This document shows positions 1 through 64,000 of a stretch of 64,000 nt of DNA, one piece after another. Position 1 is the first letter of the stretch, and every line of letters starts with the position of its first letter. The position numbers were made by a program, and so were the translations under genes. The notes under the pieces were generated by a model. It was not told where the DNA came from, did not search any database, and saw only the letters and a program-made list of their open reading frames with translations. Location: positions 2,322,501 through 2,386,500 of the forward strand of contig NZ_CP146986.1 in the NCBI RefSeq assembly GCF_037126175.1, read 5' to 3'. Source of the DNA: Pseudomonas sp. RSB 5.4. Its GTDB lineage: Bacteria; Pseudomonadota; Gammaproteobacteria; Pseudomonadales; Pseudomonadaceae.

Positions 1-32
1 TGCTCGGCCGCTTGCAGGAGATGCAGCCATGA
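1..32 (+). CDS. possible 3' end of an upstream gene (partial)
   Basis: The first bases can be read as the last nine codons of a gene (L-G-R-L-Q-E-M-Q-P) ending in a TGA at 30-32. That stop overlaps the ATG of the next gene in an ATGA arrangement, the same coupling used elsewhere in this window. Too little is visible to name a product. Confidence 0.35.
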   Translation, partial: LGRLQEMQP

Positions 33-1360
33 GCGAGCGCCTGACACCGTTGCCGATGACCACCATCGTCACCACCGACCTGATCGGCATCACCCGTGGC
101 CGCTCGTTTCCCACCGATCAACTGGAGCATTATCACGCCGCCGGTTGCGGCTGGGTGCCGGCCAACAGTGCACTGACGCCCCAGGACATCATCGCCTCGA
201 CCAACCCATGGGGCGCCTATGGTGATTTGCGGTTGATCCCGGATCTGAACAGCCGCGTCACCGTCGGCAACGGCCCGGACGCCGCGGCACCAGCGCTGGA
301 CTTCATCCACGGCGACATTCGCGAGACTGATGGTCGCCCGTGGAGCGCCTGTCCGCGCACGTTGTTGCGCGATGAAATCGAGCGCTATCGCGACAACCTC
401 GGCTTGCAGGTCAACGCCGCGTTCGAACACGAATTCAACCTGCATGCCGGTTTTGCCGAGCATCTGGCGTTTTCCCTTGAAGCCCAGCGTCAGGGCGCCG
501 AATTCGGCGGCTGGCTGCTCAGCGCCCTGCGCGCCGGCGGTGTCGAGCCAGAGATGTTCCTGCCCGAATACGGCAAGCACCAATACGAAATCACCTGCCG
601 GCCGACGCTCGGTGTGGCGGCGGCGGATCGTGCGGTCAACGTGCGCGAGATCACTCGCGAAATCGCCCGGCAAATGGGCGTCGACGTCAGTTTCGCGCCG
701 AAAACCAAGGCCGATGCGGTGTGCAACGGTGTGCACCTGCACGTCAGCCTGCTCGACCTGCAAGGTCTGCCGCTGCTTTACGACGCCGGCACCAGCAACG
801 GTCTGTCGACCCTCGGCCAGCATTGGGCCGCGGGGATCCTGCATTACCTGCCAGCGCTGTGTGCGTTCACCGCGCCGACGCCGGTTTCGTATGAGCGCCT
901 GCAGCCGCATCACTGGAGCGCGTCCTATGCGTGTCTGGGGCAGCAGAACCGTGAAGCGGCGTTGCGCATTTGTCCGACCGTGAGCCTGGGCTGCAAATCC
1001 GTGGCGGCGCAGTACAACCTGGAATTCCGCGCCATGGACGCTACCGCCTCGCCGCATCTGGCGATGGCCGCGCTGCTGATTGCCGGACGCCTGGGCATCG
1101 AACAGCGCCTGGCGCTGAACGCGATCACCGACGACATTCCCGATTCACTCAACGACGAGCAACGCAAGGCCCGGGGCATCGTTGCCCTGCCCGCCTCGCT
1201 GGCGCAGGCGCTGGATTGCCTGCGTGACAGTGCCGCCTTCAATCAATGGCTGCCCAAGCCGTTGCTCGACACTTACCACGCCCTTAAAACCGAGGAACTG
1301 GCGCTGACGGAACAGCTCTCGCCCGCTGACCTGTGTGAGCACTATGCACGCCTGTACTGA
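29..1360 (+). CDS. glutamine synthetase family protein (gamma-glutamyl ligase type)
   Basis: A 443-residue protein of the type I glutamine synthetase fold. It shows the metal and substrate motifs of the family: E-x-E in AFEHEF (about residues 131-136), a Glu in the YGKHQYEI block (about 181-188), GVHLHVS (about 234-240) and an FRAMDATASPHL block near the C-terminus that matches the family R..D...NP motif. Paralogues such as PuuA join glutamate to amines in polyamine catabolism. The neighbours here (N-formylglutamate amidohydrolase-like enzyme, APC permease) suggest use of an imported amine or amino acid rather than ammonia assimilation. The ATG sits in an ATGA overlap with a possible upstream stop, and the 3' end overlaps the next gene. 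The substrate cannot be read from sequence. Confidence 0.85.
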   Translation: MSERLTPLPMTTIVTTDLIGITRGRSFPTDQLEHYHAAGCGWVPANSALTPQDIIASTNPWGAYGDLRLIPDLNSRVTVGNGPDAAAPALDFIHGDIRETDGRPWSACPRTLLRDEIERYRDNLGLQVNAAFEHEFNLHAGFAEHLAFSLEAQRQGAEFGGWLLSALRAGGVEPEMFLPEYGKHQYEITCRPTLGVAAADRAVNVREITREIARQMGVDVSFAPKTKADAVCNGVHLHVSLLDLQGLPLLYDAGTSNGLSTLGQHWAAGILHYLPALCAFTAPTPVSYERLQPHHWSASYACLGQQNREAALRICPTVSLGCKSVAAQYNLEFRAMDATASPHLAMAALLIAGRLGIEQRLALNAITDDIPDSLNDEQRKARGIVALPASLAQALDCLRDSAAFNQWLPKPLLDTYHALKTEELALTEQLSPADLCEHYARLY

Positions 1361-2096
1361 ATCCGCCGAGCAGGGGTTGTACACCCGCCCGGTCTACAAC
1401 CTGAGCCGCGAAGATTCATCGTATCCGTTGATCCTGGTGTGTGAGCACGCCAGCCGCTACATCCCCGAGGCCCTGAGCAATCTGGGCCTGGACGATGCAG
1501 CCGCGCGCGAGCACATCGCCTGGGACATCGGCGCACTGCAACTGGCTGAAAAGCTCTCGGAGAGACTCGGCGCGACGCTGTTGAGCGCCAACTATTCACG
1601 GCTGCTGATCGACCTCAATCGGCCCCGGCATGCCCCCGACAGCATTCCGGCGCAGAGCGAGATTTATCAGGTGCCCGGCAACCGCGACCTGGACGAAGCC
1701 ACTCGCGAGTACCGGCGCCAGAGCTTGTTCAAACCGTTTCACGCCCGGCTGCAGACCCTGATCGACCAACGCGTCGCACAAGGCCAAGCGGTACGGGTGG
1801 TAGGGATTCACAGTTTTACCCCGGTGTATTACGGCCAGCCGCGGCCGCTGGAAGTCGGCGTGCTGTTCGGTCAGGCCAAAACGTACGCCCAGCGGGTGAT
1901 CGATGGCCTCGGCCAGCACCCGCTGAAAGTCGCGGGCAACCAGCCGTACCGGATTGATCCGCTGGGTGACATGACCGTGCCGGTGCATGGCGATGCCCGA
2001 GGACTGGAATCGGTGTTGATCGAGGTGCGCAACGACCTGCTGCGCACTCCGGAAGCGGTATCGCTGTGGGCCGAACGCCTGGCACCGCTGCTGTAA
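1344..2096 (+). CDS. N-formylglutamate amidohydrolase family protein
   Basis: About 250 residues with the family hallmarks: LILVCEHAS near the N-terminus, an RLLIDLNRP segment and a VVGIHSFTP segment. Zn-dependent family members hydrolyse N-formylglutamate, and relatives act on other N-acyl or gamma-linked amino acids. It overlaps the end of the glutamine synthetase-like gene, so the two are probably translated together. An in-frame GTG at 1335 would add three residues; the ATG at 1344 is preferred only because it is a standard start. Hut genes are absent nearby, so a role in histidine breakdown is not supported. More likely it cleaves an intermediate produced by the neighbouring ligase. Confidence 0.8.
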   Translation: MHACTESAEQGLYTRPVYNLSREDSSYPLILVCEHASRYIPEALSNLGLDDAAAREHIAWDIGALQLAEKLSERLGATLLSANYSRLLIDLNRPRHAPDSIPAQSEIYQVPGNRDLDEATREYRRQSLFKPFHARLQTLIDQRVAQGQAVRVVGIHSFTPVYYGQPRPLEVGVLFGQAKTYAQRVIDGLGQHPLKVAGNQPYRIDPLGDMTVPVHGDARGLESVLIEVRNDLLRTPEAVSLWAERLAPLL

Positions 2097-2172
2097 AGAC
2101 TGCTGACGCTGTAAACGACGGACCGATATAACAACTAAAAACGTTCGATAGGCTGACAAGGAGTTGCGCTTC

Positions 2173-3522
2173 ATGGAAATAGAACAGTTCGGCTACAAAC
2201 AGGAGTTGAAACGTAGCCTGACACTGACCGACCTGGTGGTGTACGGGATGATCTTCATGATCCCCATCGCCCCGTTTGGCGTGTATGGCTACGTCAATGC
2301 CGAGGCGCCCGGGATGGTGCCGCTGGCTTATATCATCGGCATGGTCGCGATGCTGTTCACTGCACTGAGCTACGGCAGCATGGCCAAGGCGTTTCCGATC
2401 GCCGGTTCGGTATATTCCTACGCGCAACGCGGCCTCAATCAACACGTCGGGTTCATCGCCGGCTGGCTGATGCTGCTCGACTACCTGCTGATTCCGCCGC
2501 TGCTGTACGTCTACGCGGCAATGGCCCTCAACCATCTGTACCCGGACATTCCGAAGGTCGGTTTCATTCTGGCGTTCCTGGTCAGCGCGACATTCGTCAA
2601 CCTGCGCGGCATCACCTTCACCGCACGGATGAACATCATTTTCCTGCTGGCGCAGCTGGTGGTGCTGGGGATCTTCCTGTTCTACGCCTGGAATGCCCTG
2701 CACAACGGCGGCGGCAACGGCGAGCTGACCCTGGCGCCGCTGTATCACCCGGAAACATTCAACTTCGCTCTGCTGATGCAGGCCGTGTCGATTGCCGTAC
2801 TGTCGTTCCTCGGCTTCGATGCAATCTCGACCCTCGCCGAAGAAATCAAGGGTGACCCGGGCAAAAGCGTCGGCCGCGCAGCGCTGATCACCCTGGTGGT
2901 GATGGGCGTGATTTTCGTCGCGCAAACCTGGATCGCCACCGATCTGGCCGCCGGCATGGGCTTCAAATCCGCCGACACCGCGTTCTATGAAATCGCCGAA
3001 ATCGCGGCCGGCAGCTGGCTGGCAACCCTGACCGGTGTTGCAACCGCGCTGGCCTGGGGCGTTGCGGTGGCGATCACCTCGCAAGCCGCGGTGTCGCGCC
3101 TGCTGTTCGGCATGGCCCGCGATGGCAAGTTGCCGAAAGTGCTGGCCAAGGTGCACCCGAAGCACAACACCCCGTACCTGAGCATTTATCTGGTGGCGGT
3201 GCTGTCGCTGGTGATCTGCTACCTGTTCATCAACTCGGTGGACACCCTGACCTCGCTGGTCAACTTTGGAGCCCTCAGCGGTTTCATGCTGCTGCACCTG
3301 ACAGTGATCAACTACTACTGGCGTCGGCAGAAGTCCGGTCAGGTGGTGCGCCATCTGATCTGCCCGGTGATCGGTTTCATCATCGTCGCCGCCATCATGT
3401 ACAACATGGGCGTCGATGCGCAGAAACTCGGCCTGATCTGGATCGCTCTGGGTCTGGTGTACCTGTTCTTCCTGAACAAACTCGGCGCCAGCACCGCGCT
3501 GCCTGACCCGAGCAATGGCTGA
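2173..3522 (+). CDS. APC superfamily amino acid/polyamine permease
   Basis: A 449-residue polytopic inner-membrane protein with about 12 hydrophobic segments. The first follows a short polar N-terminus at LTDLVVYGMIFMIPIAPFGV. A GFDAISTLAEE segment in the middle is typical of amino-acid/polyamine-organocation permeases of the PuuP/YhdG kind. A strong Shine-Dalgarno sequence (AAGGAG, 2159-2164) lies 8 bases before the ATG at 2173, which favours that start over an in-frame TTG at 2164. It sits 76 bases after the amidohydrolase gene and probably imports the compound that the two upstream enzymes process. The transported compound is not predictable. Confidence 0.88.
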   Translation: MEIEQFGYKQELKRSLTLTDLVVYGMIFMIPIAPFGVYGYVNAEAPGMVPLAYIIGMVAMLFTALSYGSMAKAFPIAGSVYSYAQRGLNQHVGFIAGWLMLLDYLLIPPLLYVYAAMALNHLYPDIPKVGFILAFLVSATFVNLRGITFTARMNIIFLLAQLVVLGIFLFYAWNALHNGGGNGELTLAPLYHPETFNFALLMQAVSIAVLSFLGFDAISTLAEEIKGDPGKSVGRAALITLVVMGVIFVAQTWIATDLAAGMGFKSADTAFYEIAEIAAGSWLATLTGVATALAWGVAVAITSQAAVSRLLFGMARDGKLPKVLAKVHPKHNTPYLSIYLVAVLSLVICYLFINSVDTLTSLVNFGALSGFMLLHLTVINYYWRRQKSGQVVRHLICPVIGFIIVAAIMYNMGVDAQKLGLIWIALGLVYLFFLNKLGASTALPDPSNG

Positions 3523-3532
3523 CAAGAAAAAG

Positions 3533-3567
3533 AGCGGCGTCTGACAACAAATCAGGCGACCGCCGCT
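3533..3567 (+). terminator. hairpin after the permease gene
   Basis: An inverted repeat with 7-base arms (AGCGGCG at 3533-3539, CGCCGCT at 3561-3567) and an inner CTGA/TCAG pairing. The T-run after it is weak, so it may attenuate rather than stop transcription between the permease and the succinyltransferase genes. Confidence 0.4.
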
Positions 3568-3641
3568 TTAAAGCGTGGCAATCGACAGTGATAGTCAGGT
3601 TCGGTGGGGATCACCGGACCCTTTGATACAGGAGTGCATCC

Positions 3642-4658
3642 ATGCTGGTCTTACGCCCAGTCGAGCCAACCGACCTGCCGCAATTGCAGCAACTGGCCCG
3701 CGACAGTCTGGTCGGCGTTACGTCGCTGCCGGACGACAGCGAACGCCTGCGCGAAAAAATCGCCGGTTCCTGCGCCTCGTTCGACAGCGATATTCAGGCG
3801 CAAGGCCCGGAGAACTACTTCTTCGTACTGGAAGACCTCGACACTCGGCGGCTGGTCGGTTGCTCGGAGATCCTTGCCACTGCCGGTTTCAACGAACCGT
3901 TCTACAGCCTGCGCAACCGCCACTTCACCAGTGCCTCGCGGGAGCTGAACATCGAGCACGGGGTGCCGGCGCTGTCGCTGTGTCACGACCTCAACGACCA
4001 CACCCTGCTGCGCGGTTTTCACATCGACAACGCGCTGGTGCGCAGCGCTTTTTCCGAATTGCTGTCGCGGGCGCGGCTGCTGTTCATCGCCGCTCACGCG
4101 CAACGTTTCGCCGATGCGGTGATCACCGAAATCGTCGGCTACAGCGACGAGAACGGTCATTCGCCGTTCTGGGATGCACTGGGCAAGCACTTCTTCGACC
4201 TGCCCTACGTCGAGGCCGAGCGCCTGTGCGGTCTGCAAAGTCGCACGTTTCTCGCCGAACTGATGCCGCAGTACCCGATTTATGTGCCGATGCTGCCCCT
4301 GGCGGCGCAGGAATGCATCGGCCGGATTCACCCGGATGGCCAGGAAGCGTTCGACATCCTCGAACGTGAAGGCTTTGAAACCAACAGCTACATCGATCTG
4401 TTTGATGCGGGTCCAACCCTGTATGCGCGCACCGCGAACATCCGTTCGATCGCCCACAGCCAGACCGCCACCGTGCGCCAGCAAGCGCCGATCGACGCGC
4501 GTGGCCGTTATCTGTTGAGCAACGACGCACTGCACGGCTTCCGGGCCATCGTCGCCGAACTGGATTACCAGCCTGAGCAACCGCTGTCGCTGACGCCGGA
4601 TCTGTGTGTGGCACTGAAGGTCACCGATGGCAGCACGATCAGGCTGATAGCCCTGTGA
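3642..4658 (+). CDS. arginine N-succinyltransferase-like protein, AruF type
   Basis: A 338-residue member of the AstA/AruF/AruG family. Family members transfer succinyl from succinyl-CoA to the alpha-amino group of arginine or ornithine, the first step of the succinyltransferase pathway. It begins MLVLRPVEPTDLPQL and keeps the signature blocks GVTSLPDD, FFVLEDL, VVTEIVGYSDENG-like (here ITEIVGYSDENG), SPFWDALGKHFF and FLAELMPQYPIYV. An RBS (CAGGAG) precedes the ATG. The normal aru operon partners (aruC, aruD, aruB, aruE) are not adjacent, and the middle region reads differently from the AruF I remember. This is therefore probably a paralogue, forming a heteromer with the next gene. Confidence 0.82.
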   Translation: MLVLRPVEPTDLPQLQQLARDSLVGVTSLPDDSERLREKIAGSCASFDSDIQAQGPENYFFVLEDLDTRRLVGCSEILATAGFNEPFYSLRNRHFTSASRELNIEHGVPALSLCHDLNDHTLLRGFHIDNALVRSAFSELLSRARLLFIAAHAQRFADAVITEIVGYSDENGHSPFWDALGKHFFDLPYVEAERLCGLQSRTFLAELMPQYPIYVPMLPLAAQECIGRIHPDGQEAFDILEREGFETNSYIDLFDAGPTLYARTANIRSIAHSQTATVRQQAPIDARGRYLLSNDALHGFRAIVAELDYQPEQPLSLTPDLCVALKVTDGSTIRLIAL

Positions 4659-4719
4659 ACCGCCCCCGGCTGCACACCCAACGACAGTGCCCGAACAGGC
4701 GCGTACAAGGAGTTACCGC

Positions 4720-5754
4720 ATGATCGTCCGTCCGGTCAAAGTCAGCGACCTGCCAGCGCTGATGACCCTGGTGCAACAGGCCGGCCCGGGGTTCACCACC
4801 CTGCCGGCCAATGAGGATCGCCTCGCCCACCGGGTGCGCTGGGCCCAGCGCGCGTTCGCCGAACAGGTAGAACGCGCCGATGCCGATTATCTATTCGTGC
4901 TCGAAGACGACGACCTGCGTGTGGTCGGCGTCAGCGCCCTGACCGGCGCAGTCGGCCTGCGCGAGCCGTGGTACAACTACCGGGTCGGCCTGACCGTGAG
5001 TTCGGCACCGGATCTGGGCATTTCGAGGCAGATCCCTACACTGTTCCTCAACAATGAGCTGACGGGCCAGTCGGAACTGTGTTCGCTGTTCCTGCACCCT
5101 GAACACCGCCAAGGCAGCAACGGTCGATTGCTGTCGTTGGGGCGCCTGCTGTTCGTCGCCGAATTCCCGCAGCTGTTTGGCGAGAAGATGATCGCCGAAC
5201 TGCGCGGCAGTGCCGATGAGCTCGGTTGCTCGCCGTTCTGGGACAGCCTCGGCCGGCACTTTTTCAAGATGGATTTCAGCCACGCCGACCACTTGTCGGG
5301 CCTGGGCAACAAGTCGTTCATCGCCGAACTGATGCCGCGCCAGCCGTTGTACACCTGCATGCTCACCGAGCAGGCGCAAGCGGTCATCGGCCAACCGCAC
5401 CCGAACACCGAACCGGCGCTGAAGATCCTGCGCGCAGAAGGCTTCACGCATAAGGGCTACATCGACATCTTCGACGGCGGCCCGGTGATCGAGGCGCCGA
5501 TCGGCAACATTCGCACCGTGCGCGACAGCCTGGCGCTGACCCTGAGCCTCGGCACGCCGGACGAACAGGCCCCCTTGTGGCTGATCCATAACCGTCGCCT
5601 GGAGAACTGCCGCATCACCGTGGCCCCCGGTCGTCTGGTCGGCAATACCCTGGTGGTCGACCGCATCACCGCCAAGCGCCTGCAACTGCAACCGGGCAAT
5701 TCGGTGCGCGCCGCGTTGCTGCCCAGGCAACAGCAACAGGCGGTAGCGGCCTGA
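4720..5754 (+). CDS. arginine N-succinyltransferase-like protein, AruG type
   Basis: A 344-residue partner of the preceding gene. It begins MIVRPVKVSDLPAL and carries the AruG-like blocks LPANEDRLAHRV, YLFVLEDDD, VGLREPWYNYRVGL, IPTLFLNNELTGQSELCSLF, SPFWDSLGRHFFKM and FIAELMPRQPLY. The ATG at 4720 has a strong RBS (AAGGAG) and matches where AruG proteins begin; the longer open frame from 4687 would add a tail with no family support. In P. aeruginosa, AruF and AruG are the two subunits of arginine/ornithine succinyltransferase. Here the pair is separated from a full aru operon, which suggests a different or extra substrate. Confidence 0.82.
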   Translation: MIVRPVKVSDLPALMTLVQQAGPGFTTLPANEDRLAHRVRWAQRAFAEQVERADADYLFVLEDDDLRVVGVSALTGAVGLREPWYNYRVGLTVSSAPDLGISRQIPTLFLNNELTGQSELCSLFLHPEHRQGSNGRLLSLGRLLFVAEFPQLFGEKMIAELRGSADELGCSPFWDSLGRHFFKMDFSHADHLSGLGNKSFIAELMPRQPLYTCMLTEQAQAVIGQPHPNTEPALKILRAEGFTHKGYIDIFDGGPVIEAPIGNIRTVRDSLALTLSLGTPDEQAPLWLIHNRRLENCRITVAPGRLVGNTLVVDRITAKRLQLQPGNSVRAALLPRQQQQAVAA

Positions 5755-5876
5755 ATTCCTCTCCTCCCTCGCAAATTCGTCATGAACCTTGACCCATTCG
5801 CGTGATAGCCTTTTCATTCTTCGGCGTTGACACCTTTGCTCAAGCCGTTCCATTCCTTTGTATTGGTGGAACTCGT

Positions 5877-6746
5877 ATGACCAGGCTTTCCCATCAAGAT
5901 TTGCGCCGTAACTTCCGTCAATTGCTGGCTTCGGACACCTGCTACCACACCGCCTCGGTGTTCGATCCGATGTCCGCGCGCATTGCCGCTGACCTGGGTT
6001 TTGAAGTGGGGATCCTCGGCGGCTCCGTGGCCTCGCTGCAAGTGCTGGGCGCCCCCGACTTTGCCCTGATCACCCTCAGCGAGTTCGCCGAACAGGCCAC
6101 CCGCATCGGCCGCGTCGCCCAACTGCCGGTGATCGCCGACGCCGACCACGGCTACGGCAACGCCCTTAACGTGATGCGCACCATCGTCGAACTGGAACGC
6201 GCCGGCGTCGCCGCCCTGACCATCGAAGATACCCTGCTGCCGGCGCAATTCGGCCGCAAATCCACCGACCTGATCTCGGTCGCCGAAGGCGTCGGCAAGA
6301 TCCGCGCGGCGCTGGAAGCCCGGGTCGATTCGGAAATGGCGATCATCGCCCGCACCAACGCCGGGATCCTGCCAAATCAGGAAATCATCAGCCGTACCAA
6401 GCAATACCAGGCTGCCGGTGCCGATGGCATCTGCATGGTCGGCGTGCAGGACTTCGATCAGCTTGAGCAAATTGCCGAGCACCTGAGCGTCCCGCTGATG
6501 CTGGTCACCTACGGCAACCCGGCGCTGCGCGACGACAAGCGCCTGGCTGAACTCGGCGTACGCGTGACCATCGACGGCCATGGCGCCTATTTCGCGGCGA
6601 TCAAGGCAACGTACGACAGCCTGCGCGAACAGCGGCAGATCTTCACTCAGGCCTCCGACCTGAGCGCCACGGAACTCACGCACACCTACACCCAGCCAGA
6701 GGATTACATTCTCTGGGCGAAGGAATACATGAGCGTGAAGGAATGA
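5877..6746 (+). CDS. oxaloacetate decarboxylase, isocitrate lyase/PEP mutase superfamily
   Basis: A 289-residue TIM-barrel protein close in sequence style to the Pseudomonas oxaloacetate decarboxylase PA4872. It shows [31 protein letters not shown] (Mg-binding acidic residues), TIEDTLLP and IIARTNAG. It converts oxaloacetate to pyruvate and CO2 in the known family member. The ATG at 5877 begins [17 protein letters not shown], which fits the family N-terminus; the open frame upstream is not needed. It lies 122 bases downstream of the AruG-like gene and could feed carbon from amino-acid breakdown into pyruvate. It may have its own promoter. Confidence 0.85.
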
Positions 6747-6785
6747 TTGCCCTCTGATCCGAAGAGCCTCGGTCAACTCTAAAGA

Positions 6786-6813
6786 TGGCCGGTAGACGCA
6801 ATGTCACCGGCCA
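6786..6813 (+). terminator. hairpin after oxaloacetate decarboxylase gene
   Basis: Eight-base arms TGGCCGGT (6786-6793) and ACCGGCCA (6806-6813) around a 12-base loop, 40 bases after the stop codon. There is no U-run, so its action as an intrinsic terminator is uncertain. Confidence 0.4.
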
Positions 6814-6904
6814 GTTGCGAGGACAGGCGAATTAATCGCCGTCAACTTCTACCCAGCGATACACACCCACAAACAAACACCAACATTTAACAACAACTAC
6901 CGAG

Positions 6905-6932
6905 TTGATATTAACTATCGCCTCCCTATAAT
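6905..6932 (+). promoter_or_regulatory. near-consensus sigma-70 promoter of the small-peptide operon
   Basis: A -35 box TTGATA (6905-6910), a 16-base spacer and a perfect -10 box TATAAT (6927-6932) lie in an AT-rich stretch. Transcription would start near 6939, giving a leader of about 90 bases before the ATG at 7030. It is the best promoter seen by eye in the window and predicts strong expression of the first peptide. Confidence 0.72.
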
Positions 6933-6940
6933 CGCAACCC

Positions 6941-6962
6941 GTTAAACAGCAAAAAGTTTAAC
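6941..6962 (+). promoter_or_regulatory. inverted repeat at the predicted start site (operator candidate)
   Basis: Perfect 7-base arms GTTAAAC (6941-6947) and GTTTAAC (6956-6962) lie just after the -10 box, where a repressor would block initiation. It could equally be a short hairpin at the 5' end of the mRNA. Confidence 0.4.
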
Positions 6963-7029
6963 ACCCGAATATCAAACTTAAATTTATATACCGAGCAATA
7001 TTCCGCTCAACTCACGACAAGGATTCGTC

Positions 7030-7209
7030 ATGAAAACCGTTACTGCCAATTGGCAAACAACGCCTCTGCTGCGCGCAGAAACCAAAGTCATCAACATGCC
7101 AACCAAGTCCGCCCACGCGGCCAACTGCCCGGGCTGGGACGGCCTGCGATTTAACGTCGGCAACCTTCACGAGATCAAGAAACTCCGTACGCTGCCCGCT
7201 CTGGCTTAA
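7030..7209 (+). CDS. small peptide, first of two paralogues (unknown; RiPP precursor-like)
   Basis: A 59-residue peptide, with AAGGA before the ATG. It aligns with the 58-residue product of 8805-8981 along nearly its whole length. Shared residues are W8, T11-P12-L13-L14, A16, V20-I21-N22, P24, C33, G35, and near the end an aromatic followed by NVGN-L/I-HEIK (here FNVGNLHEIK, about residues 41-50). There is no signal peptide and no hydrophobic helix. Conserved blocks at both ends around a variable alanine-rich middle, together with the single conserved Cys, would suit a precursor for modifying enzymes or a small binding protein. I do not recognise the family. The strong upstream promoter and a following hairpin suggest it is made in excess over the next genes. 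Confidence 0.72.
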   Translation: MKTVTANWQTTPLLRAETKVINMPTKSAHAANCPGWDGLRFNVGNLHEIKKLRTLPALA

Positions 7210-7225
7210 CCCTCGGAGCTGTACC

Positions 7226-7266
7226 GCAGATGTCAGCGTTCAGGCAACTTCAGCGCTGACATCTGC
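7226..7266 (+). terminator. 13-bp perfect hairpin between peptide 1 and the next gene
   Basis: Perfect 13-base arms (7226-7238 and 7254-7266, GCAGATGTCAGCG and its complement) around a 15-base loop, 16 bases after the peptide stop. No T-run follows, so it looks more like an RNA stabiliser, processing site or partial attenuator. It could give high peptide 1 and lower downstream expression from one transcript. Confidence 0.6.
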
Positions 7267-7357
7267 TGACCAAAACAAAATAACAAACCCTGATTATTGC
7301 GCCTGATCAAATATTCGCAAACGTACATTTGACAGCACAAAAACAAAGCGACTTCCC

Positions 7358-8131
7358 ATGATAAAAAACCTGCTCACCCCAGACTTGACGCCTGACCAGC
7401 TTATTACCTGCATCAAGACAATAAACATGGGGAATGAAGTAAAGCGTCTGGCCGACCAGTTATCCGAACCTGCAGCAGATACCGAGAATTTATCCCGTCA
7501 CGCCGCGATCATGAAAGCGACGAACATCCACACTGGAACGTTGACGTTATATTGCAACAAAGATGGAAACATCAGCCTCAAGGCACCTGATAACGCACCC
7601 GCGCCTGAGCAGTTCTATTCCGTACCCGGAAACAGCGTTCTGTTCGCCATCAACGGGCAATCGTATTCCATTCAGCTTTATCGGCTGGACGGTGAATATC
7701 TGACTCGCGCAGAACAGGTGATCGTGGATGCCGAAAATCCGTTGTTCATCGACGGCAGCAAAACGCTGTACGACAGCAATCCCGAAGGAAACGGGCACCC
7801 GGCGTTTATCGGCAGCATCAATCTGCCCGATAGAACCGCAGACATCAGTGTGTTCGACCCTCGCTCATTGCGCAAAATCGGCTGGTTCCCTCATGACGAC
7901 AGCGCCGCGCGCTTTCTGGTGAGTCTTGAATTGCTTGAAGCGGCACAGGACCCCGGAGCCTGCAAAGTGGCCCAGGAGTTGATTTATCACTATCACCCCG
8001 CTGTCGTCTGGAAGGCCTTTCAGATGATCAGCAGAACGGATCGACAGACCGCGCTGAATTGCGCCCCGCTGTTGAGAAACCTGCAAGACAGTCGCCTGAA
8101 CCATTTACTCGACCAGTGTGAGGCGGCATGA
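7358..8131 (+). CDS. uncharacterised protein of the peptide operon (A)
   Basis: A 257-residue cytoplasmic protein with no signal peptide or membrane segment. The middle (about residues 60-185) is rich in beta-strand-like repeats (TLTLYCNKDGNISL, FYSVPGNSVLFAINGQ, YSIQLYRLDGEYL), which suggests a beta-barrel or cupin-like fold. The last 70 residues are helical (LVSLELLEAAQDPGACKVAQ, then YHYHPAVVWKAFQMI) and look like HEAT-type helices. His pairs (YHYHP) and several Cys residues could bind metal. It follows peptide 1 by 148 bases and overlaps the next gene by ATGA. A role as partner or maturation protein of the flanking peptides is inferred only from position. I do not recognise the family. 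Confidence 0.7.
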   Translation: MIKNLLTPDLTPDQLITCIKTINMGNEVKRLADQLSEPAADTENLSRHAAIMKATNIHTGTLTLYCNKDGNISLKAPDNAPAPEQFYSVPGNSVLFAINGQSYSIQLYRLDGEYLTRAEQVIVDAENPLFIDGSKTLYDSNPEGNGHPAFIGSINLPDRTADISVFDPRSLRKIGWFPHDDSAARFLVSLELLEAAQDPGACKVAQELIYHYHPAVVWKAFQMISRTDRQTALNCAPLLRNLQDSRLNHLLDQCEAA

Positions 8132-8808
8132 AACTGCAGACATTTATTGAGCGTATGGCGACTTACGACCTGCAGACGGACAGTTCGAAGATCGTGGAAG
8201 ATCTGCGTCAACTGGCGACTAACCGCACGTTGTTGAGCGAATACCTCTACACCACGATTCAACAGGACGGTTTCAGTACCAAAAACAGGCTTTACGGGGC
8301 CTATGCATTTGTCCTGCACTCCAACGATCTGTTTACCGTTCGCCTGGGTTTCTGGTCGCCGGTCACGTCACGGGATGAAAGGGAAACCTTTATCTACGAC
8401 CTCAACCACAGCCATGACTTCGAACTCTATTGCGTGGGTTACAGCGGTGACGGCTACACCACCGTTTCGCGAAAGATTCTGGATCAGGCGCCGTTGCAGG
8501 CTGGCAGAAGGCCCGAGTTCGGCGAAGAACGAATCCTTAAACTTATTCCGGGTGAGGTGCTGCACATGCTTCCATTAAAGGAAGTACACAAACAGCTACC
8601 CCCTGAAACGATGTCCGCCTCGCTGAGTTTGCTTATTCATCCTCCGCAGGCAGCCAAAACCGAAGAAGCCTGGTGCTTCGACGACAATCTGGTGCCGACT
8701 TATCCCGGCATCGCCCGCCAGGAGACAGCGCTCTATGACAGCCTGCTGTCCCGGCTACAACGTGAGCAGACTTCACTGCTCACTCAATCAGAAAGGAAAT
8801 CTGTATGA
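8128..8808 (+). CDS. uncharacterised cupin-like protein of the peptide operon (B)
   Basis: A 226-residue soluble protein, coupled by ATGA overlaps to the gene before it and to peptide 2 after it. A cupin-like core is visible. NHSHDFELYCVGYSGDG (about residues 92-108) offers an H-x-H-x2-E metal triad followed by a Gly turn, and PGEVLHMLPLKEVHKQLPP (about 140-158) offers the later His positions of a second cupin motif. Such folds include Fe-dependent dioxygenases and epimerases, so an oxidative change to a peptide is possible but unproven. N- and C-terminal parts are helical. No named family was recognised. Confidence 0.7.
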   Translation: MKLQTFIERMATYDLQTDSSKIVEDLRQLATNRTLLSEYLYTTIQQDGFSTKNRLYGAYAFVLHSNDLFTVRLGFWSPVTSRDERETFIYDLNHSHDFELYCVGYSGDGYTTVSRKILDQAPLQAGRRPEFGEERILKLIPGEVLHMLPLKEVHKQLPPETMSASLSLLIHPPQAAKTEEAWCFDDNLVPTYPGIARQETALYDSLLSRLQREQTSLLTQSERKSV

Positions 8809-8981
8809 ACAAGCAACTCGATAACTGGAACCACACCCCACTGCTGCACGCCGGCGCCAACGTCATCAACACACCGGTTGCAACCGCTGCGGCATCGCCA
8901 TGTGCAGGCATCATTCCACGGTACAACGTGGGCAACATTCACGAAATCAAGCAGTTCTGGAACATGCCGCAATCCGCTTGA
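8805..8981 (+). CDS. small peptide, second of two paralogues (unknown; RiPP precursor-like)
   Basis: A 58-residue peptide. Its ATG (8805) overlaps the stop of gene B and has GAAAGGAAA just upstream, so it is real and translationally coupled. It shares with peptide 1 W8, TPLL at 11-14, A16, VIN at 20-22, P24, C33, G35 and YNVGNIHEIK (residues 40-49). The middle is alanine/proline-rich and the tail (KQFWNMPQSA) differs. Two copies of such a short protein at opposite ends of one operon, with the same conserved positions, indicates selection on both. Function unknown. Confidence 0.72.
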   Translation: MNKQLDNWNHTPLLHAGANVINTPVATAAASPCAGIIPRYNVGNIHEIKQFWNMPQSA

Positions 8982-9040
8982 TTCTTGCTGGCCCGGCGCA
9001 CTATGAGGGTCAAGAAGTAGTGCGTCGGCCGGCCTGACGC

Positions 9041-9138
9041 CATCGCGAGCAGGCTCACTCCTACAGTGGATCTGTGTCGAACACCAATGCTGTGTTCACT
9101 GCAGATCCTCTGTGGGAGCGGGCTTGCTCGCGAAAGCG
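9041..9138. repeat. REP pair
   Basis: Two inverted REP units: CATCGCGAGCAGGCTCACTC with CTACAG (9041-9066) and CTGTGGGAGCGGGCTTGCTC with GCGAAAGCG (9110-9138). The pair lies between the peptide operon and the convergent carboxypeptidase gene and may act as a transcript-end structure for both. Confidence 0.75.
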
Positions 9139-9154
9139 TCAGTTGCAGCACCAG

Positions 9155-10390
9155 TCAGCGCTTGGCCAGCTCCATGATCATCCGCGACAACAGATAAATC
9201 CGTGGCGCCACGCTCGCCACTTCGGCGTATTCCTCCGGCGTATGAATATTGCCGCCGACTATCCCGAAACCATCCAGCGTCGGCGTGCCCACGCCGGCTG
9301 ACAGGCTGGCATCCGCCGCCCCACCACTGCCTTCCTCGGTCAACTTGCGGCCGATCTCGCCGTAAATCCCCTGGGCCATGGCCATCAAGCGATCCGACTC
9401 CGCCGTCTGCGGCATCGGTGGCAACCCGCGTTTGAGGCTGGTGGTCACTTCAGTTTCCGGGATCAGCTTGTCCTGCGACACCCGCGCCAGGTCTTTCTCG
9501 ATCCGGTCGAATTCTTCCGGCACGGCTGCGCGCACGTCAGCCTTGGCGGTCGCATGATCCGGGATCACGTTGGTGCGTTCACCGGCCTGGAGCACAGTGA
9601 AGTTGATCGTGGTTTTCTTCGCCTCGTCGCCGAGTTTGCCCAACTGCAGAATCTGGTGCGCCGCTTCCATCGCCGCGTTACGCCCCAGTTCCGGTGCGAC
9701 CCCGGCATGCGCCGCTTTGCCCTTGACCTCGACCAGCGCCGTCGCGCTGCCCTTGCGCCACACCACCAGACCATCGGCCGGCCGCCCCGGTTCGAGGTTG
9801 AGGGTTACGTCATGCGCCTTGGCGGTTTTCTTGATCAGGTCGGTGGCGACGTCCGAACCGGTTTCTTCGCTGGCATCGAGCAGGAAGGTGATTTGCGCGT
9901 AGTCCTTGAAGTCGAGATTCTTCAGAATCTTCAACGCGTAGATCCCGGCGACGATGCCGCCCTTGTCGTCCATCACCCCCGGCCCGTAGGCACGCCCGTC
10001 CTTGATGCGGAACGGCCGCTCGGCGGCGGAACCTTCCTTGAACACCGTGTCCATGTGCGCCATCAGGAGGATTTTCGCTTTGCCGGTGCCTTTGAAGGTG
10101 GCCAGCACGTGATTGGATTTTTCCGGGGCATTGGGCACCAGCTCGATGGTGGCGCCGAGTTTTTGCAACTCCTCGATGGCGATCTCGCTGACTTGCTTGA
10201 GCCCAGGCTCATAACCGGAACCGGAGTCGATGTTGACCAGCCGTTCCAGCAGTTTCAGGGCTTCGGGTTGATACTGTTCGGCGTCGGCCAGCACTTGTTT
10301 GTGCGGTTCGGCGAAGGCGCCGGCAGCACTGAAGGCGAGGGACAGGCCGAGGCTGGCGGCCAGCAGGGAGCGGGGGAATGCGAACGTCAT
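9155..10390 (-). CDS. carboxypeptidase G2-like M20 metallopeptidase, exported
   Basis: A 411-residue M20 family enzyme with a signal peptide (MTFAFPRSLLAASL to about AFA, residue 27). Di-zinc site residues are visible in MAHMDTVF, GVMDDKGG, DASEETGSD (catalytic Glu pair) and NLEPGRP, plus a dimerisation insert and a late GGNIHTPEEY His. Carboxypeptidase G2 of Pseudomonas removes C-terminal glutamate from folates and other N-acyl glutamates in the periplasm. Length and motif order match that enzyme closely. It stands alone, convergent with the peptide operon. Exact substrate range is inferred. Confidence 0.85.
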   Translation of the reverse strand: MTFAFPRSLLAASLGLSLAFSAAGAFAEPHKQVLADAEQYQPEALKLLERLVNIDSGSGYEPGLKQVSEIAIEELQKLGATIELVPNAPEKSNHVLATFKGTGKAKILLMAHMDTVFKEGSAAERPFRIKDGRAYGPGVMDDKGGIVAGIYALKILKNLDFKDYAQITFLLDASEETGSDVATDLIKKTAKAHDVTLNLEPGRPADGLVVWRKGSATALVEVKGKAAHAGVAPELGRNAAMEAAHQILQLGKLGDEAKKTTINFTVLQAGERTNVIPDHATAKADVRAAVPEEFDRIEKDLARVSQDKLIPETEVTTSLKRGLPPMPQTAESDRLMAMAQGIYGEIGRKLTEEGSGGAADASLSAGVGTPTLDGFGIVGGNIHTPEEYAEVASVAPRIYLLSRMIMELAKR

Positions 10391-10496
10391 GAATCGATCC
10401 TTGTTTCGCGTCGGGGGGACTCAAACCGTACCTGACATCGACGCAAGGCTCTATACCGGATGCGACATCTCTGCGGCCGACACCGAACACTTGTAG

Positions 10497-10582
10497 GCCT
10501 TCGCCTGCTCGCGACAGCGGAGTGTCAGCCGACATCAATGCCGCTGACAGAACGCCTTCGCGAGCAAGCCCGCTCCCACAGG
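10497..10582. repeat. REP pair
   Basis: Two inverted copies, TTCGCCTGCTCGCGACAGCG (from about 10500) and CGCCTTCGCGAGCAAGCCCG followed by CTCCCACAG (10554-10582), lie between the carboxypeptidase start and the diguanylate cyclase stop. Confidence 0.65.
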
Positions 10583-10598
10583 GGACGGCGGTGATAGA

Positions 10599-11672
10599 TC
10601 AGACCGAATCGAGCACTTCCTGCTTCGGCAGATCGTCACTGTTGCAGATCACCCGATTGCGCCCGGTCGCCTTGGCCTCGTACAGCGCCTGATCGGCCTC
10701 ATTGAGCCAACGGGTCGCGTCGCCATGCGCCGGATCGTACGCCGCCAGACCAATGCTCAGACTGACCTTGAGCGCCGGGTTCTGCTCGTAACCCAGGGTG
10801 GCGAAACGCTCGCGCAAGGCTTCCATGGCCTGCGCGGCATTGAACAACGGCAGGTCGGGCAGGATCACGCAGAACTCGTCGCCGCCATAGCGCCCGGCGA
10901 CATCCGCCGCACGCAGGTTCTGTTTGAGCATTTTGCTCAACTGGCGCAACACGATGTCACCTGCGACGTGGCCATAGGTGTCGTTGATCGCCTTGAAATG
11001 GTCGATGTCGATCAACGCAATCGCCGCGCCTTGCTTCTGTCGGCGGCAACGCTGAAATTCGACTTCCAGTTGATCCTTCCAGGCGCCGTGATTGAGCAGT
11101 CCGGTTAGGCTGTCAGTGCGACTCAAAGCCAGCAGCTCACGCTTGTGCAGGCCCAACGTGGAGGCCTGGCGAAAGCAGATCCAGCCCAGCGCCAACGGGT
11201 ACAGCATCAGCAACGGCAGGCACGCATACAGCTGCAAGGGTGAGGTTTGCGGGATAAACGCCGGGGCGAAAACCACCAGGCCGACGCCGATCCCGAGGAT
11301 CTGCGCCGCCAGGCCCGCCGCGAGAAAACGCAAACCGCCGATGGCGACATTATTCATCGCCATCATCGAAACGGTGGTGGCGCTGGGCAGCGGATTGAAC
11401 TGCATGGCGGCGACCCAGAAGCCGCCCATAAAGGCGTCAACCAACAGATTGCGGTGTTCCGCATGGTAAGGAACGCTGGCACGACGGGCCCATTGAAACG
11501 CCAGGTGCGGCCAGAGCAGGCCATTGAACAGCATCAACGCCCAGACCCACAGCGGCGGGTCGAGCGGGTACATCGCCGCGCTCACGCACAACAGCCCCAG
11601 CACCAGCCCGAGGGTTCGCGATGTATAAAGCCTCCTGGCCAATGAAAGTCCCTTTCCCCCCTTGTTTCGCAT
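10599..11672 (-). CDS. MASE2-GGDEF diguanylate cyclase
   Basis: About 357 residues. The N-terminal half is a membrane sensor of the MASE2 type (LARRLYTSRTLGLVLGLL, then several helices), as in E. coli AdrA/DgcC. The C-terminal half is a GGDEF domain starting at RTDSLTGLLNHGAW. The active site is intact (RYGGDEF), and an I-site RAAD sits five residues before it, so the enzyme should make cyclic di-GMP with product inhibition. A GTG at 11687 would add five residues; the ATG at 11672 with an upstream GAGG is preferred. It could influence exopolysaccharide output, but nothing in its position links it directly to the cluster at 42.8-61.8 kb. Confidence 0.9.
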   Translation of the reverse strand: MRNKGGKGLSLARRLYTSRTLGLVLGLLCVSAAMYPLDPPLWVWALMLFNGLLWPHLAFQWARRASVPYHAEHRNLLVDAFMGGFWVAAMQFNPLPSATTVSMMAMNNVAIGGLRFLAAGLAAQILGIGVGLVVFAPAFIPQTSPLQLYACLPLLMLYPLALGWICFRQASTLGLHKRELLALSRTDSLTGLLNHGAWKDQLEVEFQRCRRQKQGAAIALIDIDHFKAINDTYGHVAGDIVLRQLSKMLKQNLRAADVAGRYGGDEFCVILPDLPLFNAAQAMEALRERFATLGYEQNPALKVSLSIGLAAYDPAHGDATRWLNEADQALYEAKATGRNRVICNSDDLPKQEVLDSV

Positions 11673-11750
11673 AAGGGCCTCGAGCACTCAACGGAACCTG
11701 CGAACACCGTCAGACGGATGTGCTGGAAGTCTAACAGGCAGCCGTTAAAT

Positions 11751-11780
11751 AGCCATCGCCGGCCAGCCCGCTCCCACAAT
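11751..11780. repeat. single REP-like unit
   Basis: AGCCATCGCCGGCCAGCCCG followed by CTCCCACAAT, a lone REP-like half between two divergent genes. Confidence 0.45.
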
Positions 11781-11841
11781 GCAAATTTTTAGCTATACCT
11801 GAAAGGACGAAAACGGAAAAACGACTATAAGAAGGAGGCCC

Positions 11842-13293
11842 ATGCAGACCTACCGAGTGTTGATCATCGGCAGCGGATTTGGCGGCCAATGTGCGGCGGT
11901 CAACTTGCTCAAGGCCGGGATCGACGATTTTCGCCTGCTGGAACGTCGGGATTTCTTCGGCGGTACCTGGTGCCAGAATACCTACCCCGGCGCGGCGGTG
12001 GATGTGCCGTCGCCGCTCTACTCGTTGTCGTTTGCACCATTTCCCTGGACGCAGATGTTCGCAGCCCAAGCCGAATTGCATCGCTACACCGAACACGTCA
12101 TCGAGCGCTTCGGTCTGCGCGAACGCGTGGAGCTGCAAACCAACGTCGAACGCATCGAATGGGACGACGCCGAAAAGCGCTGGGCGGTGCACACCAGCCA
12201 AGGGATTTTCTACGCGCAGTTCGTGATCAACGCCTCCGGACCGTTGAGCCAACCGGTGATCCCACCCTTCCCTGGCCTGGATCGCTTTCAGGGCAAGACG
12301 TTTCATACAAACAATTGGGATCACAGCTACGACTACAAGGGTAAACGCGTGGCCATCGTCGGCAGCGGCGCCAGTGCCGCGCAGGTCATTCCGGCGATAG
12401 CCCTTGAGGTCGAGCAACTGCATGTGTTCCAGCGCACGCCACATTGGGTGCTGCCGCGCGCCGATCGCCGCTTCGGCCGTTTCCAGCGCTGGCTGCTGGG
12501 AGTGAAACCGGCCTACAAGCTGCTGCGCTGGCTGCTCTACTGGCAATTCGAGACCCGGGTCATCGCCTTCAAATACTCAAAACCGGCGATTCATTTGGTC
12601 CAGCGCCAGGCCCTGCGCTTTCTCAAGCAACAGGTGCCGAACCCGGTATTGCGCGCAAAACTCACCCCGGACTTCACCATCGGCTGCAAGCGCATCCTGC
12701 TTTCCAGCACCTATTATCCGGCGCTGACCCGGCCCAACGTCACACTGCACAGCCGCGAGCAAGGCATCGCCGCGCTCGACGAAACCGGCATCCTCACCCA
12801 GGACGGTCAACACATCGACGTCGACCTGATTGTCTGGTCCACCGGCTACGACGCCACCGACGGCGTGGTCTCCTATCCGGTGACCGGCAGGCACGGCGTG
12901 CAACTCAAGGATGTCTGGGCGCAGTACCCGCGCGCCTACCTGGGCACCAGCCTGCCGGACTTTCCCAATCTGTTTATCGTCACCGGGCCCAACACCGGCA
13001 TCGGGCATACCTCCGCGCTGTTCATCATCGAAGCGCAGATGAACTACATCCTCGACTGCATTCACACCCTGCAATCAAAAGGCCTGCACAGCATCGAAGT
13101 GCGCCCCGAGGCAGAACGTACCTACACTGCAATGATCCACCGTGAGATGGAACGCACGGTATGGAAGTCCGGTGGCTGTCACAGTTGGTATCAGAGCAAG
13201 AGCGGTCATGTGATCGCGATATTTCCGGGCTTCAGTTTCAGCTACTACCGGTTGACCCGGGCGCTGAAACCGGCTGACCACATTCTGTCCTGA
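11842..13293 (+). CDS. flavin monooxygenase with Baeyer-Villiger fingerprint
   Basis: A 483-residue FAD/NADPH monooxygenase. Two Rossmann motifs are visible: GSGFGG for FAD near residue 11 and GSGASA for NADPH near 174. Between them lies FQGKTFHTNNWD (about residues 150-161), an exact fit to the F-x-G-x3-H-x3-W fingerprint of type I Baeyer-Villiger monooxygenases, which turn ketones into esters or lactones. A strong RBS (GAAGGAGG) precedes the ATG. An alpha/beta hydrolase gene follows by 21 bases, the usual partner for opening the ester or lactone. The ketone substrate is unknown; some relatives act as N- or S-oxygenases. Confidence 0.85.
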   Translation: MQTYRVLIIGSGFGGQCAAVNLLKAGIDDFRLLERRDFFGGTWCQNTYPGAAVDVPSPLYSLSFAPFPWTQMFAAQAELHRYTEHVIERFGLRERVELQTNVERIEWDDAEKRWAVHTSQGIFYAQFVINASGPLSQPVIPPFPGLDRFQGKTFHTNNWDHSYDYKGKRVAIVGSGASAAQVIPAIALEVEQLHVFQRTPHWVLPRADRRFGRFQRWLLGVKPAYKLLRWLLYWQFETRVIAFKYSKPAIHLVQRQALRFLKQQVPNPVLRAKLTPDFTIGCKRILLSSTYYPALTRPNVTLHSREQGIAALDETGILTQDGQHIDVDLIVWSTGYDATDGVVSYPVTGRHGVQLKDVWAQYPRAYLGTSLPDFPNLFIVTGPNTGIGHTSALFIIEAQMNYILDCIHTLQSKGLHSIEVRPEAERTYTAMIHREMERTVWKSGGCHSWYQSKSGHVIAIFPGFSFSYYRLTRALKPADHILS

Positions 13294-13314
13294 ACACGTA
13301 AAAGGAAGACGTCG

Positions 13315-14241
13315 ATGCTTGTGCTGTTTGTCGCTCTCGCGGTTTTCGTGGCCTGGAGCTGGTTGAGTTACCCGGCGGTCGGGCATTGGTTGTATGACCT
13401 GAGCACGGCGCTCGAGGCCAAGTTGTACAAGTTGCACAAAATCGAGGTGCCAATTGCCGAAATGACGGTATCGACCTGGCAAGGTGGCCCCTATGAAGCG
13501 GCCAGCGCGATCCTGATGCTGCACGGCTACAGCGCCGAGAAAAATCTGTGGCTGCGCTTCGCCAGGCACTTTGTCCGCCAGTACCGGGTGATCATCCCGG
13601 ACCTCGCCGGCCACGGTGAAACCGGGTTCAAGGCCGGTGGCGGCTATGACATTCCGCTGCAGGCCAAGCGCATGATCCAGTTGCTCGACGTCTGCGGCGT
13701 GGAGAAGGTCCACGTGATCGGCAACTCGATGGGCGGCTACATCGCGGCGTGGCTGGCGGCGACCTACCCGGAGCGGATCGCCTCGGTGGCGCTGATCGAC
13801 CCGGCCGGCGTCACGGCGCCGGAAGCCAGCGACATGGAGCGCCATCTGGCTCGTGGGCATAACCCGTTCCTGATCAATTCGAGGGAAGAGTTCCGGCAGT
13901 TTTATGCCATGACCATGGCCTCGCCACCGTGGGTGCCCGGGCTGGTACTGGACGCCATCGCCCAACGTTACGAACGCCAGCGTGACGAGCTGGAAGAGAT
14001 CTTCCGCGACTTTCGCGCCAGCCCGCCGATGGAGCCGAAACTGGCCGAGATCAAATGCCCTGCGCTGCTGTTGTGGGGCCGCAAGGATCGCTTGATCGAC
14101 GTCAGCAGCGTGCCGGTGTGGAGCAAGGGCATCGCCAATTTGCGGGTCGAAGTGTGGGACGGCGTCGGGCACATGCCGATGGTCGAACAGCCGGGGAATA
14201 CTGCGCGGTTGTATCGGGAGTTTCTGGGCAATCAGCGATGA
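13315..14241 (+). CDS. alpha/beta hydrolase, membrane-anchored
   Basis: A 308-residue alpha/beta hydrolase with an N-terminal hydrophobic segment (MLVLFVALAVFVAWSWL) that may anchor it to the inner membrane. The oxyanion region is LMLHGYSAEKNLW and the nucleophile elbow is GNSMGGY (about residues 141-147). The acid is probably in GRKDRLID and the catalytic His in GVGHMPMVEQP. It is placed 21 bases after the Baeyer-Villiger monooxygenase gene, so it probably hydrolyses the ester product. Lipase or haloperoxidase-like activity are alternatives. Confidence 0.85.
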   Translation: MLVLFVALAVFVAWSWLSYPAVGHWLYDLSTALEAKLYKLHKIEVPIAEMTVSTWQGGPYEAASAILMLHGYSAEKNLWLRFARHFVRQYRVIIPDLAGHGETGFKAGGGYDIPLQAKRMIQLLDVCGVEKVHVIGNSMGGYIAAWLAATYPERIASVALIDPAGVTAPEASDMERHLARGHNPFLINSREEFRQFYAMTMASPPWVPGLVLDAIAQRYERQRDELEEIFRDFRASPPMEPKLAEIKCPALLLWGRKDRLIDVSSVPVWSKGIANLRVEVWDGVGHMPMVEQPGNTARLYREFLGNQR

Positions 14242-14256
14242 CAGCCACCGCAGTCC

Positions 14257-14391
14257 TTGCGGCGAGGGCGCTTGCTCCCGCTGGGGCGCGAAGCGGCCCT
14301 GATCCAGCGAAAGCGACTTGCCTGCCTCGACACGGCACCAATCTCAGGTCTGCTGCGCAGCCCAGCGGGAGCAAGCTCCCTCGCCACAAAA
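14257..14391. repeat. inverted REP pair of the GCGAAGCGGCC type
   Basis: Two opposite units: GCGAGGGCGCTTGCTCCCGC with TGGGGCGCGAAGCGGCCC at 14260-14300, and CTGCTGCGCAGCCCAGCGGG with AGCAAGCTCCCTCGCCAC at 14349-14391. It separates the hydrolase gene from glcD and may end the upstream transcript. Confidence 0.7.
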
Positions 14392-14425
14392 AACCGTCCC
14401 GGCGACAAAGATTCGGAAGGTCGGA

Positions 14426-15925
14426 ATGAACATTCTCTACGACGAACGCCTCGATGGCCCGCTACCGGAGGTGAACAAGGCTGAACTGCTGAAAACCCTG
14501 CAGCACGCCGTTCCGGACCTCGACATTCTCTGGCGCGAAGACGAACTCAAGCCGTACGAGTGCGACGGCCTCTCGGCCTACCGCACCACGCCAATGCTGG
14601 TGGCCCTGCCCCGGCGACTCGATCAGGTGCAGGCCCTGCTCAAGCTCTGTCATCAACACAACGTGCCGGTGGTTGCCCGTGGCGCCGGCACCGGGTTGTC
14701 GGGCGGCGCGCTGCCGCTGGAAAAAGGCCTGCTGCTGGTGATGGCGCGGTTCAACAACATCCTGCACATCGACCCGGCGGCCCGCACCGCACGGGTTCAA
14801 CCCGGGGTGCGCAATCTGGCGATCTCCCAGGCAGCCGCGCCGTTCGGCCTGTATTACGCGCCGGACCCGTCTTCGCAGATTGCCTGCTCGATCGGCGGCA
14901 ACGTCGCGGAAAACGCCGGTGGCGTGCATTGCCTCAAATACGGCCTGACCGTGCACAACCTGCTGAAAATCGAAGTGCTGACCATCGAAGGCGAACGCCT
15001 GACGCTGGGCAGCGACGCCCTCGATACGCCGGGTTTCGATTTGCTGGCGCTGTTCACCGGTTCCGAGGGATTGCTGGGGATCATCACCGAAGTGACGGTC
15101 AAACTGCTGCCCAGACCGCAGGTCGCCAAAGTGCTGCTGGCCAGTTTCGACTCGGTGGAAAAGGCTGGCCGCGCCGTGGCTGACATCATCGCCGCGGGGA
15201 TCATTCCCGGTGGCCTGGAGATGATGGACAACCTCGCCATCCGCGCCGCCGAAGACTTCATCCACGCCGGTTACCCGGTCGATGCCGAAGCCATCCTGTT
15301 GTGCGAACTCGATGGCGTCGAAGCCGATGTCCACGACGATTGCCTGCGGGTTCGCGAGGTCATGACCCGGGCCGGTGCCAGCGAAGTGCGTCAGGCCCGC
15401 GATGAAGCCGAGCGCGTGCGCTTCTGGGCCGGGCGCAAAAACGCCTTTCCGGCGATCGGTCGCTTGTCGCCGGACTACTACTGTATGGACGGCACCATCC
15501 CGCGCCGCGAGTTGCCCGGCGTGCTGCAAGGCATCGCCCGCCTTGGCGCCGAATACGGCTTGCGCGTGGCTAACGTGTTTCATGCCGGCGACGGCAATAT
15601 GCACCCGCTGATTCTGTTCGACGCCAACCAACCGGGCGAACTGCAACGCGCTGAAGCGCTGGGCGGGAAGATTCTCGAACTGTGCGTGCAGGTCGGCGGC
15701 AGCATCACCGGCGAACACGGGGTCGGCCGCGAGAAAATCAATCAGATGTGCGCGCAATTCAACAGCGCTGAACTGACGCTGTTCCACGCGGTAAAAGCCG
15801 CGTTCGACCCGCAAGGCCTGCTCAACCCCGGCAAAAACATCCCGACCCTGCATCGCTGCGCGGAATTCGGCGCGATGCACATTCATGCCGGGCACCTGCC
15901 ATTCCCCGAACTGGAGCGCTTCTGA
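14426..15925 (+). CDS. glcD: glycolate oxidase FAD-linked subunit GlcD
   Basis: A 499-residue protein, the same length as E. coli GlcD. It has a PCMH-type FAD-binding domain (VARGAGTGLSGGALP, then SIGGNVAENAGG) and an FAD-linked oxidase C-terminal domain (NVFHAGDGNMHP, TGEHGVGREK). It oxidises glycolate (or D-lactate) to glyoxylate with electrons passed to the membrane. The ATG at 14426 gives MNILYDERLDG, which matches family N-termini; the longer frame upstream runs through the REP pair and is rejected. It is followed by glcE and glcF with overlapping or nearly touching ends. Confidence 0.93.
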   Translation: MNILYDERLDGPLPEVNKAELLKTLQHAVPDLDILWREDELKPYECDGLSAYRTTPMLVALPRRLDQVQALLKLCHQHNVPVVARGAGTGLSGGALPLEKGLLLVMARFNNILHIDPAARTARVQPGVRNLAISQAAAPFGLYYAPDPSSQIACSIGGNVAENAGGVHCLKYGLTVHNLLKIEVLTIEGERLTLGSDALDTPGFDLLALFTGSEGLLGIITEVTVKLLPRPQVAKVLLASFDSVEKAGRAVADIIAAGIIPGGLEMMDNLAIRAAEDFIHAGYPVDAEAILLCELDGVEADVHDDCLRVREVMTRAGASEVRQARDEAERVRFWAGRKNAFPAIGRLSPDYYCMDGTIPRRELPGVLQGIARLGAEYGLRVANVFHAGDGNMHPLILFDANQPGELQRAEALGGKILELCVQVGGSITGEHGVGREKINQMCAQFNSAELTLFHAVKAAFDPQGLLNPGKNIPTLHRCAEFGAMHIHAGHLPFPELERF

Positions 15926-16974
15926 TGGCTGATTTCGACGCCAGCGGCGCGCTGCTCGATCAGGTCAATGAGGCCCGGGCCAACGCCACGCCGCTGAAAA
16001 TTCAGGGCGGCAACAGCAAAGCGTTTCTCGGCCGCGAAGTGGCCGGTGAAGTGCTCGACGTTCGCACGCATCGCGGCATCGTGCGCTATGAACCGACGGA
16101 GCTGGTGGTCAGCGTGCGCGCCGGTACGCCGTTACGCGAATTGCTGGCGGCGCTTGACGCGGCCGGGCAGATGTTGCCCTGTGAGCCGCCGGCCTTCGGC
16201 GACAGCGCCACGGTGGGCGGGATGATTGCCTGCGGTTTATCCGGGCCACGGCGGCCATGGTCAGGTTCGGTGCGCGATTTTGTTCTCGGCACTCGGGTCA
16301 TCACCGGGCTCGGCCAACACCTGCGTTTCGGTGGCGAGGTGATGAAAAACGTCGCCGGCTACGATATCTCGCGCCTGTTGACCGGCAGTTTCGGCTGCCT
16401 TGGCGTGCTCACCGAAGTGTCGCTGAAAGTCCTGCCGAAACCGCGTCAATGCCTGAGCATCCGCCTCGACCTCGATTGCGCCCGGGCGCTGGCGCGGCTT
16501 GCCGAATGGGGCCAGCAACCGTTGCCGATCAGCGGTGCCTGCCATGACGGGCAAAGCCTGTATCTGCGCCTTGAGGGTGGCGAAGGCTCGGTAACCGCTG
16601 CGCATCAACGCCTCGGCGGCGAACCGCTGGACTCGGCTTTCTGGCGCGACTTGAACGAACAACGCCTGGGCTTTTTCGACGAAGGCCTGCCGCTGTGGCG
16701 CCTGTCGCTGCCGAACAATCTCGGGCCGCAGGACTTGCCCGGCCAGCAGTTGATCGACTGGGCCGGTGCGCAACGCTGGCTGAAATCCGATCACGAACAC
16801 ATCCAGATCCTCGCCCAGGAACTCGGCGGGCACGCCACCTGCTTCACTCATGGCGCCAGCGACACACCGTTCCAGCCGCTGCCGCGCACGCTGATGCGTT
16901 ATCACCGGCAACTCAAGGCGCAACTCGACCCGCAAGGGCTGTTCAACCCCGGCCGGATGTACGCGGAGTTCTAG
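15925..16974 (+). CDS. glcE: glycolate oxidase subunit GlcE
   Basis: A 349-residue FAD-binding subunit. It shows a shortened PCMH domain (LKIQGGNSKAFLGR, GDSATVGGMIACGLSGP, MKNVAGYDISRLLTGSFG). It forms the glycolate oxidase complex with GlcD and the iron-sulfur protein GlcF. The start overlaps the glcD stop by one base (TGATG), and glcF begins two bases after its end. Confidence 0.93.
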   Translation: MADFDASGALLDQVNEARANATPLKIQGGNSKAFLGREVAGEVLDVRTHRGIVRYEPTELVVSVRAGTPLRELLAALDAAGQMLPCEPPAFGDSATVGGMIACGLSGPRRPWSGSVRDFVLGTRVITGLGQHLRFGGEVMKNVAGYDISRLLTGSFGCLGVLTEVSLKVLPKPRQCLSIRLDLDCARALARLAEWGQQPLPISGACHDGQSLYLRLEGGEGSVTAAHQRLGGEPLDSAFWRDLNEQRLGFFDEGLPLWRLSLPNNLGPQDLPGQQLIDWAGAQRWLKSDHEHIQILAQELGGHATCFTHGASDTPFQPLPRTLMRYHRQLKAQLDPQGLFNPGRMYAEF

Positions 16975-16976
16975 CC

Positions 16977-18197
16977 ATGCAAACCACCCTCAGCGAACAG
17001 TCCCGACGCCTGCCGCGCGCCGCCGAGGCGGAAAAGATCCTCCGCACCTGCGTGCACTGCGGGTTCTGCAACGCGACCTGCCCAACCTATCAATTGCTCG
17101 GCGATGAACTCGACGGGCCGCGCGGACGCATCTATCTGATCAAGCAAGTGCTCGAAGGCGCCGCGGCCACCGCGCAGACTCAACTGCATCTGGATCGCTG
17201 CCTGTCCTGCCGCAATTGCGAAACCACCTGCCCTTCCGGCGTCGATTATCACAACCTGCTCGACATCGGCCGGGCAGTGGTCGACAAGACCGTGCCGCGC
17301 CCTGCCGCCCAACGTCTGTTGCGCGAGGGCTTGCGCGCACTGGCGCCGAATCCCGGCGTGTTCAAGGGCTTGCTGCGGGTCGGCACGACGTTCCGGCCTT
17401 TGCTGCCGCGCCTGTTCGAAAGCAAATTGCCGCAGCGCTCGTCAGCATCCGGCTCACGCCCTGCTCCGCGCCATGCGCGGCGGGTGTTGCTGCTTGAAGG
17501 TTGCGTGCAACCGGGCCTGTCGCCGAACACCAACGACGCGACAACGCGGGTGCTCGATCGACTGGGGATCAGCGTCACCCCGGTGGCCGAGACCGGTTGC
17601 TGTGGCGCACTGGACTATCACCTCGACGCCCAGGCCAAAGGCCTCGACCGCGCCCGGCAGAACATCGATGCCTGGTGGCCGCACCTGGAAAACGGCGCCG
17701 AAGCCATCGTGCAGACAGCCAGCGGTTGCGGCGCCTTCATCAAGGATTACGGGCATTTGCTGGCGCAGGATCCGCGCTACGCCGACAAGGCGCGGCAGAT
17801 CAGCGAACGGACACTGGATCTGGTGCAGATGCTCGCGCAGGAACCTCTGGAGACAGTGTGCGCCGCCAGCCAACGCCGGATCGCCGTGCATTGCCCCTGC
17901 ACTCTGCAACATGCGCTGAAACTCGGCGGCGCGGTGGAGGCACTGTTGACCCGGCTGGGCTTCAACCTCACGGCGGTGCCGGACGGGCATTTGTGCTGTG
18001 GTTCGGCCGGCACCTATTCGCTGACGCAACCGACCCTTGCCCGGCAACTGCGCGACAACCGCCTCAACGCCCTGGAGAGCGATCGCCCGGACCTGATCGT
18101 CACCTCCAACATCGGTTGCCAGAATCATCTGGCCGGCGCCGGGCGCACCCAGGTTTTGCACTGGATCGAACTGGTGGATCAGTCGTTGGCAGAATGA
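16977..18197 (+). CDS. glcF: glycolate oxidase iron-sulfur subunit GlcF
   Basis: A 406-residue protein with two 4Fe-4S clusters in the N-terminal third (CVHCGFCNATCPTY and CLSCRNCETTCPSG) and two CCG domains further on (GCCGALDYH, CCGSAGTYS), as in GlpC- and LldE-like redox proteins. It passes electrons from GlcD/GlcE to the quinone pool. The ATG at 16977 begins MQTTLSEQSRRLP. The longer frame that overlaps glcE is rejected. Confidence 0.93.
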   Translation: MQTTLSEQSRRLPRAAEAEKILRTCVHCGFCNATCPTYQLLGDELDGPRGRIYLIKQVLEGAAATAQTQLHLDRCLSCRNCETTCPSGVDYHNLLDIGRAVVDKTVPRPAAQRLLREGLRALAPNPGVFKGLLRVGTTFRPLLPRLFESKLPQRSSASGSRPAPRHARRVLLLEGCVQPGLSPNTNDATTRVLDRLGISVTPVAETGCCGALDYHLDAQAKGLDRARQNIDAWWPHLENGAEAIVQTASGCGAFIKDYGHLLAQDPRYADKARQISERTLDLVQMLAQEPLETVCAASQRRIAVHCPCTLQHALKLGGAVEALLTRLGFNLTAVPDGHLCCGSAGTYSLTQPTLARQLRDNRLNALESDRPDLIVTSNIGCQNHLAGAGRTQVLHWIELVDQSLAE

Positions 18198-18204
18198 AGT
18201 TCGT

Positions 18205-18247
18205 AGGATTCTTCGTTTGCCGCCGTCGGCGAAGGCTGCGATCTTTT
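18205..18247. repeat. REP-like unit in the glcF-hglS gap
   Basis: CGTAGGATTCTTCGTTTGCC, then CGCCGTCGGCGAAGGCTGCG and ATCTTTT, resembles the common fluorescens-group intergenic repeat that contains GAAGGCTGCGATCTTT. It occupies most of the 88-base gap and may lower read-through. Confidence 0.5.
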
Positions 18248-18285
18248 CCTCCATCCATTACGTGACCGTGGCAGGAATTTTTTTC

Positions 18286-19674
18286 ATGACCGTGCAGCCT
18301 TTCGTCAGCCCCGACCTGATCCGCCAACGCTTCTCCAAAGCGATGTCCGACATGTACCGCGAAGAAGTGCCGCTGTACGGCGCGCTGATGGCACTGGTGG
18401 AACAGACCAATCGCGAAGTGCTCGCCGCTCAGCCGGACATCGCACGGCAGCTCGACAGCACCGGTGAAATCGAACGACTGGACATGGAACGCCACGGCGC
18501 CATCCGCGTCGGCACGGCTACAGAGCTGGCGACCCTCGCCCGCCTGTTCGCGGTGATGGGCATGCAACCGGTGGGTTATTACGACTTGACCCCAGCGGGT
18601 GTGCCGGTGCACTCCACGGCGTTTCGCGCGGTGCATGAGGCTGCGTTGCAGATCAGTCCGTTTAGGGTGTTCACCTCGTTGCTGCGCCTGGAACTGATCG
18701 AGGATCCCGAGCTGCGCGCGTTTGCCGAATCGGTGCTGAACCGGCGTTCGATCTTTACCCCTACGGCATTGCGTCTGATCGAGCAGGCTGAGTCAGCTGG
18801 CGGGCTGAATGAGGATGAAGCGGCGCAATTCGTCCTACAGGCACTGGAGACCTTTCGCTGGCATCACAGCGCAACCGTCACCGCCGCGCAGTACCAGACC
18901 CTCAGCGCCCAGCACCGTTTGATCGCCGATGTGGTGGCGTTCAAAGGCCCGCACATCAATCACCTGACCCCGCGCACCCTGGACATCGACATCGTCCAGG
19001 CGCAGATGCCGCTACATGGCATCACCCCGAAAGCAGTGATCGAAGGCCCGCCGCGCCGGCACTGCCCGATCCTTCTGCGCCAAACCAGTTTCAAGGCGCT
19101 CGACGAGCCGATTGCCTTCACCGACCAGAGTGACACCCACGGCAGCCACAGCGCGCGTTTCGGCGAGATTGAACAACGCGGTGCGGCGCTGACTCCCAAG
19201 GGGCGAGCGCTGTATGACCGTTTGCTGAATGCCGCCCGCGATGAACTCGGTGACTTCCCCAACGAAGGCAACGCCGCACGCTACAACGCGCTGATGACCC
19301 AGCACTTTGGCGAATTTCCTGACAGCGTCGACGGCATGCGTGAACAGGGACTGGCGTACTTTCGCTACTTCCCTACGGAAAAAGGCCTGGCAGCGGGTAG
19401 CCTCACGTCGGCATCACTGGAGGATTTGCTCCGCGATGGCCATGTGAAAGCTGAACCGTTGGTGTACGAAGATTTCCTGCCGGTGAGTGCCGCGGGGATT
19501 TTTCAGTCGAACCTTGGGGATGCCGCGCAGACGCACTATGGCGAACACTCTAACCGTCAGGCGTTTGAACAGGCCTTGGGCCGCGCAACCATTGATGAGC
19601 TGGGGTTGTACGCTGAGACGCAGCGACGTTCGATTGAGGAGTGTGTCCAGGTTTTGGGCGTGAAACTGTTCTGA
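18286..19674 (+). CDS. hglS: 2-oxoadipate dioxygenase/decarboxylase (HglS/YdcJ family)
   Basis: A 462-residue protein that reads as the YdcJ (DUF1338) family. The P. putida member HglS is an Fe(II) enzyme converting 2-oxoadipate to D-2-hydroxyglutarate in D-lysine catabolism. Family blocks include the early GYYDLTPAGVPVHSTAFR with its metal-ligand His, FKGPHINHLTPRTLDID with further His residues, AYFRYFPTEKG and YEDFLPVSAAGIFQSNL. The ATG at 18286 gives MTVQPFVSPDLIRQRFSKAM; the open frame upstream runs through the repeat. It is in the same direction as glcDEF. Its product, a 2-hydroxyacid, is chemically like GlcD substrates, so joint action is an attractive but untested idea. Confidence 0.75.
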   Translation: MTVQPFVSPDLIRQRFSKAMSDMYREEVPLYGALMALVEQTNREVLAAQPDIARQLDSTGEIERLDMERHGAIRVGTATELATLARLFAVMGMQPVGYYDLTPAGVPVHSTAFRAVHEAALQISPFRVFTSLLRLELIEDPELRAFAESVLNRRSIFTPTALRLIEQAESAGGLNEDEAAQFVLQALETFRWHHSATVTAAQYQTLSAQHRLIADVVAFKGPHINHLTPRTLDIDIVQAQMPLHGITPKAVIEGPPRRHCPILLRQTSFKALDEPIAFTDQSDTHGSHSARFGEIEQRGAALTPKGRALYDRLLNAARDELGDFPNEGNAARYNALMTQHFGEFPDSVDGMREQGLAYFRYFPTEKGLAAGSLTSASLEDLLRDGHVKAEPLVYEDFLPVSAAGIFQSNLGDAAQTHYGEHSNRQAFEQALGRATIDELGLYAETQRRSIEECVQVLGVKLF

Positions 19675-19768
19675 CTGTGGCGAGGGAGCTTGCTCCCGCT
19701 GGGCTGCGAAGCGGCCCTCGTTTTGGCAGCGCCGCGCACTCCAGCGGGAGCAAGCTCCCTCGCCACAG
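19675..19768. repeat. REP pair with perfect 28-bp arms (bidirectional transcript end)
   Basis: The left arm 19675-19702 and right arm 19741-19768 are exact reverse complements over 28 bases (CTGTGGCGAGGGAGCTTGCT and onward). The spacer carries the GCGAAGCGGCC core. It lies between convergent hglS and the PfpI-like gene, so it can form a very stable hairpin in either transcript. Confidence 0.85.
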
Positions 19769-19783
19769 AATCAAAAGTTGCTT

Positions 19784-20461
19784 CTAGCGCAACCGCGACA
19801 ACAGCGCGAACGCCGTCTCCTCCGAAGATGCTGGATTCTGCCCCGTCAGCAACAACCCGTCTTCACGGGTATAGCTCGACCAATCGGCGCCCTTGGAGAA
19901 AATCCCGCCCTTGGCCTTGAGCTCATCCTCCACCAGAAACGGCACCACGTCGGTCAGCCCTACCGCCTCCTCTTCGCTGTTGGTGAAACCGGTCACCTGC
20001 TTACCGTTGACCAGCGGCTGACCGTCCGCACCTTTGGCATGGCGCAGCACACCAGGCGCATGACACACCGCCGCAACTGGTTTGCCACTGTTGTAAAACG
20101 CTTCGATCAATGCAATCGAATGGCGGTCTTCAGCCAGATCCCACAGCGGGCCGTGGCCGCCGGGATAGAACACGGCATCGAAATCAGCAGCCTTCACCGT
20201 GTCCAGCTTGACCGTGGAGGACAGTGCCGACTGGGCGGCGGAATCCTTGCGAAAGCGCTCGGTCGCGGCGGTCTGCGCGTCCGGTTCGTCACTCTTCGGG
20301 TCCAGCGGTGGCTGGCCACCCTTGGGCGAGGCCAGCGTCAGTTGCGCGCCGGCATCCTTGAACACGTAATACGGCGCGGCGAATTCTTCCAGCCAGAAAC
20401 CGGTTTTCTTGCCGGTATCACCCAATTGATCGTGGGACGTTAAAACCATCAGGATTTTCAT
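19784..20461 (-). CDS. DJ-1/PfpI family protein (type 1 glutamine amidotransferase fold)
   Basis: A 225-residue protein starting MKILMVLTSHDQLGDTGKKT. The nucleophile elbow is AVCHAPGVL, with the reactive Cys, and an acidic/Gly motif YPGGHGPLWDL precedes it. These place it among Hsp31-like or YajL-like proteins, which include glyoxalases, chaperones and deglycase-type enzymes. The ATG at 20461 fits the family start; the longer open frame reads into the upstream palindromic repeats and is rejected. It is divergent from hcp, so both share the unusual 20462-20868 region. Confidence 0.85.
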   Translation of the reverse strand: MKILMVLTSHDQLGDTGKKTGFWLEEFAAPYYVFKDAGAQLTLASPKGGQPPLDPKSDEPDAQTAATERFRKDSAAQSALSSTVKLDTVKAADFDAVFYPGGHGPLWDLAEDRHSIALIEAFYNSGKPVAAVCHAPGVLRHAKGADGQPLVNGKQVTGFTNSEEEAVGLTDVVPFLVEDELKAKGGIFSKGADWSSYTREDGLLLTGQNPASSEETAFALLSRLR

Positions 20462-20572
20462 GTCGTTCTCACTCGCTGTGGGGAAGGTGCGGACGCCGTT
20501 GGCGCGGTCGTGAGTGATTGACCGTCGCGCAGGGCGAATCGTTTCAAGCGCTCGACGCTGGCACTTGGCCTT

Positions 20573-20697
20573 ACTGCGCAACTTCTTGCGCACTCGCTCG
20601 GCGAAAAAGACTGATCATCGCGCTGTAGGCCTTGACTGGCTTGGCTTACAGCCGAGTGCGCAACTTCTTGCGCAGTACTGCGCAAGAAGTTGCGCAC
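20573..20697. promoter_or_regulatory. three copies of TGCGCAA-N4-TTGCGCA; two form a 42-bp perfect palindrome
   Basis: Copy 1 is at 20575-20592. Copies 2 and 3, in opposite orientation, make a perfect 42-base palindrome at 20656-20697 (GTGCGCAACTTCTTGCGCAG, T, then its complement). Each copy is itself an inverted repeat (TGCGCAA, then TTGCGCA). The cluster lies about 90-210 bases upstream of the sigma-54-like promoter of hcp, where an enhancer-binding protein would sit. The rest of 20462-20868 shows no gene. Confidence 0.7.
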
Positions 20698-20782
20698 TTT
20701 CCTCCTCGATACAGCAAAAAACATCGGTCATAACGCAGGCTGGAGCTGCTTCACCCCCGGCTGCCGGGACCTTCGATAAACC

Positions 20783-20798
20783 TGGCACGCTCCTTGAT
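20783..20798 (+). promoter_or_regulatory. sigma-54-type promoter of hcp
   Basis: TGGCACG-CTCC-TTGAT matches the -24/-12 consensus TGGCACG-N4-TTGCW, except for A in place of the -12 C. It lies 70 bases before the hcp ATG. Type VI hcp/vgrG operons are often RpoN-dependent, which supports it, but the -12 mismatch leaves doubt. Confidence 0.5.
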
Positions 20799-20868
20799 AA
20801 CAGTCAGGCACCCACCGGGCGATTTCGCCTCCCGGGCACCCTAAATTTATCCGCAAGGAGAGCACCCC

Positions 20869-21384
20869 ATGGCAACACCAGCGTACATGTCGGTTACCGG
20901 CGAAAAACAAGGCCTGATCACTGCCGGCGCCTTCACCGCCGACTCCGTTGGCAACACCTACCAGGAAGGCCACGAAGACCAGGTTATGGTTCAGGCTTTC
21001 AGCCACGACGTGATCATCCCGCGTGACCCACAGTCCGGTCAGCCAACCGGTCAGCGCGTTCACAAGCCAGTGATCATCACCAAGGTCTACGACAAGGCTT
21101 CGCCTCTGCTGCAAGCTGCTCTGACCTCCGGCGAGCGCATGAGCGAAATCGTTATCCAGTGGTACCGTACTTCTGCTCAAGGTACTCAAGAGCACTACTA
21201 CACCACCAAACTGGAAGACGCGATCATCGTCGCCATCAACAACAAAATGCACAACTGCCAGGATCCAGGCAACTCGCACTTCACCCACCTGGAAGAAGTG
21301 CAGTTCACCTACCGCAAAATCACCTGGACCCACGAAGTATCCGGTACTTCGGGTTCCGATGACTGGCGTGCTCCAGTCGTTTAA
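20869..21384 (+). CDS. hcp: Hcp family type VI secretion tube protein
   Basis: A 171-residue Hcp1-family protein, the usual size. It begins MATPAYMSVTGEKQGLITAG and contains GHEDQVMVQAFSHDVIIPRD and a late beta-rich region HLEEVQFTYRKITWTHEVSG. Hcp hexamers stack into the inner tube of the type VI apparatus and carry effectors. It has a strong RBS (CAAGGAGAG). No structural T6SS genes (sheath, baseplate, membrane complex) are nearby, so this is an orphan hcp-vgrG effector island served by a machine encoded elsewhere. A hairpin follows that would make hcp mRNA more abundant than vgrG mRNA. Confidence 0.95.
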   Translation: MATPAYMSVTGEKQGLITAGAFTADSVGNTYQEGHEDQVMVQAFSHDVIIPRDPQSGQPTGQRVHKPVIITKVYDKASPLLQAALTSGERMSEIVIQWYRTSAQGTQEHYYTTKLEDAIIVAINNKMHNCQDPGNSHFTHLEEVQFTYRKITWTHEVSGTSGSDDWRAPVV

Positions 21385-21404
21385 TTACGGCTGATCGTTA
21401 CAAG

Positions 21405-21436
21405 CATCGACCAGCCCTGCTGGTCGATGTTGTTTA
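21405..21436 (+). terminator. intrinsic terminator or attenuator between hcp and vgrG
   Basis: Perfect 10-base arms CATCGACCAG (21405-21414) and CTGGTCGATG (21420-21429), a 5-base loop, then TTGTTTA. It lies 21 bases after the hcp stop. Confidence 0.75.
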
Positions 21437-21515
21437 CGCCCCTCCAGAATTTCGCGTGCGTTGAACCGCCTTGCGGTTGTCGACGAACGCCGCTGTACAG
21501 CACGAGGAACAAGGG

Positions 21516-23558
21516 ATGTTCGCGCCGGCCAATGAAACCCACTTTGCCCTGACCATCGAAGGGCTCTCCGCCGATTTTCAGGTATTCACCCTGACCGGCC
21601 GGGAAGCCATCAGCCAGCCTTTTGTGTTCGAGGTGGAGCTGGTCAGTGAGCAGCCGTCGCTGGACCTCGAAACCCTGCTGCACAAGCCGGCCTTTCTGCA
21701 GTTGTCGCCCGATGGCAGCGGCATCCACGGCCAGATCTACCGCGCCGCGCAAGGTGACTCGGGCAAACGCCTGACCCGTTATTCGGTGACCCTGCGTCCG
21801 CAACTTTCGTACCTGGCGCATCGCGTCAACCAGCGGATCTTCCAGAACTTCACGGTGCCGAAAATCATCGGCATGGTTCTCGAAGAGCACGGCATCCAGA
21901 GCAACGCCTACGAATTCAAGACCGGTTCGATCTATCCCGAGCGCATCTACTGCGTGCAATACGATGAATCGGACCTGCATTTCATCCAGCGTCTGTGCGA
22001 GGAGGAAGGTATTCACTACCACTTCCAGCACAGCGCTACAGCGCACAAGCTCGTCTTCGGCGATGACCAGACGGTGTTCCCGAAACTCAAGCCTGTGGCC
22101 TACCAGCAAGACTCCGGCATGGTCGCCAGCAACCCGGTGATCAAGCGTTTCGACCTGCGCCTGGAAACCCGCACCACCCGCACCACGCGCCGCGATTACG
22201 ACTTCGAAAAACCGCGCCTGACGCTGGAAAGCGAAAACCGCGGCGACGCCCTGCCCGATCTCGAAGACTACGACTACCCGGGCCGCTTCATCGACCGCGA
22301 GCGCGGCAAGCACCTGGCCAAACGCGCCCTCGAACGTCACCGCAGCGACTTCCAGCTCGCCGAAGGCAAGAGTGATCAGCCACTGCTGGTCAGCGGCCAT
22401 TTCCTCGCCCTGACCGAGCACCCGAAGGCCAAGTGGAACGACCTGTGGCTGCTGACCGAAGTCCTGCACGAAGGCAAGCAGCCGCAAGTGCTGGAAGAGT
22501 CGGTGACCAGCGACACCACCGCGCTGAAAGACGATTTCCATCAGGGCTATCGCAACCGCTTTCAGGCGACCCCGTGGGACGTGCCGAACCGTCCACCGCT
22601 GCGCCACCCGAAACCGCGCATCCTCGGCAGCCAGAGCGCCGTGGTCACCGGCCCGAAAGGTGAAGAGATCCACTGCGACCAGTACGGTCGGGTCAAAGTG
22701 CAATTCCACTGGGACCGCGAAGGCCAGGCCGACGACAAAACCAGCTGCTGGCTGCGCGTCTCCAGTGCCTGGGCCGGCGCCCAGTACGGCGGCATCGCCA
22801 TCCCGCGTATCGGCATGGAAGTACTGGTCACCTTCCTTGAAGGCGACCCCGATCAACCGCTGATCAGCGGCTGCCTGTACCACAAGGAAAACACCGTCCC
22901 GTATGAGCTGCCGGCGAACAAGACCCGCAGCACCTTCAAGACCCTGAGTTCGATGGGTGGCGGTGGCTACAACGAACTGCGCATCGAAGACAAGAAAGGT
23001 CAGGAGCAGATCTTCCTCCACGCCCAGCGCGACTGGGACGAGAACATCGAGCACGACCAGAAGATCCGCGTCGGCAACGAACGCCACGACACCGTCGAGC
23101 AAAACAGCTACACAGAATTCAAGGCCGAAGAACACCACACCGTCTACGAAGACCGCAAAGTCGAAGCCCGCGCCAACGACCACCTGACCGTGGGCGTCAA
23201 CCAGCACATCAAGATCGGCACCGGCCAGTTCATCGACGCCGGCCAGGAAATCCACCTGAGCAGCGGCATGAAAGTCGTGCTCGAAGCCGGGGCCGAGCTG
23301 ACCCTGGTCGGCGGCGGCAGCTTCATCAAGATCGACGCCGGCGGCGTGACCATGAGCGGCCCGACGATCAACATCAACTCCGGCGGCAGCCCCGGCAGCG
23401 GCACCGGCGCCGCCCCGCTGATGCCCGGCATCCTCAAACAGGCCGACGCCGACAAGGCCGGCCAAGTCCTGACCCCGGCCCAGATCAACACCCTCAAACG
23501 CAACGCGCCGTTCTGCGAAGAATGCGAAAAATGCAAGGCAGGTGCCTGTGCCATCTGA
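21516..23558 (+). CDS. vgrG: VgrG type VI secretion spike protein
   Basis: A 680-residue protein with the phage gp27/gp5-like layout. The N-terminal Vgr domain starts FALTIEGLSADFQVFTLTGR. A gp5 OB-fold follows near residues 390-420 (GRVKVQFHWDREGQ), then the PRIGMEVLVTFLEGDPDQP motif and a beta-helix spike tail. The last residues (NAPFCEECEKCKAGACAI) form a Cys-rich tail seen in VgrGs that carry Tle or Rhs effectors through DUF4123 adaptors. The ATG at 21516 has AAGGG upstream. The end overlaps the adaptor gene, and the order vgrG, adaptor, Rhs is the standard cargo arrangement. Confidence 0.95.
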   Translation: MFAPANETHFALTIEGLSADFQVFTLTGREAISQPFVFEVELVSEQPSLDLETLLHKPAFLQLSPDGSGIHGQIYRAAQGDSGKRLTRYSVTLRPQLSYLAHRVNQRIFQNFTVPKIIGMVLEEHGIQSNAYEFKTGSIYPERIYCVQYDESDLHFIQRLCEEEGIHYHFQHSATAHKLVFGDDQTVFPKLKPVAYQQDSGMVASNPVIKRFDLRLETRTTRTTRRDYDFEKPRLTLESENRGDALPDLEDYDYPGRFIDRERGKHLAKRALERHRSDFQLAEGKSDQPLLVSGHFLALTEHPKAKWNDLWLLTEVLHEGKQPQVLEESVTSDTTALKDDFHQGYRNRFQATPWDVPNRPPLRHPKPRILGSQSAVVTGPKGEEIHCDQYGRVKVQFHWDREGQADDKTSCWLRVSSAWAGAQYGGIAIPRIGMEVLVTFLEGDPDQPLISGCLYHKENTVPYELPANKTRSTFKTLSSMGGGGYNELRIEDKKGQEQIFLHAQRDWDENIEHDQKIRVGNERHDTVEQNSYTEFKAEEHHTVYEDRKVEARANDHLTVGVNQHIKIGTGQFIDAGQEIHLSSGMKVVLEAGAELTLVGGGSFIKIDAGGVTMSGPTININSGGSPGSGTGAAPLMPGILKQADADKAGQVLTPAQINTLKRNAPFCEECEKCKAGACAI

Positions 23559-24285
23559 TCGACTGACACCCAAGGACTGGCTGGCACAACAGCCGCTGCA
23601 GACTGGCGAGCGCCTGTATCTGGTCATCAGTGCGGCGAGTGATGCCGACGCGCTGAAAACCCTGTACCTGACCGAACCCACCGCCCAGCTCCTGCCGATC
23701 TGGGGCGGCACGCCCTACTCCACCTGGCAACCGGTGATGCCCTACGTCACCGAACTCAAACCGAACTCGGCATTCCTGCCGTGGATCGCCGAAACCGACG
23801 CCCTCGACTGGGGCTGGCTGGCGGTCTCACGCGCCGAACCGAACGAGGTGTTCGAACACCTGCGCAGCCTGACCCAGGTGAAGATGCCGGACGGAACTGA
23901 GGTGTTTTTCCGGTTCTGGGATGGGCGGCATATCTACCCGATTCTGAAGGGGCTTGGGGAGAAGGCTGGGGAAGTAATGCCGATGTTTGAGCGGTATCTG
24001 ATTAATGGGCAGACGCTGGAGGTTGGGACACGGGTGTTGCCGAAGGTGAAGGATTGGCCGTGGTGGGAGGTGCCGAAGGATTTGCTGGATGGCTTAGCCA
24101 AGGACAACCCGACGACACTGATCCGCAACCTTATGCAGTGGCTGGAAGAAGACCGCCCGGACATTTACAACGCTTGGCCTGAGAACAACCTGAAGCTGAA
24201 AGTCAGCCGTTTCGTGCGCCGCCCGGATGCGCCGAAAAACCTTAAAGAAGCACTGTTAAACCACCTGATTCTGGAGCAAGGCTGA
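23548..24285 (+). CDS. DUF4123 adaptor (Tap/TEC chaperone) for Rhs loading on VgrG
   Basis: A 245-residue protein of the DUF4123 family. These cytoplasmic adaptors bind an effector N-terminus and load it on the VgrG tip, and are not secreted themselves. Family-like stretches are RLYLVISAASDADALKTLYL, PYVTELKPNSAFLPWI and the WGWLAVSRAEPNEVFEHLRSL block, with FFRFWDGRHIYPIL. Two GTG starts are possible (23542 and 23548). The second has AAGG nine bases upstream and is preferred. The gene overlaps vgrG by 11 bases and the Rhs gene by one (TGATG), consistent with fixed stoichiometry. Confidence 0.85.
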   Translation: MPSDRLTPKDWLAQQPLQTGERLYLVISAASDADALKTLYLTEPTAQLLPIWGGTPYSTWQPVMPYVTELKPNSAFLPWIAETDALDWGWLAVSRAEPNEVFEHLRSLTQVKMPDGTEVFFRFWDGRHIYPILKGLGEKAGEVMPMFERYLINGQTLEVGTRVLPKVKDWPWWEVPKDLLDGLAKDNPTTLIRNLMQWLEEDRPDIYNAWPENNLKLKVSRFVRRPDAPKNLKEALLNHLILEQG

Positions 24286-27200
24286 TGGATCGCGTTGCCT
24301 TTGTTGATAAACAACTCTCTACCTTCCCGGACAGTTTGAAGGACTACCGAGAACTGACTGAAAGCAAATATGCGGAATGGCTGGACAAGGGGCCTCAATT
24401 TCTCGATAGACCAGCATTTTTTGGGTTGAGCAGATCCATCAAGCTCGGGAGCGCGAACGCTACTGTCAGTGTGAAAGACGATGAGTTCGAATCCACGGTT
24501 GCACAGTGCCCCAAGGATGGCAGACTGCTGATCGAAAGTAAGTTTGTCTCCGTCAACGACATTCCCGTTGGCAATATAACGGTCGAGGTCACTCCCAAAG
24601 AAGGCGGCACAGCAACTTCTATCACTCTCGATGCTGATGGAAAAGGTGTTTACAAGGGCTTACCAGGAAAAAAATACTTCGTTCGGGTACAAAGCTCAGT
24701 AACAAAAAATCAGCTAAATCAGCTATTTAGCTCCTACGACGGGTTCACCGCACAGTTAAAAGACTGGCTCGACTTAGAATGGAGAAAATACAGACCACTT
24801 TGGCCGAAGGAAACACTTGCCTCCCCCTACCTCGCCCAGATGAAGGGAACGCTCATTGGAAGTTGGGAGGCGATCAAGGCAGCATTTGACGGCATTAAGC
24901 GAATCTTTGAGATCCTGAAGGATCCGAAACAATTCGAAAAGGAATTGGGAGAAAGCGCGAGCGATTTGTTGAGACTAGCGAAAGAAACACCAGCGATGAT
25001 GGAAAAGCTGATGTTGCTAGCCAGCGACCAAGCGGCACTTTTTCTTATTCTGAAGGCGTCAGGAATCTGGCTACTACAACTCCCTCCCAGCGTAATATCC
25101 GGAAAAACCGCAGAACAAATATCTAGCGCCATCGTAACTATTTTAATAGATATTCTTCTGGCGATCGTTCTCACGTTCGCTGCAGAGGGCTCAGGTATTG
25201 CCTACCTCGGCGTGCGCTTGGTTAACTACGGTGCAAGAGTTATCGAAGCTGTCTCTGGGTTTGTAAAATCCATATTCAGTATTGTTAAAAAGTTCATGGA
25301 AGCGATCGAGCACTACAAAAAACTCGCTACAAGGGCGATCGCTGGGACTTTTGAAAAGGGCAAGGTCAAACTTGGCTGGGACCGACAAGACCATGCAAAA
25401 GTTGGCAGTTCAGAGCATGTTGATGACAAATCAAAACAGTCAACCAACCACGACGATAAAAACGTCGCCTGCACCAGGGAAACTTGTGTTAACGGCTGCC
25501 CAGTATCGATGGTTACAGGGGAGGAACTGCTAACGCTTACTGACGGCCAGTTAAATGGACTGTTTCCATTCGAATGGACCCGCCTATATCGTACTAGCGC
25601 AGCAGAAGTAGACTGTGGACTAGGCTACGGGTGGAGTCACGCTCTTGCGCAGCGAGTCCAAGTGAATGACGACGGGATTGTCTGGACAGATCATGAAAAT
25701 CGCATCACCAACTTTCCGCTTCCTAGCGAACAACGGTCAGCAATAACCAATAGCCTAGCAAAAGCGGCTATCTTTATTGGTGATGATCCATCTGAACTCA
25801 TTCTGACCCAGGCAGGCGAGCGCCCGCTGTTCTATCACTTCAGGTACAACAGCGAAGGCGCAACACTTATTGCAATTACTGACCGGTATCGTAATCGGCT
25901 TCATATTACTCGCGATATTCATGGACGAATCAAACGTGTAGATAACGGTGCGGGACGAGCATTATTAATTCGCTATGATCGCAAGCATATTGTATCTGTC
26001 GATTATCAGCAGTTCATCCCTGCAGACAACCTGGAAGATGCTTGGGCCACCATTCAAACACTTGTCACTTATCGATACGACGAGCACAGTCGCCTCGTGG
26101 AAGCGAAAAACGCCGCGGGTGAAAGTGAGCTTTATTCCTATAACCACCAAAACGTAATTCTCGAAAGGCAACTAGCTGGTGGTGCGAGCTTCTTCTGGGA
26201 ATGGGAGAACGAAGGAAAATCCTCTCGATGCATCCATCATTGGGCAAACTTTACACAGATGGATGCCCGCTATACTTGGGACGATAATGGAAGCGTCACT
26301 GTTACTAACGCTGATGGCAGTGAGGAAATCTACACTCATGACGATCACGCCAGACTCATCAGCAAAGTCGAACCGGGTGGAGCGGAACACAGCAACATCT
26401 ACGACGAAAAGGGCCGTCTTGTTGCCGAAAAGAATCCATTAGGCGCAATCACGGAATACCAGTACAACGACGCGGGTCGATTGGAAGCAGTAATTCCGCC
26501 AGAGGACACACCTACACTTTACGACTACAAATTCGGCTTTGTGTCCGAAGTTCGTCGTGGCGATGCGATCTGGAAATATATACGAAACAAACAAGGTGAT
26601 ATCACTCAACAAATTGATCCCGACGGTAATTCAACGTATTACTCTTACGATGATCAAGGTCGTCTTTTAGAGATTCTAAACCAGGATGGCAGCCGCCATA
26701 GGTTAGGTTGGAACAACCTCGGCGAATTGCTTGAAGAGCAGTTACCGGATGGTGGGAAACGTAAATACCGTTACGATGCACTTGGGCGGCAAATCACTCG
26801 CCAAGATGAAACGGGCGCCATTACTCAATACCAATGGGATGCCGTTGACCGTCTGATTCAGGTGATCCTACCCGGTGGCGCCAGCCGTGCCTTCACCTAT
26901 AACCCGTATGGTCGCGTCACCGCCGAGCGAGACGAACTTGGGCGCATTACCCAGTACGAATATGCTGACAACCTGCATCTTGTCAGTCGTCGCATCAATC
27001 CGGACGGCAGCCAACTGCGCTACCGCTACGACAATGCGGGACTGCTGCTTACCGAAATAGAGAACGAGCGCGGCGAGCAATATCACCTCGACTACTACGC
27101 CAACGGCCTGATCCAACAGGAAACCGGCTTCGACGGTCGTCGCACTGCCTACGAGTACGACCTCAACAGCCAGTTGGTCAAGAAAACCGAATTCGGCGAT

Positions 27201-28952
27201 GACGGCAGCGAACTCGTTACCGAATACCAGCGCGATGCTTCTGGCCGCCTGTTGGTAAAAATCCTCGCCGATGGCGAAGAGATTCACTACAGCTACGACG
27301 GACTGGGTCGTCTGGTAAATGTCGACGACGGCAATTGGCCACTCGCCTACGAATACGATGTGCAAGATCGCCTGATCACTGAACACCAAGGCTGGGGCAC
27401 CACACGTTACGAATATGACAGCGTCGGCCAACTGAACCACTGCCGCCTGCCCGATGGCAGCAAACTTGACTACCGTCACCTGCCCGGCGGACGTCTGAGC
27501 AGCATCGACCTCAATGGCTCTCGCCTGACCGCTCACCAGTTCAGCGCCGGACGCGAACAGCAACGCCAACAAGGTCTGCTGCTCAGCCAATACCAGTACG
27601 ATGAGCAGGGTCGCTTGCAAGCCCACACAGTCGGCCAGCGAGACAAGAACCTGTTTCAGCGTCGATACAACTACGACGCCAACGGCAATCTCGCCGGTAT
27701 CGATGACAGCCGCAAAGGCAAGCGCAGCTACCACTACGACCCGCTCGACCGACTCATCAGCGTGCGCGGCGCCACACCGGAAAGCTTCGCCCATGATCCG
27801 GCCGGTAACCTGCTGGGTCAAAACAACGAAGGCACAGCGAACCTGGCCAACGTCAAAGGCAACCGCCTGCTGATGCAGGGCGACCGCCATTACGACTACG
27901 ATGCCTACGGCAACCTGATCCGCGAACGCCGTGGTGCCGGCCAGAAACTCGTCACCGAATACCGCTACGACTGCCAGCACCGCCTCATCGGCGTCAGCCT
28001 GCCGGGCGGCAGTACCGCATCCTACAAATACGACGCCTTTGGTCGCCGTATCGAAAAAACCGTCGACGGCCACACTACCGAGTTTCTGTGGCAAGGCGAA
28101 CGATTGATCGCTGAAAGCGCGGAAAACCGCTACCGCAGCTACATTTACGAACCTGGCAGCTTCCGCCCTCTGGCAATGCTCGACGGCGAAGGTCCACGCA
28201 AAGCTACGCCGTTCTACTATCAGCTTGATCACCTCGGCACGCCGCAAGAACTCACAGATTACAGCGGCGAGATCATGTGGTCGGCGAAGTACCGCGCCTA
28301 CGGTAATCTCGCCGCGCTGGACGTCAGCGAGATTGATAATCCGCTGCGCTTCCAAGGTCAGTACTTCGATGCCGAGACGGGGTTACATTACAACCGGCAC
28401 CGCTACTACAATCCGGGTACTGGGCGTTTTTTGACGCCGGATCCGATCAAGCTCGCGGGTGGGTTGAACAACTATCAGTACGTGCCTAATCCTACGGGTT
28501 GGGTGGATCCGCTTGGTCTGAGTACTTGTCCAGGCGGCGAGAATTGTACGCCTGGAGTGGGGGCTGACGATGCTGCAACAAAACCACAAGTAAATGAGGG
28601 CGATCAAAAAGCACCTGAGACAGGAGGCGCAGCTCGAGCTGCTCAATACTCTGCAAATTGGCCTAAAGCAAATTTAAATAATGCTGTGGAAAAATTCGCC
28701 GGCAACAATCCTATAATCAGCACCACTGATAAGGGTAAGAAAATATACAAAAACCCTCAAAACGGAGTAGAAGTAGTAGAAGACATGAATGGAAACTATT
28801 TTAGAGTTTACGACCCCTCACTTCCCGGAAAACGTAAATATCTGAACCTTGACGGAATTGTACCTAGCAACAAAACGCTTCCGAACGGAAAGCAAACAGG
28901 CAGATCGCAAAGCGAATACAACGAAGTTACGCACTTTAACAAGGAACCATAG
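24285..28952 (+). CDS. Rhs-family polymorphic toxin, type VI effector
   Basis: 1555 residues. The N-terminal 400 have no PAAR motif. They include a beta-sandwich-like piece (about 85-130) and two long hydrophobic segments (about 245-270 and 285-312), possibly for crossing the target membrane. The Rhs shell begins near residue 403 (GCPVSMVTGEELL), followed by many YD repeats (YDALGR, YDDQGRL, YEYDLNSQL). It ends at the self-cleavage/junction motif DPLGL (1408-1412). The last 143 residues are a variable toxin tip with a basic, beta-strand-rich end (GKKIYKNPQNGVEVVEDMNG, later GRSQSEYNEVTHF). I cannot place the tip in a named family; a nuclease is plausible. DNA of the first 2.6 kb and of the tip is AT-richer than the middle. 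Confidence 0.92.
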   Translation: MDRVAFVDKQLSTFPDSLKDYRELTESKYAEWLDKGPQFLDRPAFFGLSRSIKLGSANATVSVKDDEFESTVAQCPKDGRLLIESKFVSVNDIPVGNITVEVTPKEGGTATSITLDADGKGVYKGLPGKKYFVRVQSSVTKNQLNQLFSSYDGFTAQLKDWLDLEWRKYRPLWPKETLASPYLAQMKGTLIGSWEAIKAAFDGIKRIFEILKDPKQFEKELGESASDLLRLAKETPAMMEKLMLLASDQAALFLILKASGIWLLQLPPSVISGKTAEQISSAIVTILIDILLAIVLTFAAEGSGIAYLGVRLVNYGARVIEAVSGFVKSIFSIVKKFMEAIEHYKKLATRAIAGTFEKGKVKLGWDRQDHAKVGSSEHVDDKSKQSTNHDDKNVACTRETCVNGCPVSMVTGEELLTLTDGQLNGLFPFEWTRLYRTSAAEVDCGLGYGWSHALAQRVQVNDDGIVWTDHENRITNFPLPSEQRSAITNSLAKAAIFIGDDPSELILTQAGERPLFYHFRYNSEGATLIAITDRYRNRLHITRDIHGRIKRVDNGAGRALLIRYDRKHIVSVDYQQFIPADNLEDAWATIQTLVTYRYDEHSRLVEAKNAAGESELYSYNHQNVILERQLAGGASFFWEWENEGKSSRCIHHWANFTQMDARYTWDDNGSVTVTNADGSEEIYTHDDHARLISKVEPGGAEHSNIYDEKGRLVAEKNPLGAITEYQYNDAGRLEAVIPPEDTPTLYDYKFGFVSEVRRGDAIWKYIRNKQGDITQQIDPDGNSTYYSYDDQGRLLEILNQDGSRHRLGWNNLGELLEEQLPDGGKRKYRYDALGRQITRQDETGAITQYQWDAVDRLIQVILPGGASRAFTYNPYGRVTAERDELGRITQYEYADNLHLVSRRINPDGSQLRYRYDNAGLLLTEIENERGEQYHLDYYANGLIQQETGFDGRRTAYEYDLNSQLVKKTEFGDDGSELVTEYQRDASGRLLVKILADGEEIHYSYDGLGRLVNVDDGNWPLAYEYDVQDRLITEHQGWGTTRYEYDSVGQLNHCRLPDGSKLDYRHLPGGRLSSIDLNGSRLTAHQFSAGREQQRQQGLLLSQYQYDEQGRLQAHTVGQRDKNLFQRRYNYDANGNLAGIDDSRKGKRSYHYDPLDRLISVRGATPESFAHDPAGNLLGQNNEGTANLANVKGNRLLMQGDRHYDYDAYGNLIRERRGAGQKLVTEYRYDCQHRLIGVSLPGGSTASYKYDAFGRRIEKTVDGHTTEFLWQGERLIAESAENRYRSYIYEPGSFRPLAMLDGEGPRKATPFYYQLDHLGTPQELTDYSGEIMWSAKYRAYGNLAALDVSEIDNPLRFQGQYFDAETGLHYNRHRYYNPGTGRFLTPDPIKLAGGLNNYQYVPNPTGWVDPLGLSTCPGGENCTPGVGADDAATKPQVNEGDQKAPETGGAARAAQYSANWPKANLNNAVEKFAGNNPIISTTDKGKKIYKNPQNGVEVVEDMNGNYFRVYDPSLPGKRKYLNLDGIVPSNKTLPNGKQTGRSQSEYNEVTHFNKEP

Positions 28953-28954
28953 AA

Positions 28955-29287
28955 GTGAAAACAATTTCAGTGCCAGTAACCGTGGAAGCAATGAATCGAT
29001 TAGACTTTGATGAATGTTTACCGGGAGATCTGGAAGAAATTTTTCTTTCCGAAGATGAATTCTCAACCCTTGTAAAGACCGGAGCAATTGAAAAAATCAA
29101 CTCAACACTAGGAATACTTATAGACGAGTACGAAGACGAAAAAATACAAGGAATCTCAGAATTACAAACATCTCTCAACATATTTCAAGAAGCATTAAAA
29201 ACCACCAACACTGAAATAATAAACAAAATCTTAAAGCTTAATGAATCAGCAATAAAACATAATACTGGATTGTTTTTTTACTTCTGA
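28955..29287 (+). CDS. candidate cognate immunity protein
   Basis: A 110-residue acidic protein whose GTG start is two bases after the Rhs stop, with AAGGAA in range as RBS. Position directly after a polymorphic toxin tip, small size, negative charge (clusters of D/E such as DFDECLPGDLEEIFLSEDEF) against a basic tip, and AT-rich DNA all fit an immunity gene. I do not recognise the family. It should neutralise the tip at residues 1413-1555 of the Rhs protein. Confidence 0.65.
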   Translation: MKTISVPVTVEAMNRLDFDECLPGDLEEIFLSEDEFSTLVKTGAIEKINSTLGILIDEYEDEKIQGISELQTSLNIFQEALKTTNTEIINKILKLNESAIKHNTGLFFYF

Positions 29288-29620
29288 GTTTTTCCCAGAA
29301 ATATATAAACTGATAAAAACTACAAATCCATATTTAATACTCAACTCAAAGAATATCGAAAAAAACCACTCTTTATTCGATAAAAATGGCAACTCAATAT
29401 AACTGAATGACATAAACACATAAACACTTTCAATTTATAAAAAATAATGGATTTCTATTTCTGGTGAAATCACTCACCAAGAAACTGAGCATACCTATAC
29501 TGCTTCAGCTTGCCACTTTTTGATCAAAAGGGATTGAACGCCCTCCCTTTGGCCTTCTTTTCAGAAAATAAATCCGCCCCCTTTTTCATTGAAAAATTTC
29601 GATGACTGGGAAAAGCTTCA
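29288..29620 (+). other. AT-rich gap with one repeat copy
   Basis: No convincing gene. The stretch is very AT-rich and holds one copy (29566-29590) of a repeat containing AAATAAATCCGCCCCCTTTT that recurs in the following gaps. Confidence 0.5.
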
Positions 29621-29743
29621 ATGAAGACCACTTTTGAAACTGCTTTAGACCTTCACGAAATATCTGATTTCTTTAAAGGAAATGGACAATATTTTGCTCG
29701 AGGCTCCGACTGGGGAAAACATCTTTTTATTAGCAACTGGTAG
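29621..29743 (+). pseudogene. short remnant, possibly the start of an old immunity gene
   Basis: A 40-codon frame (MKTTFETALDLHEISDFFKG, then GNGQYFARGSDWG and others) stops at 29741-29743. The next open frame starts six bases later in a different phase, so a frameshifted or truncated gene is possible. It may also be a real 40-residue peptide. The amino-acid composition resembles the N-termini of small immunity proteins, but no family was identified. Confidence 0.3.
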
Positions 29744-29748
29744 GAAAT

Positions 29749-30093
29749 GTGCGGCGTTTTAAAAAATCAGAAAGAGCCGCACAAAATTTACTCACATCGA
29801 TATTTGAAGATTACGCAAAATATTTTAAGGAAGATTATTCAGATGCCGAAGGATTATTCTCCAATATAAGCGCCTACTACACACTTAAAAATAAAATAGC
29901 CTTTTTATCGAGAAATAGTTACGACTTAATCGAAAGTCTTGACGAGAGAAGCAAGAAAAATATAGGAAAACTATTTCGTCTGCTTAGGCAACAGTACGAT
30001 TTAAAAAACAAAGATCTGCCAAAGTACACATTTGATGAGAAAATCAAACGATTAAAGCTCAAGGGATGCACTCTTAATCTTGAACAGCTTTGA
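29749..30093 (+). CDS. orphan immunity-like protein 1 (unknown)
   Basis: A 114-residue charged, helical protein with a GTG start and a weak RBS (TAGGAAAT). It has no signal peptide or membrane segment. It lies in the AT-rich tract after the Rhs/immunity pair. Position and composition suggest an immunity gene kept from a former toxin tip, but the sequence itself (for example AYYTLKNKIAFLSRNSYDLI) was not recognised. It may be continuous with the short frame just upstream. Confidence 0.45.
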   Translation: MRRFKKSERAAQNLLTSIFEDYAKYFKEDYSDAEGLFSNISAYYTLKNKIAFLSRNSYDLIESLDERSKKNIGKLFRLLRQQYDLKNKDLPKYTFDEKIKRLKLKGCTLNLEQL

Positions 30094-30224
30094 AAAAACA
30101 TGCAGATCACGACTTCGGCACAGCTGATGATGGCCATTAAAGAATTCAAAGTCTAAAAACTCTGCTACTCCCATAAAAATATCGCATTAAAATTAGCGAC
30201 CACCCGACACGATAGAAAAACGAA

Positions 30225-30290
30225 TAAAGGGCACAGATTTTTTGTGTAGGCAGCCCAAAAAAGCAATCAAAATAAATCTGTTCCCTTCCA
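30225..30290. repeat. inverted pair of the AAATCTG-CCCCTTT repeat, copy B
   Basis: AAAGGGCACAGATTTTTTGT (30225-30244) faces AAAATAAATCTGTTCCCTT (30269-30287). It is an imperfect palindrome in the gap between two orphan genes. Confidence 0.55.
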
Positions 30291-30341
30291 CTTTGAAAAA
30301 TAATCCGAATTTATTGGCCAAATCGGTTCTAGGGTCGAAAA

Positions 30342-30728
30342 ATGACAACCCAGAAATGTATCCCACGAAGTGTATGGTTTGGGCTCGACGGAACAGGCTA
30401 CAACAACATTGCGCAAGAGCTAGAATCCGAAAACCCTTCACTAAGAAAATGGATTTCAGTATACGCCATTTACAAAAACCCCTTTACCAATGATCCATAT
30501 AACCATTATGACTTCATCCATCAATCAAAAAATTTCCGATATGCAACAGTGATATTTACAATCTCAACCGAAACACTTGAAACAAGTGACGGCGTGGACG
30601 ACCGAGACATCAATATCTTAAAAATAGAAACCATGAACTCTGAAGCGGAAATCAACGCCTTTCTTGAAAAGCTTAACGTCGATCCAGAACTTTTCATTAC
30701 TCCATGGCGGTGTGAATATCCTCTCTAG
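30342..30728 (+). CDS. orphan immunity-like protein 2 (unknown)
   Basis: A 128-residue soluble, acidic protein (SVWFGLDGTGYNNIAQELES near the start, TPWRCEYPL at the end) in the AT-rich tract downstream of the Rhs locus. It has no recognised domain and a weak RBS. It is read as a probable orphan immunity gene because of its size, acidity and placement between copies of the same short repeat. Confidence 0.5.
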   Translation: MTTQKCIPRSVWFGLDGTGYNNIAQELESENPSLRKWISVYAIYKNPFTNDPYNHYDFIHQSKNFRYATVIFTISTETLETSDGVDDRDINILKIETMNSEAEINAFLEKLNVDPELFITPWRCEYPL

Positions 30729-30746
30729 TTGCTGAACTGCAATGAG

Positions 30747-30796
30747 GGAAGGGGCGGATTGTTTTCGTTGAAGGAAATAAATCTGCCCCCTTTTCA
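30747..30796. repeat. inverted pair of the AAATCTG-CCCCTTT repeat, copy C
   Basis: GAAGGGGCGGATTGTTTTC (30749-30767) faces GAAATAAATCTGCCCCCTTT (30774-30793). The two can form a hairpin whose right arm runs into TTTT, so this copy could also work as a terminator. Confidence 0.65.
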
Positions 30797-30963
30797 GCCC
30801 CATTTTCACGCAAACAAATACATAAAAATCACTAAAAACAAAAAATTAATTAGGTCTAAGAATAGCTTTATAAACAAAACTCAACCCAAAACACCATAAA
30901 ACAAATGATGGCAACCAAATCGATTCAAAAAAAACTTGATCAATTTTTTATCGAGAGAGCAAA

Positions 30964-31584
30964 ATGAATTTTTCAATTGACATTACAGAATCCTTTGGCG
31001 CTATCGACTTCGATAATGCAGGCGGACTTATCTCGTATATAAACATACCTCCAAACGAAAATATTCAAGAAAAATTCCAACTAGAACTATTTAATTTTGT
31101 CCTTAACTTAATAGAAAAATCGGCAGTTTCTTCAATAAAAAACCAGAACCCAAGCTTTCTAGAAAAGATGGACGAGGACGGTTTCCTGGTCATTAAGCAA
31201 GCCATCATTACATTTGAAAAAATAAAAGGTCACGAAAAATTAATACGCTTATTAAACCAGGACAGTGGCTACTTGACGCACGAATCTTACGGCCCAAAAT
31301 TAGAGAACAAAGATAAAATATACGATATCGGCGGAAGATCATTCTCAACTCCTGAATTATTAATCAACCTTGCCATCATCTCCCCAAAAAAAGTAACCCT
31401 CGACTTCACTGCTTCAAACCACACTTATATACCCACATATGACGAACTTCAGAAATCAGTAGGGATATTAAACTCACAGGCAAATCGCGTTCAACCTGAA
31501 ATTCAGGGTATTTTCGATATTAGCTTTAGCAATTTGTATACCATATGCGATTTTGATGCAGGCTATCGATTGCACTCAATATGA
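30964..31584 (+). CDS. orphan immunity-like protein 3 (unknown)
   Basis: A 206-residue acidic protein (pattern NFSIDITESFGAIDFDNAGG at the start), AT-rich, with GAGAG upstream of the ATG. No signal peptide, membrane segment or known motif was seen. Its context within the run of small genes behind the Rhs toxin suggests immunity. The stop at 31582-31584 is followed by a short overlapping frame that looks non-coding. Confidence 0.5.
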   Translation: MNFSIDITESFGAIDFDNAGGLISYINIPPNENIQEKFQLELFNFVLNLIEKSAVSSIKNQNPSFLEKMDEDGFLVIKQAIITFEKIKGHEKLIRLLNQDSGYLTHESYGPKLENKDKIYDIGGRSFSTPELLINLAIISPKKVTLDFTASNHTYIPTYDELQKSVGILNSQANRVQPEIQGIFDISFSNLYTICDFDAGYRLHSI

Positions 31585-31961
31585 AATAGTGACGAATCGG
31601 GAAAAAGAAAAATTGTTCAGAATTCCTTGCAGAGATTTTCAATCAAAGAAGCACTCTAGAAAATTGGCCAACATAAAAGAGTTGCAGTGCACACAACAAA
31701 AACCTCTACCGCTCGATAGAGCTTTCAAAACAATGAAACAAAATACTTTCCGAAATATGAACAATGAAACTAGAACCCTGCCTCGACATATTACCTTCAC
31801 TATTACTTCCTATTGAGACAAAAGGGGACAGTTTTATTATTTATGACGACCCAAAAGACATTGAAAAAAAATCTGGCCCCTTGTGCCTCTTTTACCTTCG
31901 ATGACACTAGGACCTGAAAGGTCCCCGGCACCAAAGAACACTACCCCTTCAAGGAAAAAAA
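31585..31961 (+). other. AT-rich gap with repeat copy D
   Basis: It contains the inverted pair AAAAGGGGACAGTTTTAT (31820-31837) and AAAAAAAATCTGGCCCCTT (31864-31882). An 87-codon frame at 31553-31816 overlaps the previous gene and has no convincing start, and may be a decayed remnant. Confidence 0.5.
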
Positions 31962-32354
31962 ATGAAAACCTGGAATGAACTTGATGGCAACACCTTATTC
32001 AATAGAGTATTCACCAAACCTATTAAAATTAGCACGATAAAGTTATTCCAAATAACAATCGACAACAACAGACCTAACATAACCTTCGAATTCGATATCC
32101 CAGAAATCCCCGACTCCGCACCTGAAAAATGGATAAAGATGGGATTCAACACTTGCCGCATTGGCTTGAGCTGCAACGGAGTCAAGGAATTACTCTTAAA
32201 AAACATACCTACTCGAGAGAGCCTCACTATCAAAATAGAGAAGATTGACGAGTACTTTTTAATCCGTGCAGAAAATGAAAACTCTCTATTGGAGTTCAAA
32301 ACAAAATACCCATTACTTTGCGGCCCTTCGGTTTACATGAGCACCCATGAATAA
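31962..32354 (+). CDS. Imm50-like immunity protein
   Basis: A 130-residue protein that resembles immunity protein 50. It has an early W-x2-L-x-GN pattern (TWNELDGNTLFNRVF), then IDNNRPNITFEFDIPEIPD, a PEKWIKMGFNTCRIGLSCNG core and GVKELLL. Imm50 proteins protect against toxin tips of Rhs or CDI type. Here it sits 3 kb from the current toxin tip, so it is an orphan. It has a good RBS (CAAGGAAAA) and overlaps the next gene by eight bases, so the two are probably co-translated. Confidence 0.65.
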   Translation: MKTWNELDGNTLFNRVFTKPIKISTIKLFQITIDNNRPNITFEFDIPEIPDSAPEKWIKMGFNTCRIGLSCNGVKELLLKNIPTRESLTIKIEKIDEYFLIRAENENSLLEFKTKYPLLCGPSVYMSTHE

Positions 32355-32844
32355 ACATCAAATCACACTCGCCAATAACTGGATCGCCACCTTCGAAAAC
32401 AACGGTGAATTCCGCATGGGAGCCGAAGGCTGGAGCTTGCTCCTGCAAGGACCTGACGGCAGAAATATCAATTACTTCGCGGACAAGATCATTTTGGTCA
32501 ACGATGACGACGGCACCCAGGCTAATTCGTGCATTCGTCTATCCAGCGACGGTGTCTACGGTTATTTGAGCACAGCCGTTGACAGCTGCTGGGTGATCGA
32601 TTTCTCGCGGTGCATGATCGCCCCGCACCGAGTGAGCATCCATCACTACCATGACGCCTATGACGAAAGCGTGGCAGCTTACGAACAACCCGCCTTCAAG
32701 CGTGTGAGGCAATACATCAGTGTGGTTGGAAGGCACATCTATCTGACCTTCCCGCTGACCAAAGATGAAGACTTCCCCAAGGTATGGGAAGAGTATCTAT
32801 CCATACGCAAACGCCAACTGGATGAGCTCTATTTCAGAAACTGA
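32347..32844 (+). CDS. uncharacterised protein at the end of the immunity array
   Basis: A 165-residue soluble protein with many aromatic residues (NNGEFRMGAEGWSLLLQGPD, RHIYLTFPLTKDEDFPKVWE). Its DNA is more GC-rich than that of its neighbours. It overlaps the Imm50-like gene by eight bases. It could be a second immunity factor or part of the same protective unit. Family not recognised. Confidence 0.6.
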   Translation: MNKHQITLANNWIATFENNGEFRMGAEGWSLLLQGPDGRNINYFADKIILVNDDDGTQANSCIRLSSDGVYGYLSTAVDSCWVIDFSRCMIAPHRVSIHHYHDAYDESVAAYEQPAFKRVRQYISVVGRHIYLTFPLTKDEDFPKVWEEYLSIRKRQLDELYFRN

Positions 32845-32882
32845 TCAGTGGGCGCCAATATCATCGTAGCTATTTGTGCGCC

Positions 32883-33695
32883 CTACCCGATCAACTCGTC
32901 CATCACCTCATACTTAACCACCACCCGATTCCGACACAATCTCACCCTCTCCACCAATTCCCCCACCTGCCCCTTCTCCCGCACTTCCCGCCAGATCTCA
33001 TTCTCCCGATACACCCGCTCTCCCTCCCGTACAAACCGGTGCCCTTCCTGAAACACGTGATACCGATACTCCCGCACTCGATCGCACAACAACTCCCCCT
33101 CCAGCTGCGTGTCCCCCACGTTCAACTTGAACTGAAAACTCCGATCCGTCGGGTTGTGCAATACCAGGTCAACGTAGTTGTAGAAAATCGCCGCGCCGGA
33201 ACCGAATGGCAGTACTCGCCCCTCGTCCGGGAATGGGTCGAAGCTGTGGTTGGAGCGTTCAACGACTATCAGCGGTGAGTGGATCGCCATCCAGTGGATC
33301 AGGTTACTCAGTTGGCAGATTCCGCCGCCGATACCGCGTCGCGCTTCGCCGAAGGAGAGTTCCATGCCTTCGACGTAGCCGCGTTTGCGGGTTGGGCGGC
33401 CGACGAGGCGGCAGAAGGAGAAGTGTTCGCCGGGGGCGATGATGAGGCCGTCGATGGCGGCGACGGCGAGTTTCAGGTTGATGACTTTGTTGTGTTGCAG
33501 GGCGAGGTCGGAGTCGCCGAGTTTGCGGATGAGTCTCGAGGTGTGTTTGAGGTAGCGGAATGGCAGGCGATCAGCGCCGGCAACCAGGCGTGCGTAGCGT
33601 TTGCTGGAGCAGTGCCAGGCGATCTGGCGGAACAGTCTTTTTTGCCACACGCGCAGCCAATACAGGGCCGGGTGGTAGAGGGAAAGTGGTTTCAT
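32883..33695 (-). CDS. VanW family protein
   Basis: About 270 residues from the ATG at 33695 (MKPLSLYHPALYWLRVWQKR). It matches the VanW family of unknown biochemical role, with GEHFSFCRLVGRPTRKRGYV, a Gly-rich GIGGGICQLSNLIHW and a SNHSFDPFPDEGRVLPFG block. Such proteins were named from vancomycin-resistance clusters but are common in Pseudomonas without resistance. A longer frame to 33803 has no family support. It is convergent with the immunity array and divergent from a glycosyltransferase gene, so it is probably an envelope protein. Confidence 0.8.
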   Translation of the reverse strand: MKPLSLYHPALYWLRVWQKRLFRQIAWHCSSKRYARLVAGADRLPFRYLKHTSRLIRKLGDSDLALQHNKVINLKLAVAAIDGLIIAPGEHFSFCRLVGRPTRKRGYVEGMELSFGEARRGIGGGICQLSNLIHWMAIHSPLIVVERSNHSFDPFPDEGRVLPFGSGAAIFYNYVDLVLHNPTDRSFQFKLNVGDTQLEGELLCDRVREYRYHVFQEGHRFVREGERVYRENEIWREVREKGQVGELVERVRLCRNRVVVKYEVMDELIG

Positions 33696-33911
33696 CCGTG
33701 AGGCGACGGCAGGTGCCGCTTCTTCCTTGAAGCATCTGAGGGGCGCGCAGTTTAGCCTGTGGGACGGCTTGCGTCGTGCGCGAGATGTCATGCCTCGAAA
33801 CACCTCGCCTCACCTCCTGAACGGCAAATTAAGCTTCAACTAAGCTTGCGTCGCTAGCATCCCGGCCCGAGAGACACCTGTCGCCGATCAACCGCGGATG
33901 AGCTTCCCGAA

Positions 33912-34718
33912 ATGAGCCAGTTTGATTTACCAGCCGTTACGCAGCCGAATTTCAGTCTTGTATTGGTAAATTACAAAACCCCGGACATCACCCGGATGTG
34001 CCTGGAGTTGTTGCGTCAGCATGTTCAGGCGCAGCGCATTCCGGTTTGGGTGGTGGACAATGATTCGGCGGATGCCAGTCTGGATTATTTGCGTTCGCTG
34101 GACTGGATCAACCTGATCGAACGTCCCTCCCCCGGCAAAGAAGCGGGACATATTGCGCATGGCAAGGCGCTGGATCTGGCGCTGGAAAAAGTTGAAACCG
34201 ACTATCTGTTTCTGCTGCACACCGACACCTTTGTCTACGACAAGGAAGTCTTTGCAATGATGCTGCGTGAGTGCATAAAGTCTGCGGACGTCGCCGCAGT
34301 CGGGTGTGTCGAACAAATCAATCGTGGGATTGTGAGAGACACCTGGCGGTTAACTTCGCGATTTTGCAAACACTATATTCGCCGGGCGAAAACTGCGTTG
34401 GGTTTGCGCAGTAAAGAGCCGAAACCTTATCGGGAAACTCACCTGAAGAGTTTCTGCACTTTGTGGAACGCCAAGTTGATGAAGTCTCGCGGACTGCACT
34501 TTTGCATGGATGACCGGGTGCCCGGTTATACCCTGCAGGATCGAATGACAGCGTTGGGCTACGGCATCAAGCTGTTGGCGCCGCGCAAGATTTTCCGCTA
34601 TCTGGATCACATCCAGGCAGGAACCGTCTCAGCTGCTGGAACCTACGGCAAAAACCACCGCCGCACCAAGATGTATGAAGCCACGCTCAAACGCTTTGAG
34701 GGGCAGGCATCGGCATAA
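33912..34718 (+). CDS. family 2 glycosyltransferase
   Basis: A 268-residue GT-A fold protein: SLVLVNYKTPDITRMCLELL at the start, VVDNDSADAS for the nucleotide site and a DxD-type LLHTDTFVY near residue 95. It probably adds one sugar to an envelope glycan. It stands alone, with an intrinsic terminator right after it. The preceding gap (33696-33911) includes the start regions of both divergent genes and shows nothing else clear. Confidence 0.8.
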   Translation: MSQFDLPAVTQPNFSLVLVNYKTPDITRMCLELLRQHVQAQRIPVWVVDNDSADASLDYLRSLDWINLIERPSPGKEAGHIAHGKALDLALEKVETDYLFLLHTDTFVYDKEVFAMMLRECIKSADVAAVGCVEQINRGIVRDTWRLTSRFCKHYIRRAKTALGLRSKEPKPYRETHLKSFCTLWNAKLMKSRGLHFCMDDRVPGYTLQDRMTALGYGIKLLAPRKIFRYLDHIQAGTVSAAGTYGKNHRRTKMYEATLKRFEGQASA

Positions 34719-34728
34719 TCGCGAACAG

Positions 34729-34761
34729 AAAAAAGGGCGACTTGAAAGTCGCCCTTTTTTT
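34729..34761 (+). terminator. intrinsic terminator after the glycosyltransferase gene
   Basis: Stem GGGCGAC (34735-34741) and GTCGCCC (34748-34754), flanked by an A-run before and seven T after. It should work in both directions. Confidence 0.9.
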
Positions 34762-34794
34762 ATCTGAAATTGTATACATCCGCTCCGAAGAGGT

Positions 34795-34857
34795 GTTCGC
34801 CCAGTGTAATGGCCTGGCAATCCATGCACCGGTAAAGAGCCCTGACACTGGGCGAAC
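34795..34857. repeat. perfect 13-bp inverted repeat in a long intergenic region
   Basis: GTTCGCCCAGTGT (34795-34807) and ACACTGGGCGAAC (34845-34857) enclose 37 bases that include a second short pairing (ATGG with CCAT). It does not look like a REP unit. It could be part of a structured RNA or a mobile-element scar. Confidence 0.5.
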
Positions 34858-34990
34858 GGGAAGGATTTTAATAGAAGTTGGCGGATATGTCGTCATACAT
34901 AAAGGTAAATTTTATGTACGAAAAAGTTAATAGATATTTATCGACGAAATCCTTTCACGAAACTTTCAAAGCACGGCTCAACTCCTTTCA

Positions 34991-35032
34991 GATGATTGTT
35001 CTCATACAATAATCTGTACAAGAACAACCATC
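34991..35032. repeat. imperfect 12-bp inverted repeat downstream of the 35048 gene
   Basis: GATGATTGTTCT and AGAACAACCATC pair with one mismatch. It lies 15 bases past the end of the minus-strand gene and may end its transcript, though there is no clear U-run. Confidence 0.4.
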
Positions 35033-35047
35033 TTGTAGAGTTAATAC

Positions 35048-35632
35048 TCAGCTTTCATGCTGACTGGTCACTTTTAATACATCGGTATAAGTGACAACTA
35101 CGCTCTGCCCGACTTTCAGATCTTTCAGCTTGGCTTGAATTTCAGGCTTTTTAACGTCGAGGATTTTCGACTGGCCCGCCGGATTTTCCAGGGTCACCTG
35201 ATTTTGCTTCAAATCAATTTTGGTGATTTTCAGTTGCACCTGAATCTGCCGGTAGGCCTCGCCGCCCGGGTTTTCAGTGCCGGGAGCGTTGCGCAGCTCG
35301 CCGCTACGCTCGACCGTGCCAGGCAGACCTTTATCCACATCGGTATCGAGGTAGGCCGCCACGGAACGCTGCACTTCGACTTTGACCAGGTCACCGACCT
35401 TGAGGTTGGCGAGGTTTTTCGCCTTGTCACTTAGCTGAACGTGAACCTGACGACCTTCGGCGCCTTCCAGCACGACCTGGTGGTTGGCCGCATCGACGGC
35501 CAGCACTTTGGTCGTGACTTGATCGGCTTCGACAGTGGCAGACAGCGGAATATCGGCCGCCATTGCGCCGAAGCTGGTGGCGGACAGAACGGTTGCGAGG
35601 GTGATGGCCTTGGCCAGAGCATGGAGCTTCAT
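35048..35632 (-). CDS. exported protein of unknown function
   Basis: A 194-residue protein with a clear signal peptide (MKLHALAKAITLATVLSATS, cut near GAMAA). The mature part is made of short beta-rich modules with a repeated pattern: VLAVDAANHQVVLEGAEGRQ, then LKVGDLVKVEV, later LKQNQVTLENPAGQ and LKVGQSVVVTYTD. This suggests two related OB- or barrel-like halves, so it probably sits in the periplasm. The start at 35632 is chosen for the signal peptide; a 47-codon extension upstream lacks support. No function is known to me. Confidence 0.75.
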   Translation of the reverse strand: MKLHALAKAITLATVLSATSFGAMAADIPLSATVEADQVTTKVLAVDAANHQVVLEGAEGRQVHVQLSDKAKNLANLKVGDLVKVEVQRSVAAYLDTDVDKGLPGTVERSGELRNAPGTENPGGEAYRQIQVQLKITKIDLKQNQVTLENPAGQSKILDVKKPEIQAKLKDLKVGQSVVVTYTDVLKVTSQHES

Positions 35633-35717
35633 AAGCGGTACTTTCCCTGTAATGAATGGCAGCAACCGGCGCCAACGCGTGTTTGGCGCCGAATGTGCCA
35701 CTGAGCATAGACGCTGT

Positions 35718-35900
35718 TCAGGGCTTGGCTTTGGTTTCTGACGCGGCGGTCTCCTGCGCGGTGGATTCGCCACTGGCGGTGCCCTTGCCGCTGTCCTCGC
35801 GCTGTTTGGGGTCGGTCGGGCGCAGGGCGTCGTTGTCGCGCTCGGTTTCTCCCAGTGGCCGGGGTTCGTCGGGGTGTTCGCTGGGGGATACGGGTTTCAT
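35718..35900 (-). CDS. small hydrophilic protein (unknown)
   Basis: 60 residues, almost all polar and rich in P, E, D, S and T (start MKPVSPSEHPDEPRPLGETE), so it is probably disordered. It lies 11 bases downstream of the next minus-strand gene, with GAGACC upstream of its ATG, and is probably co-transcribed with it. I remember similar small proteins from Pseudomonas genomes, but no role. Confidence 0.55.
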   Translation of the reverse strand: MKPVSPSEHPDEPRPLGETERDNDALRPTDPKQREDSGKGTASGESTAQETAASETKAKP

Positions 35901-35911
35901 GGCGGGTCTCC

Positions 35912-36154
35912 TCAGGCTTCAGGGTCATCCAGTTCATTAGTGACGTTCACGGCAGGCGAATCCTTATGCAGGTCATCGGCCTTGGCGCGCAGGATCTGCC
36001 ACTGCTCCAGATCGATCGCGCCCTGGGCGAGCAGGTCGTCGGCGATGTGTTGCAGGTCGAGGTAGTGAGCGTCGGGGGATTGCTGCCAGTAGGTCTGATC
36101 GTCGAACAGGCGTTGCCACGTGGTGAGGTCGGGGGGTTGCAGGTCGTCGCTCAT
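35912..36154 (-). CDS. small acidic protein (unknown)
   Basis: 80 residues (MSDDLQPPDLTTWQRLFDDQ, then helical HYLDLQHIADDLLAQGAIDL), soluble and acidic. A likely RBS precedes the start. It is first of a two-gene unit with the 60-residue protein downstream. Function unknown. Confidence 0.6.
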   Translation of the reverse strand: MSDDLQPPDLTTWQRLFDDQTYWQQSPDAHYLDLQHIADDLLAQGAIDLEQWQILRAKADDLHKDSPAVNVTNELDDPEA

Positions 36155-36260
36155 GGGGGGAGTCCTCGCCGGGGCCTCGAAATGGGCCGGGATTGATCGG
36201 TAGAGGATGGTAGACGGGGCGGAGTTCCGGGCAATTGCTCTGTGGGTGACTGTACCGGGG

Positions 36261-36290
36261 ACTTCGCGAGCAAGCCCGCTCCCACAGGGG
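36261..36290. repeat. single REP unit
   Basis: ACTTCGCGAGCAAGCCCGCT followed by CCCACAG, next to the end of the AttH-like gene. Confidence 0.6.
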
Positions 36291-36304
36291 TTTGTGTACG
36301 AAAT

Positions 36305-37375
36305 TCAGTACCCGGTCATCTCCAGATAGCCGCGCCCGCCATGGCTGCCGTTGATCCGCACCGGCCCTTCCCAGTAAGGGATGCGCAGGTTCATCCAGGC
36401 ATTGGGATTGAGTGCGTCGAGGCGGATGTCGAGGTGTTTGTCTGGAATGCTGATCGACCAGCGCACCGGCATCTGGCGTCCGGCGACTTTGGCGGTGTTC
36501 TGGGCGGTCAGTTTGATCTGCTCGCCGTGCAGGGTTTCGGTCTGCCCGTCGGCGCTGATCCAGGTGCCGGTCAGATACGGCGCGCCGTCGGTTTGCCGGG
36601 TGCGAAACAGCATCAGCGATTCACCGCTGTCCAGGTGCAGGGAAAACCAGTCCCAGCCGGTCTGATTGGCTGCCAGCGGCTGACTGCTCCACTCCCGATC
36701 CAGCCACGCCGGGCCGCTGACGGTGTAGGTCCGGCCGTCGATTTGCAGGGTGCCGCTGGCCTGAAAAAACGGCTGACTGTAGTAGTACGAGGCCTGGCCC
36801 TGTTCGGATTTGCGGCTGAAACCGTTGTCACCTTGCAACACCAGCGGACGACTGGAGGTGAGGTGCAGTTGATAGCTGAAGGCTTTGTCGCTGGCACTGA
36901 GCTGCAGATCCGTCAACGGATCCTGCGCCTGACTGGCGAAGCGCCAATCATCGATCCACGCCTCGAACGGCGCGACGTTCACCCCGGCCTGCCCCACTCC
37001 GCCTCGGGCATAGCGCTCGGCGGCATGATGCGCGGTGGCTGAAGTCACTGCGGCGTGCCCGAGCCAGATCGTCTGGTTGGCCCAGCCCGATTGTTGCGCC
37101 ACCGGTTTCAAGGCGCTGCGAAACAACGTCCATTGCACGCCGAAATCGTGGCCCTGCTGATCCTTGAGATTGGCGGTAACGTACCACCATTCGATGCGAA
37201 AACCTTCGTGCGCGCCGTGATCCGCCGGGAAGCTGAATACCCGCCCCGGCACCACCGGTGTGAACTGCGCGGCCTGATCGCCGAGCCCGGCAAAACCCTT
37301 CTGCGCAGGCACAGGCTGATCGCAACCGCCCAATAGCAACAGCGCGAACAGCAGCGCAACCAGGTTAATCCTCAT
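36305..37375 (-). CDS. AttH/CrtC-like lipocalin-fold lipoprotein
   Basis: About 356 residues. It starts MRINLVALLFALLLLGGCDQ with a lipobox (LGGC), so it is a lipoprotein. The body reads as the AttH/hydroxyneurosporene-hydratase-like family (VFSFPADHGAHEGFRIEWWY, WFSLHLDSGESLMLFRTRQ). The gene overlaps the upstream ABC permease gene by 11 bases. In Agrobacterium attEFGH the same order of ABC ATPase, permease and AttH is found. A TTG at 37381 is possible but less likely. It probably handles a lipophilic compound moved by the transporter; the compound is unknown. Confidence 0.8.
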   Translation of the reverse strand: MRINLVALLFALLLLGGCDQPVPAQKGFAGLGDQAAQFTPVVPGRVFSFPADHGAHEGFRIEWWYVTANLKDQQGHDFGVQWTLFRSALKPVAQQSGWANQTIWLGHAAVTSATAHHAAERYARGGVGQAGVNVAPFEAWIDDWRFASQAQDPLTDLQLSASDKAFSYQLHLTSSRPLVLQGDNGFSRKSEQGQASYYYSQPFFQASGTLQIDGRTYTVSGPAWLDREWSSQPLAANQTGWDWFSLHLDSGESLMLFRTRQTDGAPYLTGTWISADGQTETLHGEQIKLTAQNTAKVAGRQMPVRWSISIPDKHLDIRLDALNPNAWMNLRIPYWEGPVRINGSHGGRGYLEMTGY

Positions 37376-39836
37376 GGGCAAACGTCCTCAACAGATCCGC
37401 CGGTTGCGTGCGATACAACGAATACAGCGGCCACGCCGAGGCCAACAACGTCGCCAGCAACGCCAGCCCGAGCAACTGCAGCAGTTGCAGCGGAAAGATC
37501 CGCAACGGCAAGCGCCAGCCGAACGCCTGCACGTTGATCACCGCATCCAGACACCACGCCAGCGCGATCCCCAACGGCAACGCCAGCACCAGCGTCAGCA
37601 CCGCCAGCAGCCAGGTCTGGCCGAGGTTAAGCAGCATCAACTGACGGCGCGTCACACCCAGCGCCCACAGCGGCGCCAGTTGCCCGAGGCGGCTCTGGCT
37701 CTGGGTCAGCAGGCTGATGAACAGCGCCACACCGGCCACCGCCAGGGTCAGGCTGTTCAGCGCGGCGGTGGCGGCGAAAGTGCGCTCGAATACTTGCACC
37801 GACCAACCCTTGAGCCGCGCCTGATCGACGATGCGGCTGTCATCGAGTTGAAAGCGCGTTTGCAGTGCGCGCAAAAACGGCGGGATGTCGGGCGGCGCGA
37901 TGCGCAAGTTGAAACGGTTCGGCGTCAGTGACGGCCACAGCCGCAGCAGATGATTACTGTTGACCAGCAGGTGGCCCTTGGGATTGCCGTAGTCGGCGTA
38001 GATCCCGACGATCCGCGGGGACCACGCCCCGCCCGGCGTCGGCAGGCTCAGGTGATCACCCGCGCGCACCTTCAGGCGTCGTGCCAATTGTTCGCTGAGC
38101 ATCACCGCATCGTCCGTCGCCAGGTGCGCCCACGGATCGCCGGCAATCGCCTCGAGCAACGGCCAGTGTTGGCGATAATAGGGATGATCGATCACCCCGA
38201 AGACATCCGCCGGCCACCCCTGCAGGGTCACCGCCACTTGCCAGTTGGGCAGCACCGCGCTGACGCTCGGCTGTTGTTTGAGCCAGGCGTACATTTCGCG
38301 GGACTGCGCCGGATTGACCGGGTTGAGGTACAGCTCGGCACTGAGACGTTGTTCGAGCCAGTCGTCGAAGGTCTGGCGAAAACCGGCGGTCATGCTGCCA
38401 GCACCGATGTTCGCCGACAGCGCCAGCAGCAACGCCATCAGCGCCAGACTGAGTGCCGGCAGTTGCTGGCGGCAGTCGGCGAGAAACCACTGGCCGAGTA
38501 CCGAGCGACTGCGCCCGAGCAAGGGATTGAGCACCGCGCTGAGCACCACCGGCAACGCCAGCGCGGCGCCGAGCAGCAACCCGGCCATCAACACAAACCC
38601 GCTACCGAGACTGTCACCGAACAGCAATGCCAACAGCGCGATCAGGCCCAGCAGCGCCGCCAGCCAACCCTGACGGCGCAACCAGCGCGCATGTTGCTGA
38701 TGCCAGGCCTGCGGATCCGCCACCGCCAACAGCGGCAAGCGTGCCGCACGCAGCAGACTGTTGGCACCGGCCAGCAACGCGCCGAACAGGCTCAAACCAA
38801 TACCGCTGAACCACCACCACGGGCTCAGGCGCAACTGCCCCGCCACTTCTGCGCCGTACAGACCGCGCAGACTGGCGGCGACATCCGGCAGCAGCACGCT
38901 CGCCAGCCAGTAACCGCTGATGACCCCGAACACCCCGCCAACCAACGCCAGCACACCGAGTTCGACGATCAGACAGCCGATCAACATCCGCGCACTAACC
39001 CCGCAGGCGCGCAACGTGCGCAGCAGACCACGACGCTGTTCCAGCGCCAGACCGATGGCCGCGTGCACGATAAACAGCCCGACCAGAAACGAGAGAAAGC
39101 CCAAGGCATCGAGGTTGAGGTGAAAACTCTCGGTCAGGCGCGAAAGATTGTTTTCCTCGGCGCTGCTTTTAAGCTGCAACCGACCATTGAACGCCGGCGG
39201 TAGCTCGGCATGAAAATCCTTGGGCAGTAACAGCCGCGACAGTTGCCCGGGCTGTTCGAGCAGGGTTTGCGCGACACCGATGTCCACCAGCAACACGCCC
39301 GGCGCCATGTCCTTTTGTGTGTGCAGCGGCGGCAGGGTCTGGCCGCTGGCGGTTTGCGGCGTGGCGCCTTCGGTCAGGCCCAAGGCGTGCAGGGTTTCCG
39401 GGGAAATCCAGGTGCTGCCCGGCGGTGAGAAGAACTCGACGATGCGCTCGATCGGCATCGCCTGCCCTGCCACCGCAGCGTCCGTCGGCAGCGACACCGG
39501 TTCGATGCCCATCAGTTGCAGCCGCTGCTCCTGGTGATCCTTGAGCATCAGCCGGCCTTGCAACTGCGGCGAGACTGGCCAGCCCGCGCGGCGTAGATCA
39601 ATGAACCACTGCTGGGTAAACGTCGCCCCACTGGGCGCAACAAGACTGGCCTGCGGTTCGCCACCAATCATCTGACTGGCCCGCGCGTAACTGTCGCGGG
39701 CCTGACTGTTCAGCGCTTCGACCCCGGTCAACAGACTTGTAGCCAGCCACAACCCGGTCAGCACACTGAAAAACTGCACCGGGTGCCGCCGCCAATGACT
39801 GAGCAGCGCGCGCAGGGTTTGCCAGAAAACGTTCAC
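37365..39836 (-). CDS. ABC transporter permease, FtsX/MacB-like (AttFG type)
   Basis: 823 residues with two FtsX-type cores: an N-terminal helix (FFSVLTGLWLATSLLTGVEA), a large periplasmic region, a multi-helix block around residues 240-480, another periplasmic domain and three C-terminal helices. Such fused permeases work in lipoprotein- or lipid-linked export. The GTG start at 39836 overlaps the ATPase stop by four bases. Together with its ATPase and the AttH-like lipoprotein it forms one export unit on the minus strand. Confidence 0.88.
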   Translation of the reverse strand: MNVFWQTLRALLSHWRRHPVQFFSVLTGLWLATSLLTGVEALNSQARDSYARASQMIGGEPQASLVAPSGATFTQQWFIDLRRAGWPVSPQLQGRLMLKDHQEQRLQLMGIEPVSLPTDAAVAGQAMPIERIVEFFSPPGSTWISPETLHALGLTEGATPQTASGQTLPPLHTQKDMAPGVLLVDIGVAQTLLEQPGQLSRLLLPKDFHAELPPAFNGRLQLKSSAEENNLSRLTESFHLNLDALGFLSFLVGLFIVHAAIGLALEQRRGLLRTLRACGVSARMLIGCLIVELGVLALVGGVFGVISGYWLASVLLPDVAASLRGLYGAEVAGQLRLSPWWWFSGIGLSLFGALLAGANSLLRAARLPLLAVADPQAWHQQHARWLRRQGWLAALLGLIALLALLFGDSLGSGFVLMAGLLLGAALALPVVLSAVLNPLLGRSRSVLGQWFLADCRQQLPALSLALMALLLALSANIGAGSMTAGFRQTFDDWLEQRLSAELYLNPVNPAQSREMYAWLKQQPSVSAVLPNWQVAVTLQGWPADVFGVIDHPYYRQHWPLLEAIAGDPWAHLATDDAVMLSEQLARRLKVRAGDHLSLPTPGGAWSPRIVGIYADYGNPKGHLLVNSNHLLRLWPSLTPNRFNLRIAPPDIPPFLRALQTRFQLDDSRIVDQARLKGWSVQVFERTFAATAALNSLTLAVAGVALFISLLTQSQSRLGQLAPLWALGVTRRQLMLLNLGQTWLLAVLTLVLALPLGIALAWCLDAVINVQAFGWRLPLRIFPLQLLQLLGLALLATLLASAWPLYSLYRTQPADLLRTFAHED

Positions 39837-40486
39837 GTCAGATGGCCGTTGGACAACACCACGCGCCGCGCCAGGCGTGCCGCCACACGCGGGCTGTGCG
39901 TGACCATCAGCAGCGTGGTCGGCGTGTCATCAAGCAGCTCCAGCAATAGACGCAGCACTTCATCACTGGTGGCTTCGTCGAGGCTGCCGGTGGGTTCGTC
40001 GGCGAGCAGCAATTTTGGCCGTGACGCCAAGGCCCGGGCCAGCGCAACCCGCTGCTGCTGGCCGCCCGACAACTGCTCGGGATAACGCGTGAGCAAATCG
40101 CCCAGGCCCAGACGCTGCACCAGATGCGCCTGCCAGCGCGGCTCATGCCGCCCGGCCAGACGCGCCTGAAACGCCAGATTGTCCTCGACCCGCAGACTGC
40201 CGATCAGGTTGAACTGCTGGAACACCAGACCGATTTCAGTGCGGCGCCAGTCGGCCAGTTGCGCCTCGTTCATCTGCTCCAGCCGATGCTCGCCGCTGTG
40301 GATGCTGCCGCGATCGACCTTGTCGAGGCCGGCGATCAGGTGCAGCAAGGTGCTTTTGCCGCTGCCGGATTCGCCCATCAGCGCCAGACTGCTGCCGGGT
40401 TCTAGCGTCAGGTCGACGCCTTGCAGCACCGGGAGCGGGCCTTGGGGGGTGAGGTAACTTTTGAAGACGCCTTGAACCTGAAGCAT
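39833..40486 (-). CDS. ABC transporter ATP-binding protein (LolD/MacB-like)
   Basis: 217 residues from the ATG at 40486 (MLQVQGVFKSYLTPQGPLPV). Walker A is GESGSGKST, the signature LSGGQQQRVALARAL and Walker B LLLADEPTGSLD, all intact. It energises the adjacent FtsX-like permease. The longer frame to 40588 reads through a REP unit and is rejected. Confidence 0.9.
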   Translation of the reverse strand: MLQVQGVFKSYLTPQGPLPVLQGVDLTLEPGSSLALMGESGSGKSTLLHLIAGLDKVDRGSIHSGEHRLEQMNEAQLADWRRTEIGLVFQQFNLIGSLRVEDNLAFQARLAGRHEPRWQAHLVQRLGLGDLLTRYPEQLSGGQQQRVALARALASRPKLLLADEPTGSLDEATSDEVLRLLLELLDDTPTTLLMVTHSPRVAARLARRVVLSNGHLT

Positions 40487-40556
40487 GCCGCCATCCGTTG
40501 GGTCAGTGTGGGGCAAGGATAGCGGATAGCGGCCTGATTGGATCAGAGGTGTTCGT

Positions 40557-40774
40557 ACTGGCCTCATCGCTGGCAAGCCAGCTCCCACAGGGATTGAGGT
40601 TGCTCACAAATACTGGAATCACCATCAAACACTGTGGGAAGTATCTTCAGGTCAGTGGTGTTTGAACTGGCCCCATCGCTTGCAGGCAAGCTCCTACAGG
40701 GGTTGAGGTTGTCGACAAATACCGGCTTCACCCTGAAACACTGTGGGAGCTGACTTGCCAGCGATGAGGCCAGT
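40557..40774. repeat. cluster of three REP-like units
   Basis: The left unit (40557-40590, ACTGGCCTCATCGCTGGCAA and on) and the right unit (40741-40774) are inverted copies over 34 bases with one mismatch. A third, more divergent unit lies at 40666-40700. The cluster fills the 304-base gap before the sulfatase-fold gene. Confidence 0.75.
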
Positions 40775-40790
40775 AAAACCGGCACAAATC

Positions 40791-42488
40791 TCAGTCCCCG
40801 GTTGCCACACTGGTCGCCGCCTCCCCCGGCGTGACAATCGTCTTCAGATCAATGTGTTTCCACTCAGGCTTGGCCCCCAACCGCGCATTGAAGCGATAGT
40901 TGAAGGTGAAATCGTCCGCGGTCGGCAGCGTCAGCGGTTTGCCATACACCGCTTCGATACCCGCCAGGTCGTAACCCATCAACTGCAGCAGCGTCGGGAA
41001 GATGTTGTAGTGGCTGGAGCGATCCTTGTTCTGCGCCAATGCCTGCGTCCAGTCCGGGCCGTGCACCTGATCGCCCTGAATCACCACCAGCGGCACCAGC
41101 CCTTCTTCCTCGACCGGATCGCCGCCGCAGTGGGTGTTGAGCCCGGGATTGCCGCGCTCATGCAGGTCCTGGCCGTGATCGGAGGTGTAGATCAGCAGTG
41201 CATTGTGCAAATTGGCCTGGGCAAAGACCCGGGCGAAAAACTCGCCGACGTTCCACAGCACGGTGTTTTTGTAGGCGTTGCGGTACAGCACCCAGTCATC
41301 CGGCTGGCCGTTGAAACCGTCGCGTTTACCGGTGTCGGCCACTTCGGTGAACTGCCCACGCGGCAAGGTCGGACGATACGCCATGAAGGCGTCGGGGTAT
41401 TTGTCGTGCACCGGGAAATGCGCGCCGACCTTGTTGATCACCACCAACTCCGGCTGATCATCGTTGAGCAGTTCGATCAGTTTCGCGGCGGCGGCCATGT
41501 CGCGGTCACGCACGCTGGTCTGGTCAAACTGGACGAATTCGTCGATGTCCTTTTTTTCGGTGTCGGTCATCAGATTCTGCAAATTGCCGCCGGTGCGCTG
41601 GGCGTCGATGTACACCGTGCGCAACCCGGCCTTCTTCGCGTACTGCCAGATCGACGGCAGGGTGCTGTTGATCCGCGTGTAATCGGCGCGAGTGCCGCCG
41701 TAGCGCAGGGTGACATTGGTGTCGGCGCTGCAATTGGCAATCGACGCGGCGTAGCCGTAATTGAAGATGTCGACACCCGGATGCGCCTGCTTGAGGTTGC
41801 TGTGCACGCCGAACGGGGCATTGATGTCCAGATAATTGCCGGAGATGCTTTCGTCGATGATCAACACGATGTCGTGATTGACCGCCACTGTGTTGCGCGC
41901 CAACGTCACCGGCTCACGCGGGCCGACCGTGTTGTGCAGCGCTTCATAGGCGAACAGGTTCAGATAGGCCAGCGGCGTGTACATGATCGGCAAACCGCGC
42001 GCGCCCTCGCCCGCCCGCAGGAACAACACCACGCTCAACAGCAACACGCCACACAACGGCGCCACCACGCGTAATCCGTTGGGTACCGCCAGCGAGTGCC
42101 GCGGCTTGAGACCGATACCGAACAGCAAGAGCAGCCCGCTGAGCGCGCCATGAATGATCGCATCGCGGTACTGGTAGGCGGCTTCCTGGATGAAACCGCC
42201 AGAGTACACCAGCGACACAAAGCTGCTGTAGCTCAGGTAATCCGCGGTGACCCGGGTATAGACATCAAAAAATACCGCTGAGACAAACAGTGTTATTGCG
42301 AACAAGTGGCGAATGAGAGCCTGACGAATATAAGCCGTTAGATATAACGCTAAAGTAAGCGCCAAAAACATCGCGCCAAAAATAAGTACAGCAAAACCGA
42401 CACCGATAGCATTTAACCGCTCAATGTAATATTCGGAATAAAGCAGCAAATAAACAATCAAAAGTAATTCTTTGGCATATCTGAACAT
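40791..42488 (-). CDS. membrane-anchored sulfatase-fold transferase (phosphoethanolamine transferase-like)
   Basis: 565 residues. About five hydrophobic segments (LLLIVYLLLYSEYYIERLNA and onward) are followed by a periplasmic alkaline-phosphatase-fold domain. Metal and nucleophile regions are visible: DIVLIIDESISGNYL, a Cys/Ser/Thr-containing SIANCSADTNVTLRYGG and YTSDHGQDLHERG. The layout resembles phosphoethanolamine transferases or phosphoglycerol transferases that modify envelope glycans or lipid A. The ATG at 42488 begins MFRYAKELLLIVYL. It is divergent from the exopolysaccharide operon, with 389 bases between. Which group it transfers is unknown. Confidence 0.78.
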   Translation of the reverse strand: MFRYAKELLLIVYLLLYSEYYIERLNAIGVGFAVLIFGAMFLALTLALYLTAYIRQALIRHLFAITLFVSAVFFDVYTRVTADYLSYSSFVSLVYSGGFIQEAAYQYRDAIIHGALSGLLLLFGIGLKPRHSLAVPNGLRVVAPLCGVLLLSVVLFLRAGEGARGLPIMYTPLAYLNLFAYEALHNTVGPREPVTLARNTVAVNHDIVLIIDESISGNYLDINAPFGVHSNLKQAHPGVDIFNYGYAASIANCSADTNVTLRYGGTRADYTRINSTLPSIWQYAKKAGLRTVYIDAQRTGGNLQNLMTDTEKKDIDEFVQFDQTSVRDRDMAAAAKLIELLNDDQPELVVINKVGAHFPVHDKYPDAFMAYRPTLPRGQFTEVADTGKRDGFNGQPDDWVLYRNAYKNTVLWNVGEFFARVFAQANLHNALLIYTSDHGQDLHERGNPGLNTHCGGDPVEEEGLVPLVVIQGDQVHGPDWTQALAQNKDRSSHYNIFPTLLQLMGYDLAGIEAVYGKPLTLPTADDFTFNYRFNARLGAKPEWKHIDLKTIVTPGEAATSVATGD

Positions 42489-42877
42489 GGCGATACCGCT
42501 CGTGCAAAACGGCAGAGAGTCAAAGGTTTGTCGGTCAGAACCTGACACTAGCACCCAGCCATCAAAGCGCAAGAATTGACTGTTTTCTTTAGAAAGCGTC
42601 AAAAAACCGGTGACTCAAATCTGACACACGCAAAACGCTAGAAGCCTTTAAATTAAAGACTTACAACCGTTTATCGCTTATTTTAAATCTGAACAAATCT
42701 GCAGAAAAACAACAAATCCAATCGCAGCAATGACTTGATGGCCAATCGCCAAAAAGCGCTCAAGTGTTATACAGGTGCAACATGTCATTTTGCTGACACG
42801 CTTTCCAAACCCTGCGCTATACCCCTTTTACAGTCTTCTTCCGAACTTCTTTTTTTCGCTCTATCGAGGGTGCGCAG
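42489..42877. other. AT-rich divergent regulatory region before the exopolysaccharide operon
   Basis: 389 bases without a gene, between the divergent transferase and ugd-like genes. It must hold the promoters of both. One possible sigma-70-type match (-35 CTGACA at 42793-42798, 18 bases, CTATAC at 42817-42822) lies 55 bases before the ugd ATG, but it is weak. No clear c-di-GMP regulator or sigma-54 site was recognised by eye. Confidence 0.45.
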
Positions 42878-44230
42878 ATGGACGTGAGCGTATTTGGCAC
42901 AGGCTACGTCGGATTAATTCAAGCCGCCGCACTTGCAGATGTAGGGCATCGGGTTTTGTGTGTTGATATTGACCCCAATAAAATTAAGCAACTGCAACAA
43001 GCCGTGCCGCCTATTAGTGAGCCTGGACTCTCCACCACCCTTGAAGAAAACATCAAGGCCGGGCGTCTGCTGTTCAGCACCCAGGCCAGCGACGCGGTAG
43101 AACATGCCGAACTGATTTTCATCGCCGTGGGCACGCCGGCCGATGAAGACGGTTCCGCCGACCTGACCCATGTGCTGAACGTGGCCCGGCAGATCGCCTC
43201 GCACATGGAGGCTGATCGCACCCTGATCATCAAGTCCACGGTGCCGGTCGGCACGGCGGACCAGGTTGCCGCCAAGGCCAACGAAGAGCTGCAACGTCGT
43301 GGCCGCAGCAGCCTGAAGGTACGGGTGGTGTCCAACCCCGAATTCCTCAAGGAAGGCAGCGCCCTCGCCGATTGCATGCGTCCGGACCGGATCATCGTCG
43401 GCACCCGCGATGACGCCGCCCGCGAGCAGATGAGCGAACTGTACGCGCCGTTCTGCCGCAACCACGAAAAACTGATGTTCATGGACAACCGCAGCGCCGA
43501 GCTCACCAAGTACGCGGCCAACGCAATGCTCGCCACGCGTATCAGCTTCATGAACGAACTGGCCAACCTCACCGAACTGCTGGGCGCCGACATCGAAGCC
43601 GTGCGCAAAGGCATCGGCTCCGACCCGCGCATCGGCTACCACTTCATCTACCCCGGTTGCGGCTTCGGCGGTTCGTGCTTCCCCAAGGATCTGCGTGCCC
43701 TGTTGCACACCGCCGAACACAACGGCATGCCGCTGAAACTGCTGCGCAGCGTCACCGACGTCAATGACAGTCAGCGGCACATTCTGTTCAGCAAACTCAA
43801 GGCGCAGTTTCCGCAGGGTCTGGCCGGCAAGTCGATCGCGATCTGGGGCCTGGCGTTCAAACCCAATACCGATGACATGCGCGAAGCCCCCAGCCGCTAC
43901 CTGATGGACGCGTTGTGGGCCGAAGGCGCCAGCGTGCAGGCCTACGATCCGGAAGCCATGTCTGAATGCCGGCGCCTCTACGGCTATCGCAACGACCTGC
44001 ATCTGTGCGCCACTCGCGACGACACCCTGGAAGATGCCGATGCGCTGGTGATCTGCACCGAATGGAAAAATTTTCGCGTGGTGGATTTCGAGCTGCTGGC
44101 GAGCAAGCTGCGTTCGAAGGTGATCGTTGACGGTCGCAATCTCTACAACCCGGAACACGTAGCGGCGGCCGGCCTGCATTACAGCGGTATCGGCCTGCGC
44201 CACATTACGCCGGAAGGATTGCGCCCATGA
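42878..44230 (+). CDS. UDP-glucose 6-dehydrogenase
   Basis: A 450-residue protein. It has an N-terminal NAD-binding start (SVFGTGYVGLIQAAALADVG), a STVPVGTAD block and the catalytic Cys in GFGGSCFPKD (about residues 260-269). The C-terminal nucleotide-sugar domain carries IWGLAFKPNTDDMREAPS. It oxidises UDP-glucose to UDP-glucuronate, the acidic sugar precursor for the polymer made by this operon. It is the first gene of the cluster and overlaps the next by ATGA. GDP-mannose dehydrogenase (AlgD) is a relative, but the next gene points to the UDP-glucuronate route. Confidence 0.9.
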   Translation: MDVSVFGTGYVGLIQAAALADVGHRVLCVDIDPNKIKQLQQAVPPISEPGLSTTLEENIKAGRLLFSTQASDAVEHAELIFIAVGTPADEDGSADLTHVLNVARQIASHMEADRTLIIKSTVPVGTADQVAAKANEELQRRGRSSLKVRVVSNPEFLKEGSALADCMRPDRIIVGTRDDAAREQMSELYAPFCRNHEKLMFMDNRSAELTKYAANAMLATRISFMNELANLTELLGADIEAVRKGIGSDPRIGYHFIYPGCGFGGSCFPKDLRALLHTAEHNGMPLKLLRSVTDVNDSQRHILFSKLKAQFPQGLAGKSIAIWGLAFKPNTDDMREAPSRYLMDALWAEGASVQAYDPEAMSECRRLYGYRNDLHLCATRDDTLEDADALVICTEWKNFRVVDFELLASKLRSKVIVDGRNLYNPEHVAAAGLHYSGIGLRHITPEGLRP

Positions 44231-45264
44231 AAATCCTGGTCACCGGCGCAGCCGGCTCCATTGGCGCCCATTGCGTGTTGCGGCTGATGCGCGACGGGCA
44301 TGCGGTGGTCGGCCTGGATAACTTCAACGGCTACTACGACCCGCAGCTGAAACACGATCGGGTGCAATGGATACGTAATCAGGTCGGGCATTTCCCGATC
44401 GCGCGGATTGATCTGGCCGATGCCGCGGCGATTGAAGCGCTGTTTGTCCGCGAGCAACCGCAAGTGGTGATCCACCTCGCGGCGCAGGCCGGCGTACGTT
44501 ACTCGCTGGAAAACCCAAAGGCCTACCTCGACAGCAACCTCAGCGGTTTCCTGAATATTCTCGAAGGCTGCCGGCACCATCCGGTGGAGCACCTGATCTA
44601 CGCCTCGTCGAGCTCAGTCTACGGCGCCAACCAGCACACACCTTATTCGGTGCATGACGGTGTGAATCACCCACTGTCGCTGTACGCCGCGACCAAAAAA
44701 GCCAACGAGCTGATGGCTCACAGCTACAGCCACCTGTTCGGCATCCCGAGCACCGGGCTGCGCTTTTTCACCGTGTACGGGCCATGGGGTCGGCCAGACA
44801 TGTCGCCGATTCAGTTCGCCCGGGCGATCACCGATGGCACCCCGCTGAAACTGTTCAACTACGGCGAGCACCAGCGCGATTTCACCTACATCGACGACAT
44901 CGTCGAAAGCATCGCCCGGCTCACCGACCATCCGCCGCACAACCACCCGGAGTGGGATCGCGAACACCCCGATGCCGGCAGCAGCATGGCGCCGTGGTGC
45001 CTGTTCAACATCGGCGGCCACCACCCGGTGGAACTGAAAACCTACCTGGCGTTGATGGAAAAACACCTCGGCCAGAAAGCCATTGTCGAGCTCTTGCCCC
45101 TGCAACCGGGCGATGTGCTCAACACCTGTGCCGAAACCGATGATCTGGCCCAGGCCACCGGGTTCCAGCCCCGGATCGAGCTGGATGAAGGCCTGGGGCG
45201 TTTCATCGCCTGGTTTCGCGACTACTACCCCACTGCCTGTCGCCCACGCGCCGCTCGCGGCTGA
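44227..45264 (+). CDS. NAD-dependent epimerase, UDP-glucuronate 4-epimerase type
   Basis: A 345-residue short-chain epimerase: GAAGSIGAH at the start, HLAAQAGVRYSLENP, SSSSVYGANQHTPY and YAATKKANE (the Y-x3-K pair). Length and blocks fit UDP-glucuronate 4-epimerases, which make UDP-galacturonate. It is coupled by ATGA to the dehydrogenase that supplies its substrate. One residue of the usual GxxGFIG motif is Ser instead of Phe, which should be tolerated. Confidence 0.87.
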   Translation: MKILVTGAAGSIGAHCVLRLMRDGHAVVGLDNFNGYYDPQLKHDRVQWIRNQVGHFPIARIDLADAAAIEALFVREQPQVVIHLAAQAGVRYSLENPKAYLDSNLSGFLNILEGCRHHPVEHLIYASSSSVYGANQHTPYSVHDGVNHPLSLYAATKKANELMAHSYSHLFGIPSTGLRFFTVYGPWGRPDMSPIQFARAITDGTPLKLFNYGEHQRDFTYIDDIVESIARLTDHPPHNHPEWDREHPDAGSSMAPWCLFNIGGHHPVELKTYLALMEKHLGQKAIVELLPLQPGDVLNTCAETDDLAQATGFQPRIELDEGLGRFIAWFRDYYPTACRPRAARG

Positions 45265-45282
45265 ACTTCAGCGGAGGTTCTC

Positions 45283-46029
45283 ATGACTGGACATGAACAA
45301 GGTGTACCGATCAATCAGATGCGTCGTGACAAGCGCATGGATCCCGAACACCGAATGCGCCTGGATACCGCCATCCACATGCAGGGTCGTGGCTGGTTGA
45401 CCGGTCGCGACGGTGGCCGGCCATGGACGCTGTCACGCACCAACCGGGTGCTGGCCTGCTTCGGTGCGCTGATGATCCTGGTGGTGTTTTCGCCGCTGCT
45501 GCTGGGCCTGGCACTGACTATCAAATTCACCAGCCCGGGACCGGTGATGTTCGTGCAAAAACGCACCGGCTATCGCGGCCGCACGTTCGGCATGTACAAG
45601 TTCCGCACCATGGTCTGCAACGCCGAAGAACTGAAGGAATCGCTGCGCCACCTCAACAAGCACGGGGTCGACGCCATCGATTTCAAGATCGACAAGGACC
45701 CGCGCATCACCGGGATCGGCGGTTTCCTGCGGCGCACCAGCCTCGACGAACTGCCCAATCTGTTCAATGTGGTGAGCGGTGACATGCGCCTGGTCGGCCC
45801 GCGTCCGACCTCGTTCAACGCCTACCGCTACAAGGACCGCCACCTCGCGCGCCTGAGCATCTACCCCGGCATGACCGGCCTCTGGCAGATCTCCGGGCGC
45901 AGCAACATCGACTTCGACCAGCGCGTTGAGTTGGACCTCAGCTACATCGCCGAGCAAAGCCTTTTGCTTGATCTGAAGATCCTGTTGAAAACCCCCTTCA
46001 AAGTATTCAGCGGCCACGGAGCAAGCTAA
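45283..46029 (+). CDS. undecaprenyl-phosphate sugar phosphotransferase
   Basis: A 248-residue initiating enzyme of the bacterial sugar transferase family. One hydrophobic helix (LACFGALMILVVFSPLLLGL) is followed by the catalytic core (GPVMFVQKRTGYRGRTFGMY, KFRTMVCNAEE, FLRRTSLDELPNLFNVVSGD, GLWQISGRSN). It lacks the extra N-terminal helices of WcaJ-like enzymes. It should load the first sugar-1-phosphate on the lipid carrier at the inner membrane. A clear GGAGG precedes the ATG. It ends in a one-base overlap with the next gene. Confidence 0.92.
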   Translation: MTGHEQGVPINQMRRDKRMDPEHRMRLDTAIHMQGRGWLTGRDGGRPWTLSRTNRVLACFGALMILVVFSPLLLGLALTIKFTSPGPVMFVQKRTGYRGRTFGMYKFRTMVCNAEELKESLRHLNKHGVDAIDFKIDKDPRITGIGGFLRRTSLDELPNLFNVVSGDMRLVGPRPTSFNAYRYKDRHLARLSIYPGMTGLWQISGRSNIDFDQRVELDLSYIAEQSLLLDLKILLKTPFKVFSGHGAS

Positions 46030-46676
46030 TGGACGGTTCAACCAACAAAAGCCTGAGCATTGCCAATCCCAGCGAATCGAACCTGATTTCGACCGTGCTG
46101 GATCTGGATCTGCGGATCCTGTTCCTGACCGCCGCCAACCCTGGTGCCGGCACCACCACCAGTGCGCTGGCGCTGGCCAGCCAACTGGCGCAGATGAGCA
46201 GCGGCCAGGTGCTGCTGGTCGACGCCAGCCAGTCGGCGAGCAACCTTACCCAACAGTTGAACCTGAGCAAGGAGCGCGGCCTGCGCGATCTGCTCTTCAA
46301 CCCGGACAACCCGCCGCTGTTGCAGGACTGCGTGGTGCAGGTGTCGAGCCTGCCGTTCCATGTCCTGCCCAACGGTCGGCCGATCCGCACGCTGGAGCAC
46401 CTGACTGCCGAGCGCCTGAGCCCGTTGCTCGATCAACTGGGCAGCCAGTACCGCTTTGTGGTGATCGATGGTGACGCGGTGTACTCCGCCGCCGACACGT
46501 TGGTACTCGCCACTCAGGTCGATGGCGTGGTGTTCGTGGTACGCGCCGAGGACACGCGCTGGGAAGTCGCTCAGGCCGCCGTGCAACGCCTGACCCAGGC
46601 CGGGGCAAAAGTGGTTGGCAGCGTCTTCAACCGGCGCAAGTACTACATGCCCAAGTGGCTTTACAAAAACCTGTAA
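46029..46676 (+). CDS. CpsD-like tyrosine-kinase-family ATPase with altered Walker A
   Basis: 215 residues of the CpsD/CapB or Wzc kinase-domain family. The P-loop reads NPGAGTTTSAL where the family has PGEGKS/T, so the lysine that contacts ATP phosphates is replaced by Thr. Walker A-prime is LLVDAS and Walker B FVVIDGDAV. The C-terminus holds a few Tyr residues (RKYYMPKWLYKNL) instead of a longer Tyr cluster. It probably cooperates with the GumC-like protein encoded two genes on, which has no kinase domain of its own. It may be a regulator or scaffold rather than an active kinase. Confidence 0.8.
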   Translation: MDGSTNKSLSIANPSESNLISTVLDLDLRILFLTAANPGAGTTTSALALASQLAQMSSGQVLLVDASQSASNLTQQLNLSKERGLRDLLFNPDNPPLLQDCVVQVSSLPFHVLPNGRPIRTLEHLTAERLSPLLDQLGSQYRFVVIDGDAVYSAADTLVLATQVDGVVFVVRAEDTRWEVAQAAVQRLTQAGAKVVGSVFNRRKYYMPKWLYKNL

Positions 46677-46697
46677 GCAAACGCGAAGGATGACGCC

Positions 46698-47726
46698 ATG
46701 AACGCCAAGATACTTGTTCTGCTGATGCTGCCGCTTGCAGGCTGCTCCAGCAATTCCGAGACCCAGACCATGCCGGTGAATATTCTCACCGCCACCCCGG
46801 CCAACGCCCAGGCCACCGATATGCCGAAGATCGAACAGACGTTGCGCCCGCAAGATGTGCTGGACGTGATCTTCCACATCAGCACCAGCGGTTCGGACGC
46901 CTACCGCGTGCAATCGGGTGACCAGATCGGCCTGAACTTCACCGCGGCCAGCCAGCTCAACGGCAACCAGTTGGTGCTGCCTGACGGCACCATCAACCTG
47001 CCGGGCGCCAACACCTCGGTGAAAATCGCCGGGCTGACCGGCGACGAAGCGCGCGAAGAAATCCAGCGTGCCTACCAGCGCAAACAACTGTTCCAGCCCA
47101 ACCGCAATCAGCTGACGGTGCAGGTCATCAGTCCGCTGACCAATGAGCAGAACCTCAAAAGTGCCCTCAACCATCCCGCCACCGGTATGAGCCGTGAGAT
47201 CACCGTGGGCAACGACGGTTACGCGAGTTTTCCGGAAATCGGCGCGGTGCCACTGCAAGGCATGACCATCAACCAGCTGGAAACCTTCCTCAACCAGAAG
47301 TACGCACAACTGCCAGGTCGGATGAGCGTCGATGTGATGCTCAAATCCACCGCCGGCAACGAGATCTATGTGCTGGGTGAAGTCGGCCAGCCGGGTTCCT
47401 ATCCGATTCGTCGCCCGGTCTCGGTACTTGAAGCATTGACCCTGGCCCGTGGCACCAACATCAAGGCGCGCCTCGACTCGGTGGTGATCATGCGCCGCAA
47501 CGGCAACCAGGTGCAGGCCGTGCATTACGACGTCGAGAAAGCCCTGTCCGGCGACGCTTCGCAAATCGCCTATCTGCAACCGGACGACATGCTCTACGTG
47601 CCCAAAACCAAACTGGCCAGTGCCGGCGAGCTCGCGCGGCAATTGGCGGACGTGGTGCTGTTCCAGGGCGTGGGCATGAGTTTCAGCTATCGCCTCGACA
47701 ACAAGAACGACAACAGCAGCAACTAA
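46698..47726 (+). CDS. polysaccharide export lipoprotein, Wza-like
   Basis: 342 residues starting with a lipoprotein signal (MNAKILVLLMLPLAGCSSN, lipobox LAGC). A polysaccharide biosynthesis/export domain (RPQDVLDVIFHISTSGSDAY) and SLBB-type blocks (YVLGEVGQPGSYPIRRPVSV) follow. Wza-like proteins form the outer-membrane channel for the finished polymer. It sits 21 bases after the kinase-like gene and just before the copolymerase gene. Confidence 0.9.
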   Translation: MNAKILVLLMLPLAGCSSNSETQTMPVNILTATPANAQATDMPKIEQTLRPQDVLDVIFHISTSGSDAYRVQSGDQIGLNFTAASQLNGNQLVLPDGTINLPGANTSVKIAGLTGDEAREEIQRAYQRKQLFQPNRNQLTVQVISPLTNEQNLKSALNHPATGMSREITVGNDGYASFPEIGAVPLQGMTINQLETFLNQKYAQLPGRMSVDVMLKSTAGNEIYVLGEVGQPGSYPIRRPVSVLEALTLARGTNIKARLDSVVIMRRNGNQVQAVHYDVEKALSGDASQIAYLQPDDMLYVPKTKLASAGELARQLADVVLFQGVGMSFSYRLDNKNDNSSN

Positions 47727-47747
47727 CCGACTCTCAGGTGACCGATC

Positions 47748-49340
47748 ATGAATCCAAAGGAAAACTACCTGCATGAGTTCTTCAGGATCTTCTTCGCCAA
47801 CAAGCAACTGGTGAAACGGGTCTTCCTGATCTTTGCAGTCATCGCGTTGGTACTGCCGCTGGTGCTCAAACAGAGCTTCGATATCACCGCCCAGGTGATC
47901 GTGCAGTCGAAAAAACTCTCCCAGGGTGACGCCACCACCTCACTGACGGTCGATAACGCCACCTTCATTCCGCCGTCGCTGGCGGACATGGAAACCGAGA
48001 GCAATATCCTGCGCTCGCCCGCGTTGATCCGGCAGACCATCAGTGAGTTGCGTGACAAGGGCGAATACAGCCCACCGGTCGGCATGTTCGCCAAACTGGT
48101 CGGCGATCCGTTCCGCCGTTATGTCACCTCACCCCTGCGCCAATACGTGATCAACCCGCTGCGCAACATGCTCGGGCTGGAGACCGATCCGGTGCGCGAC
48201 ACCGTGCTCGACGGCCTCACTCAACAGGCCCTCGACAGCCTGAAGATCGAGACCCTGCCCGGCTCCAACGTGATCTCGATCGTCTACAGCTTCCCCGATC
48301 CGCATCAAGGCACGACGTTTGTCGCCACCTTGCTGCAGAACTATCTGGTGAGCCGTCAGGCGCTGCAATCGATCGACCTGCCGCAATCCTTCTACGAAAC
48401 CAAGAAGCACCTGTATCAGGTGCGTCTCGATGGACTGGAGGGCAATCGCCAGGCGCTGCTGGAAAGCGTCGGCTCGTCCGATCCGAAGGAAGAAATCACC
48501 TTTCGCCTGAACGCGATCAACACCGAAGAACAAGCGCTGAACCTGTACCAGGATCGCCTGTTGCAGAGCCAGCGCTGGCTTGAATACCTGAAAACCGCAT
48601 TGGCCGCCGCCAGCACCAACAAACTCAACGACTACACCTTCCCCTACACCTTCACCACCACCGTCGACAACGTGGCGTTCGAGGATCGGGAAGTCAAACA
48701 GTTGGGCGAGCAACTGACCACTCAGGTCAGCCGCTACATGAATGACCTCGCGGTGTTTCAGCCCGGCAGCGAGCCGATGCTGCTGACCCGCGAGCAGATC
48801 GCCCGCACCCGTCAGCAGTTCCTCAAAGTGGTGAGCAACCGCATCCAGGAACGCACCAACGACCTGGCCGTGGTGCAACAGGTGATCGACCAGAAAACCG
48901 CGCGCATCGCCGACTTCAAGAACCGCATCCACACCTTGCAGCAGACCCAGAGCAAGCTGCGGCAGATGGACACTGAAATCGACGCACTGCACACGGCGTT
49001 CTCGACCTACGCGCAACGCTTTGCCGAAAGCAGCACCGCCGGTTCACTCAACGACGACCTGTCGAACGCCAAGGTGCTGAGCCCGCCGTTCGAACCGACC
49101 GAGCCGGCGTTTCCCAAACCGCTGCTGATCATCCCGTTCGGGCTGTTCACCGGTCTGCTGCTGGCGATTGCTCTGGTGTATGTGCGTGAGTTCTTCGATC
49201 ACCGTTTCAAACATCCGGCGCAAATCACCCACGAACTGGGTCTGCCGGTGTTGCTGGTGATCAACGACGAAAACGTTCTGCCACGCAATCCGCACAAGAA
49301 CTGGACCGTGCCAAGCTTCGTGCACTGGGTGCGCAATTGA
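47748..49340 (+). CDS. chain-length/copolymerase protein, GumC/Wzz-like
   Basis: A 530-residue inner-membrane protein with a first helix (VFLIFAVIALVLPLVL), a long coiled-coil periplasmic region (residues about 200-430) and a second helix preceded by the proline-rich PPFEPTEPAFPKP motif (IIPFGLFTGLLLAIALVYV). It ends 50-60 residues after that and has no kinase domain. It controls polymer length and links synthesis to the Wza-like channel. Confidence 0.88.
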   Translation: MNPKENYLHEFFRIFFANKQLVKRVFLIFAVIALVLPLVLKQSFDITAQVIVQSKKLSQGDATTSLTVDNATFIPPSLADMETESNILRSPALIRQTISELRDKGEYSPPVGMFAKLVGDPFRRYVTSPLRQYVINPLRNMLGLETDPVRDTVLDGLTQQALDSLKIETLPGSNVISIVYSFPDPHQGTTFVATLLQNYLVSRQALQSIDLPQSFYETKKHLYQVRLDGLEGNRQALLESVGSSDPKEEITFRLNAINTEEQALNLYQDRLLQSQRWLEYLKTALAAASTNKLNDYTFPYTFTTTVDNVAFEDREVKQLGEQLTTQVSRYMNDLAVFQPGSEPMLLTREQIARTRQQFLKVVSNRIQERTNDLAVVQQVIDQKTARIADFKNRIHTLQQTQSKLRQMDTEIDALHTAFSTYAQRFAESSTAGSLNDDLSNAKVLSPPFEPTEPAFPKPLLIIPFGLFTGLLLAIALVYVREFFDHRFKHPAQITHELGLPVLLVINDENVLPRNPHKNWTVPSFVHWVRN

Positions 49341-50428
49341 ACACGCCGTCCACCCCGAATGCCGCGCTGCCGATCATTCATTTGCTCAGCAGCGGCGGCT
49401 TCTATGGGGCCGAGCGCATGTTGCTCGATCACTGCCTGGCGACACCGGGGCAGCACCAGGTGCTGTGTCTCGATGCACCACCCGCACTGATCGCGCGCTT
49501 TCGCGAGGCCGGGGTGGACTGTCGTGGCTGCTCCGGGCTGGGCGAGTTGATGCGCCATCTAAGTGCCCGGCGCAGCGAGCAACCGCTGATCAACACCCAC
49601 AACTTCAAAGGGCTGTTGTTCGGTTGGGTCGCAGCGACGCTGTTGCGTCTGCCACTGGTCATCACCCAACACGGCTTCACCCCGCGCAGCCGCAAGCAGA
49701 AGTTCTACACCTGGCTGAGTCTGCAGTTGTGCCGCACCGCTTCGGTGGACCGGGTGGTGTGCGTGGCCGAGAGCATCGCCGTGCTGCATCGTCAGGCCAG
49801 CGTGCAGGCGGAAAAACTGCAAGTGATCCCCAACGGTTTACCGGCCGCCGCCGCGCTGGTCAGCACCGTTGACCGCCAGCGCTGGCTCGCCGGCTACGTC
49901 GGGCGTTTGAGCAGCGAGAAAGGCCCGGATCTGTTTCTCGATGCAATGATTCCGCTGTGTCACCAGCACCCGCAACTGGACGCGGTGATGCTCGGCGACG
50001 GCCCGGAACGTGAGGCGCTACAGGCGCGGATCGACGCCGCCGGATTGACCCAACGGATTCGCCTGCCCGGTTACCAGACCGCCATGCAACCGTGGTGGCA
50101 GCAACTGGATGCGCTGGTGATCAGCTCGCGCACCGAAGGCACACCGATGATTCTGCTGGAAGCGATGCAGGCCGGCGTGCCGGTGGTGGCTTTCGCAGTC
50201 GGAGGCATTCCCGATGTGCTCGAACACCGCAATAACGGCCTGCTGGCGGCACCCGCCGACAGCTCTGCCCTCGCCCGCCAGCTCGACAACCTGCTGAGCG
50301 AGCCGAAGCTGGCCCGGCATTTGTGCGACAACGCAAAGCGTACGCAACAGGATCGCTACGACCTCAAGGCTTTGGCCGAACGCTGGTCGCAGCTGTACAT
50401 CCGCACGGCACGGGAGGCACGCGCATGA
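49337..50428 (+). CDS. family 4 glycosyltransferase
   Basis: A 363-residue GT-B protein. Its N-terminal part carries LLSSGGFYGAERMLLDHCLA, and the donor-binding part holds GYVGRLSSEKGPDLFLDAM and a SSRTEGTPMILLEAMQAGVP block with the paired Glu residues. It adds a sugar to the lipid-linked repeat unit. A TTG start at 49337 overlaps the previous stop (TTGA); no better start precedes the conserved first block. It ends in an ATGA overlap with the next gene. Confidence 0.85.
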   Translation: MNTPSTPNAALPIIHLLSSGGFYGAERMLLDHCLATPGQHQVLCLDAPPALIARFREAGVDCRGCSGLGELMRHLSARRSEQPLINTHNFKGLLFGWVAATLLRLPLVITQHGFTPRSRKQKFYTWLSLQLCRTASVDRVVCVAESIAVLHRQASVQAEKLQVIPNGLPAAAALVSTVDRQRWLAGYVGRLSSEKGPDLFLDAMIPLCHQHPQLDAVMLGDGPEREALQARIDAAGLTQRIRLPGYQTAMQPWWQQLDALVISSRTEGTPMILLEAMQAGVPVVAFAVGGIPDVLEHRNNGLLAAPADSSALARQLDNLLSEPKLARHLCDNAKRTQQDRYDLKALAERWSQLYIRTAREARA

Positions 50429-51795
50429 TTTTCCCGCTCTCGATCGTCACGCTGCTCGGTCTGGTGTGCATCGGTCTGCTCGCCAGCCCTTATCCGTTTC
50501 TGGCACCGGGCGCCGTCATTGCTCTGGTGGGTTTCTCGGTGTTGTACCGCAAGCCGACCTGGGGCCTGCTGGGCATCGCCGCGCTGGTGCCGTTCGAAGG
50601 TTTCTTCAAGGACAGCTCGCTGTCCGGGAGCAAACTGATCGGTGCCTCACTGGCGGTGATCCTGATGCTGCAACTGGCCATGCATCAGATTCCCTCCGAG
50701 CGTCTGCGCAGCAATATCTGGCGGTTTCTGCTGTGGTTTCTGGTCCTGTATTTCCTCAGCCTGCTCAATACCGATGACATGGGTATGTCGCTGGGGCATC
50801 TGCGTGAGCTGAGCGTCGGCCTGATCCTGTTTGTCATCACCCTGCTGATCGGTCGCGAACTGAACCTCGACCTGTTTTCCAGACTGGTGACCCTGAGCGT
50901 CAGCGCCACCTGCGCCATGGCGATGTTTTCGACCAAATTCCAGGATCAGGGCCGCGCCGCCGGGCTGCTCGAAGACCCCAACGCCTTCGCCCTGCTGATC
51001 GCCTTCGCCATTCCGCTGGCCCTGCTGCTGGTGATTCGCGGCCAAAACCTGTTGCACCGCTTGTTCTGGGGCGCTTGCTGCGTGCTGCTGCTCGGTGGCA
51101 TGACCAAGACCGAGTCGCGCTCCGGGCTGGTGGTGGTGGCCTTGAGTCTGTTGATCGGCTGCTGGCACTACCGCGCGCAACTCACGCGGATTCGTCCACG
51201 GCACCTGGGTTTCGCCATGCTCGGCGCAGCGATCGTGATTCCGCTGGCGATCTACGCGATGCCCGCCGGTTACATCGCGCGCATTCAGTCCCTGAGCGTG
51301 TTGAGCGCCGGCGCCAAGGGCCACGACGACGAATCCCTCGGCCGACGTGCCTCGTACATCGTGGTCGGCGGGCAGATGATCCGCGAGAATCCGCTGCTCG
51401 GCTCCGGCCCCGGCACCTTCCCGCTGCACTACGCAACCACCGGCTATGCCAAGGCGTTTTCCGCCAACCGCAAGATCGGCGACCTGTACCGCCGCGCCCA
51501 CAACACCTACCTGGAAATCTTCAGTGAACTGGGGATTCCCGCCGGCCTGTTGTTCGTCGGCATGCTCGGCCTGGGCCTGTACAACCTGATCCGCGCCCGC
51601 GCCGCGTGGATGCTGCGGCGCGATTGGCAGCAGGCGGACCTGATGACCCACCTCGGTGTGAGTTTCCTGTCGTTGACCCTGTTCCTGATGTTCCTCAGCG
51701 CACCGAACCAGAAGTACGTGTGGATCATGCTCGCGCTGACCAGCGTGCTGCGCCTCAAGGCCGAGCAAGCGCCACTGACCGAGGCCAGAACATGA
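50425..51795 (+). CDS. O-antigen ligase/Wzy-like polymerase
   Basis: A 456-residue protein with about 12 membrane segments and a large periplasmic loop before the C-terminal helices (VVGGQMIRENPLLGSGPGTF, KIGDLYRRAHNTYLEIFSEL). The RAHNTYLE-type motif is typical of the WaaL/Wzy superfamily. In this operon, with Wzx present, polymerase (Wzy) is the natural reading. The ATG at 50425 is coupled to the previous gene; the earlier open frame is not the real start. Confidence 0.82.
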   Translation: MIFPLSIVTLLGLVCIGLLASPYPFLAPGAVIALVGFSVLYRKPTWGLLGIAALVPFEGFFKDSSLSGSKLIGASLAVILMLQLAMHQIPSERLRSNIWRFLLWFLVLYFLSLLNTDDMGMSLGHLRELSVGLILFVITLLIGRELNLDLFSRLVTLSVSATCAMAMFSTKFQDQGRAAGLLEDPNAFALLIAFAIPLALLLVIRGQNLLHRLFWGACCVLLLGGMTKTESRSGLVVVALSLLIGCWHYRAQLTRIRPRHLGFAMLGAAIVIPLAIYAMPAGYIARIQSLSVLSAGAKGHDDESLGRRASYIVVGGQMIRENPLLGSGPGTFPLHYATTGYAKAFSANRKIGDLYRRAHNTYLEIFSELGIPAGLLFVGMLGLGLYNLIRARAAWMLRRDWQQADLMTHLGVSFLSLTLFLMFLSAPNQKYVWIMLALTSVLRLKAEQAPLTEART

Positions 51796-52760
51796 GCCGC
51801 ATCAGCATCATCATCCCGATGTACAACGAGGCCCGGCACATCGGCCGCACACTGCTGGCGGCGCAGAAAGCCGCGCACGCAGCCAATGTCGAGTGCGAGC
51901 TGATCGTGGTCGACAACGGCTCGAGCGATGACGGCCCGCACATCGCCCGCCAGTTCGGTGCGCAGGTGCTGGTGCTGCCTGGGCTGCTGATCGGTGCGCT
52001 GCGTAATCGCGGTGTCCTGCTGGCAAGCGGCGAGTGGCTGGCGTTCATTGATGCCGACGTTGAAATGCCCGAAGACTGGCTCAGGCCACTGTTCGAACTG
52101 GAGGAAAGTGGTCAGGCCGATGTGTTTGGTCTGGATCTGCATACTCCCGCCGCTGCGCCGTGGTACGCGACGGCCTGGCAACGGCGCACGCTGCGCACTT
52201 CCGGGCAGGCGTCGCACACAGTGGACTGGCTGCCCAGCTCCAACTTGCTGATGCGTCGGCGCTGGTTCGAGAAGGTCGGCGGCTTCGACGAACACCTGCG
52301 CACCGGCGAGGACAAGGAATTCACCCTGCGCCTGAACGAGCAAGGCGCGCGCCTGTTGTCGGTGAACAACAACGTGGCCCTGCACTGGGGCTACGAGATG
52401 AACTGGCGTGAGTGGATGGGCAAGGAAATGTGGCGTCAGGGCAGTCATCTGCAACTGCTGCGCACCCACGGCTTCAGCCTGCGTCTGCTGCGCTTTCCGC
52501 TGCTGTCGCTGATGGCATGGCTGCTGGACTTGCTGGCGATTTCCGCGCTGCTCAACGGCTTTCCGCATCACGCAGCGGTCATGGTGATGCTGACCCTGAT
52601 TCCAGCGCTGGTGCTGAGCATTCGCCAGAGTTCACGCCATCACGACATTGGCCTGACCCTGCAACTGTGGGGCCTGCACTGGGTGCGTCTGCACCTGGCC
52701 GGGGCGGCGCTCATTCTCAGTGTGTGTCATTGGAACGCCAGGAGGCCTGCCCGTGGCTGA
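51792..52760 (+). CDS. family 2 glycosyltransferase
   Basis: 322 residues: SIIIPMYNEARHIGRTLLAA at the start, VVDNGSSDDGPHIARQFG, and a D-x-D in FIDADVEMPEDWLRPL (near residue 90). RRRWFEKVGGFDEHLRTGED follows in the acceptor region. Hydrophobic segments at the C-terminus suggest membrane association. The ATG at 51792 overlaps the polymerase stop. Confidence 0.87.
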   Translation: MSRISIIIPMYNEARHIGRTLLAAQKAAHAANVECELIVVDNGSSDDGPHIARQFGAQVLVLPGLLIGALRNRGVLLASGEWLAFIDADVEMPEDWLRPLFELEESGQADVFGLDLHTPAAAPWYATAWQRRTLRTSGQASHTVDWLPSSNLLMRRRWFEKVGGFDEHLRTGEDKEFTLRLNEQGARLLSVNNNVALHWGYEMNWREWMGKEMWRQGSHLQLLRTHGFSLRLLRFPLLSLMAWLLDLLAISALLNGFPHHAAVMVMLTLIPALVLSIRQSSRHHDIGLTLQLWGLHWVRLHLAGAALILSVCHWNARRPARG

Positions 52761-53889
52761 ATTCATTTTCTGGCTGTGCCTGCTGCTGCCGGTGTACGCC
52801 TACCTCGGCTACCCGCTGCTGCTGACCGTGCTGGCGCCGCTGTTCCCGGCCTGGCGCCACAGCCCGGCGCCGCCGCTGAACGTCAGCATCGTGATCGCCG
52901 CGCACAATGAGGCGCGGCACATCGAGCACAAGTTGCGCACGCTGCTGGCGCAGGACTATCAGCCGGCCTCGTTGCAGATCATTCTCGCCAGCGATGGCTC
53001 GACCGACGACACCGTGGCCTGCGCACACAAAGTGATCGATTCGCGCATCACCGTGCTCGATCTGCCGCGCCTGGGTAAAGCGGCGACGCTGAATGCCGGC
53101 GTGGCCCTGGCCACTGGCGATATTCTGGTGTTCACCGATGCCGACAACCAGTGGTCGCGGGAAACCCTCGGCTACCTGCTCGCGCCACTCAGTGACCCGA
53201 ATGTCGGCGCCTGCGCCGGGCACATGGTGATTCCGGTGACGGGCGGTGGCCTGAGCGTCGGCGACAGTCTGTACCGCCACTACGAAGGCTGGCTGCGCCG
53301 GGTGGAGAACCGCACCGGCTGCATGGTCTCGGCCGACGGCGCCCTGCTCGCCCTGCGCCGCGAGCTGTTCCAGAGCGTGCCGGCGGAGGTCAATGACGAC
53401 TTCTTTCTCAGCACCTGTGCACCGGTGGCATTCAAGCGCATTGTGTACGTGCCCGAGGCGCAAGTGATCGACCACGGTGTCGACGAAGCGGACAAACAAT
53501 TCCGCCGCCGTCAACGCGTCACCGTCGGTGGCCTGCAAAGCCTCGCCCAGCGCAGTGAGCTGCTCAACCCACTCAAACATGGCCTGTATTCGATTGCGCT
53601 GATCAGCCACAAGCTGATCCGGCGTCTGGCACCGATCCTCCTGCTGCCGTTGCTGCTGAGCAACTTCTGGCTGTGGGACGACCACGGTTTCTATCGACTG
53701 GCCCTGATCGCCCAACTGTTCGGCTACGCCGTGGCGATTGCCGGACTGCTGGATTCACAACACCGGTTACCCAAACCGTTCCGCCTTGCGGCATTCCTGC
53801 TGGTGACACTGGCAGGCATGAGCATCGGCCTGTGGCAATTCCTGCGCGGCCACCGTTACGCCCAGTGGAACCCTGAACAAAACCGTTGA
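52753..53889 (+). CDS. family 2 glycosyltransferase, membrane-embedded
   Basis: A 378-residue processive-type GT2 with an N-terminal helix (AEFIFWLCLLLPVYAYLGYP), a catalytic core (VSIVIAAHNEARHIEHKLRT, LASDGSTDDT, FTDADNQWSRETLG, then a late RRRQRVTVGGLQSL block in place of the Q-x2-RW motif) and three C-terminal helices. The GTG start at 52753 is in an eight-base overlap with the preceding gene. It probably forms one main-chain linkage of the polymer. Confidence 0.87.
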   Translation: MAEFIFWLCLLLPVYAYLGYPLLLTVLAPLFPAWRHSPAPPLNVSIVIAAHNEARHIEHKLRTLLAQDYQPASLQIILASDGSTDDTVACAHKVIDSRITVLDLPRLGKAATLNAGVALATGDILVFTDADNQWSRETLGYLLAPLSDPNVGACAGHMVIPVTGGGLSVGDSLYRHYEGWLRRVENRTGCMVSADGALLALRRELFQSVPAEVNDDFFLSTCAPVAFKRIVYVPEAQVIDHGVDEADKQFRRRQRVTVGGLQSLAQRSELLNPLKHGLYSIALISHKLIRRLAPILLLPLLLSNFWLWDDHGFYRLALIAQLFGYAVAIAGLLDSQHRLPKPFRLAAFLLVTLAGMSIGLWQFLRGHRYAQWNPEQNR

Positions 53890-53902
53890 GAGGACCGAAG
53901 CC

Positions 53903-54904
53903 ATGGCGATCAAACAATTGATAAAACGTACCAGCGGCTGGCTTTACCTCAACTCGCCCGTAGGACGAAACCAGTTGCACGGTGCCGGGGTGATCCTGAT
54001 GTTGCACCGGGTGCTGGACAACGACCGCGCCGCCGACCTGCCGCACCGCAATGAACTGTGCGTCGGCCCCAAGGCGTTCGATCACCTGCTGGTGTGGCTG
54101 CGTCGGCATTTCGATTGTGTACCGCTTATGGATATCCTGACGCCCGGCTCAGCGCGCGACGAGCGCCCACGGGTGGCGTTGACCTTCGACGACGGCTGGC
54201 GCGACAACGCAGTCAACGCCTTCCCGCTGCTGCAGAAGCACCAGGTGCCGGCGAGCATTTTCCTCTCCACCGATTTCATCGGCAGCCGTCAGCGCTTCTG
54301 GTGGGAAAGCCTCGGCGAAACCCTGTGGGGCAGCCATGGCGAAAAGACCCGCCTGCACTTGATCGAATGCCTGCACGCGATTCATCACCCGGTGCCGGTG
54401 CTGGTCGACGACATTGACGTCGATCGCCGCAGCCTGTCGCTGCTGCATTACCTGCAAAGCCTGAAGAGCCTCGAACCGCAGATGCTCGAACGCCTGACTG
54501 ACGAATGTCCGCCGGAATCGTTGCCGCAAGCGCTGGACTGGCATCAGGTACGCGCGCTGGAGGCCTCGGGACTGGTGCGCTTCGGCCCGCACGGCGCCAG
54601 CCATAAAATCCTCACCGAACTGGACGATGTGCGCCTGAGCGAAGAAATCAGCCGCAGCCGTGAAGCCTTGAACAACGGCTGCAACCGGCCGCTGCCGGTG
54701 TACTGCTACCCCAACGGTAACAACGACGAACGGGTGCGCAAGCAGATTGCCGCGCACGACTATCCGTTCGCCCTCGGCACCGGCACCGGCATCTATCGCG
54801 GCGAAGGCGATCCGCTGAACCTGCCGCGTTTCGGTGTCAGCCAGCGCACCGCGCGTAATCCTGAGCTGCTGTCGTGGCGCATCTTTCGTGGCAACCGGCC
54901 ATGA
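53903..54904 (+). CDS. polysaccharide deacetylase (NodB domain)
   Basis: 333 residues with the carbohydrate esterase 4 metal-site motifs LTFDDGWRDNAV (catalytic Asp and metal-binding Asp) and GPHGASHKIL (the H-x3-H pair). No signal peptide is visible, so it may act on lipid-linked intermediates at the cytoplasmic face. It would remove an N-acetyl or O-acetyl group from the growing unit. It follows the GT2 gene by 13 bases. Confidence 0.87.
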   Translation: MAIKQLIKRTSGWLYLNSPVGRNQLHGAGVILMLHRVLDNDRAADLPHRNELCVGPKAFDHLLVWLRRHFDCVPLMDILTPGSARDERPRVALTFDDGWRDNAVNAFPLLQKHQVPASIFLSTDFIGSRQRFWWESLGETLWGSHGEKTRLHLIECLHAIHHPVPVLVDDIDVDRRSLSLLHYLQSLKSLEPQMLERLTDECPPESLPQALDWHQVRALEASGLVRFGPHGASHKILTELDDVRLSEEISRSREALNNGCNRPLPVYCYPNGNNDERVRKQIAAHDYPFALGTGTGIYRGEGDPLNLPRFGVSQRTARNPELLSWRIFRGNRP

Positions 54905-56205
54905 GCCGCAGCCACTATCTCAGGCATCTGGCACTGAGCATGGGCACCAAACTGGCGATGATCGCCCTGCGTCTGCTGCGCAACGTGTTGCTGGCGCGGA
55001 TCCTCGGGCCGAGTGAACGGGGGCTGTTTGCGCTGCTCAGCACCTTGCCCGACCTGATCAGCGCCGCCACCAGTGGCGGGTTGAATTCAGCCGTCGGCTA
55101 TCAGGCCGCCAAGCAACGGCCGATGGGCCTGCTGCTGAGTCAGGTGCTGGTGTTCGGTTGCTTGCTCGCCGGTCTGCTGACCTTGCTGGTGGTGGCGCTG
55201 GTGCGTGAGTTCGGCAGTGAGCTGGATGTGACTGTGCAGCTCGGTCTGCTGGCCTGGCTGTTGCTGCTGGCGGTGCCGCTGACCGTGCTGAAAAGCGGCC
55301 TGCTGACCCTGCACAACGCCTCCGGCGGCGTGGTCGCGTTCAACGCCTTGCGCCTGACCGAATCGCTGGCGCCATTGCTGCTGTTTCTCGCGCTGTTCTG
55401 GATGTGGAAAAGCGCGGCGCTGGAAGCCGCGCTGATCAGTTGGCTGGCCGGGATCAGCCTGGTGGTGCTGGCCGGTTGGGTCTGGCTCAAACGCGCGCAA
55501 CCGCTGCAGTTGCAATGGGATCGCGCCAGCCAGAACGAACTGCTGCGCTACAGCGCGCGCAGCCATCCGGATCTGCTGTTCCAGCAAGTGATTCTGCGCT
55601 CGGATTACCTGTTCATCGGCGCCCTGCTCGGCAGCACCGCGCTGGGTCATTACGCGATGGCCAGCGCCGCCGCCGAACTGCTGCTGATTGTCCCGGAAGC
55701 GGTGACCACGCCGCTGATGAAGCGCCTGCTGCAACAGGACGAAGGCATGGACAAGGTCACCCCGCTGGCCCTGCGCCTGACCGCCACGGTGATGCTCGCT
55801 GCGTGCCTGAGCATGGCAGTGATCGGCAACTGGCTGATCGTCACCCTGTTCGGTATCGCCTACCAACCGGCGTATCCGGCGCTGCTCGCCTTGCTGCCGG
55901 GGCTGCTCGGCCTGTGCTACGCGAGCATCCTGCGTCTGGACCTGCTGGGGAAAAACCGCCCCGGCACGGTATCGCTGCTGATGGGCCTCGGGGCCCTGCT
56001 CAATCTGGCGCTGAACCTGGTGTTGATTCCGGCCTACGGGATCGTCGGCGCGGCGGCGGCTTCGTCAATTGCCTATCTCGCCGTCACCGTGGCGATGCTG
56101 GTGTTGTACTGCCGTTTGAGCGGCGTGGCGTTCTGGCAAACCCTGATCATCCTGCCCAGCGACATCACGCCGATGTGGCAAATGCTGCAACGGAAGGCCG
56201 CATGA
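54901..56205 (+). CDS. polysaccharide flippase, Wzx-like
   Basis: A 434-residue protein with 12 or more hydrophobic helices of the MATE/Wzx type (RNVLLARILGPSERGLFALL near the start, RSDYLFIGALLGSTALGHYA in the second half). It moves lipid-linked repeat units across the inner membrane. The ATG at 54901 overlaps the deacetylase stop by ATGA, and its own stop overlaps the next gene. Confidence 0.87.
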   Translation: MSRSHYLRHLALSMGTKLAMIALRLLRNVLLARILGPSERGLFALLSTLPDLISAATSGGLNSAVGYQAAKQRPMGLLLSQVLVFGCLLAGLLTLLVVALVREFGSELDVTVQLGLLAWLLLLAVPLTVLKSGLLTLHNASGGVVAFNALRLTESLAPLLLFLALFWMWKSAALEAALISWLAGISLVVLAGWVWLKRAQPLQLQWDRASQNELLRYSARSHPDLLFQQVILRSDYLFIGALLGSTALGHYAMASAAAELLLIVPEAVTTPLMKRLLQQDEGMDKVTPLALRLTATVMLAACLSMAVIGNWLIVTLFGIAYQPAYPALLALLPGLLGLCYASILRLDLLGKNRPGTVSLLMGLGALLNLALNLVLIPAYGIVGAAAASSIAYLAVTVAMLVLYCRLSGVAFWQTLIILPSDITPMWQMLQRKAA

Positions 56206-58121
56206 AAGGCCTGGTCCTGCTGCTCGGTCTCGGCCTGTCGCTGGACGCCTTTGCCGCGTCGATGCGCTGGGGCGAGATCCGCGACGGCAGCCTGTACCTG
56301 CAAACCGATCGCCCGGACACCGTGACCGTGCGCTGGACACCCGCGTGGCAGGCCGACGCCAACGAAGAGCATCTGTACCTGCTCGACGGCCAGGGCAAAT
56401 TGCAGGGCGAGCGCTTGATCAAGGCCAGCGAAACCCGCGGCACCCAGAGCTGGGCGTTGCTGCCGGGTGCCGCCAGCTATCGCCTGGAAATTCCCGGCTA
56501 CAGCTTCCGCAATTACCGGGTCGAGCACGACGACCGCACCGTCGCGCTGTTCGAGCCGGCCAAGGTGCATTTCAGCGCCCAGACGCAGAATGGCGACGAG
56601 TTGTATTTCAAGGTCGCGCCGGGGGAACACGCGGTGCTCGCCGGCAAATTTCATGGCGGGGTCAACGCGCTGCAGGTACAACGGGTTGGCGATGACCGGC
56701 CACTGACGCTGGCGCTCAAACCCTATCGCGCCTATTGGCAGTTCGATCAACTGGCGCTGCCGGTCAGCGCGCGCGAACAGGTTTGGCGCCTGCGCCTGCA
56801 AGGCAGCGGCAAAGCGGCGTTCTGGCTCGACGGCACGGCCAATCGGTTTGCGCAGACTCCGCAGCAACTCAAACCCGTGCGCGAGGAGACCGGCCAGATC
56901 CACTTGGCCCTGCACGACAAAATCCTCGGGCGCACCCCGGATCTGGGCATCGCCCTGCCCTACGTGATGCCGCCCGCCGCCAGCCATGCCGCGCTGGATG
57001 CGCTGAAACCGACCGCCGCCAGTTACTACAGTTTTGTCGATGTCACGGCGAAGAATCCGCACTTCGAAGACGCGTTTCGTCTGGCTTATCAGGAGCGCTT
57101 CGGCATCCGTCAGGACATCACCCTGCTCGCCGGCAGCCAGCGTCAGGCCGATCTGCGCGCCGATGTGCAAAGCAATGGCGGGCTCGACGCCTGGCTCGCC
57201 GGCACCCGAGCGCTCGGCGGCAAAGGCACGCACTACATCGGTTTTGCCGACGAGCCGAACCTCAACTATTCGAGCTTCGAGCAATACCGGGCGATTTTCA
57301 CCAGCATGGCCAGACAGGTGCGCAGCGATCCGGCGAATGCCAAGGCCGGCGTGCGCATCGCCATGCCGGCCAGTTCACGGCTGGTCAACGGGCCGTTCGC
57401 CGACAACGCGGCAGACAAGCGCGGCATCGACTGGGCGCGGCGCTTGCTCAGTGAATCCGCCGAGCAGATCGACGCGCTGGCGTGGCACGAATGGATGATC
57501 CGCGACCTGCTCGCCACCCGGGTCTACCGCGACAGCGTGCGTCGCGCCGCCGAACTGGTCGGCCTCGACGCCCATGGCCAGCCGCGCAAGGCCTTGTTGC
57601 TGGACCAGACCAATCTGTCCAGCGGTTCCAGCCTCAGCCCCTACGATCAGGAAACCCACTACGCCTCGCTGTGGTGGGCCTCGGTGGTGATCAACGCCTC
57701 GCAGGACGGCTTGCTGACGATGCTCAACTGGTTTCAGGCCGCCGACGAGCCGCAATATCCCAAGGGCATGATCCGGGTCTTGGGCGCTGAGCGTTTCGAG
57801 CTGAAACCGGTGGGGCTGGCCCAGCAATTCATCGCGCAACACTGGCTGCACAAGGTGCTGTGGCTGGAGAACGATGGCTTTGAAGTCGATGTGCTGGCGA
57901 TGGCCGGCGACGACCAGCGGGGCCTGCTCGGCGTTAACAAAGGCACGCGGCTGCAGCGTATCGACCTGAGCGGCGCCAGGTGCCCGCTGAACAATGGTGC
58001 GTTGCGTTACTTCGGCGCGGACAACCGCAGCCGCGACGCACCATTCGCCTGCCGCGACGGACGCGTCAGCTTCGAATTGCCAGGGGAAACCCTGTTCGCC
58101 CTGAGCTGGAGCGCGTCATGA
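56202..58121 (+). CDS. secreted glycoside-hydrolase-like protein
   Basis: 639 residues with a signal peptide (MKGLVLLLGLGLSLDAFAAS). A beta-rich N-terminal region (to about residue 230) is followed by a TIM-barrel-like part. HYIGFADEPNLNYSSFEQYR (about residues 346-365) looks like the acid/base Glu of clan GH-A (E-P-N). A C-terminal beta domain ends the protein. Psl and similar systems carry a GH39 hydrolase (PslG) that trims or releases polymer in the periplasm, and this may be its counterpart. I could not fix the exact family. ATGA coupling to wzx supports a role in assembly. Confidence 0.65.
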   Translation: MKGLVLLLGLGLSLDAFAASMRWGEIRDGSLYLQTDRPDTVTVRWTPAWQADANEEHLYLLDGQGKLQGERLIKASETRGTQSWALLPGAASYRLEIPGYSFRNYRVEHDDRTVALFEPAKVHFSAQTQNGDELYFKVAPGEHAVLAGKFHGGVNALQVQRVGDDRPLTLALKPYRAYWQFDQLALPVSAREQVWRLRLQGSGKAAFWLDGTANRFAQTPQQLKPVREETGQIHLALHDKILGRTPDLGIALPYVMPPAASHAALDALKPTAASYYSFVDVTAKNPHFEDAFRLAYQERFGIRQDITLLAGSQRQADLRADVQSNGGLDAWLAGTRALGGKGTHYIGFADEPNLNYSSFEQYRAIFTSMARQVRSDPANAKAGVRIAMPASSRLVNGPFADNAADKRGIDWARRLLSESAEQIDALAWHEWMIRDLLATRVYRDSVRRAAELVGLDAHGQPRKALLLDQTNLSSGSSLSPYDQETHYASLWWASVVINASQDGLLTMLNWFQAADEPQYPKGMIRVLGAERFELKPVGLAQQFIAQHWLHKVLWLENDGFEVDVLAMAGDDQRGLLGVNKGTRLQRIDLSGARCPLNNGALRYFGADNRSRDAPFACRDGRVSFELPGETLFALSWSAS

Positions 58122-58166
58122 ACCCAAACCCGATCAGTCACGAGAAAAGCCAGGCGAACATAAACT

Positions 58167-58326
58167 CTGTGGTGAGGGGATTTAGCGAAACGTCGCACCG
58201 CCCCGATGGGCTGCGAAGCGGCCCGGGTTTTTCAAGCTTAAAAGCGACGACTGCTGCGCAGCCGATCGGGGATAAATCCCCTCGCCACAGGAATCCCCTC
58301 ACCACAGGATTCCCTCACCACAAGGG
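58167..58326. repeat. REP cluster inside the exopolysaccharide operon
   Basis: An inverted pair (CTGTGGTGAGGGGATTTAGC from 58167; GGGGATAAATCCCCTCGCCA to 58290) is followed by two shorter copies of the CCCCTCACCACAGG motif (58291-58326). The centre carries the GCGAAGCGGCCC and GCTGCGCAGCC cores. It interrupts an otherwise tightly packed operon. Confidence 0.75.
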
Positions 58327-58359
58327 TTCGCCGCGCCAAAGAGTTCAGGAGTACAGAAC

Positions 58360-59049
58360 ATGGGTACCGTCAGCAAACTCAGCGAACACATCAAACAAAA
58401 AGGTCTGCGCGCCACCCTCGGCAAGGCGTGGAAGCACTACGTGTTTTTCCATCAGGAACTGCTGTGGATGGAGCGCGATCTGGTCAGTCCGGTGCCACCG
58501 CACAGCCTCAAACCGTATCCGCCACTGCGGGTGGTAAAAATCACCGCCGACAACGCCAGCGCCTTCGCCCGTTACTTCGGCGACCGCGTCGGGACCATGG
58601 CCGAGCTGGCCAACGAAGGGCACACCGGGCACATGCACCTGGACGATCAGGGCGATGCCGTGGCGTTCATCTGGGGCAGCGCGCGGGACTACTTCGACCG
58701 GCATTACTACGGCTGCCTGTTCCCGGTGAAACCCGGCGAGTTCTTCGAATTCGGCGGCGAGCTGACCCGTGCCTACTGGGGCACCGAACTGTCGGTAGAC
58801 CTGCAACTGGAACTGTGGAAAGCCATGGCGGCCCAGGGCTGCGACAAGGTGGTGGACGTCTGCGAGTTCCACAACATCCCGGCGCTGAAACTGCACCTGC
58901 GCATGGGGTACACCGAGCAAGGCCGGATCATGAATGTCTATACCCTGTTCGGTCGCTGGCGCTTCTACCGCGAAACCCGCTACAGCGGTTCGCGACTGGA
59001 TGCGCTGCGCAAACCGTCCCGTCCACCTGTCACAGCCACGGCGGTCTGA
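58360..59049 (+). CDS. GNAT-fold acetyltransferase 1 (paralogue of 61115-61807)
   Basis: 229 residues, clearly similar along the full length to the product of 61115-61807. Shared blocks include ELLWMERDLVSPVPPH, FVKP-like PVKPGEFFEFGGE and GRWRFYRETRY at the end, with the N-terminal pattern of a basic helix. The middle (LHLRMGYTEQGRI) fits a GNAT acyl-CoA-binding segment. It is placed after the secreted hydrolase gene and a REP cluster. An acyl substitution of the polymer or its precursor is likely. Confidence 0.75.
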   Translation: MGTVSKLSEHIKQKGLRATLGKAWKHYVFFHQELLWMERDLVSPVPPHSLKPYPPLRVVKITADNASAFARYFGDRVGTMAELANEGHTGHMHLDDQGDAVAFIWGSARDYFDRHYYGCLFPVKPGEFFEFGGELTRAYWGTELSVDLQLELWKAMAAQGCDKVVDVCEFHNIPALKLHLRMGYTEQGRIMNVYTLFGRWRFYRETRYSGSRLDALRKPSRPPVTATAV

Positions 59050-59053
59050 GCCT

Positions 59054-60238
59054 ATGCCGGCGCGATTCGAATGGCGCACTTCGCTGTGCGCCGCCGACTT
59101 CCCGGCAGCAGCCTATGAAGCGCTGCGCCTGCAAGTGACGGACCACACGCCGTTCAACCACCTGGGCTGGTTGTGCGCGGCCGAGCAGGCACTCGACGAG
59201 AGTGAGCGCCTGCACATCCTGCTCGGTTGGGAAGCGGAAGAATTGCGTCTGTGCCTGCCGCTGGTCGCGGGCCGCGAGCGTTTCGCCGGGGTGCCGTTCC
59301 GCGTGCTGCATCACTTGGGGCATCCGCTGGCGGACCGGCTGGCGCTGTTGTCATTACTCAACGGCGAGGACATGCGCGAAGCCTTGCGCCTGATCCATCG
59401 ACAGCTGCCGCACGCGCTGCTGCAACTCAACGAATTGTCCGAGCCTGCGGATGAAGAAAGCGTGCTCACCGAATGGATGGCCCACAGTTCTACAGGCGAA
59501 CGGCGTCTCAGTTGCCGGGTGCCGGTGCATCTGATCAGCGACGCCGATCATCAGGAAGTCTCCGGTGACCCGCGCTACAAGCTGCGGCGGGCGCGCAAAC
59601 GGATTGCCGCGTGTGGCGCCCAAGTGCGGCGCATCACTCCCGACGCGCTGAGCATGGGTCCGCTGTTGCAGGCGATCAGCGAAGTCGAAGCGGTGAGCTG
59701 GAAAGGCGACGAAGGCGTGGGGATTTTTGCCAGTGAGCGCAGTCGGCAATGGATCGAACGCGCCTTCACCGCCCTCGCCGGCCAGGGATTGGTGCGAGTG
59801 GTGACGCTGGAACTCAACGGACGTTGCATCAGCTATCGCCTGGGCCTGCTCGAACAGGACCGACTCTACGATTACAACCTCGCGTTCCTGCCGCAATACG
59901 CCGATCTGGGCAGCGGCCGGGTGCTGCTGGAGGAGTGGATTCGCTGGGGGCTGGACGAGCATTGGCGCTGGATCGATGCCTCGCGGGTCAGTCTGGAAAA
60001 CTCCAGCCACCAACTGCACGAACGCATGACCGGACAACTGGAACACTGGCGCTGGAGTTTCTACTCCTGGCGCCCCAGCGGGATGTTGCTGGGGCTGGGG
60101 TTGCGGCTCTGGCATCGATTGAAACCGACGGTGCAGCAATGGCGAGCGCGGCGTGCAGCCAAACCGGCATCGCCCACCCCACCTGTCGTCATCACCACGG
60201 AGGGCGATCATGCCTCGCCAAGTCATAGTCAACGCTGA
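59054..60238 (+). CDS. GNAT/FemAB-like acyltransferase (BcsL/CelD family)
   Basis: 394 residues starting MPARFEWRTSLCAADFPAAA. An N-terminal variable part is followed by a C-terminal GNAT-6 domain (GDPRYKLRRARKRIAACGAQ, AVSWKGDEGVGIFA, RVVTLELNGRCISYRLGLLE). Such proteins occur in cellulose and other exopolysaccharide operons as acyltransferases. The start at 59054 follows the previous stop by four bases, and the end overlaps the next gene by 29 bases. Confidence 0.8.
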   Translation: MPARFEWRTSLCAADFPAAAYEALRLQVTDHTPFNHLGWLCAAEQALDESERLHILLGWEAEELRLCLPLVAGRERFAGVPFRVLHHLGHPLADRLALLSLLNGEDMREALRLIHRQLPHALLQLNELSEPADEESVLTEWMAHSSTGERRLSCRVPVHLISDADHQEVSGDPRYKLRRARKRIAACGAQVRRITPDALSMGPLLQAISEVEAVSWKGDEGVGIFASERSRQWIERAFTALAGQGLVRVVTLELNGRCISYRLGLLEQDRLYDYNLAFLPQYADLGSGRVLLEEWIRWGLDEHWRWIDASRVSLENSSHQLHERMTGQLEHWRWSFYSWRPSGMLLGLGLRLWHRLKPTVQQWRARRAAKPASPTPPVVITTEGDHASPSHSQR

Positions 60239-61010
60239 CGATTTCGGTTTGAGCCCGAACGAAAACGCGACGATCTTCGCGGCGTTTCAGGCCGGGGTCA
60301 TCAGCTCGGCCACGGCCATGGCCAACATGCCGGCCTTCGAAGCAGCCTGCGCGATGGCCCGGCATCCGACGCTGCAAGGTCGGGTCGGGTTGCACTTCAA
60401 CCTGACTTACGGCCGGCCGTTAAGCACTTCGATCCTGCGCAGTCGTACCTTCTGCGATGGCCACGGCGTGTTCGATCTGAGCCTGCCGCGCCACAGTCTG
60501 TGGCTGAGTCGCGAAGATCGCGATGCGGTGCGTGAGGAGTTGCACGCGCAGTGGCAGCGCTGTGTCGAACATGGCGTGCGGCCGAGCCACATCGACTCGC
60601 ATCAGCACGTGCACAACATCTGGCCGATCGGCGAAATCGTCGCCAGGTTTGCCGCCCGGCAAGGCGTGCCGGTTCGCCTGGCACGCAACCTGGGGCAGAA
60701 CCTCAGTCTGCCGAAACGCGTGTTCAAAGGTTTGCTCAACTGGCGTTTACAAAGTCTCGCCGGAGCCACGGCGGACTACGTGTGTACCCCGGTGGATCTG
60801 CGCAACGACCCCGCGCCGACCGACGGCGTGCTGGAAATCGTTGCCCACCCGAATCAGCTCGGGAGCGATTTCGGTGATGCCTATCTCAACCCCGGAGAAT
60901 CCCTGACCCGCGTGCTAGAGCAGCGGCTGCCGGGCGTTCCACGGGTTTCCTATGCCGATCTGAACAAGGATTTTCTACGCGGTGCCGCGGCACTCGATCG
61001 ACCTACATAA
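60210..61010 (+). CDS. YdjC/ChbG-HpnK family deacetylase
   Basis: 266 residues, starting MPRQVIVNADDFGLSPNENA, the family signature with paired metal-binding Asp. HIDSHQHVHNIWPIGEIVAR supplies His ligands and the later VAHPNQLGSDF another. Relatives remove acetyl groups from chitobiose or hopanoid precursors. Here it is the second deacetylase in the operon, so the polymer probably contains amino sugars that are partly deacetylated. It overlaps the preceding gene by 29 bases, and the ATG at 60210 has GGAGGG upstream. Confidence 0.87.
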   Translation: MPRQVIVNADDFGLSPNENATIFAAFQAGVISSATAMANMPAFEAACAMARHPTLQGRVGLHFNLTYGRPLSTSILRSRTFCDGHGVFDLSLPRHSLWLSREDRDAVREELHAQWQRCVEHGVRPSHIDSHQHVHNIWPIGEIVARFAARQGVPVRLARNLGQNLSLPKRVFKGLLNWRLQSLAGATADYVCTPVDLRNDPAPTDGVLEIVAHPNQLGSDFGDAYLNPGESLTRVLEQRLPGVPRVSYADLNKDFLRGAAALDRPT

Positions 61011-61114
61011 CTTGCAATACTTTCGAAGATGGCGCTTCGAAACGGCATTGCAGGTGTGATCTATACCCACAAAAGCAACATCCACTACACCGGGCCTCGG
61101 CCACGGAGGGCAAC

Positions 61115-61807
61115 ATGAGTGTTATCGAAAAACTGCGCGAACGCATTCGTCAAAAAGGCCTCGGCCGCGTCTTCGCCACGCTGTGGAAACGCCACGTGTT
61201 CTTCCACTGGGAGCTGCTGTGGATGGAGCGCGACCTGGTCTCCCCGGTCCCGCCGCACAAGCTGCGCCCGTACGAAGGTTTGCGCAAAGTCGATATCACG
61301 CCGCACAACACCGGGGCCTTCGCCAAGCACTTCGGCGACCGGGTCGAGACCATGGCCGAACTCGCCGCCGAGGGTCATACCGGGCACATGTACCTTGATG
61401 CCGACGGTCACGCGGTGGCGTTCATCTGGGGCAGTATTCGCGACTACCACGATCGCCACTATTACGGCTGCTGGTTCCCGGTCAAACCCGGTGAGTTCTT
61501 CGAATTCGGCGGCGAAATGGCCCGGCCGTATTTCGGCACCAGCCTGTCGGTGGACGTACAAGTCGCCCTCTGGGAAGCCATGGCCGCCCAGGGCTGCCAC
61601 ACCGTCGTGGACACCTGCGAAACCCGCAACATCCCGGCGATGAAACTGCACCTCCGCATGGGCTACCACGAACAGGGGCGCATCACCCACGTCTACGGCC
61701 TGTTCGGCCGCTGGCGCTTCTACCGCGAAACCCGCTATGACGGCTCACGCCTGGAACCACTGCGCAAACCGGAACGGCCGGTGGTGAGTGCGCCGGCGCA
61801 GGCGTGA
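61115..61807 (+). CDS. GNAT-fold acetyltransferase 2 (paralogue of 58360-59049)
   Basis: 230 residues with roughly two thirds identity by eye to the product at 58360. Shared blocks are KGLGRVFATLWKRHVFFHWE against its counterpart, ELLWMERDLVSPVPPHKLRP, KPGEFFEFGGEMARPYFGT and LFGRWRFYRETRYDGSRLE. CoA-site candidate LHLRMGYHEQGRI is kept. It is separated from the deacetylase gene by 104 bases that contain a short inverted repeat (TTCGAAG and CTTCGAA) but no clear promoter. It is probably the last gene of the operon and a recent duplicate with a related acceptor. Confidence 0.78.
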   Translation: MSVIEKLRERIRQKGLGRVFATLWKRHVFFHWELLWMERDLVSPVPPHKLRPYEGLRKVDITPHNTGAFAKHFGDRVETMAELAAEGHTGHMYLDADGHAVAFIWGSIRDYHDRHYYGCWFPVKPGEFFEFGGEMARPYFGTSLSVDVQVALWEAMAAQGCHTVVDTCETRNIPAMKLHLRMGYHEQGRITHVYGLFGRWRFYRETRYDGSRLEPLRKPERPVVSAPAQA

Positions 61808-61842
61808 GCCGACCTTGGAATCTGCGGCGGCAGTGAGGCCGC

Positions 61843-61920
61843 GTTCGCGAGCAGGCTCGCTCCCACAGGGATCTCGTGTACGACACCGATCAACTGTAGG
61901 AGTGAGCCTGCTCGCGATGG
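61843..61920. repeat. REP pair after the exopolysaccharide operon
   Basis: GTTCGCGAGCAGGCTCGCTC followed by CCACAG (to 61867), then an inverted copy CTGTAGGAGTGAGCCTGCTC with GCGATGGGG (61894-61921). It probably marks the end of the operon transcript against the convergent methyltransferase gene. Confidence 0.75.
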
Positions 61921-61942
61921 GGCCAGACGGGGCAACGAACTC

Positions 61943-62749
61943 TCAGGTCTTGCTGGCGACCAAGGTGAAGCACAGCGGCATCTGCGCTGGCTGATTCAGG
62001 TATTGGTCATACACTTCTTCGCGGTTCGAATGCGCATACTCCTTGAAGTGCGCGATGTTCAGCCCGGCCGCGATGGCACCGCTGAAGATGGCGCCGAGGG
62101 TGTGCACGAACCAATAGGACTTGGCAGCCTGCTGCTCGACCTTGCCCACGTAGACAATCGGCTCTTCCTGCACGAATGGCTCGGCGCGGAAGTAGGAGCT
62201 GGCGAGGCGGTAAGGGTCTTCAGCGTCGGGGTCGACCATTTCCAGAAACGGATGTGTTTCGTAGATCACCAGTTTGCCGCCCGGTTTGAGAGTCAGCGCG
62301 ACATGGCGGAAGAACTCGCCGATGTCAGGCATCCAGTTCAGCACGCCGATGGTGATCAGCGCCACGTCGAAGCGGCTGTGCAGCGCGGCCGGCAGGTGAT
62401 GGATATCGCTTTCGATGAATTCGCCGTTGTGTGGCGAGCGCTGATTCAGCTCGCGGGCCTGTTCGAGAAACGCCTCCGATTGATCAACGCCGACCACACT
62501 GCGCGCACCGAGGGCAAACAGCGACAGGCTTTCGCGGCCGTTGTTGCAACCGAGTTGAATCACCTCTTTACCGTCGACGCCGACCTGCTCCAGCAAGCCG
62601 CGCAAGGTATCGTCGAGGCAAGAGAAATCAGCCTGGGACACGTCGTTCAACAGCGCTTGCCATTCGGCCGACTCACGGTGATGACGAGCAGAATCGTTCC
62701 ACGCCTGTCGATTGCTGTCGATGGCGGTTTTATTGTTGGGCACTTCCAT
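61943..62749 (-). CDS. class I SAM-dependent methyltransferase
   Basis: 268 residues from the ATG at 62749 (MEVPNNKTAIDSNRQAWNDS). Motif I is EVIQLGCNNGRESLSLFALG, followed by VGVDQSEAFLEQA and the acidic ESDIHHLPA, LKPGGKLVIYETHPF in motif III. It methylates an unknown small molecule or lipid. It is convergent with the exopolysaccharide operon and 200 bases downstream of the LysR gene on the same strand. Confidence 0.85.
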   Translation of the reverse strand: MEVPNNKTAIDSNRQAWNDSARHHRESAEWQALLNDVSQADFSCLDDTLRGLLEQVGVDGKEVIQLGCNNGRESLSLFALGARSVVGVDQSEAFLEQARELNQRSPHNGEFIESDIHHLPAALHSRFDVALITIGVLNWMPDIGEFFRHVALTLKPGGKLVIYETHPFLEMVDPDAEDPYRLASSYFRAEPFVQEEPIVYVGKVEQQAAKSYWFVHTLGAIFSGAIAAGLNIAHFKEYAHSNREEVYDQYLNQPAQMPLCFTLVASKT

Positions 62750-62847
62750 GGCGCACTCCGGTACTGCTCGTGATTGAGCGGTGCCGAGTCTAGAACAGCT
62801 CGGCAATTCGGGTTGTTGCGAACTTGTAAGCCAACCCACAGTGCCAT

Positions 62848-62937
62848 TGTGGGAGCGGGCTTGCTCGCGAAGGCGGTGTATCCGTCAGCATGGATATCGA
62901 CTGACACGACCTCTTCGCGAGCAAGCCCGCTCCCACA
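62848..62937. repeat. REP pair with perfect 24-bp arms
   Basis: TGTGGGAGCGGGCTTGCTCG with CGAA (62848-62871) and its exact reverse complement (62914-62937). It lies between two minus-strand genes. Confidence 0.8.
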
Positions 62938-62949
62938 CTTTTGGCGTGG

Positions 62950-63837
62950 TCACATTTGGTTGAGGCGTTCACGCAGGAATTCGACCAGCGCCTGCACCGG
63001 GCGCGAAGCCTGGCGATGTTGCGGATACACCGCCGACAAGGTCAACGGTTCAGTGCGGTAATCGTCGAGGACCGGCACCAGTCGCCCATCCTTCAGCGCC
63101 GCGCCAACGATGAACGTCGGCAGATAGGTAATCCCCATCCCCTGCACCGCTGCATCGCGCAGCAACTCGCCATTGTTCACCCGCATGCGCCCGGTGACAT
63201 TGACCAGCAGCGGCTTGCCCTGCCCCGCATTGAAGCGCCACTGCACCGAACGACCGTGGCCGTACGGCAGGCAGTCGTGGCTGTGCAGGTCTTCGGGATT
63301 GAGCGGCGTACCGCGTTCGGCCAGATACGCCGGGCTGGCGCAGTACACCCGTTCGATGGACGCAATGCGCCGCGCAATCAACGTCGAGTCTTCCAGCACG
63401 CCGATGCGCAGCGCTAGGTCGTAGCCTTCGCCGAGCAGGTCCACCGGGCGATCGCTCAAATCCACCTCCACGGTGACCTCGCGATAGCGCTGCAGGAACA
63501 GCGGCAGCAGGCATCCCAGATGCGCCACGGCAAACGACAGCGGTGCACTGACGCGAATCGTACCGCGCGGCTCGGCGGTCTGCCCGGCGATGCCCTGCTC
63601 GACCTGTTCCACTTCGCCCAGCAGGCGCAGCGCCGATTCATAGTAGCTCTGGCCCAGTGGCGTGACATCGAGGCGTCGGGTGGAACGGTTCAACAAGCGC
63701 ACACCGAGGCGCTCTTCGAGCTGCATCAAACGGCGGCTGACGAATTGCTTGGACAGGCCCAACTGATCGGCGGCGGCGGTGAAGCTGCCGGAGTCCATGA
63801 CCTGGCAAAAAATACGCATGTCTTCGAACGGGTTCAT
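62950..63837 (-). CDS. LysR family transcriptional regulator
   Basis: 295 residues from the ATG at 63837 (MNPFEDMRIFCQVMDSGSFT). The winged helix is SFTAAADQLGLSKQFVSRRL, with LEERLGVRLLNRSTRR in the wing and RLDVTPLG after it. The effector domain is the usual LysR substrate fold (RVSAPLSFAVAHLGCLLPLF). It is divergent from the gene starting at 63967, which it may control from the 129-base gap. Its inducer is unknown. Confidence 0.92.
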   Translation of the reverse strand: MNPFEDMRIFCQVMDSGSFTAAADQLGLSKQFVSRRLMQLEERLGVRLLNRSTRRLDVTPLGQSYYESALRLLGEVEQVEQGIAGQTAEPRGTIRVSAPLSFAVAHLGCLLPLFLQRYREVTVEVDLSDRPVDLLGEGYDLALRIGVLEDSTLIARRIASIERVYCASPAYLAERGTPLNPEDLHSHDCLPYGHGRSVQWRFNAGQGKPLLVNVTGRMRVNNGELLRDAAVQGMGITYLPTFIVGAALKDGRLVPVLDDYRTEPLTLSAVYPQHRQASRPVQALVEFLRERLNQM

Positions 63838-63966
63838 TGTCACTCTCTGGTAGACAGTCAAACGCTTTATAGCCGCTTTTTCACTTTTCGACAGCTCATT
63901 AATCTGTGTTCACGGTTTGAGAACAGCCCGACACAACACCAAAAACTTTCGAAAAAGGAATTGAGC

Positions 63967-64000
63967 ATGAACATCAAAAAGACCCTGACCGCATCCCTTC
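63967..64000 (+). CDS. partial gene, start of an exported protein
   Basis: The ATG at 63967 is preceded by AAAAGGAATT as RBS. The first 11 residues (MNIKKTLTASL) have the basic-then-hydrophobic look of a signal peptide. The gene continues beyond the window, so its product cannot be named. It is divergent from the LysR gene and a natural target of that regulator. Confidence 0.6.
   Translation, partial: MNIKKTLTASL

Follow-up and report, generated by a model that had tools for sequence, protein, structure and literature searches.

What is made by an operon in which two small, mutually similar peptide genes enclose two larger ones? In the window, the 64,000-nucleotide stretch of Pseudomonas sp. 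RSB 5.4 DNA analysed here, such a cassette consists of four open reading frames (P1, A, B and P2), all on the plus strand. The account that we regard as probable, though well short of assured, is RiPP-like peptide maturation, in which B would modify the precursors P1 and P2 and A would serve as a dead helper. The cassette is RiPP-like by its layout, and its larger neighbouring gene is read as a modifying enzyme from its predicted fold. The features on which the argument draws are as follows.

6905..6932, plus strand: predicted sigma-70 promoter of the operon, TTGATA-16-TATAAT
7030..7209, plus strand: P1, a 59-aa peptide gene, with C33
7226..7266, plus strand: perfect 13-bp hairpin in the gap between P1 and A (-27.7 kcal/mol, z -4.4)
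7358..8131, plus strand: A, 257 aa, predicted thiol-dioxygenase-like barrel over residues 1-180 without the metal triad, then a helical tail
8128..8808, plus strand: B, 226 aa, predicted thiol-dioxygenase fold, candidate Fe(II) oxygenase
8407..8415, plus strand: H94-S95-H96 codons of B, with H94 and H96 as proposed metal ligands 1 and 2
8587..8589, plus strand: H154 codon of B, proposed metal ligand 3
8805..8981, plus strand: P2, a 58-aa peptide gene, with C33 and an ATGA overlap with B

Recomputation of the coordinates and lengths reproduced those of the initial annotation, together with the single strand and the ATGA overlaps, which join A to B at 8128-8131 and B to P2 at 8805-8808; the gap from P1 to A measures 148 nt. 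The strong promoter claimed ahead of the operon was likewise recovered and agrees with the consensus at 11 of 12 positions; a scan at the looser threshold of 9 of 12 gave 2 sites against 1.8 expected by chance. Compared by eye, the promoter region can be made out in two related loci, L019 and L020, while that of L021 has diverged. A regulator site at the -35 region was considered, since inspection by eye showed a palindrome there in L019 and L020, and was dropped because this palindrome is imperfect in the window and diverged in L021. The hairpin is the sole inverted repeat of at least 13 nt within 60 nt in the scanned interval 6700-9200. Strong folds of differing sequence (z -3.9 to -5.3) occur in five of eight peptide-A gaps, that of the window among them, and the other three gave no fold signal; the hairpin possibly sets the level of peptide mRNA above that of the enzyme mRNA. 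The GC content of the four cassette genes is 0.53-0.57, compared with 0.63 in the two flanking genes. The nearest relative of B is 97% identical, and Pseudomonas contributes the majority of the named relatives.

The two peptides align over 53 residues in BLASTP (49% identity, E 2e-15), and the residues first listed as common to them are present, namely W8, TPLL, VIN, P24, C33, G35 and the block [FY]NVGN[LI]HEIK. This likeness is far above chance, because P1 as a query against the whole 6.24 Mb genome, a single contig with the window at 2,322,501-2,386,500, retrieved only itself and P2 (E 1.3e-9) at E <= 0.001; judged by their sequences, P1 and P2 are paralogues. Neither the P1 query nor a profile of 39 aligned peptides detected a third copy in this genome. 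Both peptides are under purifying selection, with dN/dS of 0.14 and 0.18 for P1 against two relatives and of 0.08, 0.16 and 0.34 for P2 against three (dS 0.7-1.5 across comparisons). In the peptide alignment, which holds 39 of 40 distinct peptides (the omitted one, from locus L038, also has a Cys), W8, A16, C33, R40, N42, H47, I49 and K50 are invariant and the mean column identity is 43%. The Cys, C33 in P1/P2 numbering, stands at about residue 30 in all 39 peptides; the stretch from C33 to R40 varies in length, and the family is conserved at both ends, with no clear boundary between leader and core. The question had been raised whether the Cys and the NVGN-x-HEIK block are both invariant: the Cys is (39/39), and the block is not, as H47 is missing in a Vibrio copy. 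In Pfam and NCBIfam, no useful match was found for P1 and none at cut-off for P2, which gave a weak Nup54_C row below it.

The association of these peptides with the enzyme pair is real and conserved. B was found in 16 of 249 genus genomes, and the peptide family, searched with the 39-row profile, in 15, all of them within the 16; each of the 17 peptide matches adjoins an A-B pair. The sixteenth B, in genome G055, is peptide-less and consists of a 77-residue match with an internal stop. For the initial annotation, homologues of the middle proteins regularly occurring without such peptides would have told against the precursor idea; in the 249 genomes, where 25 of 47-98 first-pass candidates were scored per listed genome and a very divergent orphan peptide could escape, there was neither an intact B without a peptide nor a peptide without B, and within this genus sample the idea withstood the check. 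A was present in all 15 of the loci L004-L018. A contig scan for B relatives yielded 28 loci, all 28 with A and at least one peptide, as counted with a profile built from ten peptides, taken from the window and L004-L017, and with some of the source genomes recurring in L019-L046. The flanking arrangement first described therefore exists in the window without being the rule, since peptides lie on both sides of the pair in 4 of these loci, downstream only in 21 and upstream only in 3. Locus L019, for example, has lost P1 and kept P2 together with the promoter region (the latter by eye), and one related locus lies in Morganella morganii (L031) among different neighbours.

An independent case is provided by a Vibrio plasmid, where A (27% identity, E 4e-27) and B (36% identity) are accompanied by a 59-aa gene that overlaps B and whose product matches P1 in BLASTP with E 2e-5; genes for a Tn3 transposase and for a recombinase lie nearby. 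Its segment C-G-G-A-T-L-R-W-N-V-S-D-I-K-Q-I-K-K aligns with C-P-G-W-D-G-L-R-F-N-V-G-N-L-H-E-I-K-K of P1; the Cys, R-x-N-V and the I...IK frame are kept, and W8, A16 and H47 are not. B had one match in plasmids and none in phages; the sequence search with P2 gave no plasmid match, and the Vibrio peptide was found by position. With the Vibrio B as query, relatives were detected in 4 of 118 genomes of one gammaproteobacterial family.

Regarding the larger proteins, the structural evidence comes from a VIA-align re-examination of the list produced by Foldseek. B, in which a cupin-like motif was first noticed, is predicted to adopt a thiol-dioxygenase (cupin) fold, its best structural rows being the small-molecule thiol dioxygenases 8vni and 4tlf, with rows within 1 Z tied. 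H94, H96 and H154, assigned as the metal triad by motif and not by superposed coordinates, occur in 89 of 89 aligned rows of B and its distant relatives (B'), of which the 39 distant ones were extracted with an HxH pattern passed by all 39 loci, so that the constancy of HxH is partly by construction and that of H154 is not. An arginine, R72, is found in 88 of the 89 rows. The Ser-His-Tyr motif of CDO/MDO type is absent from B, which carries S-x-S-L-S instead, and the last Ser is Asn in 39 of 39 distant B'; the motif is missing also in ADO/PCO according to the available text of PMC8503633. No profile of Pfam or NCBIfam matched B up to E 10, and profiles of A and B, run against PDB sequences, retrieved no meaningful relative. 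The dN/dS of B is 0.15 in both comparisons. The name 'transposase', which many relatives of B bear in public records, was rejected, there being no transposase profile and a predicted oxygenase fold instead; the reading offered here, if right, corrects it.

A is presumed to be the pseudo-enzyme partner of B. Its modelled thiol-dioxygenase-like barrel accounts for residues 1-180, and the helical tail that follows matched no fold. HxH occurs in barrel residues 55-180 of only 2 of 52 A relatives, that is, the metal triad is lacking. No useful match to A was found in Pfam or NCBIfam, where a weak DUF7482 row lay below cut-off. Paralogy of A and B is argued from the fold, because hhalign was not significant (A against B, E 0.088; A' against B', E 0.016, A' being the distant counterpart of A).

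Taken together as a maturation system, P1 and P2 would be ribosomal precursor peptides and B an Fe(II)/O2 oxygenase of thiol-dioxygenase fold acting on them. A, as a helical-tailed and catalytically dead paralogue, would most likely hold the peptide and complete the enzyme, by analogy with the partners of other RiPP oxygenases, so that A-B would form a heteromeric oxygenase with binding from A and the metal site from B. In the branch of Pseudomonas, Morganella and Vibrio, the likeliest chemistry would be oxidation of the internal Cys to a sulfinate or a cysteine-derived cross-link; cysteine oxidation is the leading guess for Pseudomonas-type peptides because an invariant Cys is combined with a thiol-dioxygenase fold. 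Alternatively, the peptide may first be cut before C33. What the data show are the genes, the association of the families, their conservation, the predicted folds and the constant histidine set; what we infer for this system are the A-B complex, its metal and use of O2, that the peptide is the substrate and the cysteine the site of reaction, and what the product does. A peptide signal and a metal ligand are both open as candidates for that role, and the product may act within the cell or leave it through a general export pathway, which would fit the gene content adjoining the window cassette, where inspection by eye recognised no dedicated transporter or protease.

Distant loci provide a view of how far this chemistry might reach. 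With the B profile, distant B' were detected in 2 of the 369 genomes searched at class level and in 10 of the 299 searched at phylum level, the genome of the window being counted in both. A distant B' query found relatives in 54 of 149 genomes of one family, its own genome included, which kinship and gene content appear to place in the Alphaproteobacteria; in this search, locus context covers 30 of 57 matches. The 39 distant loci represent 36 genomes (repeats L050/L092, L053/L094 and L054/L073). A same-strand reading frame ends within 90 nt of the B' start in 38 of the 39, and 34 of those frames are at least 260 aa long; the position of this A' relative to B' is constant. Kinship of A and A' is weakly supported by sequence (hhalign E 0.0037 over 73 columns), with the best HMM match at E 1.2e-4 at the A' position of L060 and the next at 0.24. 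Pfam HEAT scored above cut-off for 2 of the 3 A' given and below cut-off only in 2 of 4 B'.

Directly upstream of A', most of these loci have a small peptide of the pattern LPxxDxxxLPxLxxxxGxFGS...DD...YxY. A profile seeded from the same 39 loci in which it was then counted places a small peptide before A' in 32 of them (29 of 36 without the repeats), and 21 of 28 larger loci have one as well, many from the same genomes and two with a match no better than E 0.06. Locus L126, dropped from the larger-locus set by too strict a pattern and then checked separately, has the histidine triad and no match to the peptide profile. Small genes were seen by eye in the profile-negative L061, L062, L063 and L125, and no clear peptide gene in L060 and L122. 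L130 and L131 share a nearly identical 53-aa gene whose leader ends in ELTLEDAEFVSGGG, which we take to be a textbook double-glycine leader, and L132 has a 39-aa gene resembling that of L061. A GG-like leader in L062 is accompanied by a nearby Peptidase C39 ABC transporter (E 3.8e-30), and a search with this transporter found no counterpart in 26 further distant loci or in 3 more. Among 29 distinct alphaproteobacterial peptide rows, one contains Cys, located before the start Met of L095 (read-through); two other distant peptides, those of L123 and L124, have one.

Since the distant A'/B' pairs accompany mostly Cys-free peptides, cysteine chemistry cannot be general, and we argue that the common reaction of the family is broader than sulfination. 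The oxidative change at the Cys envisaged from the window is thus favoured by the predicted fold and by a Cys in 39 of 39 Pseudomonas-type peptides, and it does not hold across the family. A rival to the cysteine step only is that B oxidises the peptide elsewhere, for example by hydroxylation, desaturation or cleavage, and that the Cys serves a purpose such as metal binding. Most distant peptides, which are Cys-free with hydrophobic C-termini, stand beside the same enzyme pair, and non-thiol oxidations are also among the reactions of 3-His cupins. Against this stands the strong coincidence of a thiol-dioxygenase fold and an invariant Cys in one operon family, and we assign the rival a sizeable minority share of the probability.

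A further explanation has A and B oxidise a metabolite, such as a small thiol, with the peptides as small subunits that regulate or fold the enzyme. It draws on the best structural rows of B, which are small-molecule enzymes although tied with others, and on the conservation of R72, since an Arg binds the substrate in some small-molecule thiol dioxygenases (PMC8503633, in its accessible part); R72 would be no more than a candidate structural counterpart of Arg60 of CDO. Across lineages the A/B pair persists and the peptides beside it are unrelated; they also duplicate within a locus and sometimes carry double-glycine leaders. All of this is more typical of substrates, and the subunit explanation is accordingly judged unlikely. 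That the cassette encodes a toxin-antitoxin or bacteriocin-immunity pair, as small genes beside larger ones, the patchy distribution, the GC contrast with the flanking genes and the plasmid copy near a Tn3 transposase might suggest, is very improbable, given that PADLOC recognised none of P1, A, B and P2, that the two small genes are paralogous to each other and that the larger proteins resemble an oxygenase and its pseudo-enzyme; no specific support was found for the toxin/antitoxin-like or ligand readings of the initial annotation.

Peptide maturation hence remains the preferred reading. The precursor idea is strengthened by the peptide that accompanies every intact B of the 249 genomes and all 28 related loci, and by the predicted fold of B, and the modification itself stays inferred. 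In its most specific form, a thiol dioxygenase that is active and a twin that is dead would together constitute a heteromeric peptide oxygenase converting an internal Cys to a sulfinate or cross-link, the first of a RiPP enzyme class across Pseudomonadota in which other branches oxidise Cys-free peptides; this form is offered tentatively, and taken whole it seems to us somewhat doubtful. If true, the thiol-dioxygenase fold, as an active/inactive pair, would join the ribosomal-peptide-modifying enzymes, as an oxygenase family with a constant enzyme pair and substrates that differ wholly between bacterial lineages. It would also provide a bacterial counterpart of ADO/PCO oxygen-sensing chemistry, and a small, cloneable system of two enzymes and a 58-aa peptide for studying whether bacteria employ enzymatic cysteine oxidation in a peptide as a signal or metal ligand, much as plants and animals employ it in proteins. 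Among the papers listed in a literature search, with subscription papers mostly outside it, none connects peptides of this kind, by title and abstract, with a thiol dioxygenase or with a pair of cupin and HEAT proteins; relative to those papers the association is undescribed, and a RiPP class is unproven by chemistry.

Among known systems, the thiol dioxygenases (CDO, 3-mercaptopropionate dioxygenase and mercaptosuccinate dioxygenase) differ from B, which lacks Ser-His-Tyr, has no Pfam or NCBIfam match and, unlike them, is paired with an apparently dead paralogue and a peptide gene. In the N-terminal cysteine oxidases ADO/PCO, the substrate Cys is N-terminal, whereas C33 is internal as encoded, although prior proteolysis is possible; aligned by motif, they have Asp at the position of the motif His, where B has Ser and distant B' have Asn. 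ADO is reported to depend on a free thiol and amine at the N-terminus of its protein substrates (PMC12098869, in the available part), so oxidation of an internal Cys would differ from ADO. The MNIO (DUF692) enzymes with a partner, such as MbnBC, resemble the proposed pair as an iron enzyme and partner acting on a cysteine of a precursor peptide, as far as the accessible text of PMC8888699 describes them; no DUF692 match was found in A or B with Pfam, and a cupin barrel is predicted instead, unlike MNIO. The RiPP clusters described from Pseudomonas in the available portion of PMC12636437 contain HEXXH and MNIO enzymes and are unlike A-B cassettes. PbsQ is similar as a cupin-like protein in RiPP biosynthesis; it differs, in what could be consulted of PMC12257519, as a relative of a JmjC-domain protein; it hydroxylates Orn after other enzymes have acted and is not part of a thiol-dioxygenase pair. 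In crocagin biosynthesis, CgnB/E are aminopeptidase-like and CgnC is 2-oxoglutarate-dependent, folds unlike those of A and B; the likeness, within the available text of PMC10070186, lies in a peptide oxygenase that works with peptide-binding helpers, since the dioxygenase CgnC needs the two homologous peptide-binding proteins CgnB and CgnE, one of which is metal-free.

On a Vibrio plasmid (locus L128, positions 26-3877), a Tn3 transposase and a recombinase adjoin the cassette (in the window, the small paralogous peptides P1 and P2 and the intervening proteins A and B), and restriction-modification genes lie in the surroundings; these neighbours hint at mobility of the cassette. The gene located upstream of the cassette in the window (5802-6746) and in the related locus L036 is found downstream of it in L007 and L028, a swapped gene order that looks as if the cassette moves locally. 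In the locus of strain RIT288 (L019, 5101-5300), inspection by eye indicated that P1 is lost, whereas the promoter and P2 are kept. As the beginning of A in this strain also appears by eye to be one base shorter than that in the window, its A may be frameshifted.

Pseudomonas harbours a second branch of the cassette that is more distantly related (L044, L046, L064, and L065), and the genes adjoining it are sucCD-like by eye. Large genes, judged NRPS-like by eye, are present near cassettes with a double-glycine-leader peptide (L133, 82-5166; L134, 13005-18962).

In public records, many relatives of B, the candidate Fe(II) oxygenase, are labelled “transposase”, a designation supported by neither profile nor fold. 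Two neighbouring genes upstream of the cassette in the window (3642-5754) resemble each other and, by eye, look acyltransferase-like; their products measure 338 and 355 aa. The segment 3′ of P2 (9030-9140) is reminiscent of paired REP elements of Pseudomonas.
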